From: a virus
DNA: 32,649 nt
IMG/VR virus record: IMGVR_UViG_3300028274_000028
Location: 1-32,649 of that record
Reading direction: 5' to 3' (one strand)
Numbering within the stretch: position 1 is the stretch's first letter; the number at the start of each line of letters is the position of its first letter. A program made the translations under genes and the position numbers. The notes below the pieces were generated by a model. The model saw only the letters and a program-made list of their open reading frames with translations. It made no database searches and was not told where the DNA came from. Positions 1 through 32,649 of the stretch are shown here, one piece after another.

Positions 1-43
1 CCTTGTGATAAACGATCTCGTTTACAATGGAAGGTTGGGTATA

Positions 44-193
44 ATGCATAGTAAAACAGTATCAAAACTAGGGCCTACCAAGTGGTGGCGCAAGGAAGTA
101 GCGCAGGTAAAGCGGTCCAGGTTGCGCAGAGCCTGGAAGCAAGTAACAATCTACTTGATAGTTGGGGCAATAGCCTACTATGTAAGCAGTTGA
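44..193 (+). CDS. small membrane protein, unknown function
   Basis: A 49-residue product: a basic N-terminal half (KWWRKEV, KRSRLRRAWK) followed by one hydrophobic segment (IYLIVGAIAYYV) near the C-terminus, so a small inner-membrane protein is likely. The ATG at 44 is preferred over the in-frame GTG at 5 because GGAAGG lies 9 nt upstream. The same leader (GGAAGGTTGG then TATAATG) recurs before the ORF at 1066, so this initiation region is duplicated in the genome. Function unknown. Confidence 0.5.
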   Translation: MHSKTVSKLGPTKWWRKEVAQVKRSRLRRAWKQVTIYLIVGAIAYYVSS

Positions 194-209
194 TTATATG
201 CAAACATAG

Positions 210-241
210 TTGTATAGCTATATGCATATACAATTATACAA
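210..241. repeat. AT-rich palindromes and TATACAA repeats
   Basis: TTGTATA (210-216) faces two copies of TATACAA (227-233 and 235-241). Between them is a perfect 12-bp palindrome, TATATGCATATA (219-230). ATATGC also recurs nearby at about 196 and 244. This sits in the non-coding gap 194-362 beside decameric repeats. Such AT-rich dyads are typical of operators or replication origins; which one cannot be told from sequence. Confidence 0.5.
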
Positions 242-270
242 CGATATGCGAAACAGACTAGATAACCCAT

Positions 271-314
271 AAGGCGTAATAAGGCGTTTTCTGGGAAAAT
301 CTGGGAAAATCTGG
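271..314. repeat. 10-bp phased tandem repeats
   Basis: Two decamers starting AAGGCGT (271-280, 281-290) are followed directly by two identical copies of CTGGGAAAAT (291-300, 301-310) and a partial CTGG. The 10-bp period places each copy on about the same DNA face, as expected of protein-binding arrays. Non-coding and upstream of the gene at 363. Confidence 0.6.
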
Positions 315-362
315 TTGGTTCCATTTTGGAACATACCACAAACACTTGAAACTGGAGATAGA

Positions 363-551
363 ATGGATATCAGGAGACTAATAGCAGAACTTGAAGATGC
401 AATGTCCGCCAGCGAGACTATTACTTTCATTGCATCGGATGGAAACGGCACAGAAGCTCCGATAGAAAGCATCTATTTTAATAAGAGTGATGGCAAGTTG
501 GAAATCGAACTGCCACTTATCGATGATGTAGAATTGTTAGACTTGCGATAA
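363..551 (+). CDS. small phage protein, family of MDIRRLIAELE type
   Basis: 62 residues. The N-terminal helix (MDIRRLIAELEDA) followed by predicted beta-strands resembles the common small phage proteins that begin M-x-V-K-D-L-I-x-x-L. The next gene at 607 has the same plan and looks paralogous. Start chosen at 363 over 315 because GGAGATAGA precedes it. The leader CCACAAACACTT (336-347) plus GGAGATAGAATG is shared with the 607 gene. Function unknown. Confidence 0.65.
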   Translation: MDIRRLIAELEDAMSASETITFIASDGNGTEAPIESIYFNKSDGKLEIELPLIDDVELLDLR

Positions 552-606
552 TTAAACCGTGGCAATCACTTAGGTTGTCCACAAACACTTTAATAAAGGA
601 GATAGA

Positions 607-777
607 ATGAAAGTAAAAGACTTAATCCGTAAACTTGAAAAGATTGACCCGGAAAAGCCCGTGACTGGTACAATGAGACTAGAAACGGAACTTAGTTATA
701 TCGATCTTGATGGTAAGATTGCCGTACAGGAATATCTTGATCAGGTAACCATTTTAATAAGCGATCAGGTGCAGTAA
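607..777 (+). CDS. small phage protein, paralogue of the 363 gene
   Basis: 56 residues beginning MKVKDLIRKLEKIDPEKPV, the typical start of a widespread family of small phage proteins with an N-terminal helix followed by beta-strands. Ribosome binding site AAAGGAGATAGA. The leader CCACAAACACTT at 579-590 matches that of the gene at 363, supporting a tandem duplication of gene plus leader. Function unknown. Confidence 0.65.
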   Translation: MKVKDLIRKLEKIDPEKPVTGTMRLETELSYIDLDGKIAVQEYLDQVTILISDQVQ

Positions 778-873
778 TCGAAACAGGGGCAAACGCCCCT
801 GTCAGTCACATAATAGCCGGACGTGGTGACTCTGAAGAGAACATCCGGTACACTCAAGATGGAGGTTGAGAGA

Positions 874-975
874 ATGGAAGCGACAATTACTAAAAATGGA
901 CTGGTATTAACTGCCGAACAGGAGCGATTGTTGGAGACTGGCAGCGCATTCTTAGAAGGTGGTAGTAATGAATAA
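874..975 (+). CDS. very small ORF with strong ribosome binding site
   Basis: 33 residues (MEATITKNGLVLTAEQERLL at its start). GGAGG at 861-865 lies 8 nt before the ATG. The 3' end overlaps the start of the ORF at 968, suggesting coupled translation. Function unknown. Confidence 0.45.
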   Translation: MEATITKNGLVLTAEQERLLETGSAFLEGGSNE

Positions 976-1066
976 CACAATTTATAACCACAAGCTAGTG
1001 ACTGCGCAGGTAGCAATGATATTAACCTTGCTGGCAATGCTGGCAATAACGGAAGGTTGGCTATAA
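968..1066 (+). CDS. 32-residue membrane peptide
   Basis: A short product with one hydrophobic stretch (VAMILTLLAMLAI). Its TAA stop overlaps the next ATG (TAATG at 1064-1068), a classic coupling arrangement used repeatedly in this arm. The ribosome binding site (GAAGGTGG) lies inside the preceding ORF. Confidence 0.4.
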   Translation: MNNTIYNHKLVTAQVAMILTLLAMLAITEGWL

Positions 1067-1176
1067 TGAACAGTAGACCGGATTGTTTTTGGAGACGAAG
1101 GTATAATAAGGATTTTCTAACGGTACGAAGGTATAATAAGGATTTTCTGGTAAAAACTGGAGGTAATGGACAATGA
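1066..1176 (+). CDS. 36-residue ORF with internal tandem repeat
   Basis: The protein contains RRYNKDFLTV followed by RRYNKDFLV, encoded by a 30-bp-period DNA repeat. Ribosome binding site GGAAGG. It is coupled by TAATG to the upstream ORF. The repeat may be coding or regulatory (it contains TATAAT twice), so confidence in a real protein is modest. Confidence 0.35.
   Translation: MNSRPDCFWRRRYNKDFLTVRRYNKDFLVKTGGNGQ
1095..1148. repeat. 24-bp direct repeat, period 30
   Basis: A 24-nt element beginning ACGAAGGTATAATAAGG is present identically at 1095-1118 and 1125-1148. Each copy contains TATAAT next to AAGG. The period is a multiple of 3, so the ORF at 1066 stays open across it. Confidence 0.7.
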
Positions 1177-1226
1177 AAGCAACAACTAAACCCTACCAGG
1201 CGCACCAATAACGGAAGGGGTAAATC

Positions 1227-1322
1227 ATGAACATGCGAACACTAAAAAGCATTGCTTTTATAATTCTGTTGGCGGTTACGCTGGCACTAGCAGTGTGCAA
1301 GATAGAGATTATGCAAGGCTGA
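1227..1322 (+). CDS. 31-residue membrane peptide
   Basis: The hydrophobic core AFIILLAVTLALAVC follows a short basic N-terminus (MNMRTLKS). GGAAGGGG lies just upstream. It is a single-pass peptide, like others in this arm (968, 6677). Function unknown; a small accessory or host-takeover peptide is conceivable but unsupported. Confidence 0.45.
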   Translation: MNMRTLKSIAFIILLAVTLALAVCKIEIMQG

Positions 1323-1383
1323 AATAGTAAAGTAGTGGGGATTATTTCACTATAAGGCTGTTTCTGAAAAAAGCGGGGAAAAT

Positions 1384-1530
1384 ATGAGCGATGATATGCT
1401 GGGGAAATATCGACATATAAATAAGTTGTGTCGATGGGGTAAACATGAACGGAGGAATGTGATGATAATCTGGAGAAAGATGGGGTGGTGTTTGCTAAAA
1501 CAAAAAGAAACTTTGTCAGTAAAGATTTGA
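1384..1530 (+). CDS. doubtful 48-residue ORF
   Basis: Open from ATG 1384 (MSDDMLGKYRHINKLCRWGK) with a GGGG-type site just upstream. It overlaps the more protein-like ORF ending at 1601 in another frame, so at most one of the two is likely real over that stretch. Confidence 0.25.
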   Translation: MSDDMLGKYRHINKLCRWGKHERRNVMIIWRKMGWCLLKQKETLSVKI

Positions 1531-1601
1531 CTAAAGGTAGCTACACGGTATACTCTATTGAGCATCTACCTGAAGCATTGAGAGAGAGGCTTGGAGTTTA
1601 A
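1485..1601 (+). pseudogene. possible truncated small gene lacking a good start
   Basis: The frame reads VVFAKTKRNFVSKDLTKG and ends PEALRERLGV, a composition typical of real protein. It has no ATG: the frame is open back to a stop at 1446 and only GTG codons (1485, 1488) are available. An ATG with a GGAGG-like context at 1447 is in another frame, so loss by a small indel is possible. Confidence 0.3.
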
Positions 1602-1627
1602 TTTACAGGACAGAAAGAAGGAAAATA

Positions 1628-1696
1628 ATGAATGACAAAAAATCACCGGACAAGCTACCGGACAAGCTGGATTTGTGGCGTTTAACAAGCCTATAG
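1628..1696 (+). CDS. doubtful 22-residue ORF
   Basis: Preceded by AAGAAGGAAAATA. The product contains the repeat PDKLPDKL. Too short to judge; it is listed because it fills the gap between ORFs and has a purine-rich leader. Confidence 0.2.
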   Translation: MNDKKSPDKLPDKLDLWRLTSL

Positions 1697-1697
1697 A

Positions 1698-1714
1698 AGC
1701 ATAACAGGACTTAA
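1698..1714 (+). repeat. 17-bp leader repeat, copy 1
   Basis: AGCATAACAGGACTTAA occurs here and again at 6649-6665. Both copies are followed by a strong GGAGG ribosome binding site and a small gene, so this is a duplicated leader module. Confidence 0.7.
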
Positions 1715-1728
1715 CAGGAGGAAAGAGA

Positions 1729-1812
1729 ATGAGCGTTGACGGGCGAGAAACTGATGGCGTTTTATTTGATGATGTATTCAAGGAATTTCCAAATGCAAAG
1801 GACGGTAGGTAA
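1729..1812 (+). CDS. 27-residue peptide upstream of erf
   Basis: AGGAGG at about 1717-1722 gives this ORF a strong start. The acidic product (MSVDGRETDGVLFDDVFKEF at its start) ends at a TAA that overlaps the ATG of the next gene (TAATG), so it probably couples translation into the Erf protein. Confidence 0.5.
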   Translation: MSVDGRETDGVLFDDVFKEFPNAKDGR

Positions 1813-2483
1813 TGACAACAGCTAAGAAAACAGTTCACTCAGAACTGGCAAGAATCCAACAGGGACTTCATGTCCCAAAAGACCAGAGAAATAACTTTGG
1901 CAAGTATATGTATCGAAACTTTGAGGACATCTGCAAGGCTGTCAAGCCATTGCTGGGTGACTGTACGCTCACTGCATCTGACTCAATCAGACACATAGGC
2001 GACAGGTACTATGTCGAAGCAGAGCTAACCTTGACGCTCTCAGGCGAGGCTGTCCAGGTTACCGCGTGTGCAAGGGAGACGGAGGACAGGAAAGGAATGG
2101 ACGATAGTCAAATAACAGGAACGGCAAGTTCCTACGCTCGCAAGTACGCAGCCAACGGAATGTTCCTACTAGATGACACTAAGGACGCAGACACAGACGA
2201 GTATAACAACGAGTCGAAGGCAACCAAGCCTGCACCAAAACCAAAACCAAAGAAAGCACCTGAACCTGCACAACAAGAAGCTGAAATGCCAACCATCACA
2301 CCAGAGGATGACAAGGCTACTAAAGAGGAAATACTGGGAAAAATCAAGGAGTCCAAATCTACTGTGCATATTGGCAACATTTACAAAAAGCATAGCGACC
2401 AAGCAAGAGCAGAACATTGGTTAGACGAAATGATAGCCGAGTGTTCAAGATGCAAGATGATTTTGCAGTTGGAGGAAAAGTAA
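1812..2483 (+). CDS. erf: Erf-type single-strand annealing recombinase
   Basis: 223 residues of the ERF superfamily. The N-terminal 130 residues form the conserved core, including KYMYRNFEDI (about 32-41) and the hallmark GTASSYARKYAANGMF with LDDTKDAD (about 107-130). A proline/lysine-rich linker (APKPKPKKAPEPA) leads to a small C-terminal helical domain. Erf/Red-beta-like proteins bind single-stranded DNA and anneal complementary strands during phage recombination, replication and genome circularization. The SSB and RuvC-like genes of the same arm are its natural partners. No exonuclease partner was recognised. Translation is probably coupled to the 27-residue ORF through TAATG, and its own stop overlaps the next gene the same way. 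Family assignment is strong. Confidence 0.9.
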   Translation: MTTAKKTVHSELARIQQGLHVPKDQRNNFGKYMYRNFEDICKAVKPLLGDCTLTASDSIRHIGDRYYVEAELTLTLSGEAVQVTACARETEDRKGMDDSQITGTASSYARKYAANGMFLLDDTKDADTDEYNNESKATKPAPKPKPKKAPEPAQQEAEMPTITPEDDKATKEEILGKIKESKSTVHIGNIYKKHSDQARAEHWLDEMIAECSRCKMILQLEEK

Positions 2484-2761
2484 TGGGTAAGCCAAATTAC
2501 CACGCCAAGAGGAACAGACTGCTTGAACCTGATTACTTGAGGTACATGTCTACCGACTGGATAGACATCAGAGAGAGGTCTGGTCTAAGCAGGAGTGAGC
2601 TTGCGATTCAAATCAAAATCTCACGACCTACGATTCAGCACCTTGAGGAGCATGTAGGGACACCACACTTGGAGACGGTCAAGAAGCTGATAAGGTTCTG
2701 GGAGAAGCAAGGGATTGTAATTCCTAGGTTTGAGTTGGTACAGGTTGACAAAAGTAAATAA
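2483..2761 (+). CDS. XRE-type helix-turn-helix protein
   Basis: 92 residues. The segment IRERSGLSRSELAIQIKISR (about 31-50) and the following PTIQHLEEHVGTP fit the lambda-repressor-like HTH fold (helices 2 and 3), then LETVKKLIRFWEKQG forms helices 4 and 5. The ATG at 2483 overlaps the stop of erf and is preceded by GGAGGAAAAG, so it is preferred over the TTG at 2417. A single HTH domain without a cleavage domain suggests a Cro-like or early transcription regulator. It sits immediately upstream of the promoter/palindrome at 2776-2835, its most obvious candidate operator (inference). Confidence 0.75.
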   Translation: MGKPNYHAKRNRLLEPDYLRYMSTDWIDIRERSGLSRSELAIQIKISRPTIQHLEEHVGTPHLETVKKLIRFWEKQGIVIPRFELVQVDKSK

Positions 2762-2775
2762 TTTATAACTCTGTC

Positions 2776-2804
2776 TTGACAGGGTTATAAACATAGGTTA
2801 TACT
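2776..2804 (+). promoter_or_regulatory. consensus sigma-70 promoter
   Basis: TTGACA at 2776-2781, a 17-bp spacer, and TATACT at 2799-2804: near-perfect host-type promoter. It would start transcription at about 2811 and drive the run of genes from 2858. The spacer carries two copies of GGTTATA, a possible regulator half-site. Confidence 0.8.
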
Positions 2805-2812
2805 ACATCACA

Positions 2813-2835
2813 GGGGTTGAGATAATCTCAGCCCC
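2813..2835 (+). promoter_or_regulatory. 23-bp palindrome at the transcription start
   Basis: Left arm GGGGTTGAGAT, central A, right arm ATCTCAGCCCC: 11-bp arms with a single G-T style mismatch. It lies right after the promoter at 2776-2804, so it is either an operator (perhaps for the adjacent HTH protein) or a stable 5'-UTR hairpin. No U-tract follows, so it is not a standard terminator. Confidence 0.65.
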
Positions 2836-2857
2836 ACACTCAAAGAAAGGGAAAATC

Positions 2858-3202
2858 ATGGGTATAGAACAAGAAACACACAAGCACTTACAACGGCAGG
2901 AAGACAAGCAGAGAAAGCTTGAGTCTATGACGGAAAATCATGGCGCGTTCTATGATTGGTGGGACGAACGGCTAGAGAACAAGAACGATGATTTTTACAG
3001 TGACTTTGCAGACATAGTATTAGCTGTCGAGGAAGACTATTGCCTTCACAACATAATGGAGCTTGAGTGCGAGGGTAAACCATTAGACCCGATGCCTATT
3101 ATAAAGTCATGGCTTGTTAATGTAACTTTAAGACGCATTGTGTGTGTATGTAACGCATGGGACGCTGAAGTTCAACGCAGAGTGGAGGAAGCCAATGGCT
3201 AA
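2858..3202 (+). CDS. hypothetical protein
   Basis: 114 residues; first gene after the 2776 promoter, with AAAGGG before the ATG. Charged N-terminal helix (HLQRQEDKQRKLESM), then a predicted all-helical acidic body with several Trp and Cys residues. No recognised family. The 3' end overlaps the next start by 8 nt. Confidence 0.65.
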   Translation: MGIEQETHKHLQRQEDKQRKLESMTENHGAFYDWWDERLENKNDDFYSDFADIVLAVEEDYCLHNIMELECEGKPLDPMPIIKSWLVNVTLRRIVCVCNAWDAEVQRRVEEANG

Positions 3203-3434
3203 ACGAAGACAAACACAGATTCCAGGCTACGAGGGATATGTATCTGACTGGAGCAACGGCGTACTTGATGAGTCAGGTACTACTTTGGTACGGTCAATTC
3301 AAAGGGTCATCAACGAAGCCTGTACCAACCTTGACATGGTGAGTACTTACGATGATGCTAATAAACTTGCATCAACAATTATGGAGGCAGTTGAACAGTA
3401 TCGTGAGCACATTAAGAATTACCCTGATTTCTAA
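3195..3434 (+). CDS. hypothetical protein
   Basis: 79 residues starting MAKRRQTQIPGYEGYVSDW, mostly helical afterwards. The start at 3195 (GGAGGAAGCCA upstream) is preferred over the longer ORF from 3138, which only overlaps the previous gene more. No family recognised. Confidence 0.65.
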   Translation: MAKRRQTQIPGYEGYVSDWSNGVLDESGTTLVRSIQRVINEACTNLDMVSTYDDANKLASTIMEAVEQYREHIKNYPDF

Positions 3435-3445
3435 GGAGGCGAGTA

Positions 3446-3649
3446 ATGAATAAAGCAGAACTAACACACATGATACTTATGGGGCAGGAAGTATTTACTG
3501 ATGGTGTGTATGTCGGCACTGAGGAGCAATGGTTGAAAAAGTGGCGTAAGCATGAGGGTGGATTAAAGCGAACAGATGCTAGTATTATGGGAGTCGTTAA
3601 GGCAAACGCACTAGATGTAATCCAGCTAGAAGTATTGGAGGATGAGTGA
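3446..3649 (+). CDS. hypothetical protein
   Basis: 67 residues preceded by the strong site AAGGAGG. Short alpha/beta pattern (MNKAELTHMILMGQEVFTDG at the start, then YVGTEEQWLKKW). Stop overlaps the next ATG (TGATG). Function unknown. Confidence 0.65.
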   Translation: MNKAELTHMILMGQEVFTDGVYVGTEEQWLKKWRKHEGGLKRTDASIMGVVKANALDVIQLEVLEDE

Positions 3650-3867
3650 TGAAACTTAAAAATCCAATGATGCTTTACGGCAGAACTATATCACATGTTA
3701 TCATCTACGAGGAGGAGCGAGACGGCAACTTCGTAATAGGCTATGTAGACGAGGCTGAGTTTGATGATGATGGCTCTGACTTGAACGAGGACTCACTTGA
3801 AATGCTGAACGCTAAGTACTCTGACTACATTGATGAGCTGGCTTACGAGTGGGGCTGTGGAGAATGA
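3649..3867 (+). CDS. acidic hypothetical protein
   Basis: 72 residues, strongly acidic (FDDDGSDLNEDSLE), with a strand-rich first half. ATG 3649 overlaps the previous stop; a GTG at 3646 is also possible. Small acidic phage proteins are sometimes DNA mimics or host-protein inhibitors, but nothing here identifies such a role. Confidence 0.6.
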   Translation: MKLKNPMMLYGRTISHVIIYEEERDGNFVIGYVDEAEFDDDGSDLNEDSLEMLNAKYSDYIDELAYEWGCGE

Positions 3868-4121
3868 AGCAAAGGCACATGGAAACATTAGCTGGGATTG
3901 TTGAGGCACTGGATGAGCATAGGACAAAACGCGACCGCTATGTAACTTTTCATGTTAAGTTTTTTAGCAACGGTGGAACTGCAGTAGTGATTAACACTGG
4001 GTTCAAAAATAATCTTATCTGTTTCTTGGACGACACAGAGGCTATTGATAAACACCTGAAATCACTCAAGGAGGGAAAGTTAAATGAATGTATCAGGAAA
4101 ACTATCCGATGCGACTCTTGA
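3864..4121 (+). CDS. hypothetical protein
   Basis: 85 residues (MKQRHMETLAGIVEALDEHR start) with an amphipathic helix then beta-strands (YVTFHVKFFSNGGTAVVINT). The ATG overlaps the previous stop (ATGA), so translation is probably coupled. The last 38 nt overlap the next gene. Function unknown. Confidence 0.6.
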   Translation: MKQRHMETLAGIVEALDEHRTKRDRYVTFHVKFFSNGGTAVVINTGFKNNLICFLDDTEAIDKHLKSLKEGKLNECIRKTIRCDS

Positions 4122-4269
4122 GCAACTACAGAAAATGCACGATGAGATTGAGGCTACTGCGGTGTTATTAAATATGAACGGTGAGCTAAATGAGGCGCAA
4201 GCTATCAGGATTGAGGCAGAGCTACAAATTATCAGGTTGGCAATGGAGCGGAAATCCGCAGAGAAATAA
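4084..4269 (+). CDS. small coiled-coil-like hypothetical protein
   Basis: 61 residues, almost entirely helical with heptad-like spacing (LEQLQKMHDEIEATAVLL, then AIRIEAELQIIRLAMERK). The strong site AAGGAGGG lies inside the previous gene. Possibly an oligomeric adaptor; no function assigned. Confidence 0.6.
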   Translation: MNVSGKLSDATLEQLQKMHDEIEATAVLLNMNGELNEAQAIRIEAELQIIRLAMERKSAEK

Positions 4270-4278
4270 CTAACTAGG

Positions 4279-4333
4279 CAGTCTGGGTGCGTTGCATGGA
4301 GGCTACAGTAACGGAGTACTGGCAACCAGACTG
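4279..4333 (+). other. inverted repeat in a short intergenic gap
   Basis: CAGTCTGG (4279-4286) and CCAGACTG (4326-4333) are exact inverted copies 39 nt apart in the gap after 4269. The spacing allows a long hairpin or two half-sites for a dimeric regulator. No T-tract follows. Confidence 0.35.
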
Positions 4334-4353
4334 TCTTTCCTACAAGGGGAACG

Positions 4354-4479
4354 ATGAAAGGGCATCAAACATACACAGGCAGGGCAGTGGATAATGAGGG
4401 AGTTACCCCTTTCGCTCCAATAAACTCATTACTACTGTTCTGCCTACTTGGAAAGGGGGATGAATGCGACCTAGACTAA
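4354..4479 (+). CDS. small ORF upstream of the replication gene
   Basis: 41 residues with AAGGGGAACG directly before the ATG and a hydrophobic middle (APINSLLLFCLLG). The 3' end overlaps the start of the replication gene at 4464, whose GGAAAGGGGG site lies inside it. It could be a coupling ORF. Confidence 0.4.
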   Translation: MKGHQTYTGRAVDNEGVTPFAPINSLLLFCLLGKGDECDLD

Positions 4480-5450
4480 TTGACCCCGGTATATGGCAAG
4501 ATGAAAGATTTGCACCGCTATCAATAGATGCACAGTTGCTATTCTTTGGCATCATAACACTCAGTGATGACTATGGTAAAGTTAAGGCTACTGAGTCTGA
4601 GTTCAAAATGAAACTGCATCCTTGGGGGAACTACGAACTTGATAGATTAAAGAAAGCACTCAGAGAGTTGCTTACTGTTGACTTGGTTGTTCGCTACAAC
4701 ACCGATCACTACTTCTCGCCAAACTGGTTTGAGCATCAGGGGCTAAATTACTTTTCTAAGTCTAAAGTATTCGACCCTCCTGATAGTATCCTAGAGAAGT
4801 ATCCAGACTACGCAGAGGCTTCTGCTAACGCAAGGATGCAGAACAAGCACACCAGAAAGCTACGCAAGATTAACGAAGTGATTGACAGACCAGAGGGAGG
4901 GTGGAGCATTGAGTCTTTAGTAGAGGCTATTGATACGGATATGGAGTTACTGGACGAGAAGTTTAAGACTGGACTAATAGTGAGTCTTGGCTCTCACTAC
5001 AACGAGGACTTAAATACATCGCAGGTTAAGGACTACTTGAGCGTTATGGAGAGGTATACGGATGAGCAATGTAAAAATGCCATCCATAGTGTCAGGAAGA
5101 AATACGGCACAGCTATTCCGTTCCCTGACAAGGTCGAGGAAAGACTCAAGCAGATGTTTGGTGAGGGCGTGAGTAGGATTATCAGGACAGACATTGCTAA
5201 TGTGAAGTACCTGTTTAGCAAGGCTAAGATAGTAGAAGTTCAAGAGTTCTTAAAGAGCCTTGATGTGAAGCGTAGGGCTGAGGTTATGAGATGGGTTTGG
5301 GTTTACTTGGCAGAGCTTACAGGTGGTGAGGATAATCTTCCTGTAGTAATAAACACTGTCTATGGTGATATGGATATGAAGTGGGAGCGTGTTCAGGGTA
5401 TATGGGAACATGTGAGAGATAACGCAAGTAACAAAGGGGATGAGGCGTGA
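4464..5450 (+). CDS. replisome organizer / replication initiation-like protein
   Basis: 328 residues. The N-terminal 120 residues (MRPRLIDPGIWQDERFAPLS, then DAQLLFFGIITLSDDYGKVK) match the winged-helix domain of phage replisome organizers (Phage_rep_org_N-type), in which R-x-x-x-P-x-x-W and L-L-F-x-x-I/L are characteristic. The C-terminal half is helical and less conserved; in relatives it may contact a helicase or loader. Such proteins bind the phage origin and recruit the host replisome, which fits the absence of a phage polymerase or helicase here. SSB follows shortly downstream. The assignment of the N-terminal fold is fairly secure; the organizer role is inferred. Confidence 0.7.
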   Translation: MRPRLIDPGIWQDERFAPLSIDAQLLFFGIITLSDDYGKVKATESEFKMKLHPWGNYELDRLKKALRELLTVDLVVRYNTDHYFSPNWFEHQGLNYFSKSKVFDPPDSILEKYPDYAEASANARMQNKHTRKLRKINEVIDRPEGGWSIESLVEAIDTDMELLDEKFKTGLIVSLGSHYNEDLNTSQVKDYLSVMERYTDEQCKNAIHSVRKKYGTAIPFPDKVEERLKQMFGEGVSRIIRTDIANVKYLFSKAKIVEVQEFLKSLDVKRRAEVMRWVWVYLAELTGGEDNLPVVINTVYGDMDMKWERVQGIWEHVRDNASNKGDEA

Positions 5451-5656
5451 TACTCAGAATTAAGATTTGGTACTACATAACTATCATTAGGTTCAGCTTG
5501 TGGGGTATAGTTTTCTGTGGCAAGCTGGCTCGATGGACGCAGAGTAGAATGGTTAAAAAGCTAGGTGTAACAGATGCGATTGAGAGCTTGTTTGAGGTTG
5601 AATACGAAGATAAGAGAGAAGATGTCATTGATTATAATGGCGATACAATCAACTAG
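5447..5656 (+). CDS. small membrane-anchored protein
   Basis: 69 residues from a GTG that overlaps the previous stop (GTGA). A hydrophobic N-terminal segment (WYYITIIRFSLWGIVF) anchors a short charged C-terminal tail ending in acidic residues. Location between replication genes suggests an early function, but none is recognised. Confidence 0.55.
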   Translation: MILRIKIWYYITIIRFSLWGIVFCGKLARWTQSRMVKKLGVTDAIESLFEVEYEDKREDVIDYNGDTIN

Positions 5657-5665
5657 GAGGTTGAA

Positions 5666-6067
5666 ATGCTAAACAAAGTACAACTAATTGGACGCTTAGG
5701 AAAAGACCCTGAGCTACGACACACACAGAACGACACAGCAGTATGTAGCTTTACTGTTGCGACAACGACCAAGTACAAAGACAAAGACGGTGAGTGGGTG
5801 GAGAACACAGAGTGGCATAACATTGAGGCGTGGGCTGGTCTTGCTGAGGTCTGTGGCAAGTACCTAACTAAAGGCAAGCAGGTTTATGTTGAGGGTAGCA
5901 TCAAGACAGACAAGTGGCAAGACAATGACGGCAATAACAGGTACACCACAAAGGTGAAGGCATCTGAAATGAAGATGCTCGGTAGTAAGAGCGATGACCA
6001 ACAAGGATTTGCACCAGCACCAACAGCATCGGGACAACCAGACAACGATGACGACCTGCCATTCTAG
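5666..6067 (+). CDS. ssb: single-stranded DNA-binding protein
   Basis: 133 residues, the usual size of short phage SSBs. The N-terminus MLNKVQLIGRLGKDPELRHT, the FTVATTTKYKDKDGEW loop, and WHNIEAWAGLAEVCGKYLTKG with VYVEGSIKTDKW form the OB-fold (about 1-105). A flexible PAPTASGQP linker ends in the acidic tip DDDLPF, which recruits SSB partner proteins. It coats single-stranded DNA at phage forks and works with the Erf recombinase. GGAGG lies before the ATG. Assignment is very secure. Confidence 0.97.
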   Translation: MLNKVQLIGRLGKDPELRHTQNDTAVCSFTVATTTKYKDKDGEWVENTEWHNIEAWAGLAEVCGKYLTKGKQVYVEGSIKTDKWQDNDGNNRYTTKVKASEMKMLGSKSDDQQGFAPAPTASGQPDNDDDLPF

Positions 6068-6074
6068 GAGAGAG

Positions 6075-6236
6075 ATGAAATTTAGAAAGTGCGGTAATGA
6101 GAATTGTAAACAGATGATGTGGCTAGAACCATCTGAGTTCTACTATCACCCTCACACTAGGGACAAACTACAATCTTGGTGCAAGCAGTGCATTAAGGAT
6201 AACACTCAGAAACAGAGAGAGGACAAAAAGAAATGA
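6075..6236 (+). CDS. small zinc-ribbon protein
   Basis: 53 residues with CGNENC (about 6-11) and WCKQC (about 35-39), plus FYYHPHTRDKLQSWCKQC, the signature of the small phage zinc-ribbon proteins with a D-x-L-Q-S-x-C-K-x-C segment. Four cysteines probably bind one zinc ion. Ribosome binding site TAGGAGAGAG. Likely nucleic-acid binding; the exact role is unknown. Stop overlaps the next ATG. Confidence 0.7.
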   Translation: MKFRKCGNENCKQMMWLEPSEFYYHPHTRDKLQSWCKQCIKDNTQKQREDKKK

Positions 6237-6574
6237 GAAACCTAGCCATAGCAGTAATACTTTTGCTAATGACAGTTGGACACGCACGGGCTATCACAGT
6301 AACCTACACATGGACTGAACCAACAACAGGGACACCAGTAGTTTATTATGAAGTAGGACTACGAGTGAACAGCGGAGACTGGGAGTCATTCGGGACTACA
6401 ATTAACCCGACACTAACTCAGGACATGCCAGTAGGTGTATCACTTATTAGAGTTCGTGGTGTAGATGAGTTTGGGAGAGCTGGGGTGTGGTCAACTGAGA
6501 GTGAGCCATTTATTGACATGGGCGCACCGGGTGGCTGTGGTATCATAAACAGAATCATTGAAGAATTAAACTAA
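6233..6574 (+). CDS. secreted fibronectin-like beta-sandwich protein
   Basis: 113 residues. A clear Sec signal peptide (basic start, LAIAVILLLMTVG core, cleavage likely after AHARA-type residues near 20) precedes one beta-rich domain resembling fibronectin type III (VTYTWTEPTTGTPVVYYEVG, then LIRVRGVDEFGRAGVWS). A secreted early protein is unusual for this arm; it could act in the periplasm or at the surface, for example in altering adsorption, but this is only inference. Translation is coupled by ATGA to the zinc-ribbon gene. Confidence 0.6.
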   Translation: MRNLAIAVILLLMTVGHARAITVTYTWTEPTTGTPVVYYEVGLRVNSGDWESFGTTINPTLTQDMPVGVSLIRVRGVDEFGRAGVWSTESEPFIDMGAPGGCGIINRIIEELN

Positions 6575-6648
6575 AAGCTCACTCAGCGCAAACAGCCAAG
6601 CTGGAGGTAGCAAGGCTTCGACCGAGAGATTATTCACGTTGCATAGGT

Positions 6649-6665
6649 AGCATAACAGGACTTAA
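6649..6665 (+). repeat. 17-bp leader repeat, copy 2
   Basis: Identical to 1698-1714 (AGCATAACAGGACTTAA) and again followed by GGGAGG and a small gene. Confidence 0.7.
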
Positions 6666-6676
6666 GGGAGGACGGG

Positions 6677-6790
6677 ATGAACAGCAAATATAAGGAGAAC
6701 ACAATGACAAATAAAGACAGGGTTCTAGTTATAGGCGGTATGTTGCTAAGTGCGACTTCGGTAATAGCCTTGATAGTTTACTACTTTTAA
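6677..6790 (+). CDS. 37-residue membrane peptide
   Basis: Single hydrophobic segment (VLVIGGMLLSATSVIALIVYY) at the C-terminus. GGGAGG precedes ATG 6677; a second ATG at 6704 with AAGGAG would give a 28-residue form. Similar in kind to the small membrane ORFs at 968 and 1227. Function unknown. Confidence 0.45.
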   Translation: MNSKYKENTMTNKDRVLVIGGMLLSATSVIALIVYYF

Positions 6791-6803
6791 CAAGGAGTGA
6801 TTA

Positions 6804-7787
6804 GTGCCAGCATATAAAATAAAACTTGGAGCAGTACACGCTGACTATTTTAGAGGATGCGTGTTACAAGACATGACTAAAACAGAAGCAAGCAAAGCGG
6901 TGAAGGGTCACTTTGAACTACCTCACACGGTAGCATCTATCTCACGCACACTGCCTGACCTAGTTAAAGAACTAGATTCACTGCCAGATGTGCCAAATCT
7001 CCTCCCTCCTGAACTTATAGTACCATACCAAGACTGCATGATACTTGGAGATTGCCATGCACCATACATTAATAAGAAGGCTTTCGTAGACGCTATGACT
7101 CAGGCTAAGGAGAGAGGGCTGAAAGTCTGCATACTCAATGGTGACTTTATTGATGCTGATTGGGCGAGTCACTGGGAGACAAGCTATGTAGGTAGGTCAG
7201 TTCCAGAGACAGAGAGAGCGAGACGAGTTATCTATGAATACCTACGGGTGCTATATAATACATTTGATATTATCTATGTCGTGCTAGGCAACCATGATTA
7301 TCGTATTATTAGAAAGCTGGATGGAGCTGTACCGTTTAGCTCAATACTCCAAATGTACCTTGTGCCATCTAACGACTGGCGAGATAAAGACGGCAGTGAG
7401 CCACCCAACTTGATGAAAAAGTTCACCATCACTGAGAGATACTACATGATTATGGAGGGTAGCCCTGTTGGTGATTGGAGATACTCGCATCAAAAAGGTT
7501 ACTCCAAGATACCTGGCAGAGTAGCTATCGCACTAGCAGATAAGTACAATGTCAATGTTGTATCTGGTCACAGCCATCACTTGTTTAGTGGTGTATCTAC
7601 AACCATGAATCCATACCTAGCTATTGAGGGTGGCAGTATGTTTGACCAAAAGAAAGTTGAGTACAAGTGCATGAGGGATAGTGCATACCCATCTACAACT
7701 ATAGGCTGGGTGACTGTTGAGGGTGGCATGCCTCAGCTCTACCAATGGGAAATGATTTACAGGGAACAAATAAGGAGAGGTGAGTGA
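6804..7787 (+). CDS. calcineurin-like metallophosphoesterase
   Basis: 327 residues from a GTG with AAGGAG upstream. All metallophosphoesterase metal-binding motifs are present: GDCH (82-85), NGDFID (112-117), LGNHD (161-165) and SGHSHH (254-259). The first 65 residues form an extra region that looks helical (TKTEASKAVKGHF), possibly a DNA-binding extension. The fold hydrolyses phosphomono- or diesters using two metal ions; phage members act on nucleic acids, nucleotides or protein phosphates and the substrate cannot be read from sequence. It lies in the DNA-metabolism segment and overlaps the RuvC-like gene start by 4 nt, suggesting joint action in DNA processing (inference). Confidence 0.85.
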   Translation: MPAYKIKLGAVHADYFRGCVLQDMTKTEASKAVKGHFELPHTVASISRTLPDLVKELDSLPDVPNLLPPELIVPYQDCMILGDCHAPYINKKAFVDAMTQAKERGLKVCILNGDFIDADWASHWETSYVGRSVPETERARRVIYEYLRVLYNTFDIIYVVLGNHDYRIIRKLDGAVPFSSILQMYLVPSNDWRDKDGSEPPNLMKKFTITERYYMIMEGSPVGDWRYSHQKGYSKIPGRVAIALADKYNVNVVSGHSHHLFSGVSTTMNPYLAIEGGSMFDQKKVEYKCMRDSAYPSTTIGWVTVEGGMPQLYQWEMIYREQIRRGE

Positions 7788-8287
7788 AATACATAGGAGT
7801 TGACCCCTCACTTAACGCAACTGGAGCTGTGCTTCTTAATGGAGCTAAGATACAACAGCCCAAATGTATTAAGGTCAAAGCTAAAACAAAACATGGTGAT
7901 GCCATACAGCTTGAACATAGGTTTGAGGCAATCATACATGAGATGAAATGGTACTTCTCGGTTGGCGATGTACTGTGCATAGAGGAGAATGTTCTCAACA
8001 AGAAGTTTGTAAACATATCCACCTTGCACCAAGCACAGCTTATAGGAGCAATCATTCATCACGCAGTTACAAAAGGATTAGAAGTAGTGAGGGTAAAACC
8101 CAAGCAAGGCAAGAAGTCTCTAGCTGGTATAGGCAACGCAGATAAGACTGCAATGGTTACTGCGTCAAGAGCGTATGTTACTCCAACTGGAGTTGACTAC
8201 AAAGATAAAGCAATAGCAGACGCAATCGGAATAGCTTTAGCAGGAAGGACTATATATGAAACCACCAAGCTCACTACAAAAAAATGA
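7784..8287 (+). CDS. RuvC-like Holliday junction resolvase
   Basis: 167 residues, near the usual RuvC size. The RNase H-fold acidic residues appear in order: IGVDPSLNATG (Asp7), LCIEEN (Glu near 68) and the C-terminal DKAIADAIGIALAG. K/G-rich KPKQGKKSLAG lies between, as in DNA-contacting RuvC loops. Such enzymes resolve branched DNA before packaging, which fits Erf-mediated recombination upstream. GTG start overlaps the previous stop; AAGGAG lies upstream. The 3' end overlaps the sigma factor start by 32 nt. Confidence 0.85.
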   Translation: MKYIGVDPSLNATGAVLLNGAKIQQPKCIKVKAKTKHGDAIQLEHRFEAIIHEMKWYFSVGDVLCIEENVLNKKFVNISTLHQAQLIGAIIHHAVTKGLEVVRVKPKQGKKSLAGIGNADKTAMVTASRAYVTPTGVDYKDKAIADAIGIALAGRTIYETTKLTTKK

Positions 8288-9125
8288 CAAGAAACCAACA
8301 AGCATGGATATTTATTTCAAAGAAATAGATGCCTACCCAATACTCACCATTCAACAAGAGTGTGAGTTAGCTCGCAGTATCCGCAGGGGTGACAAGGAGG
8401 CACTAGACAGGCTAGTTAATTCCAACCTGCGGTTTGTAGTTACCGTTGCCAAGAAGTTTACCAACTTTGGTATTCCACTTGAGGACTTAATATGTGAGGG
8501 CAACATGGGACTCATTCGTGCTGCTCAAACATTTGATGAAACTAAAGAGTTAAAGTTTATATCCTATGCTGTTTGGTGGATAAAGAGGTCAATCCATAAA
8601 GCGATTGGCGACTATTCAAAAGCTGTCAGGATGCCACTTGACAAGTCTCAAGTGGTAAACAAAACCAAAAAAGTATCTGGCGTATTGCTACAAAAACTAC
8701 AACGAGAGCCGACTAGGGAGGAGATTGCAAAAGAGCTTGGTGTTTCAGTCAGCGTAATAAACGACACAGCTCCGCTTCTTAGTGACGGACTGTCGCTTGA
8801 TGATTTTGTGGGCAACGAAGATGGGGATACATTCTTAGACTTCCTTGAGGATACGTCAGGACACTTGCCAGACCATGCACTCGCTGTCGAAAGCCTTAAC
8901 GATTGTATTGAGCTGATGCTCTGCGACTTGACACCCAAAGAGGCGCGGGTGTTGAAGCTATACTACGGACTTGAGGGCAATGACGCTTTGGAGTTCAAGA
9001 GTATAGGGATAATGCTAGGCTTGAGCGGTAGTCGTATTCAACAAATCAAGGAAGATGCCCTAGAGAAGATAAGAACACTTAGGGCGTTTGGATATATGCA
9101 ATCTTATGACGATTCAATGGTTTAA
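8256..9125 (+). CDS. phage-encoded RpoD-type sigma-70 factor
   Basis: 289 residues containing regions 1.2, 2, 3 and 4 but no region 1.1. Region 1.2 is DIYFKEIDAYPILT (18-31). Region 2 runs from LRFVVTVAKKF to FISYAVWWIKRSIHKAI (58-117), with the strand-opening aromatics Tyr104, Trp107 and Trp108 kept. Region 3 includes QREPTREEIAKELGVS (149-164). Region 4 ends in the helix-turn-helix LGLSGSRIQQIKEDALEKIR (255-274). Residues that read the promoter differ from consensus: WWIKRSIH replaces WWIRQAIT in 2.4, and SGSRIQQ replaces TRERVRQ in 4.2. It should bind host core RNA polymerase and direct it to phage promoters, most likely late ones. AGGA-type site before ATG; start overlaps the resolvase gene. 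Confidence 0.92.
   Translation: MKPPSSLQKNDKKPTSMDIYFKEIDAYPILTIQQECELARSIRRGDKEALDRLVNSNLRFVVTVAKKFTNFGIPLEDLICEGNMGLIRAAQTFDETKELKFISYAVWWIKRSIHKAIGDYSKAVRMPLDKSQVVNKTKKVSGVLLQKLQREPTREEIAKELGVSVSVINDTAPLLSDGLSLDDFVGNEDGDTFLDFLEDTSGHLPDHALAVESLNDCIELMLCDLTPKEARVLKLYYGLEGNDALEFKSIGIMLGLSGSRIQQIKEDALEKIRTLRAFGYMQSYDDSMV
9043..9059 (+). repeat. 17-bp direct repeat, copy 1 (inside sigma gene)
   Basis: AAATCAAGGAAGATGCC, coding for part of QIKEDAL in sigma region 4. Identical copy at 10011-10027, just past the methyltransferase. Confidence 0.8.
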
Positions 9126-9140
9126 TTAAAGGAGTGAAAT

Positions 9141-9299
9141 ATGAAAGTCATCAAAGTAACGAAAGAGTATTTTCAGACAGAAGATGAAAAGGTTTATTTC
9201 TTCGAGCCTTTGGAAAAAGAAATATCCGTTGAGGATATGCAGAAGATTGTGGACGCAAACGAGAAATTAGTTAAGGAGTTGAAAGATGGTAAAGATTGA
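9141..9299 (+). CDS. small hypothetical protein before the methyltransferase
   Basis: 52 residues, charged and helical (VEDMQKIVDANEKLVKELKD), with AAAGGAG before the ATG. Its last codons contain the AAGGAG site of the next gene and overlap it by 14 nt. It shares the repeat-bounded segment with the methyltransferase and may have arrived with it. Confidence 0.55.
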   Translation: MKVIKVTKEYFQTEDEKVYFFEPLEKEISVEDMQKIVDANEKLVKELKDGKD

Positions 9300-10011
9300 A
9301 TTGATGCAAGGTGATTGCCTTGAAGTGATGGATAAACTGATAGCAGAGGGTGTAATAGTTGATGCAATAATAACAGACCCTCCTTATGGGACAACAGCGT
9401 GCAAATGGGATAGTGTTATTCCTTTTGATGAGATGTGGAAAAGACTAAACAAACTAATAAAACCAAATGGTGCTATAGTTCTTTTTGGTAGTGAGCCTTT
9501 TAGTAGTGCTTTGAGAATGAGTAATATTAAAAACTATAAGTATGATTGGATTTGGAGAAAGCCTCAAGGGGTGAATCCATTCTTATCTAAAAAACAACCA
9601 CTAAATGATATTGAATCTGTTAGTGTTTTTTATAGAAAGCAGTGTGTATATAATCCACAAAAAACAAGTGGAAAACCTTACTCAATAACAAGAGATAAAA
9701 AAGATAGGACTTTTGAGATACAGAATGTAAAATCAAAAACAACTACAACAATAAATAATGGAGATAGGTTACCAAAAAGGGTGCTAGACTTCAAACAACA
9801 AAGAGGTTTCCACCCAACGCAAAAACCAGTAGCACTAATGGAGTATGTAATAAAAACATATACAAATGAGGGTGAGTTAGTTTTAGACTTTACTATGGGT
9901 AGTGGAACGACAGGAGTAGCTTGCAAGAACCTAAACCGTAAATTTATTGGAATAGAACTCGATGAAGCATACTTTGAGATTGCAGAGAAGCGAATCAATG
10001 AAAATCTATAA
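9286..10011 (+). CDS. beta-class DNA N4-cytosine/N6-adenine methyltransferase
   Basis: 241 residues. Motif IV DPPY (31-34) comes first and the SAM-binding motif I DFTMGSGTTG (201-210) last, with FHPTQKP (175-181) before it: the beta-class order. The middle (about 100-165) is the variable, target-recognising part. It would methylate phage DNA to evade host restriction; target sequence and whether the base is adenine or cytosine cannot be decided. The gene is visibly more AT-rich than its neighbours (long runs of AAA/AAT codons) and the segment is bracketed by a 17-bp direct repeat, both pointing to recent acquisition. No restriction endonuclease is nearby. Confidence 0.9.
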   Translation: MVKIELMQGDCLEVMDKLIAEGVIVDAIITDPPYGTTACKWDSVIPFDEMWKRLNKLIKPNGAIVLFGSEPFSSALRMSNIKNYKYDWIWRKPQGVNPFLSKKQPLNDIESVSVFYRKQCVYNPQKTSGKPYSITRDKKDRTFEIQNVKSKTTTTINNGDRLPKRVLDFKQQRGFHPTQKPVALMEYVIKTYTNEGELVLDFTMGSGTTGVACKNLNRKFIGIELDEAYFEIAEKRINENL

Positions 10012-10027
10012 AATCAAGGAAGATGCC
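10011..10027 (+). repeat. 17-bp direct repeat, copy 2
   Basis: Begins in the last base of the methyltransferase stop and repeats 9043-9059 exactly. Downstream, one frame continues IKEDALKMKKR, echoing sigma IKEDALEKIR. Confidence 0.8.
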
Positions 10028-10044
10028 TTGAAAATGAAGAAGCG

Positions 10045-10119
10045 ATGTATGACGCAGTTATACAAGGCAATGATAACCACTTAATTGAATTGGTTGAAAA
10101 AGGAGTTAATAAAATATGA
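10045..10119 (+). CDS. doubtful 24-residue ORF
   Basis: MYDAVIQGNDNHLIELVEKG followed by VNKI looks like natural protein and faintly like the start of an ankyrin repeat. It could be the remnant of a longer gene cut by the insertion event at the 17-bp repeat. Stop overlaps the next ATG (ATGA). Confidence 0.3.
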   Translation: MYDAVIQGNDNHLIELVEKGVNKI

Positions 10120-10415
10120 AATGGATAGAAACAACAGACCGAAACAATCCTCTTTCTTGTTTGGGCGAATATTGCATGGATATACCGTGGCTTGAACACT
10201 CTACAAATGCAGGGATGGCGTATTACTCTGTCCGAAAAGATGTTTCGGGATTATGGGAAGCAATGTTCTGGCATGGAAATAGAGGGCACTCTGTGGGCAA
10301 GCCGGATAAGACAGAAATTGAGGCAAAAGCAGAATGCCTTGAACATCTGAAAAGAATGTACTCTGGATTTTCTGTTTTAATAGGTAAAATTTTAGGTGAC
10401 TGTGATGAGAACTAA
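10116..10415 (+). CDS. hypothetical protein
   Basis: 99 residues with AAAAAGGAG before the ATG. The pattern AMFWHGNRGHSVGKPDKTEI followed by EAKAECLEHLKRM resembles small phage proteins with a beta-hairpin then a helix. No function recognised. It lies between two methyltransferase loci. Confidence 0.6.
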   Translation: MKWIETTDRNNPLSCLGEYCMDIPWLEHSTNAGMAYYSVRKDVSGLWEAMFWHGNRGHSVGKPDKTEIEAKAECLEHLKRMYSGFSVLIGKILGDCDEN

Positions 10416-10420
10416 AACAT

Positions 10421-10447
10421 TAAATCAAAACAACTGAGTTTGATTTA
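10421..10447 (+). promoter_or_regulatory. inverted repeat upstream of the overlapping methyltransferase
   Basis: TAAATCAAA (10421-10429) and TTTGATTTA (10439-10447) form exact 9-bp arms around a 9-nt loop, 22 nt before the start codons. Too AU-rich for a strong terminator; an operator or translation-control hairpin is more likely. Confidence 0.5.
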
Positions 10448-10469
10448 GGCAGTTAACAAAAGGATAACA

Positions 10470-11072
10470 ATGTATGAGTTGGCACTATTTGCAGGAGCGG
10501 GGGGCGGCATCATCGGAGGCATGTTGCACGGGTGGCGAACCATTGGCGCAGTTGAAATCGAAGACTACCCACGCAGAGTTTTATTGCAACGGCAAGCTGA
10601 CGGAATCCTACCTGCGTTCCCTATCTGGGACGACATCTGCACCTTTAGAATCGACAACCAAGAGTGTACCGAGTTCATCAAAGCAATGCAAGGAATCAGA
10701 GAACAGCTTGTTATCACAGGCGGATTCCCATGCCAAGACATCTCAGTTGCAGGAGCAGGGGCAGGAATCGAGGGGGCAAAATCAGGACTCTGGTCAGAAA
10801 TGGCACGAGTTATTTGTGAGATACGACCTAGAGAGGCGTACATGGAGAACTCACCAATGCTTGTTTCAAGAGGACTTGCCGTGGTCATCAGTGACCTTGC
10901 CGAAATGGGGTATGCTGCAAAATGGGGTGTGCTGGGAGCTGATAAACTGGGAGGATGGCATAAGCGCAATAGAATCTGGATTAGAGCGACAAGTGTTTCC
11001 TACTCCGACAACGATGGACAAGCTTCCGCCAAAGAGCGAGAGTGCGCTGAAAAAGGAAGCAACGCAAGCTAG
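10470..11072 (+). CDS. C5-cytosine methyltransferase, catalytic part (frame A)
   Basis: 200 residues with the catalytic half of a C5-cytosine methyltransferase: motif I LALFAGAGGG (4-13), acidic motif II VEIEDY (28-33), motif IV GGFPCQDIS with catalytic Cys88, the following AGAGAGIEGAKSGLW typical of the family, motif VI MENS (125-128) and motif VIII HKRNRIWIRA (164-173). The frame then stops; the target-recognition domain and motifs IX-X are absent. These appear in frame B (10474-11976), which overlaps nearly all of this gene. AAAAGGA lies 5 nt upstream. Alone it should be inactive; it most likely forms an active enzyme with the frame B product, like known two-polypeptide enzymes such as M.AquI. 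A +1 frameshift fusion is the other option. Confidence 0.85.
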   Translation: MYELALFAGAGGGIIGGMLHGWRTIGAVEIEDYPRRVLLQRQADGILPAFPIWDDICTFRIDNQECTEFIKAMQGIREQLVITGGFPCQDISVAGAGAGIEGAKSGLWSEMARVICEIRPREAYMENSPMLVSRGLAVVISDLAEMGYAAKWGVLGADKLGGWHKRNRIWIRATSVSYSDNDGQASAKERECAEKGSNAS

Positions 11073-11976
11073 ACCGGGTAGAAACAAACCAGCTAACCTG
11101 AGAGACTGTGTACACCCGCACCAGATTGAGGCGTGGGATAATCACCAGAAAAAACAACGGCAGATGTGGCATACGCCAACAACGACAGCAAGCAAGCAAT
11201 ATGAGAAGAGATATCCAGATGGTGGTGTTAGAAAACATCCAATTCCAAATCTCAATGCAGAAGTTGAGGAGGGAATACCATATTCGGAGCAGGTGAAAAA
11301 TAGGTTGAAGTTTCCTACGCCAACAGTGTCCGATGTTGAGGGCGGTATAGTCAAGAATGTTGAGCTACATGAAGGCTCATTCAGCAGGAAAAACAAAGAG
11401 GGTGTTAGGTGGGGAGTAAAGTTGCGTGACGCTATTCACCATCTGGAGGATAAAAAATTATATCCAACACCGACCTGCCAAGAGTGTGAGCATCCAGATG
11501 CAACTCTGACTGATACTGGAAGAAGATTGTCAAAAGATGGCAACAGTAGTCATAGTTTGAATCTATCTGACACAGTTAAAAAATATCCTACACCAGCAGC
11601 AAGAGATTACAAGGGAGCAAGGCTGCCAGATACAATAGCAAGGACTGGCAGAAACCCAGAGACTAATTCGTTACCCGATTGCGTAGAAAATAAAGCAGAA
11701 TCAACAGCAGTGTTGAATCCTGATTGGGTCGAATGGTTAATGGGCTGGCCTATTGGCTGGACTGATTTGAAGCCATTATCCAGAGAGGCTTTTAATCAGT
11801 GGAAAGAGTCAGTTATTGACGGCAGTTTTTGGAGAGAAGATATTGCGGACATTAGTGATATTGATAGAGTAACAACGAAAAAGACAGACAGAGTTGCGAG
11901 ACTGAAGGCAATCGGTAATGGTCAGGTAGCAATTTGCGCTACTGTGGCCTGGCCTTTATTGAAGACCAGTGAGTGA
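10474..11976 (+). CDS. overlapping-frame methyltransferase partner with PTP repeats (frame B)
   Basis: 500 residues in the +1 frame relative to the catalytic gene, open from an ATG 4 nt after the other start; one AAGGA site is at workable distance from both. Residues 1-100 look like low-complexity overprinted sequence. From about 105 (SGQKWHELFVRYDLERRTWR, then LPKWGMLQNGVCWEL) it resembles a family of proteins found beside phage Dcm-like enzymes. Five repeats follow, roughly 40-58 residues apart: FPTPT, WHTPT, FPTPT, YPTPT, YPTPA. The C-terminus has NPDWVEWLMGWPIGW (415-429) and RLKAIGNGQVAICAT (476-490), which matches C5-methyltransferase motif X. It probably supplies target recognition and motif X. 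An internal start (TTG 10708 or ATG 10912) would give a shorter form. Confidence 0.75.
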   Translation: MSWHYLQERGAASSEACCTGGEPLAQLKSKTTHAEFYCNGKLTESYLRSLSGTTSAPLESTTKSVPSSSKQCKESENSLLSQADSHAKTSQLQEQGQESRGQNQDSGQKWHELFVRYDLERRTWRTHQCLFQEDLPWSSVTLPKWGMLQNGVCWELINWEDGISAIESGLERQVFPTPTTMDKLPPKSESALKKEATQARPGRNKPANLRDCVHPHQIEAWDNHQKKQRQMWHTPTTTASKQYEKRYPDGGVRKHPIPNLNAEVEEGIPYSEQVKNRLKFPTPTVSDVEGGIVKNVELHEGSFSRKNKEGVRWGVKLRDAIHHLEDKKLYPTPTCQECEHPDATLTDTGRRLSKDGNSSHSLNLSDTVKKYPTPAARDYKGARLPDTIARTGRNPETNSLPDCVENKAESTAVLNPDWVEWLMGWPIGWTDLKPLSREAFNQWKESVIDGSFWREDIADISDIDRVTTKKTDRVARLKAIGNGQVAICATVAWPLLKTSE

Positions 11977-11980
11977 TATT

Positions 11981-12001
11981 TGCTACTTAACAGCAGTAGC
12001 A
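11981..12001. terminator. weak hairpin at the convergent gene junction
   Basis: TGCTAC (11981-11986) and GTAGCA (11996-12001) form a 6-bp stem around 9 nt exactly where the two arms meet. No clear U-tract on either strand, so termination is only a possibility. Confidence 0.25.
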
Positions 12002-12324
12002 CCGACCCACACTGATACACCCGCAACTGTGGTGACGAGAATACTATAAAGGAACTGTCTGCGTTTTTCAGCTTTCAGTTCCTTTTCTCTTTCAACATAA
12101 AACAGCTCAAGCCTATCAAGCTCCAGGGTATGAAAACTGTCCTGGTAAGCAGCCTCAATTTTCAGTACAGTTATATCGTACTCCTGCTTATCAACTAAGT
12201 TAAACAACTCAGTTGCTTCACTTCTCGATAGATCTTGCTCTTGACAGTATGCGTTTTCTACGCTCCTCGAAGTCGTCATCAAGCCTATCAACCAAAGTAT
12301 CAACAGCGTCCTTCTTATCCTCAT
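11983..12324 (-). CDS. putative outer spanin-like protein
   Basis: 113 residues: N-terminal signal-like segment (RTLLILWLIGLMTTS), an acidic helical middle (about 30-85) and a C-terminal membrane segment (FLYSILVTTVAGVSVWVGAT). The start at 12324 rather than 12372 is fixed by AAGGAG seven bases upstream, which lies inside the preceding spanin-like gene; the two overlap by 107 nt in different frames, as Rz/Rz1 pairs do. Cys near 28 (ENAYCQE) is not a good lipobox. Signal plus C-terminal TM also resembles unimolecular spanins. Last gene of the right arm; role in outer-membrane disruption is inferred from context. Confidence 0.5.
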   Translation of the reverse strand: MRIRRTLLILWLIGLMTTSRSVENAYCQEQDLSRSEATELFNLVDKQEYDITVLKIEAAYQDSFHTLELDRLELFYVEREKELKAEKRRQFLYSILVTTVAGVSVWVGATAVK

Positions 12325-12475
12325 CTTCAAGCTCCTTGAGTATTTCACGCCTACGCCATGACTCCCTGTCACTGGGGTGCTTGGGAGTTCTGCTTCTAAG
12401 TAAATATCCTACTACAGCAAAAGCAACCACTATCGCACCCCAAAACTTTTTAAGCCAAAGCAACACCGTTATCAC
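12218..12475 (-). CDS. putative inner-membrane spanin (Rz-like)
   Basis: 85 residues from a GTG that overlaps the holin stop (GTGA). One N-terminal membrane segment (FWGAIVVAFAVVGYLL) is followed by a highly charged helical tail (ILKELEDEDKKDAVDTLVDR, then LDDDFEERRKRILSRARS). This N-in membrane anchor plus periplasmic coiled coil is the plan of i-spanins, which join outer-membrane spanins to complete lysis of Gram-negative hosts. Position after endolysin and holin, and the overlapping second gene, support the call. Sequence identity to a named family was not recognised. Confidence 0.55.
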   Translation of the reverse strand: MITVLLWLKKFWGAIVVAFAVVGYLLRSRTPKHPSDRESWRRREILKELEDEDKKDAVDTLVDRLDDDFEERRKRILSRARSIEK

Positions 12476-12645
12476 GATGCCATATTCTTGTATTCAGCCC
12501 ATTTACCTGCAACAAATGTACCACTGACACCAATCAAGATTGCAGCCAGAGACTCACCGTTGATTGTGCCGAGCAGGTTGCCAATGAAAGCCATTGACAT
12601 TGCTGACATAGTAACCAATAGTTTTGTACTCTTTAACCATTCCAT
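12472..12645 (-). CDS. putative holin
   Basis: 57 residues (begins MEWLKSTKLLVTMSAMSMAF) with two hydrophobic segments separated by a short polar turn (GTINGES), then AAILIGVSGTFVAG and a charged tail. AAGGTGG stands before the ATG. Size, topology and position directly after the endolysin fit a small class II-type holin, which would permeabilize the inner membrane at lysis time. The preceding stop is only a few bases away and the stop overlaps the next GTG, so the cassette is translated as a unit. Confidence 0.65.
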   Translation of the reverse strand: MEWLKSTKLLVTMSAMSMAFIGNLLGTINGESLAAILIGVSGTFVAGKWAEYKNMAS

Positions 12646-12648
12646 CTT

Positions 12649-13014
12649 TTACCACCTTGCTAATTTGCCTCGAACATCTACATGAACAAATCCCTTGTCC
12701 TCATAAACTCCGATGCCACCATTTTGAAAACTATGCACCTGCTTGGCATAGTTAGCTAATTCTTTTGGACTCATTCCACCTACAACTATATCTACCGCTC
12801 TGCCCTCTAAGTGTTGCGACTTCTTACTGCCACCAACTGCTGTGTTATACGATGCGCATCGTACGCCACTGTTGATATGTATCGGTTTACCAACCAAGTC
12901 TCGTAACTCCTGCAATGCAAGGACAAGCTCTGCCCTTAGCGGAGCGTATAGCCCACAGCAAGAACAGGCAAACTCTCTCAAATGAAAGCTCTCTGATACT
13001 TGTTTATTTAGCAT
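12649..13014 (-). CDS. endolysin, peptidase M15-type (D,D/L,D-endopeptidase)
   Basis: 121 residues, single-domain size for phage M15 enzymes. SQHLEGRAVD (66-75) is the S-x-H-x-x-G-x-A-x-D zinc motif (His68, Asp75), and FVHVD (109-113) supplies the third ligand His111. INSGVRC (48-53) is also typical. It would cut peptide cross-links in the host cell wall. Placement ahead of a holin and spanin-like genes argues for a lysis role rather than a tail-tip enzyme. No signal peptide, so export depends on the holin. The start overlaps the preceding gene. Confidence 0.88.
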   Translation of the reverse strand: MLNKQVSESFHLREFACSCCGLYAPLRAELVLALQELRDLVGKPIHINSGVRCASYNTAVGGSKKSQHLEGRAVDIVVGGMSPKELANYAKQVHSFQNGGIGVYEDKGFVHVDVRGKLARW

Positions 13015-13228
13015 GTTCTACTTTGTATCTTGTTTCATATTCAATGCGGAACTCCTCTAGTTTCACAAGTCTCTTATCATGTCGCTCCATTAGGGTTGTC
13101 ATTTGTGCGAGCGTACCCTCTATGCTTTCGCCTCTATATTTCTGGTTAACAAAGAATGTTATCAAAGCTATACCAACTGTGGCTACTGAGATAATTTGTC
13201 CTAAACTAATTTCCATGATAATGTTCAT
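13004..13228 (-). CDS. membrane-anchored coiled-coil protein in the lysis cassette
   Basis: 74 residues: an N-terminal membrane segment (IISVATVGIALITFFV) followed by a heptad-patterned helix (LAQMTTLMERHDKRLVKLEE). AGGA precedes the ATG. It resembles in plan the small membrane proteins (XhlA-like) encoded beside endolysins, so a holin or holin partner is possible. It overlaps the endolysin start by 11 nt. Confidence 0.5.
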   Translation of the reverse strand: MNIIMEISLGQIISVATVGIALITFFVNQKYRGESIEGTLAQMTTLMERHDKRLVKLEEFRIEYETRYKVEHAK

Positions 13229-13244
13229 TTGCTATCCTGTCCCT

Positions 13245-14711
13245 TTAGGTTGTTGGAATAAAGCTCTCTAGCCATGTTGATTCTACTGTCAAATTATTGA
13301 AGTCTGTTGTTCTCTCAATGCACCGCAAGTCATCAATCGTACCTGTACCTGCGTCAAACTCAGTCGTGTATCCTATGTCAAAATCCATACCCATCATGTT
13401 CTGAGTTAATGTCACTCTTTGTTTTGGTCTATTCTCGTAGACAACTCTATCAAGCGCATCATCCACATCGTCCAAGAACCTACACCTGACTATGTCGTTT
13501 TGGATTTCACCTGTAAACGAATCCACCGCATTGTAGTCTGCGTTTTTGTGTCTGAGACCGACAAGCCCGTACTTTTCTATACTGGCATCATTAGAAGAAT
13601 CTCTGGTTGAAGAATGAGTCCACTTGTTAGTACCACTAATGCCAGCAGTGATTCCCTTTTCAGGCACACTACTGAAATCAAAATCCTCAACGGCCGTGTA
13701 CATGTACTTGCCGTCCTTATTGGTATCGGAGGGTACAACATCCTGATACCAGTATATTTCGGCATCCTCGTTGTCGTTGATAACCGTAGGAGCAGCGGAG
13801 CGTCTTGTTATCTTTATTAAATAAGGAGAATATCTTGACATCAAGACATCATTAACAATATGCTCGTTGCTTATCTCGTGCGAGATATTGCCTACGATAT
13901 TTGTTCTTAGCAACTCACAGGTGTTGGGTGCCTTTTGTGTCATGTATGAAAACTGACCGTTTATATTAAAATACAACAGGGGGAAGTTGTCATCATTCCT
14001 CACTATCTCCTTTATTTCCTCAGCTACAGTCTGACCTGATGTTACAGTGTGTCGCAAGCTACTGGTAAGACTAGCATCAAAGCTGTCCGTGTCTATAAAC
14101 GATTCATCAGCACCCTTTTTCATCATAATACTAGCAACAATACTTGCAGCGGATGCGTATCGTGAATCGGTGGCTATATACTCCAAGTAAAAACTTGCCG
14201 TTGAGTTGAAGAAATCTGGAGCATGGAAGTTTTTAGGGAAAACACAATAAGTCCTTACGGCATTGCCCGGAGTATACGCTCCGTCCACAAATGCACTTAC
14301 ATATTGCAATATTTCCCCATCCTCAGACTCAGCTATATCCTCGCTTGCGCTGGGCGGAGATAGCGGTGCAGGTAGATTGTCGTCCATGTCGCTTGTGATA
14401 TATTGGTCTATGGGGTATGTGAAAACATCATCATATGTACTGCTTGCATAGGTTGTTCTTATTCGCCAGCCTCCGTAGTAGACTTCAGGAAAGCCCTTAT
14501 ACGCAAACGGTGTTGCGTATAGGACTTCACCGGGAAACCTAGTGGCGTAAGCAGCTAAACCAATCCAGAGCCGTGACCGCTTGCCTTGATATAAGTCAAC
14601 ATTCGTGTGCTGCGTTGTTCCCCATATAGTATAGAAAGCAAAATCAGCGTATGTAATTGACGGCACAGTTTCTTCAGCTAAATCAGCGACTGTACTCCAT
14701 GTGATTGCCAT
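13245..14711 (-). CDS. tail protein, possibly hub/tip
   Basis: 488 residues; last of the tail genes before lysis, the usual place for tip or hub proteins. The segment AASIVASIMMKKGADESFID (about 190-210), then DNFPLLYFNINGQFSYM resembles a domain seen in siphophage tail-tip proteins, and the C-terminal YENRPKQRVTLTQNMMGMDF is typical of proteins that describe a barrel of tail-hub type. No transmembrane or enzymatic motif. Assignment to a structural role comes from position and composition; the exact part is inferred. Confidence 0.6.
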   Translation of the reverse strand: MAITWSTVADLAEETVPSITYADFAFYTIWGTTQHTNVDLYQGKRSRLWIGLAAYATRFPGEVLYATPFAYKGFPEVYYGGWRIRTTYASSTYDDVFTYPIDQYITSDMDDNLPAPLSPPSASEDIAESEDGEILQYVSAFVDGAYTPGNAVRTYCVFPKNFHAPDFFNSTASFYLEYIATDSRYASAASIVASIMMKKGADESFIDTDSFDASLTSSLRHTVTSGQTVAEEIKEIVRNDDNFPLLYFNINGQFSYMTQKAPNTCELLRTNIVGNISHEISNEHIVNDVLMSRYSPYLIKITRRSAAPTVINDNEDAEIYWYQDVVPSDTNKDGKYMYTAVEDFDFSSVPEKGITAGISGTNKWTHSSTRDSSNDASIEKYGLVGLRHKNADYNAVDSFTGEIQNDIVRCRFLDDVDDALDRVVYENRPKQRVTLTQNMMGMDFDIGYTTEFDAGTGTIDDLRCIERTTDFNNLTVESTWLESFIPTT

Positions 14712-14723
14712 GCCTTAACCTCT

Positions 14724-15710
14724 CTAATCCCAGTTGAACGGGGGTATATTTTTCTTGGCAACCAGTCTGCCATTTAACGGCTTGCCATATAGCGGCTCAG
14801 AGGAGCTTGTCTCTGGATATACAAATATACTTATAGTTGAATCCTTTGATGGGTTGCCATGCGTCCTCATGCCGGTAAATGCAGCGGTTATGGATATACT
14901 GGCAGTGCTTCCCGATGTGTATGACGCAGGGCTGTTCTTGGTGACCATCTTCCATTCATCGGATGCTTCTGACCAATAATCTACCTCCATTATAACCTCA
15001 AAGTCGCCACCGTGAATCAATGCAGCCTTCACATCTAAATCCCACCCAAAGTACCTGAGATAAGCATCGTCCGTATATGTACCGTCTATGGCAATATTCT
15101 CAATATCAACATAAGCCATCTCGTGCAAGTCGTCATCCCAATCTAAAACAGGAAACGATACCACCGTCCTGTCATCGGCAGTTATCTTTCTTTCGAGGGT
15201 ATCAACAGCCACAGGTCTCGCTGTTATTGAGCCAACGGTTTGCTTGAGAGTGCCATCTGCGTGACAAAAACTCTCCACATTGAACCTGGATATTTTACCA
15301 TACCAGTTGGACAGAGATGTATTTGTTCCATCGTCAAGCACAACATAGACCTCATGCCTCAATATGCACTGCTGCGGGTCTGCTTCATACGAGCCGTTGC
15401 GGAAATACCCACCTGCATCACTATTGAATTTGCCGTTAGAGACATCAACTGTGATTGTGTACTCACCTGCATCTAGGTCGCCTAAGTCTCTCAGGGCGAC
15501 ATTGTAGGCAGTCTGCGTCCTCGACCCTGCGTCAATAACGACAGGGGCCACAGCAGACTCTCCACTAGATGATCCTCCATGTATGGCGTTTTCGCTATAG
15601 CCAGAGGCCCAAGTAGGTGCGTTGCTTCCAGGTGTCCAGATAGACCAATATTGCCTAATTGGATTCCCGTTGCTTATTGCGGTTTTTCCTGGTGTCGTCA
15701 GTAATCCCAT
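14724..15710 (-). CDS. minor tail protein
   Basis: 328 residues, strand-rich. The central region WYGKISRFNVESFCHADGTL followed by KQTVGSITARPVAVDTLERK matches the pattern of minor tail proteins in which a beta-barrel is followed by a conserved valley of D-x-L-x-R. Sits between a secreted protein and the 488-residue tail protein. Probably part of the tail tip. The product is not otherwise recognised. Confidence 0.55.
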   Translation of the reverse strand: MGLLTTPGKTAISNGNPIRQYWSIWTPGSNAPTWASGYSENAIHGGSSSGESAVAPVVIDAGSRTQTAYNVALRDLGDLDAGEYTITVDVSNGKFNSDAGGYFRNGSYEADPQQCILRHEVYVVLDDGTNTSLSNWYGKISRFNVESFCHADGTLKQTVGSITARPVAVDTLERKITADDRTVVSFPVLDWDDDLHEMAYVDIENIAIDGTYTDDAYLRYFGWDLDVKAALIHGGDFEVIMEVDYWSEASDEWKMVTKNSPASYTSGSTASISITAAFTGMRTHGNPSKDSTISIFVYPETSSSEPLYGKPLNGRLVAKKNIPPFNWD

Positions 15711-15726
15711 TGTTACCTCGTGTTAT

Positions 15727-16458
15727 TTATTCTACTACCACTGGTACGAATGTGTCTGGCTCTGTTCCTGGATTTACTTGTGGGAAACAATACATAATTT
15801 CTGCATCGGTAGCTGTTGATGCTATCCACGGAAGAAGCCTCATCTCCCAATCATCCCATTCACCAGCAGTGTCAATCGGGACAGTTCCCCAAATACGATA
15901 CCAATCACTGCCCAAGCTCTCGTAAGAGACTGAGCCACCTAGAGCCGTCAATGCTGCGTTCGCCACAACCGTGCTAATCGTCTTTGAAGTACCGCTGCTG
16001 GCGAAATTACAATCTACTCTCAATATCCATGCAGCACCGCCAGTTGCTGAAAACAACTGTATCCTTGTGCCTGCCGGAGTGTTTACGTTTTGGATACAAA
16101 TAGACCAGCAAAGGTCTTCGCCGTCTTCAAGATAACCGTCTGTATGAAGTGCCATCTTTGTAGAATTAGCACCATACTTATATGCAGCAGCACTTGCTGT
16201 TGAATATGTAAAGCCATCCGTGCCACCATCAGAATCTTCTGTACCTAAAGCAACATCTATTGGGGACTGTACAAGCCAGTTTCCATTTCCTTGAACTCCA
16301 CCTGCGGTGCTGGCATTAAAGAGGTTCACGCCAGCGTCTCCCGTAACACCGCCAATCATGCCATCTTCATTATCATCTCCACCCATTGTAAACGGTGTTG
16401 CGTGTTGCCCTATTGACGGCATAGCAATAAGCAACATCAGTAGAACAAAATACTTCAT
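15727..16458 (-). CDS. exported protein with carbohydrate-binding-like domain
   Basis: 243 residues starting with a Sec signal peptide (MKYFVLLMLLIAMPSIG, cleavage near 18). The rest is a beta-sandwich: TKMALHTDGYLEDGEDLCWS, then SLGSDWYRIWGTVPI and CFPQVNPGTEPDTFVPVV, which is the W-Y-R plus Q-x-x-x-G-x-x-x-T-x-F-V-P pattern found in phage-tail carbohydrate-binding modules. A signal peptide on a tail-cluster gene is unusual: the protein may be assembled from the periplasm or may not be a virion part. The ATG overlaps the preceding stop (ATGA). Confidence 0.55.
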   Translation of the reverse strand: MKYFVLLMLLIAMPSIGQHATPFTMGGDDNEDGMIGGVTGDAGVNLFNASTAGGVQGNGNWLVQSPIDVALGTEDSDGGTDGFTYSTASAAAYKYGANSTKMALHTDGYLEDGEDLCWSICIQNVNTPAGTRIQLFSATGGAAWILRVDCNFASSGTSKTISTVVANAALTALGGSVSYESLGSDWYRIWGTVPIDTAGEWDDWEMRLLPWIASTATDAEIMYCFPQVNPGTEPDTFVPVVVE

Positions 16459-16820
16459 CGTGCTGACACCTCAACTTTTGTAGCGTTTGGTCTGGCAATG
16501 TAAATTAAGTCCGTATCAAACGCACCAGTAAATTTGCGTGGTATGCCTGCATAAACTGTGTAAATACTATCACACTCAGCACAGTTGTCTGTGTTATAAT
16601 ATGGGTACTTTTGCTTAAATGTATCCGCAGCGGTGAACTCCCAAAGACTCACAGTAACATCCTCGTCTGGCGCAAACACTTCGATGAAGCTGATATTTCC
16701 CGGTGGTTCTAGTACTACAGCATCCGTGCCACTAGCTTCTGAGTTAATAAACTGTGGTGGCTCTGCAAAAGCACCGACCGCAACAACCAACGCCAATGCC
16801 ATAATTAAAAGTTTTTTCAT
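16455..16820 (-). CDS. small exported protein in the tail cluster
   Basis: 121 residues with a textbook signal peptide (MKKLLIMALALVVAVGAFA, cleavage before EPP). The mature part is strand-rich (ISFIEVFAPDEDVTVSLWEF) with two cysteines (NCAEC) and no recognised family. Encoded just after the 570-residue tail protein and coupled to the next exported protein by ATGA, so the two probably work together. AAGGAG lies before the ATG. Confidence 0.6.
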   Translation of the reverse strand: MKKLLIMALALVVAVGAFAEPPQFINSEASGTDAVVLEPPGNISFIEVFAPDEDVTVSLWEFTAADTFKQKYPYYNTDNCAECDSIYTVYAGIPRKFTGAFDTDLIYIARPNATKVEVSAR

Positions 16821-16822
16821 CT

Positions 16823-18535
16823 CTAATACTCCTTGCTTGTTAAGTCCTCAAGACTTGATTCATAATCCACTTGTTCTAAAACAAGAGTTCCTATCCAGTG
16901 AGTACCACCAGAAGTTGCTCTTGGCGTTGAAGGTATTGAGTCTATTCTAAACACCCTGCCCCTTGCAGGTACAATTACCTCAAGAGAACCAGGGTCTGTT
17001 AATTGTTTATGTAGGTCAGCTACTTCATCAGCAGTCAATTTTTCTCTATCGAGCCTAAAGGTCAGCAGTCCGTGTATGCCCGAACCGCCATAGCTTGTTG
17101 CGTTGCCTATATCTAAATCATCTACCCCTAAGTCACCAAACTCTGCCGAATCCTCTCCTATGTAAGTCCCATTGATGTAGTATTTAATGTCCTTTGTTGA
17201 GTAGACTACGGAGGCGACATTAACTCCACCGAAGTTCAGTAGGTCGTAATCAAAAGACTGGCTCTGATTTTCTGTTCCATCATTCCAAGTCAGAGAAGCA
17301 CTCTCAGCCGACCCCGTATTAACTATATACATCCCACCCCCATCACCTCTAGAAGAAACATCAAATGCCGATATGCGTAAATCGCTCACCCTGTCACTTA
17401 ACCAAAAAGAAGCTGTCTGTGTTCCTGAATCTGGGTATTCAACATCAGTAAGTTTGATTCTTTCTGTCGCCGGTGCTTCGCCAGTCTCGCTCCACTGAGG
17501 AAACGGCTCTGTGTAATTTGAAGCACTATCAGTTATTATTATTGGACCTACCTCTAAAGCACCTACAGCGTCAGCAGATGATGAGTAAATTAAAATATGC
17601 CTATTGGTAGCAACTGTCCAATCAGTGTTAAGGGTTAGGTGTATCGGAGTCCATGAGGATAAATCCATCTCGCCAATGTCAGCGTCAACATAATCAGACG
17701 GTGTTGCTCTTAGTCTCATGCGAGCAAGGGAGGATAGGTTTCCTTTTAACCACACAGTAATACACACTGTACTATCGCCGTCAAATGTCATTCCAGTTGG
17801 TATGGGATAATAGATATACCCGTTGATATTAGGGTCAGCAAAATCATATCTGTAGGAGTGTGGACAATCGGTACAGCCAAAGCCGTCTTCGATATAAGTG
17901 CCTGTTATTGAATAACCACCAGGTATACTCCACCCACTACCGCCACTTACTGGCGTAGCTGGGTTAGCGTGATTCGTGCCAGAGCCATCAGAGAACATCT
18001 GCATTGTTCCAGCAGAAGTCTTAATCTGTCTTGACGCATCATTCTCAAACTTACGCATCATGCCGTCCATAAGATAATCATCCCATACATAATGGGCTTC
18101 GGTATCTGAGTTGGTTTCATCTTGTTCATATCTACCGGTCAAGTCATGCGTAGTTGAGTCGGGAACAGGTCGCCACGCACATTCAGTTTTAGAACCATAG
18201 CCGGGAGTAAACCTGACCTTAGCTCTATCTTGTTTCCACTGGTGCAACTTCCTGCGTGTGTCACCAGTAAGGAAGTCACACTTGAGCGTAATCTTCTGCC
18301 GATGCACTAGGTTGGTACTGCCTCTTGAGCCGTCAATATATTCATACTCATAATCCAAGTCCTCTACACCTTGAGCTGATGGGATAGCACATGGCTCACC
18401 ATTGCCATCAATAAGTTTTATCTCATCGCTGAAACTAGCTTCACTGCTACCTGTGGTATAGTCTAATCCCTCAGAATCTTCTAAAGTCTCAGTTCTCACT
18501 AAGGTAAATAAAGGAGTTGGATTATTAGCACTCAC
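16823..18535 (-). CDS. distal tail-like protein with carbohydrate-binding and LamG-like insertions
   Basis: 570 residues from a GTG that overlaps the tape-measure stop; AGGAG lies upstream. The ends look like a tail protein: the N-terminal 120 residues (KITLKCDFLTGDTRRKLHQW) and the last 60 (GRVFRIDSIPSTPR, then GTLVLEQVDY) suggest one fold split by insertions. Residues about 170-340 resemble a carbohydrate-binding module (YIYYPIPTGMTFDGDSTVCI). Residues about 365-510 resemble a LamG/concanavalin domain (TASFWLSDRVSDLRI, IKYYINGTYIGED, LLTFRLDREKLTADEVADLH). Position right after the tape measure fits a distal tail protein. It is likely to bind host surface glycans. Domain calls are from pattern recognition. 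Confidence 0.65.
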   Translation of the reverse strand: MSANNPTPLFTLVRTETLEDSEGLDYTTGSSEASFSDEIKLIDGNGEPCAIPSAQGVEDLDYEYEYIDGSRGSTNLVHRQKITLKCDFLTGDTRRKLHQWKQDRAKVRFTPGYGSKTECAWRPVPDSTTHDLTGRYEQDETNSDTEAHYVWDDYLMDGMMRKFENDASRQIKTSAGTMQMFSDGSGTNHANPATPVSGGSGWSIPGGYSITGTYIEDGFGCTDCPHSYRYDFADPNINGYIYYPIPTGMTFDGDSTVCITVWLKGNLSSLARMRLRATPSDYVDADIGEMDLSSWTPIHLTLNTDWTVATNRHILIYSSSADAVGALEVGPIIITDSASNYTEPFPQWSETGEAPATERIKLTDVEYPDSGTQTASFWLSDRVSDLRISAFDVSSRGDGGGMYIVNTGSAESASLTWNDGTENQSQSFDYDLLNFGGVNVASVVYSTKDIKYYINGTYIGEDSAEFGDLGVDDLDIGNATSYGGSGIHGLLTFRLDREKLTADEVADLHKQLTDPGSLEVIVPARGRVFRIDSIPSTPRATSGGTHWIGTLVLEQVDYESSLEDLTSKEY

Positions 18536-21500
18536 TACATTACTCTCCTGTTGTATTCTCTTGCCATTCTACTCACTGTCTGTGCCATCTGAACACTGTC
18601 GGTGGCACTTTGTGGTCTTGCTATATTGAAGTTAACCATCATTGGTGAGCCACCGCCAATAGGCTGTATGCCCATAGCTGAACTAGACTCACTTGAAGAA
18701 AGGAATCTCTCTAGGCGTTGCATTGTGTTTCGCCTGATAACACCCTCGCCCGGCATGCCTAGAATAGGAACAGAATCAAGTCCAGCTTGACCCGTACTTG
18801 GAATCATCATTCCAGCAGCAGCTTTAGGTAGACTGCCACCTTTAGCCATCAGTCCAACGCTTTGCCCCCCCACAAGCGACATACCGCTACCGCCAGCACC
18901 AGCTCCTGCACCAGCTCCTGCACCAGCTCCTGCACCACCTGTAAAGATAGCCATGATTGCTCTTATCACCAGCATCTTAACAATAACTCGTGTTAGGTCG
19001 GCAACGATAGCTTTTCCCATTTGAGAAAACGCTTCTTGCATTGTGGCTGCGCCTGTGACAATATCAGCCATAGCATTACCCATGTTATTGCCTATTGAAT
19101 TAGCTGCGTCTTTGCCTAATTTTTCCATGTCGTTAGTGGTTTTTTTTGTTTCCTTCTGCAACCTGAGCTGCAACTCCGCTAGGTAAGCTAACGCCTCGGC
19201 TGGCTCTCCTGAACCCTGAACCATTGCGGTATATAGGTCGTCTAGCTGCATGTTTGTTGCGCCAACACTTAAAGCATACTGCTCCATCTGCGCCCTGAGT
19301 TTAGGGATGTCAACTTCTGGTGTTTTTACAAACCAGTCGCTACCAGCAAGAAGATTGAATTTATCTCGCACAGCGTCCGCTTGCTCCCCTAGTCTTACAA
19401 GGTTAGCTGCCTCTTTATTTTCTTGCTTAGCATCAGCAACTGATTGCGCCATGTCTGCAAGCTGTGCTTTTACGTCATCCCAATCGCCATCTTTTGCTAA
19501 ACCTACAATCTTTGTAAGTGTAACTCCAGGCTCGACTCCTTTGACATTCTTCTCAAATTCCGCTACAGACTTGTTCACCATAGCTACCATCTGCCCAGAC
19601 AGCTCACTAGGCTCGATTCCGCCTTCATCTAAAACGCCATCTTTCCAAACAGCCCTTTTCATATCTATGCCAAGAGCCTTGGCTGCTGTTATTGTCTTCT
19701 CGTTGTTGGCATCAGTGAACCATTGAATAAGCTGTTTCTGTAGCTCGTCTGACGGCAAGGTAGCACCAGATGCCACAATCGCCATAAACTCATCCATATC
19801 ATTATCGAACAGCGTTGTCTGTCCAGCTAGGTCAGATAAGTCAAACCCGAAAGATGGGTCTAATTCTATGCTGGCACTCTTTTTCATGTCGGCTATTAAG
19901 GTATTGAACGCAGCGGTGTATTCTTTTACTGGCTTCTCAGAGCCAACCCACTCCGCATTAAAGTCAGCTATTCTATCTGTCATTCTTTTCATAACAGCTT
20001 CGTCTAATATAGGCTCAGTCTTTCTGTCGCTTAATCTTTTTAGCTGATTGAATAGTTTGACACCTTCTGCCATAAGCCTATTGTATTCTTTGAGAGCTTT
20101 ACTTTGAGCCTCAGACCCAAGCTCTATCCTGTCCTGCCCTCTAACAAAACCAGCAGCAGCACCAGCGTACTTCTTCTCCAATAAAGCCATAGCTGCGCCT
20201 GTAGTGATAGCTACCTTAGCTTTCTCGGCTAGTACCGTAGCGGAGGCTTCTATTGTACTGTTTAGATTAGCAAGTACAAGCTCTGCTGCGAAAGCCCTTG
20301 CACTTAGGCCGCCAAGACCTTTTTCGACTATCTCAAAAGACTTCTCTGCTCCAGACCCAGCACCAAGACCCTTCATTATTTGAAAGTTCTTAATGGTCTG
20401 TTCTTGTTTTTTATTAAACTGGTCTATTGTGCTGGCGACCTCATCAAAGGCACTCTGCATGCTACCTTTTTTATTGCCAAACTCCTCCATAGTTTTTACT
20501 AATAGAGAGGCTCCATCAGATGCTAGAGTGAAAACACCCATCTGCGCCCTGATATTATTAAACAATTTCGCAAGTACCGCTTCACCCTCAGACCCAGCTT
20601 CACCAAGTCTTATCATTGCCTGAGTGAAACCTGCGTCCATTGTGACACCGAGGTCAGCTAGGGCTTTCCCTGTATCACTAGACGGAGAAATAAGAGCCTT
20701 TAATAAAGCCCTTAGAGATGTGGCTGCCTCTGTTGTCTTTAAGCCCTTTGCTGTGAGTATAGACATCGCAGCACCAAGCTCATCAAACGATAAGCCAGCA
20801 ACCTTTGCTATCGGTGTAACTCTACCAATAGAACCAGCAAGCTCAGGCATTGTTGTAATACCAAGTTTGATAGTCTTGAATAGAGTGTCAGCAAATTCCT
20901 CAGCTTCTTCGGCTGACTTGCCGTAAGCTCTCAAGGATTGAACAAGCACCTTTGCAGTTGTTCCAACATCCGATACACCAGCAACCGCAGCCTTGGCAGA
21001 AATCTCTAGTATGTGAGCAGAGTCAGCGGCATCAAGAAAACCACCCGATACAATATCGTACTTAGCTTTTGCCATTGACTCAAAGGTTTGACCAAACTGA
21101 TTCGACAGTTCCATTAGCTGACCAATTAAGGGCAGTCGTGAACCACGCTCTCCAGTGATAGTCCTAATCTCAGCAGCGAGCCTATCGACAGTACCGCCAA
21201 GTTTCTTGGACTCCCTGTGCGCCCTTAACGCCTTGCCAATAATTATATCAAACGCTTGCTTGGCAATTAAACCGAGAACAACAAATCCTGCCCTTGTGCG
21301 CAGGAGGCTGACCATCATTCCGCCAAGACCCTTAGAGCCTTTGTCTGCTCCCTTTTTTATCTTCTTGCCAGCGTCAGCACCTTTTTTGCCCATGTTGTTT
21401 AATGAAGTTGATGCTTTCTTGGTAGACGCATTAAGCCTCTGCGTATTCTTTTCAGCAGCTTTTAGTTGCTTATTGAATGTGCCGAACATACGGTTAAGGT

Positions 21501-21549
21501 CTTTGGCATTAACCTTTATGCTGATTTCTGCTTTTTTACTGCCAGCCAT
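18535..21549 (-). CDS. tape measure protein
   Basis: 1004 residues, the longest product here. The N-terminus is coiled-coil-like (AAEKNTQRLNASTKKASTSL). Residues about 130-360 contain the TP901-type core (ISAKAAVAGVSDVGTTAKVL, GITTMPELAGSIGRVTPIAK, then GLSFDELGAAMSILTAKGLK). Hydrophobic segments occur near 85-105 (AGFVVLGLIAKQAFDIIIG) and 870-890, followed by a Gly-Ala run (AGAGAGAGAGAGG) encoded by a 12-bp DNA repeat. Tape measure proteins fill the tail tube, set its length and help DNA enter the cell. At roughly 0.15 nm per residue a tail of about 150 nm would be expected (inference). Confidence 0.95.
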   Translation of the reverse strand: MAGSKKAEISIKVNAKDLNRMFGTFNKQLKAAEKNTQRLNASTKKASTSLNNMGKKGADAGKKIKKGADKGSKGLGGMMVSLLRTRAGFVVLGLIAKQAFDIIIGKALRAHRESKKLGGTVDRLAAEIRTITGERGSRLPLIGQLMELSNQFGQTFESMAKAKYDIVSGGFLDAADSAHILEISAKAAVAGVSDVGTTAKVLVQSLRAYGKSAEEAEEFADTLFKTIKLGITTMPELAGSIGRVTPIAKVAGLSFDELGAAMSILTAKGLKTTEAATSLRALLKALISPSSDTGKALADLGVTMDAGFTQAMIRLGEAGSEGEAVLAKLFNNIRAQMGVFTLASDGASLLVKTMEEFGNKKGSMQSAFDEVASTIDQFNKKQEQTIKNFQIMKGLGAGSGAEKSFEIVEKGLGGLSARAFAAELVLANLNSTIEASATVLAEKAKVAITTGAAMALLEKKYAGAAAGFVRGQDRIELGSEAQSKALKEYNRLMAEGVKLFNQLKRLSDRKTEPILDEAVMKRMTDRIADFNAEWVGSEKPVKEYTAAFNTLIADMKKSASIELDPSFGFDLSDLAGQTTLFDNDMDEFMAIVASGATLPSDELQKQLIQWFTDANNEKTITAAKALGIDMKRAVWKDGVLDEGGIEPSELSGQMVAMVNKSVAEFEKNVKGVEPGVTLTKIVGLAKDGDWDDVKAQLADMAQSVADAKQENKEAANLVRLGEQADAVRDKFNLLAGSDWFVKTPEVDIPKLRAQMEQYALSVGATNMQLDDLYTAMVQGSGEPAEALAYLAELQLRLQKETKKTTNDMEKLGKDAANSIGNNMGNAMADIVTGAATMQEAFSQMGKAIVADLTRVIVKMLVIRAIMAIFTGGAGAGAGAGAGAGAGGSGMSLVGGQSVGLMAKGGSLPKAAAGMMIPSTGQAGLDSVPILGMPGEGVIRRNTMQRLERFLSSSESSSAMGIQPIGGGSPMMVNFNIARPQSATDSVQMAQTVSRMAREYNRRVM
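18901..18936. repeat. 12-bp tandem repeat in tape measure gene
   Basis: Three copies of AGCTCCTGCACC, each encoding Gly-Ala-Gly-Ala on the - strand. Such repeats can change copy number by slippage while keeping frame. Confidence 0.8.
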
Positions 21550-21554
21550 TGTTC

Positions 21555-21683
21555 CTACTTCGCTGAGGCTTTTGCTATAACCTCATAATTAAATGCCAAT
21601 TCTACCGGGTCTAGTTTTACTAACGCACTAGGCAGACAGCTGTATCTCTGAGCAATCGCATCTAGTATCTCAGCGGTTTTCAT
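21555..21683 (-). CDS. tail assembly chaperone, T-like small ORF
   Basis: 42 residues (begins MKTAEILDAIAQRYSCLPSA, then LVKLDPVELAFNYEVIAKAS) encoded between the G-like chaperone and the tape measure. The final helix with F-N-Y-E is typical of the second tail chaperone. Its ATG overlaps the G-like stop (ATGA), so it is in the -1 frame relative to that gene, exactly the register that lambda-type G/GT frameshifting uses. No canonical slippery heptamer is evident, so re-initiation may replace the frameshift here. Confidence 0.75.
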   Translation of the reverse strand: MKTAEILDAIAQRYSCLPSALVKLDPVELAFNYEVIAKASAK

Positions 21684-22054
21684 TCCTCTAGCACCTCGGA
21701 GGATTCTGGAAAAACATCTGCATCAGTTTCTATCGAGTCCATCAACTCACCAAACAAACTACCAAAATCATCGCCCATATCCTCGGCACATATAATGTCG
21801 TTATCGGCATCAGTCTTATCACCAAGAGCAGGTGATACCATTGCTATTTTCATATAAGACTTCATGTATGCAATCTGCTTCTTGTAGTTCTGCTTTTCCC
21901 AAGGTGTTTGCTCTCCACCCTCAGATAGCATTGCCATAGCATCTGCACCCATTGCGTCCAACGCCATATAGCCTTGAACTTTGCGAACTTCATACTCACT
22001 GCCGTTGACAGTAATAACAAACCGATTCTTTTTTAGAATATCACTAACACTCAT
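21680..22054 (-). CDS. tail assembly chaperone, G-like
   Basis: 124 residues (MSVSDILKKNRFVITVNGSE at the start), acidic C-terminus. Position between tail tube and tape measure, and the overlapping -1-frame partner, are the defining context of lambda gpG-like chaperones, which keep the tape measure soluble while the tube assembles. The start is placed at 22054 (GGAGG six bases upstream), not at the TTG 12 nt earlier. A GC hairpin lies just upstream. Confidence 0.75.
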   Translation of the reverse strand: MSVSDILKKNRFVITVNGSEYEVRKVQGYMALDAMGADAMAMLSEGGEQTPWEKQNYKKQIAYMKSYMKIAMVSPALGDKTDADNDIICAEDMGDDFGSLFGELMDSIETDADVFPESSEVLEE

Positions 22055-22071
22055 TTTAGCCTCCAAGCTAA

Positions 22072-22091
22072 GGGGAGGTCAAAGCCTCCCC
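22072..22091 (-). terminator. GC hairpin between tail tube and chaperone genes
   Basis: Exact 7-bp arms GGGGAGG / CCTCCCC around a 6-nt loop, directly after the tail tube stop and 18 nt before the chaperone start. Only a short, mixed U-rich stretch follows, so it is probably a partial terminator or mRNA-stability element lowering downstream expression. Confidence 0.6.
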
Positions 22092-22100
22092 GTTGGTTAT

Positions 22101-23006
22101 TTACGCATTAAGAGCCGCCATGCTCCATGCGGTTGCTTCTACATTGATTGGGAACTCAGTCATTCCTGCACTAAGACTTGGTGGGTCACCAACTATACGA
22201 CAGTCCGTCAAAGTAACTTCACTTTGTCCTTCACCAACTATAATTGTGCCGAGGTCAAGGTTAGTGGTAGTGGCTGACAAAAACTGGTCAAGCACATCAA
22301 CTGAATCGAATCCAGTGTCGTCTGACAATTCAACTGTCATTGATAGCCCCATCGACCTGACTCCAGATTCTACTGGCTGATGAATCATGGACGCACCAAC
22401 AATAGCCCTGTCTCCACCCGTGTACTCACGGTTGGCATTGATTGTAATGTTTTTTGCACCGAGAGCCGTTCCGTCAATAGTAACCTCAGTTACCGCTGAC
22501 GGTGCAGCGATATTTGCAATATCCGGTGTACCGGTGGCTGGGCTAGAGACATCTTTGACACAATTCTGCCCAATGAATCCCATTGTAACAACGGGATAAT
22601 CATTAGGGTTAATCTCCATACTGAAACTGGTCGCTACAAGTCCTGTGTAGACATACCCTAAAGCAGTACTATATGCAGTCACAGCAGTAACGCTTGCGTT
22701 GGCCGGTGCGCCAGACATTGTGTATGCAGTTGCACCACCGCCAGTAAACATTGATTTCAGAAGCTCGTCCATCACGCTTGCTTCCTCTGACCAGTTGCAA
22801 GTAATCTCGCCATCAACAAATCTAGGCACACAGTCAGTGTTAGCTACTGGATTAATGCTCAGGTGAGCTGGTGCGATTAGAGTATTCTTTAGTGCTAAGG
22901 TTGAGCCGATACCAAATAGAGTATCATAACCCGAACCGGGGTCTGTGCCGTAAGTAGACTCTTTAGCTACAACGATACTTCCGTTGTTTCCTACGAAAAA
23001 AGCCAT
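22101..23006 (-). CDS. major tail tube protein
   Basis: 301 residues. MAFFVGNNGSIVVAKESTYG is typical of siphophage tail tube proteins, followed by strand-rich repeats with many small residues and a C-terminal Ig-like pattern (FDSVDVLDQFLSATTTNLDL). Gene order (tail terminator, small gene, tube, chaperones, tape measure) agrees. It polymerizes into the non-contractile tail tube. The ATG overlaps the previous stop (TAATG). The following hairpin may protect its mRNA, as high expression is expected. Confidence 0.85.
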   Translation of the reverse strand: MAFFVGNNGSIVVAKESTYGTDPGSGYDTLFGIGSTLALKNTLIAPAHLSINPVANTDCVPRFVDGEITCNWSEEASVMDELLKSMFTGGGATAYTMSGAPANASVTAVTAYSTALGYVYTGLVATSFSMEINPNDYPVVTMGFIGQNCVKDVSSPATGTPDIANIAAPSAVTEVTIDGTALGAKNITINANREYTGGDRAIVGASMIHQPVESGVRSMGLSMTVELSDDTGFDSVDVLDQFLSATTTNLDLGTIIVGEGQSEVTLTDCRIVGDPPSLSAGMTEFPINVEATAWSMAALNA

Positions 23007-23191
23007 TATTCATCACTCCCTGTCTCGCTTTTTTTAGCGACTTTCTTTGATTTGATTTCTTTCTTTACCAGCTCAATAGCCTTGAGTTTGATAAAGCCTT
23101 CATTGGTGGACTCAAATTCCTCGCCAGAACTCACTAAGCCGACTCCAGGGAGTACGAGTCCAATTTTACTAACATTCTTGTAGAGAGGCAT
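23006..23191 (-). CDS. small structural-cluster protein
   Basis: 61 residues: a beta-rich N-terminus (YKNVSKIGLVLPGVGLVSSG) and a lysine-rich C-terminal helix (VKKEIKSKKVAKKSET). Lies between tail terminator and tube genes with TAATG overlaps at both ends. Similar small proteins occur at this place in other siphophages; function unknown. Confidence 0.6.
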   Translation of the reverse strand: MPLYKNVSKIGLVLPGVGLVSSGEEFESTNEGFIKLKAIELVKKEIKSKKVAKKSETGSDE

Positions 23192-23658
23192 TACCAGTCC
23201 ACTCCTTGTCTATAGGTGATTGTTATAGGTTGAGCGAACATTCCCATTCCCTCTGCCAATAACATTCCTTCATCTGTTTCACAGTCTCCCCATTTGAAGA
23301 TTGTGCCAGAACCGATTGCTGTCTGGAAGTCATCTACATAGTTATGTATGCAACTCCTGACATCTTGTAATAGCTTATTCATTTCAAGCTGTATGTTGCC
23401 ATGTCCCTCTGTGACATAGCCCGTAATGATTATATCAAAATCCATATTGTATTGTCTGTTTGTGAAAGCATCTCCAAATCGCTCCGACCCAGCAGAGACC
23501 CACACAACAGGAGTGTCTTTTGCGTTATTATCAAGTGGCTCTGTGGTGACAATCGGAGAGGTGTTGTATCCACCTGCTATGCGAATAGTCTCAAGCCTTG
23601 CAAATATCAGGCTAAAGATACTGTTCCTCATGTTGTCTGTTATTTTTTGAATAGCCAT
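23191..23658 (-). CDS. tail terminator-like protein
   Basis: 155 residues. The N-terminal helix (MRNSIFSLIFARLETI), then PVVWVSAGSERF and the region YNMDFDIIITGYVTEG with the helix IQLEMNKLLQDVRSCI, is the arrangement of gpU-like tail terminators. These cap the finished tail tube and join it to the head. Position between the neck and tube genes agrees. Fold assignment is from pattern and context. Confidence 0.7.
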   Translation of the reverse strand: MAIQKITDNMRNSIFSLIFARLETIRIAGGYNTSPIVTTEPLDNNAKDTPVVWVSAGSERFGDAFTNRQYNMDFDIIITGYVTEGHGNIQLEMNKLLQDVRSCIHNYVDDFQTAIGSGTIFKWGDCETDEGMLLAEGMGMFAQPITITYRQGVDW

Positions 23659-24270
23659 TTATCTTCCTTCCAATACTGCAACGACTGCATCTTGGAATCT
23701 GTTTGTAGCTTTATCCATGATTGCTCTTTGAGCTTGAGCCAAGATGTCCCTCTTTGGTATCTTAACTTCCTTGACCAAGGTAAACTTTGGCTCTGCTGAT
23801 TTCTTACCAGTTATCAACATAGCAACTTTGCCGTCACCCTTTTTACGCTTCAAGTAAAACACTTTCTTATCCCTAAACTCACGAGGAGTCATCTTAACGC
23901 CCGGCAGTGGAATCCACATATAGTTGTCGCTTGTTATTCTGCCTCCATACTCATGAATACCTGCGTACTTATGCGCTCCTGCACCTCTTGTTCCAATAAC
24001 TGTATCGCCTTGCCTTTTGACGCTATCCTTAAATGCCTTCTTTAGGTCACCCGACCTAATACCAAGCCTGTCACGGCTTCTGTTTTTTGAATAGCCACCC
24101 TTATTGGGTATCATTTTGCCTTGATGTTCTTTCTTGAAATCACCAAGCACAATGCCCATTGTTTTTACTAAGCGACTCATGACTTGTTTCTGTGTCGCCC
24201 CGCTATCAATACCCTTAGACAGTAAACCAGCGGAAGGTCGTATTAGCTTAATTTCAGCAAAAGCCTTCAT
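23659..24270 (-). CDS. neck / head-tail joining protein (HK97 gp10-like)
   Basis: 203 residues. Helical N-terminus followed by the diagnostic HKYAGIHEYGGRIT (about 104-117) of HK97 gp10/minor-tail Z-type neck proteins, then MWIPLPGVKMTPREFR and a basic C-terminus. Such proteins bridge connector and tail. The start overlaps the stop of the adaptor gene by 4 nt, and it is immediately followed by the tail terminator. Confidence 0.75.
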   Translation of the reverse strand: MKAFAEIKLIRPSAGLLSKGIDSGATQKQVMSRLVKTMGIVLGDFKKEHQGKMIPNKGGYSKNRSRDRLGIRSGDLKKAFKDSVKRQGDTVIGTRGAGAHKYAGIHEYGGRITSDNYMWIPLPGVKMTPREFRDKKVFYLKRKKGDGKVAMLITGKKSAEPKFTLVKEVKIPKRDILAQAQRAIMDKATNRFQDAVVAVLEGR

Positions 24271-24830
24271 CGCATTATCCTATACTTTCTCCAAGCATCT
24301 TCAACTGAACTCACAATGCCACTCTGTGCATAGCTTACACTGTGACCCTCAAACGACTCACTGCTTATACCTGCACCACGACCACTCAGGCGATTGTTCT
24401 CAACCTGCATTTGCTCCAGTGCTGCCAGAACAATGTCACCGGGAATTGTAGCCCAGCCACCAGTGTATGTTACTTTAACATTCTCCTCATCTACACTTAT
24501 AGGAGTTGCTACACTGTGCATTGAAATGCGACCTACAGTATCAAGCGAGAAGTCATCACTGTCGTATGTGGTAGAAGCCACTCCGTTCTCAAGGAAGATT
24601 ACACTTGCTACTGCCGAAGCATAACTGTGCAACCATATAACGCTCGTACCATCACCACGCATGGTTTCAATAACCGATGCACTGTTTAATACGGTACGCT
24701 CTGTGTATTTGAGAAACTTCTCACTGACAGAGTTAATTAAAAGTGTTGCAGTTGTATCATTGTCTAAATTCAGAACCGCCTTAACATCCTCTATAGCTAC
24801 AATAGGGTCTGAGGTTAATGCTATTGCCAT
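24267..24830 (-). CDS. head-tail adaptor (gp6-like)
   Basis: 187 residues. IEDVKAVLNLDNDTTATLLI, the long helix SVSEKFLKYTERTVLN and the C-terminal LEQMQVENNRLSGRGAGISS with WRKYRIMR fit the gp6-like connector family, which forms a ring below the portal and readies it for the neck and tail. The central part is beta-rich (SVIWLHSYASAVASVIFLEN). Gene order supports the call. Confidence 0.75.
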   Translation of the reverse strand: MAIALTSDPIVAIEDVKAVLNLDNDTTATLLINSVSEKFLKYTERTVLNSASVIETMRGDGTSVIWLHSYASAVASVIFLENGVASTTYDSDDFSLDTVGRISMHSVATPISVDEENVKVTYTGGWATIPGDIVLAALEQMQVENNRLSGRGAGISSESFEGHSVSYAQSGIVSSVEDAWRKYRIMR

Positions 24831-24833
24831 ATC

Positions 24834-25166
24834 TTAACTCCCTGTAATCGGACTGCGAACATCAATAATAAACGCTTCCAAGTAATCTACTTTTGCTGAT
24901 TGATTCTCAAGTTTAACCTGTGCGTCATACTCACCAGAAGCACTTATCTCTGCTGATGTGGGCGTGTAGGTAAATGTACCTGCCACCGCTGACACTATAG
25001 TGCATGCACTGTCATCTATCTTTACCGTTGCTCCAAGTTTGGCTGAGATGGTCACAGTCAGGTTAGTTAAATTATAGACTACGCCATCGCTGTCCTTGGC
25101 GGTAAACTCAAGAGTCCTGCCGTCAGCTCCAATGTAAGTAACTATTACTTGTTTTGATTCTCTCAT
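24834..25166 (-). CDS. small Ig-like structural protein
   Basis: 110 residues forming one beta-sandwich: VTYIGADGRTLEFTAKDSDG, YNLTNLTVTISAKLGAT, then GEYDAQVKLENQSAKVDYLE. This resembles the N-terminal domain of BppU-like baseplate proteins and capsid/tail Ig decorations. Found between capsid and adaptor genes, so a head decoration or fiber role is possible. The ATG overlaps the preceding stop (TAATG). Confidence 0.55.
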   Translation of the reverse strand: MRESKQVIVTYIGADGRTLEFTAKDSDGVVYNLTNLTVTISAKLGATVKIDDSACTIVSAVAGTFTYTPTSAEISASGEYDAQVKLENQSAKVDYLEAFIIDVRSPITGS

Positions 25167-25642
25167 TAGCTACCGCCTCCTGAGTTTGGTTCTCCATAAA
25201 CCGGGATGTAGATACAGCCTTCGCAAATTGTTGTTGTTTCTGTATCCAGGTCTCCGTTTATGGGACTGAACTTAACCGTGAAATTACAATCTTGTCCCTG
25301 CATTTGTGGCGGTGTGTCAGCAGCAACGCTGACATGAGTTTTTGTGTATTCACTGTCGCACCAGAAATGTATATTATCTGCTGTTTTGCCACTGCCCCAT
25401 TCTATTACACACCACACTCTGCACACTCCACTCGTTGTGCAGTTTATTTGCAAAAGACCTGTGCCGCCAAGTCCTTCCGGTGCGGATGACGCATAGGTCC
25501 AACTCAATATCGATGCTTCTCCTGCGCCAATAGCATCACCTGCTGAAGCAACAATCAGTTCACCTGCGCCAGCAAGCAGGGGTGCGCTTGCATCGCGTCT
25601 CAAAACTGTCGTGTTCCCTGCTCCAGCCAACAAATCCATCAT
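25166..25642 (-). CDS. putative head decoration protein
   Basis: 158 residues (a second ATG at 25639 fits AAGGA better). Gly/Ala-rich N-terminus (MDLLAGAGNTTVLRRDASAP), a cysteine-containing beta-rich middle (LLQINCTTSGVCRVWCVIEW) and a glycine-rich tail. It directly follows the major capsid gene, the usual site of decoration or fiber genes, but no family is recognised. Eight cysteines is high for a phage structural protein and may mean metal binding or disulfides. Confidence 0.5.
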   Translation of the reverse strand: MMDLLAGAGNTTVLRRDASAPLLAGAGELIVASAGDAIGAGEASILSWTYASSAPEGLGGTGLLQINCTTSGVCRVWCVIEWGSGKTADNIHFWCDSEYTKTHVSVAADTPPQMQGQDCNFTVKFSPINGDLDTETTTICEGCIYIPVYGEPNSGGGS

Positions 25643-25656
25643 CTATCCTTTTATTA

Positions 25657-25722
25657 TCGAGGCAGAGCGTGAACCCTGCCCCGACATGGTGTACACCATT
25701 TACCGTGTGGAGGCTACACGGT
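25657..25722 (-). promoter_or_regulatory. three adjacent hairpins downstream of the capsid gene
   Basis: On the mRNA: ACCGTGT / ACACGGT (25702-25722), a perfect 14-bp palindrome ATGGTGTACACCAT (25686-25699), and TCGGGGCAG / CTGCCTCGA (25657-25684, one G-U pair). Together they fill the gap after the capsid stop. No long U-tract. A stability or partial-termination element is likely. Confidence 0.65.
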
Positions 25723-25733
25723 TAACTTATGCT

Positions 25734-26906
25734 CTACGCATCAATAGTTGCTTTACTCCATTGAGTTGGTTGCATAATTTCGTAATCACAGTGAGTGAAT
25801 ACTCGCATCCAAGTCTCGTTGGCTGTCCAACCAGTAGTTGCATAAGGGTTAAAGTCAACACTCATTTGACCGCTATTCGCAACCAGAATGTCTTTCAAGT
25901 TACCAAGAGCGATAAAGCCAGACATTTGTGGATGTGTGACAATTTCGTATCCATAGATTCTCGCAGGTTGCTCGTTAGCCGGGTCTGAGAACGAGAAGCC
26001 TGGAGTGGTTAGAATAGCACCAGAAGCTATAAGTCCCAAATACTCACCTTGAGTCATTAGGATTTGGTTTTCAGCAGGGTTGCCAGAAGGAGCGTAGTCA
26101 ACGATACATTCACCCAAGAAGGCAGCAACATCGTCAAACCCTAGGGTTGTAATAGCTGTCTGGTCATTAGTAGCCAGACCGCCATTAAGCAAACCATCAG
26201 TAGGTTCTGCGTTCTCTAAATCACCAGCAAGGATTGCGGTTTCTTTTGCAAGCAAAATGGAACGAGCCATTCTTGCCGACATGATACCACCAAAGCCAAT
26301 ATCAGGTGAATCAAGAAGCTCGTTAGCAATCTTGACATAAGAACCAAGCAATGCAGGGGTCAGTGTTGCTTGCGCAAATGTTGACTCGTCCTCGTCCATT
26401 GCAACACCCTGTCCAGTTGCTCGCCATGTAGCGATAGGCAACAGGAGGTCTTTATTGACTTTTAAGGTAGTCCCGGCAGGAACAGTTATCTGAGTGGTTC
26501 TTGGCAGAATGTTTCCATACGCATCGCCAATCCCAAATATCTCTTTTGCCAGAATGTCGTCTACCAAATAACCAGCAGTGGCATCAGTAGTAGTGGTGTA
26601 GTCATCGACATCTTTCTCATTAAAGCCAGCGGAGGTTTTGTTTGTCTTGTTGTGCTTAAACGCCTTGCTGATAAACTTTGACATCTCATGCTCAAAGTCC
26701 TGTGCACCTGACTTGCCATGCTCTGCTTCCAAATAAGCTCGCATCTCAACTACATCTTTTACTACTTGAGCATTGGATGTTTGTAGCTCTGAGAGGCTCT
26801 TTTCAACTTCTATTACAGACTTGGTTGATTCATCAACCTTGCCTACAGCTTTCTCGATTTGTTCAACGGCTTCGTTAAGCGCATTGTCTTTTGTTTCTTC
26901 ACTCAT
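25734..26906 (-). CDS. HK97-fold major capsid protein
   Basis: 390 residues. Residues 1-95 are a helical scaffold-like delta domain (VGKVDESTKSVIEVEKSLSE), removed by the protease in HK97. The capsid core follows: TDATAGYLVDDILAKEIFGI, ILPRTTQITVPAGTTLKV, ATWRATGQGVAMDEDE, then SYVKIANELLDSPDIGFGG (E-loop and P-domain), and YGYEIVTHPQMSGFIALGN near the end. It builds the icosahedral shell together with protease and portal upstream. Very secure. Confidence 0.95.
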   Translation of the reverse strand: MSEETKDNALNEAVEQIEKAVGKVDESTKSVIEVEKSLSELQTSNAQVVKDVVEMRAYLEAEHGKSGAQDFEHEMSKFISKAFKHNKTNKTSAGFNEKDVDDYTTTTDATAGYLVDDILAKEIFGIGDAYGNILPRTTQITVPAGTTLKVNKDLLLPIATWRATGQGVAMDEDESTFAQATLTPALLGSYVKIANELLDSPDIGFGGIMSARMARSILLAKETAILAGDLENAEPTDGLLNGGLATNDQTAITTLGFDDVAAFLGECIVDYAPSGNPAENQILMTQGEYLGLIASGAILTTPGFSFSDPANEQPARIYGYEIVTHPQMSGFIALGNLKDILVANSGQMSVDFNPYATTGWTANETWMRVFTHCDYEIMQPTQWSKATIDA

Positions 26907-26942
26907 TTTGAGTTATCCTTTTCAGGTTAAATTATTCTTATC

Positions 26943-27713
26943 TTATCTATCAGAAGTCAATCGCTGTAGGGCTGTTGCCAACCTACCCAAGACTTCATTT
27001 TCATCGGACTGCATCTCTTGCACAGCCTCAATAACTTCAACATTCTTTTCCTCTGAGTAGCTCATTGCTGACTCAATAGCCTTCAACCGTGCCTCAAGTT
27101 CGTCACGATAGAAACTCAACTCAGCTCGCAACTCCTCAACTTCTTTATTCTCTGCATGTTCATCTTTAACCAAGTTTGGATTGGCACTCAGAAACGACTT
27201 TGCAAAAGTGCTACTGTCTGCATTGGCAGGAACATTCACAACAGACACCTCATGTAGAGATGCTTCAAATATTTCCACACCACCAGCCCATTTGTCGCTA
27301 TCATCACGCCACGCCCACTTGTCGCCAACTGTCATAAAGCCAACGCTCCACTGGTCAAGGAAGCCTCGTTCCATCTTACCAGCGATACTAGCAGCGAACT
27401 CATCGTCAACATCAAACACATACGCCATGTGTAGAGCGTCATTGCCTTTGAATTTGTCGAGATATGCCTTGCCTTTACCGATGGCAGGAATCTGGTGTTC
27501 GTGTCCCCACAAGATACGACCATGCTTGTTGAATTTATCAAGCACCCAGCCTTTACCTTTATCGTTCTTACCTTGATGGATTATATCGTTATCCAAATCC
27601 ACATTGGCAGTTGAAACCAGAGCAGTGCCTTCTTTTGGTTTACTGCCACCTGATTTTGTGTCAATCAGTTTACTGCCCAGCATTTGTCCATCTTTTAATT
27701 CAATTAGAGACAT
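26943..27713 (-). CDS. prohead protease (U35/HK97 type)
   Basis: 256 residues. Start set at 27713, where AAGGAG is 5 nt upstream; the longer GTG start at 27719 is less likely. Catalytic segments: LWGHEHQIPAIGKGK (His near 66-68), GFLDQWSVGFM (Ser near 121) and LHEVSVVNVPANADS, in the order of the HK97 prohead protease. A long coiled-coil tail (VEELRAELSFYRDELEARLK) may serve in scaffolding. It would cleave the capsid delta domain during maturation. Gene is coupled to the portal stop. Confidence 0.9.
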   Translation of the reverse strand: MSLIELKDGQMLGSKLIDTKSGGSKPKEGTALVSTANVDLDNDIIHQGKNDKGKGWVLDKFNKHGRILWGHEHQIPAIGKGKAYLDKFKGNDALHMAYVFDVDDEFAASIAGKMERGFLDQWSVGFMTVGDKWAWRDDSDKWAGGVEIFEASLHEVSVVNVPANADSSTFAKSFLSANPNLVKDEHAENKEVEELRAELSFYRDELEARLKAIESAMSYSEEKNVEVIEAVQEMQSDENEVLGRLATALQRLTSDR

Positions 27714-27715
27714 AA

Positions 27716-29578
27716 TCACTCCTTCTCGATGTCTATGCCTAAGTCGAGGAGCTGTAACTGGAATCCTGTTTCGGAAACCATATCAGCCAGCTCATTCAAG
27801 TACGCATTTGTACCGTTAATTACCTTGTTATAGGTGTCTTTTCTTGCCTTGTCGTCAAGTGTGTCGACTTGACTGTCAACCAAATTGTTAACTATGTCAG
27901 GAAACAAGCCCTGCCACTTATCAATATCCGTAATTGTAACTGCACTTTTCAGCTCATCCCATGTAGCATCAGTAACATCTTTGTCACTTACGCACACAAG
28001 TGCCTTGATACAGCCCTCAAGCATTACTCTGCTTGCGAATTGCCCTACAATATCATCTAGTTTTTCTTGATTATATCCGTTTGATTTTTGATTCAGCAGT
28101 TCCCTACGCAATAGCCCTTTGTATTTCTTGGATACTCCAGCTATTCTGCGATTACATGGTATGCTGATGCTTGGATGCTTTACTCTGTCAAGTGGTAAAA
28201 TAGGAAGCGACTCGCCTACTGGCTCTATTGTCTGTTGTTGAGATTCACTCGGAATCCCCGTTTTATGTATAGGGATTTCAGAGGGAGTCACTTCGCTATT
28301 CTGTTTGATAGCTTTAGCTGGAGGTTGCTGGTTGCTATCGTTTGACCCAGCTAATATAGCTATATGTTCGCCTTCCGCAAGGACAGACATTGGAGCCATG
28401 TTAACAGGCATCAGACAATCTTCACTTGCAATGACATTACTCACATCAAAGCCTAGGTTTAGCCTACGATTTAGTTCGACCATAGGTACACCCATTTGGT
28501 AGAAAGTCTTTGCAGTATCCTTCCTCTCGGAGAGGTAGTCCTGCAGAGCGTCTATGGCTCGTATATCAAACCGGACATACACGCCATGCCTGCTTGCGAA
28601 GTACTTGTCAAAGCTATTTTCAAGCCCTCTAAGGAAAGGAAGCAATGTCTGCAACCAATATATCTTCATGTAGCCTCTGAATGTAGAATAATTACTTTCA
28701 TTAGCTTGACCAATCAAGGTCGGAGACATGCCATACACTTGACAGATTGTTTCAACTGCCGGCTGTCTTAATGTCAGCAACTCAACATCAGCTTTAGTAA
28801 AACTAGGAGGAATTATCTCAAGACCACCGTGAAGTAAAATATCATTTGGGGTTTGCCCAGTACCTCGGTGTCTGTTTTGTAATTTACCTAGCAACTGGTC
28901 GTGCTGGTCGCCAGTAAGTTCTTGTGCCGTCTTATATACAATGCCCGACTCACCGCCACGAGCTGTGATGCTTGAGTGAACGCTGTCTGTCTGCCTGGCT
29001 ATATTCATTGAGTCAACAGCAGCAGTTAGTGGTGCTTGACCTCGATACGGGTCATACGGAGATGGCAACCTATGAAATAATATCTCAGATGGTAGCTTGA
29101 CAAAATCTCGGTGTTCTTTTTGATAATGCCAGCCAACTAAATTATCTGTCTTGGTATCTATAATTTCTGACCAATTATTGCTATCATAATGTGAATACAT
29201 CTTAGTTGGGCTTTGGGCATCATCGAACACTGCCATCATGTCGCCACGAAGCAAAGCCATAATAACTATCTGTTGCAAAAACTGCTCTTGGCTTGTCCAT
29301 CCGTTAGGTTGCTCAAATAATCCCTGTATGGGTGTGGTCATGCCACTGTTCATGTCATCTGGGTCCCGCAAGAACAGCAATGGCACACTTGAGATGTCTA
29401 CAGCTTGTCTTCGCATACACGCATAGGCAGTTGCACTTGATTTGTAAGCACCGCCCACGCCACCACCAGACAGATTGCTATACGGCATCTCTTGCCCGGT
29501 TAGAAACATACTGTCTAAATCAAAGGATTTCCCTACCATTCTGCGTAGAGTTCTTTGAATAAAATTAGGCTTCTTCAT
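27716..29578 (-). CDS. portal protein (HK97 type, with C-terminal extension)
   Basis: 620 residues. The portal core covers about 1-400: AYKSSATAYACMRRQAVDIS, PNGWTSQEQFLQQIVIMALL, LPSPYDPYRGQAPLTAAVDS, then ICQVYGMSPTLIGQANESNY. HK97-like portals are usually near 400-450 residues; here about 200 residues are added after a proline/glutamine-rich linker, ending in a helical domain (DDIVGQFASRVMLEGCIKAL). The extension may be an internal head or ejection function. The dodecameric portal is the DNA entry point and terminase docking site. Confidence 0.92.
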   Translation of the reverse strand: MKKPNFIQRTLRRMVGKSFDLDSMFLTGQEMPYSNLSGGGVGGAYKSSATAYACMRRQAVDISSVPLLFLRDPDDMNSGMTTPIQGLFEQPNGWTSQEQFLQQIVIMALLRGDMMAVFDDAQSPTKMYSHYDSNNWSEIIDTKTDNLVGWHYQKEHRDFVKLPSEILFHRLPSPYDPYRGQAPLTAAVDSMNIARQTDSVHSSITARGGESGIVYKTAQELTGDQHDQLLGKLQNRHRGTGQTPNDILLHGGLEIIPPSFTKADVELLTLRQPAVETICQVYGMSPTLIGQANESNYSTFRGYMKIYWLQTLLPFLRGLENSFDKYFASRHGVYVRFDIRAIDALQDYLSERKDTAKTFYQMGVPMVELNRRLNLGFDVSNVIASEDCLMPVNMAPMSVLAEGEHIAILAGSNDSNQQPPAKAIKQNSEVTPSEIPIHKTGIPSESQQQTIEPVGESLPILPLDRVKHPSISIPCNRRIAGVSKKYKGLLRRELLNQKSNGYNQEKLDDIVGQFASRVMLEGCIKALVCVSDKDVTDATWDELKSAVTITDIDKWQGLFPDIVNNLVDSQVDTLDDKARKDTYNKVINGTNAYLNELADMVSETGFQLQLLDLGIDIEKE

Positions 29579-29590
29579 ATCTACCTTCTG

Positions 29591-29639
29591 TTAGACCATG
29601 TGTCTAAAGTCGTCTAGCTTAGACATCTAAAATGTCTAA
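29591..29639. promoter_or_regulatory. TTAGAC/GTCTAA inverted-repeat cluster
   Basis: Two exact hairpins, TTAGAC(5 nt)GTCTAA at 29591-29607 and TTAGACAT(5 nt)ATGTCTAA at 29619-29639, with a linking GTCTA-TAGAC pair between. This fills the gap between the terminase and portal genes. Regular spacing suggests protein-binding sites or RNA hairpins. Confidence 0.65.
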
Positions 29640-29640
29640 A

Positions 29641-31134
29641 TTACATTATAAAAACACCGGGTTTTGGCGCACGAAGACCTTCTCTTGCAAACCAACTTGC
29701 CATTAGCCTGTCTCCGTAGTGTGCGTCTGGACTCCATCGGAACATCTCCTCGTACCATGATTTACATTCAAGGTGTTCCGGCACAGCCCAGCGTCCCATT
29801 TCAAAATCTACCGCCAATGAAGGTATACCATATTCAGTATCCCTCTTTTTAGCTGTTGTTGTGTACCCATGTATGCCTATATGTCGCCATTCATCGTCAG
29901 TACCGCCTCTTGCATTAAAACTTGCCTTATCTTTCATCATCTGGACGATATAGGCTTGTGCTGCATTATCCTCAACAGTAAACCTACCACGAGCTGCATT
30001 TTTGTGAAATCGTCTATATATATCTATAAATGTGCTTAATATTGCAGGAGCTTCCATTTTTTTAGCCAGAATATTCAAAACCCTATATCGACCAGACTCA
30101 GAATCAAGAGCTACGGTAAAAAAGACAGTCAGGTCATTTTCCTCACCAGCTTTTACAGCGAGGTCAACTCCAGTTGAAACCATGTCTGAACCTGAATAGC
30201 TGTCTAACCATTTATGATTATGAGATTGACATTTGTAAAGCCACTCTCTTTTGAACAAATCCATACTTGCAGAGAGGGGTTTGTTACGATATGTCCTGTC
30301 GTAAGCAACTTGCCCCATTTGTCCCTGAATCTCCTCAAGTCTTTTTTGAGGAAACCTTGATACCCACAAACTTTCATCACCCTCGACAATTCCAACCTCT
30401 GCGTCCAGTTTGACGCTATCCCAGCCTTCTCGTCTACTTAACTGGTGCAAAGCGTCATCTATGTGCCATGCGGTGTCGATTATCAAAATCCAACCACCGG
30501 GAAGCAATCGCTGCAGAATTTCTGTCTCAATTATGCTTAGAGTTTTCTCACGCATGGTCTGAGTTTGAGTGTTTGACCTATCTAAAATATTATCCAGCAC
30601 AATACCGTGTAGCCTTGAGCCTAGAATCTGACCATCTATACCATAAGCAGCAAGTGATGGGTCTTTAGCTCCGGGAGGTGCGCCCTGAATACGAATTGCG
30701 GTGTCGCCCCACTGCTCATAAGCTCTCGATGTAGAAGATTGTTGAGGCTTTAAGTGTGGGAAGACATCGCTAATCCGGATGTTCTTTATAATCTCACGGC
30801 CAACTGATGCTACGAACTTGGTCGCTTGGTCGGATTTAGATGAAACATAGGCATATTGCTGTGACGGATGACGACCCATTTCATGCAGTATCATTACTTT
30901 AGCCTGCTGGGTCTTGCCATGCTCTACAGGAAACCAAACTATCTGCCTGTCAGATTCACCACGAACTTTATGAAGTAGTATATGATGTGGTGCTTGCACA
31001 AAGTGCTTGCTGTCGTCAGCTATAAAACAGTATTCAGCAAACTTGTTAACATCTTTACGAGCCTCAATAGCATCTGAGGACTTATTAAGCCTCTCACCTA
31101 TTTCTTCTCGTAGTATTGAACCAAGTCCGGGCAA
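29641..31134 (-). CDS. terL: terminase large subunit
   Basis: 497 residues. ATPase domain: Walker A IVWFPVEHGKTQQAK (65-79, variant P-x-E-H-G-K-T) and a Walker B-like LHGIVLDNILD. Nuclease domain: VSTGVDLAVKAGEENDLTVF (Asp), FTVEDNAAQAY and HYGDRLMASW supply the acidic triad. The start is a TTG (31134), with AAGGA upstream and no suitable ATG. It packages DNA into proheads and cuts the concatemer. Partner of the small subunit upstream. Confidence 0.92.
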   Translation of the reverse strand: MPGLGSILREEIGERLNKSSDAIEARKDVNKFAEYCFIADDSKHFVQAPHHILLHKVRGESDRQIVWFPVEHGKTQQAKVMILHEMGRHPSQQYAYVSSKSDQATKFVASVGREIIKNIRISDVFPHLKPQQSSTSRAYEQWGDTAIRIQGAPPGAKDPSLAAYGIDGQILGSRLHGIVLDNILDRSNTQTQTMREKTLSIIETEILQRLLPGGWILIIDTAWHIDDALHQLSRREGWDSVKLDAEVGIVEGDESLWVSRFPQKRLEEIQGQMGQVAYDRTYRNKPLSASMDLFKREWLYKCQSHNHKWLDSYSGSDMVSTGVDLAVKAGEENDLTVFFTVALDSESGRYRVLNILAKKMEAPAILSTFIDIYRRFHKNAARGRFTVEDNAAQAYIVQMMKDKASFNARGGTDDEWRHIGIHGYTTTAKKRDTEYGIPSLAVDFEMGRWAVPEHLECKSWYEEMFRWSPDAHYGDRLMASWFAREGLRAPKPGVFIM

Positions 31135-31161
31135 GATTTAACATCCTTGTTATTATCTGCT

Positions 31162-31263
31162 CTAAAACATTTGAAATAAAACAGCACCGACCGTAACGCA
31201 AACTAGGATAATGGCAAGAGTCCCAAGAACTGCTCGGAAACCTGAGCCATGTCCGTAATCCAT
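31162..31263 (-). CDS. 33-residue membrane peptide between terminase genes
   Basis: A single hydrophobic stretch (AVLGTLAIILVCVTVGAVLF) follows a short Gly-rich N-terminus. GGGAGG stands five bases before the ATG, a strong site. It is unusual between packaging genes; possibly a holin-like or host-membrane peptide, but unassigned. Confidence 0.55.
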   Translation of the reverse strand: MDYGHGSGFRAVLGTLAIILVCVTVGAVLFQMF

Positions 31264-31334
31264 AACAGCCTCCCAGCTATATGCCACTCACGCCTTAGCG
31301 CAAGCAGAACTTCTTCTACACATGGCAGACGAGT

Positions 31335-31844
31335 CTAAATCTCCTCAGCAACGGACAACAGCCTATCCATCATTCTCTCACGCAGGTCGCCATCTGTTTC
31401 AGTATCAATAATATCAGTTATCCTTGCAATTAGCTTCTGAGCATCCTCTACCTGAATAACTATCTTCTCGCTATATACGCCTTGAACCTTAGCCAAATCT
31501 TTATCCAAGTCAGATGCAAGCTTAATGTTACGCACATCCTTGCGACCGTCCTCCATGACGGATTCCTTGAGAGCCATCTCACGCAAGTCTGCATTCTTTA
31601 ATTCATATTCCAGCCGAGGGTTCTCTAAATCGTTCAGCTCTTTATAAGCATCCCCCCACTTTTCCTTAATCTTCCTAATATCCGAATAGATAGTCTTTAA
31701 TGACATACCTTCATACTCAGGGAATGCAATTAAGTTCTTCCATATATTAGTGGGTGATACACCCCTAGCATACATCTTAGCTATCTCAACCCTGCGCACA
31801 GCAGTGTTGCCGTAAGACTCACCCTTTTTCTTTTTACCAGCCAT
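31335..31844 (-). CDS. putative terminase small subunit
   Basis: 169 residues, mostly helical. N-terminal HTH-like segment (VRRVEIAKMYARGVSPTNIW, then MSLKTIYSDIRKIKEKWGDA) could bind the packaging site, and the helical C-terminal region (LRERMMDRLLSVAEEI) could oligomerize. Location first in the late arm, before the large subunit, is the main support. It belongs to no named family that I recognise. Confidence 0.65.
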   Translation of the reverse strand: MAGKKKKGESYGNTAVRRVEIAKMYARGVSPTNIWKNLIAFPEYEGMSLKTIYSDIRKIKEKWGDAYKELNDLENPRLEYELKNADLREMALKESVMEDGRKDVRNIKLASDLDKDLAKVQGVYSEKIVIQVEDAQKLIARITDIIDTETDGDLRERMMDRLLSVAEEI

Positions 31845-31870
31845 AATTCAACACCATATCCTAAATGTGA

Positions 31871-31921
31871 AAGTAAACTATATTAGCCAATAGAGCCAAA
31901 CAAGCAAACTATACTATCCAA
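31871..31921 (-). promoter_or_regulatory. tandem imperfect 20-bp repeat with TATAGT, candidate late promoters
   Basis: 31871-31890 and 31902-31921 match at 17 of 20 positions; on the - strand they read TTGG(C/A)TA(A/G)TATAGTTT(A/G)CTT. Period 31 bp, about three helical turns. They lie 27-77 nt before the terminase small subunit ATG. They could be promoters, perhaps for the phage sigma factor, or regulator sites. Confidence 0.5.
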
Positions 31922-31968
31922 GCACAACCGAATACCATAATAAAAACTCAACACGATAACTTAATATA

Positions 31969-32038
31969 GCTGAGGTGCGGGAGTCGAACCCACATCCACA
32001 GTATGCAACCTGTTCTCTACCAATTAAGCTAACCCCAG
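31969..32038 (-). tRNA. tRNA-like gene, anticodon uncertain (GCA or UGC)
   Basis: On the - strand the acceptor CTGGGGT pairs with ACCTCAG. The D-arm has AATTGGTAGAG-type loop sequence and the T-arm GTGGG-TTCGACT-CCCGC is textbook. The anticodon arm is irregular: ACAG and CTGT bracket an 8-nt loop (GTTGCATA) rather than the usual 7, as though one C were deleted from the stem. Cys (GCA) or Ala (UGC) decoding is possible. No CCA is encoded. It stands alone, before the terminase genes. Confidence 0.75.
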
Positions 32039-32433
32039 CTAATAAATTATACCCTATCTAGCTGTATTCCAGCACATACCATATATAATATACCCGATGC
32101 GGTATAACAAATCCAACTACCCTGTATTCCCAGTCAGTTCATTAACCATGCCCCAACTATCTGCATAAACCGCATAAAACAGGGGTCTGTTCTCTGCAAT
32201 CTCGGAGCAACACTCCGAATCTTCAAGGTTAAACAACCGTAGAGATATACCTAGACCCAATACTAACCCATGTCTAGTTAATCACAAATACAATCGTAGA
32301 TATAAATAAAAATCTAACCTTAAACTATTTCAAAACTAATCCAAATACAAAGATTAGATTAGACAAGAAAAGCGTAGTAGAGAATAGACAAACCACACAC
32401 ACAGGGAAATGTTACTTGACACTATAAAGCCAA
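32039..32433 (-). other. non-coding stretch upstream of the tRNA
   Basis: No convincing gene on either strand. It holds a TATAAT box (32046-32051, - strand) 7 nt before the tRNA, a hairpin TCGGAG-5 nt-CTCCGA (32202-32218), AT-rich segments with GATTA-type repeats near 32350, and a lone TTGACA at 32416-32421 on the + strand with no matching -10. If the ends join, this is the divergent control region, and possibly the packaging or origin site. Confidence 0.5.
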
Positions 32434-32592
32434 TCACACCATTAATGGGCTTTCCCAAAAAACACAAATCCCCAATTCATAGCTCCTCAATACTAAAAAT
32501 AATTTTAAAAATATTTCAAAATCTACAGCTCTAACCCTGCCGGAAAGCTCAGTGCCCATTATTTTACCAGATTTTATAGTCGTGGGACTCAT
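32434..32592 (-). CDS. doubtful 52-residue ORF
   Basis: ATG at 32592 with GAGGGG just upstream; product begins MSPTTIKSGKIMGTELSGRV and includes a hydrophobic FLKLFLVL. No family recognised. Downstream base composition is AT-rich, so the frame may be fortuitous. Confidence 0.3.
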   Translation of the reverse strand: MSPTTIKSGKIMGTELSGRVRAVDFEIFLKLFLVLRSYELGICVFWESPLMV

Positions 32593-32649
32593 AGCACCCC
32601 TCTATCTGCCCTCTCCATAACTGGTCGGGTATCTACCACTCGGCATAGG

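Follow-up and report, generated by a model that had tools for sequence, protein, structure and literature searches.

Two overlapping reading frames with paired start codons very probably encode a two-subunit phage C5-methyltransferase by mutual overprinting

The phage locus described here very probably encodes a two-subunit C5-methyltransferase (C5-MTase) by mutual overprinting, in which two proteins, A and B, are specified by two frames of the same strand and would act as subunits of one enzyme. The calculations performed on the locus and its relatives returned both frames as open and subjected to purifying selection, with a hand-over of dominance at motif VIII, and located motif X in one frame only, with repeated moves from A to B.

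The window, i.e. the whole stretch of DNA analysed, is IMG/VR record IMGVR_UViG_3300028274_000028 (32,649 bases) and encodes phage terminase, portal, capsid and tape-measure genes. All the features reported below lie on the plus strand. ORF A (10470-11072) codes for a protein of 200 aa that stops without motifs IX and X, while ORF B (10474-11976), in the +1 frame relative to A, codes for a protein of 500 aa, the coordinates of both being those listed in the initial annotation of this DNA. The two ATG codons are 4 nt apart and have in common one Shine-Dalgarno-like AAGGA, which had been proposed to serve both starts and was located at 10460-10464, with spacers of 5 nt to the ATG of A and 9 nt to that of B. 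ORF B extends 904 nt past the end of A, where homologues are also present. Since three IMG/VR contigs with different sample numbers contain the locus in identical form, a sequencing error is unlikely, and a frameshift or pseudogene artefact was ruled out by these copies together with the conserved overlap. A separate N6/N4-type DNA methyltransferase is encoded directly upstream of the A/B locus (9286-10011), and a gene for a complete sigma-70 type factor with regions 1.2, 2, 3 and 4 (8256-9125) closely precedes both methyltransferase genes.

The openness of frame B was evaluated on 226 loci, grouped into 88 clusters below 80% identity, which were picked by frame A alone and hence blind to B, using the shuffling of synonymous codons of A as the null. 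Frame B was wholly open over the overlap in 87 of the 88 clusters, compared with 3.3 expected from the shuffles. The +1 frame contained 1 stop versus 370 expected, and the +2 frame of the same clusters 1125 versus 1000. A previous set of 78 clusters, in whose selection B had partly been used, had shown 3 stops versus 376 expected, and the canonical single-chain C5 genes taken as controls were depleted little or not at all (1-15 stops, nulls of 4-14). Relatives with an interrupted B beside an intact A, which the initial annotation had named as contrary evidence, were searched for in the 88 A-selected clusters and a single case was found (L139). In the same clusters, an ATG was present four nucleotides after the start of A in 61 of 88, with NTGAATGAG as the commonest contexts, and a Shine-Dalgarno-like motif preceded A in 68 of 88. 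The openness of frame B is not due to chance.

Selection was then measured on 65 disjoint close pairs by an OLGenie-like count in which isolated substitutions were scored by their effect in each frame, giving two values per frame, one for substitutions that are synonymous in the other frame and one for those that are nonsynonymous there. The count uses no substitution model and its exact values are rough: omega-A was 0.04-0.05 and omega-B 0.20-0.24 over codons 1-57, 0.05-0.08 and 0.39-0.66 over codons 58-115, and 0.07-0.08 and 0.22-0.24 from codon 116 to motif VIII, whereas past motif VIII omega-A went up to 0.22-0.64 and omega-B down to 0.05-0.15. The weakest single value was the omega-B of 0.66 in codons 58-115 (95% interval 0.42-1.39). 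As a control, 22 pairs of flanking genes showed an omega of 1.46-1.56 in their unused +1 frame, in large contrast with omega-B. Purifying selection acts on both frames, and these windows indicate that each protein is dominant in one half of the overlap and secondary in the other, with the switch occurring at motif VIII. The codon-level dN/dS analysis in the two frames proposed in the initial annotation gave omega-A and omega-B both below 1 and, together with the stop depletion, supported the shared region as genuine coding sequence in both frames. The suggested conservation of both translations at 10786-11072 was borne out as to the constraint on both frames but not as to its limits, since omega-B was already 0.20-0.24 in the first 57 codons of B.

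These data also bear on whether B might be an unexpressed frame held open by the composition or codon use of A, a reading that is statistically refuted and retains a negligible probability. In GC-rich genes a +1 frame can indeed be open by chance, and the shuffled frame B was fairly often open for L051, L075 and L082. However, an unexpressed frame would hardly account for one stop instead of 370, a depletion without a comparable counterpart in canonical C5 genes, for an omega-B well below 1 when control genes gave about 1.5, or for the 904 nt with homologues that follow the end of A in the window.

ORF A matched the Pfam DNA_methylase family (1.2e-24) and carries the PF00145 motifs I, IV (PCQ), VI (EN) and VIII, in agreement with the fold of a relative. 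Translation and alignment located motif I, FAGAGGG, at residues 7-13 (10488-10508) and motif IV, GFPCQ, with the catalytic Cys88, at 10722-10736, followed by the EN of motif VI (E126 and N127, 10845-10850) and by motif VIII, HKRNRIW (10959-10979), where the alignment and the omega windows place the change of dominant frame. Residues P87 and C88 of motif IV and both residues of motif VI are invariant in the family alignment. The Pfam match and these invariant PC and EN residues support the earlier proposal that frame A is the catalytic part of the enzyme with motifs I, IV, VI and VIII. The AlphaFold model of a full-length relative having motif X in A (L016-A) showed a pLDDT of 79 and matched the catalytic part of M.HaeIII and M.HhaI, while its residues 170-209, between motifs VIII and X, had a pLDDT of about 39; this disordered stretch coincides with the region of weak omega-A. 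In the window, A also bears an insertion before motif IV (DNQECTEFIKAMQGIREQLV, 10650-10712, residues about 61-81), similar to those of L165, a Victivallales MAG, and L175, an uncultured bacterium. An insertion of the DNQECTEFIKAMQGIREQLV type is a hint, from sequence resemblance, of a Lentisphaerota-like host.

As for ORF B, none of the Pfam or NCBIfam models matched it, sequence and fold searches returned no PDB match, and a match to PHROG 1008, labelled 'DNA methyltransferase', was obtained (1.9e-29). Its N-terminal part (10474-10995; MSWHYLQE...KYD/WKTHQC/LPKWGM) lies over motifs I-VIII of A and showed an omega-B of 0.20-0.66 depending on the window. The AlphaFold model of B was mostly of low confidence (mean pLDDT 51), with the N-terminal 110 residues predicted as disordered and residues 116-155 as strands of modest confidence. 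Five PTP-type modules follow in the translation (FPTPT, WHTPT, FPTPT, YPTPT and YPTPA, 10996-11640), whose number varies among the relatives of B; position and variability, rather than fold, suggest them as a candidate target-recognition region. Downstream, B contains a motif IX-like segment, LNPDWVEWLMGWPIGWT (residues 414-430, 11713-11763), with the pattern LNPxWVEWLMGWPxGW, in a helix (residues 411-450) modelled with a pLDDT of 83-91. The profile alignment of LNPDWVEWLMGWPIGWT with canonical motif IX was in register (P 0.0017) but the match was weak (hhalign probability 15%), and we tentatively assign to motif IX this segment, which the initial annotation had overlooked and which has no equivalent in ORF A of the window. 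Finally, the RLKAIGNGQV sequence already described as motif X-like was confirmed in frame B at residues 476-485 (11899-11928) and corresponds to motif X of PF00145, which most relatives carry in frame A.

Motif X was partitioned between the frames among complete loci, with 313 loci having it in A only, 30 in B only and none in both. In 35 further complete loci the X pattern was matched in neither frame, and loose motif variants or frameshifts may be behind them. The start of motif IX in B precedes the start of motif X in A by 32 nt in 286 of 292 loci, and the overlap between A and B is co-extensive in most relatives, covering about 660-1150 nt. On the tree of A, 13 changes are required to account for the X-in-B state, and well-supported branches force at least 11 of them, indicating that the move of motif X from A to B took place independently in no fewer than 11 lineages. 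The window belongs to the X-in-B class, its A ending after motif VIII, and its sister L374/L024 has motif X in A; as X is normally found in A, the window represents a derived variant. The relocation of motif X without any duplication is as expected if A and B act as one enzyme.

Several loci departed from this scheme. Those with motif IX in frame A (L343, L098, L102, L104, L086 and L060) were set aside, as they resemble indels at or after motif VIII. In the pairs L101/L102 and L104/L162, whose A proteins are 95-98% identical, small indels occur in a C-rich tract right after motif VIII; A runs into the target-recognition region and motif IX in L098, L102 and L104, and in L101 and L162 motif X stands at the end of B. 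These indels could be due to phase variation or to sequencing. L354 (about 3407-4225) presents a B-like C-terminal part with PTP modules and motif IX, no detectable adjacent catalytic A and motif X in the other frame, and looks like a recombined or decayed copy.

The same data allow us to weigh whether B, although translated and selected, might have a role other than that of a subunit, for instance as an anti-restriction or regulatory protein overlapping the methylase. The lack of a Pfam family and of a confident fold for B and the predicted disorder of its N-terminal half are compatible with such a role, which is nevertheless improbable when considering that A lacks motif IX, and motif X in the window, while B has IX-like and X segments, that 343 complete loci have X in exactly one of the two proteins and none has it in both, with repeated moves, and that the PHROG 1008 label is that of a methyltransferase.

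A single chain was also considered, in which the ribosome would read motifs I-VIII in A and shift by +1 near motif VIII into B for the target-recognition region and motifs IX and X, B having no start of its own. One +1 shift near 10980 would indeed restore in the window the canonical order I-VIII, target-recognition region, IX and X. However, both the openness and the constraint of B begin with its first codons (omega-B 0.20-0.24), a feature that a shift would not call for and that disfavours a pure programmed frameshift, the conserved start of B at A+4 would likewise be superfluous, and most relatives, having X in A, would require a second, backward shift. We consider this explanation about as improbable as a B protein unrelated to the methylase.

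The products of A and B most likely form one methyltransferase, a two-subunit function that we infer. In the proposed mechanism, one mRNA would yield two proteins through initiation at two AUG codons four bases apart. A, with motifs I-VIII, would be the part of a C5-cytosine methyltransferase that binds SAM and carries out catalysis. Motif IX and the candidate target-recognition region, both missing from A, would be provided by B, which in the window would contribute motif X as well. The two proteins would then assemble into one enzyme predicted to methylate phage (or host) DNA. The overprinting would be mutual, with A dominant and B secondary in the 5' part and the reverse in the 3' part.

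The two-frame arrangement was detected well beyond the window. Searches by tblastn with A and with B hit the same places in phages of Acinetobacter, Pseudomonas, Salmonella and Vibrio, the two frames being offset by 4 nt there as in the window, and B is conserved as a protein across phages. In IMG/VR the relatives of B numbered at least 596 and those of A, retrieved with a profile query, at least 581, and 173 relatives were found among species genomes. The species genomes concerned belong to Pseudomonadota, Verrucomicrobiota, Lentisphaerota, Spirochaetota, Chloroflexota, Planctomycetota, Acidobacteriota, Bacteroidota and Thermodesulfobacteriota. The initial annotation missed a very large conserved family, within which the window is atypical. 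These loci are likely to constitute a widespread and ancient class of phage C5-methyltransferases, defined by two co-extensive same-strand frames with starts 4 nt apart, by a split of dominance between the catalytic part and the recognition and motif IX part, and by a mobile motif X. In more distant relatives, such as those of mycobacteriophage Nitzel (gp65), Bacteroides BU730P1, Microbacterium R1, Synechococcus S-H1 and Paenibacillus Sitara, the +1 frame of A likewise encodes a PTP/motif IX-like protein. Mycobacteriophage records matching A numbered 486, and in the one examined (L398, Nitzel gp65) the +1-frame protein is unannotated. In Vibrio phage 1.233.A, A has its own motif IX and no conserved B is present. 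A search for a single-frame relative uniting motifs I-VIII, PTP modules, IX and X found none, the candidate Phage C75C1 being rejected as another overlapping pair.

Although the double reading is kept in hundreds of phages and prophages, the annotation nearly always gives one frame. Seven close phage records have either A or B annotated and E. coli PT62 has A alone, so that none of these eight phage and E. coli records reports both, and phage methylases often appear as half-enzymes. Such half-annotation would mislead the assignment of methylomes and heterologous expression, and the family may account for C5 enzymes apparently devoid of motif IX. To our knowledge, outside small viruses it is rare for a long same-strand overlap to show measurable selection on both of its frames. 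If the proposed reading is true, double-stranded DNA phages would have in these loci, routinely half-annotated, some of their longest and most widely conserved same-strand overlaps. The hundreds of sequences, the clear switch of dominance and the natural moves of motif X would make the rules of overprinting and of subunit complementation directly testable.

Our literature searches, restricted to open-access sources, returned no account of this two-frame phage methyltransferase family, and an earlier description elsewhere is possible. The motif splits of M.EcoHK31I and M.AquI are direct precedents, M.EcoHK31I being the nearest for its motif IX in a second polypeptide and M.AquI for the way its motifs are distributed, while the co-extensive overlap with paired starts, its spread, the measured switch of selection between the frames and the recurrent moves of motif X were not found described. 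The beta subunit of M.EcoHK31I is read in an alternate frame, and the split of M.AquI is essentially sequential. M.EcoHK31I (YGGCCR) consists of alpha and beta subunits, with motifs I-VIII and X on one polypeptide and motif IX on the second, its target-recognition domain being predicted in the larger subunit (PMC3404938). The same sharing of motifs occurs in most relatives described here, i.e. the 313 complete loci with X in A, and in both systems the second protein lies in another frame of the first. Unlike the larger subunit of M.EcoHK31I, A of the window lacks motif X and ends after motif VIII, X being in B. Moreover, B starts here 4 nt after A, is co-extensive with it in most relatives and contains PTP modules.

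In M.AquI (CYCGRG) the larger subunit carries motifs I-VIII, while the smaller one comprises the distal part of the variable region and motifs IX-X (PMC3404938). The window shares out its motifs as M.AquI does, with I-VIII in A and IX-X in B, the tentative motif IX being assigned by pattern; unlike M.AquI, frame B here also reads across the whole catalytic part of A. A further two-subunit C5-MTase is M.BsuMI (YdiO/YdiP), whose genes are separate in B. subtilis, and the A/B region of Paenibacillus phage HB10c2 is annotated as YdiP. In the distantly related g59/g60 of Paenibacillus phage Sitara, B is in the +1 frame of A and both are annotated, but B starts about 60 codons inside A. Sitara g60 (L008, 2641-3348), which corresponds to the B frame, is annotated as 'g59 internal gene' with no link to the methylase. 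An out-of-frame ORF within a phage methylase gene is also known from the hidden HNH endonuclease of the ShiLan type (PMC11855218); that ORF is an inserted homing endonuclease, whereas the second frame described here lies on the methylase core and carries methylase motifs.
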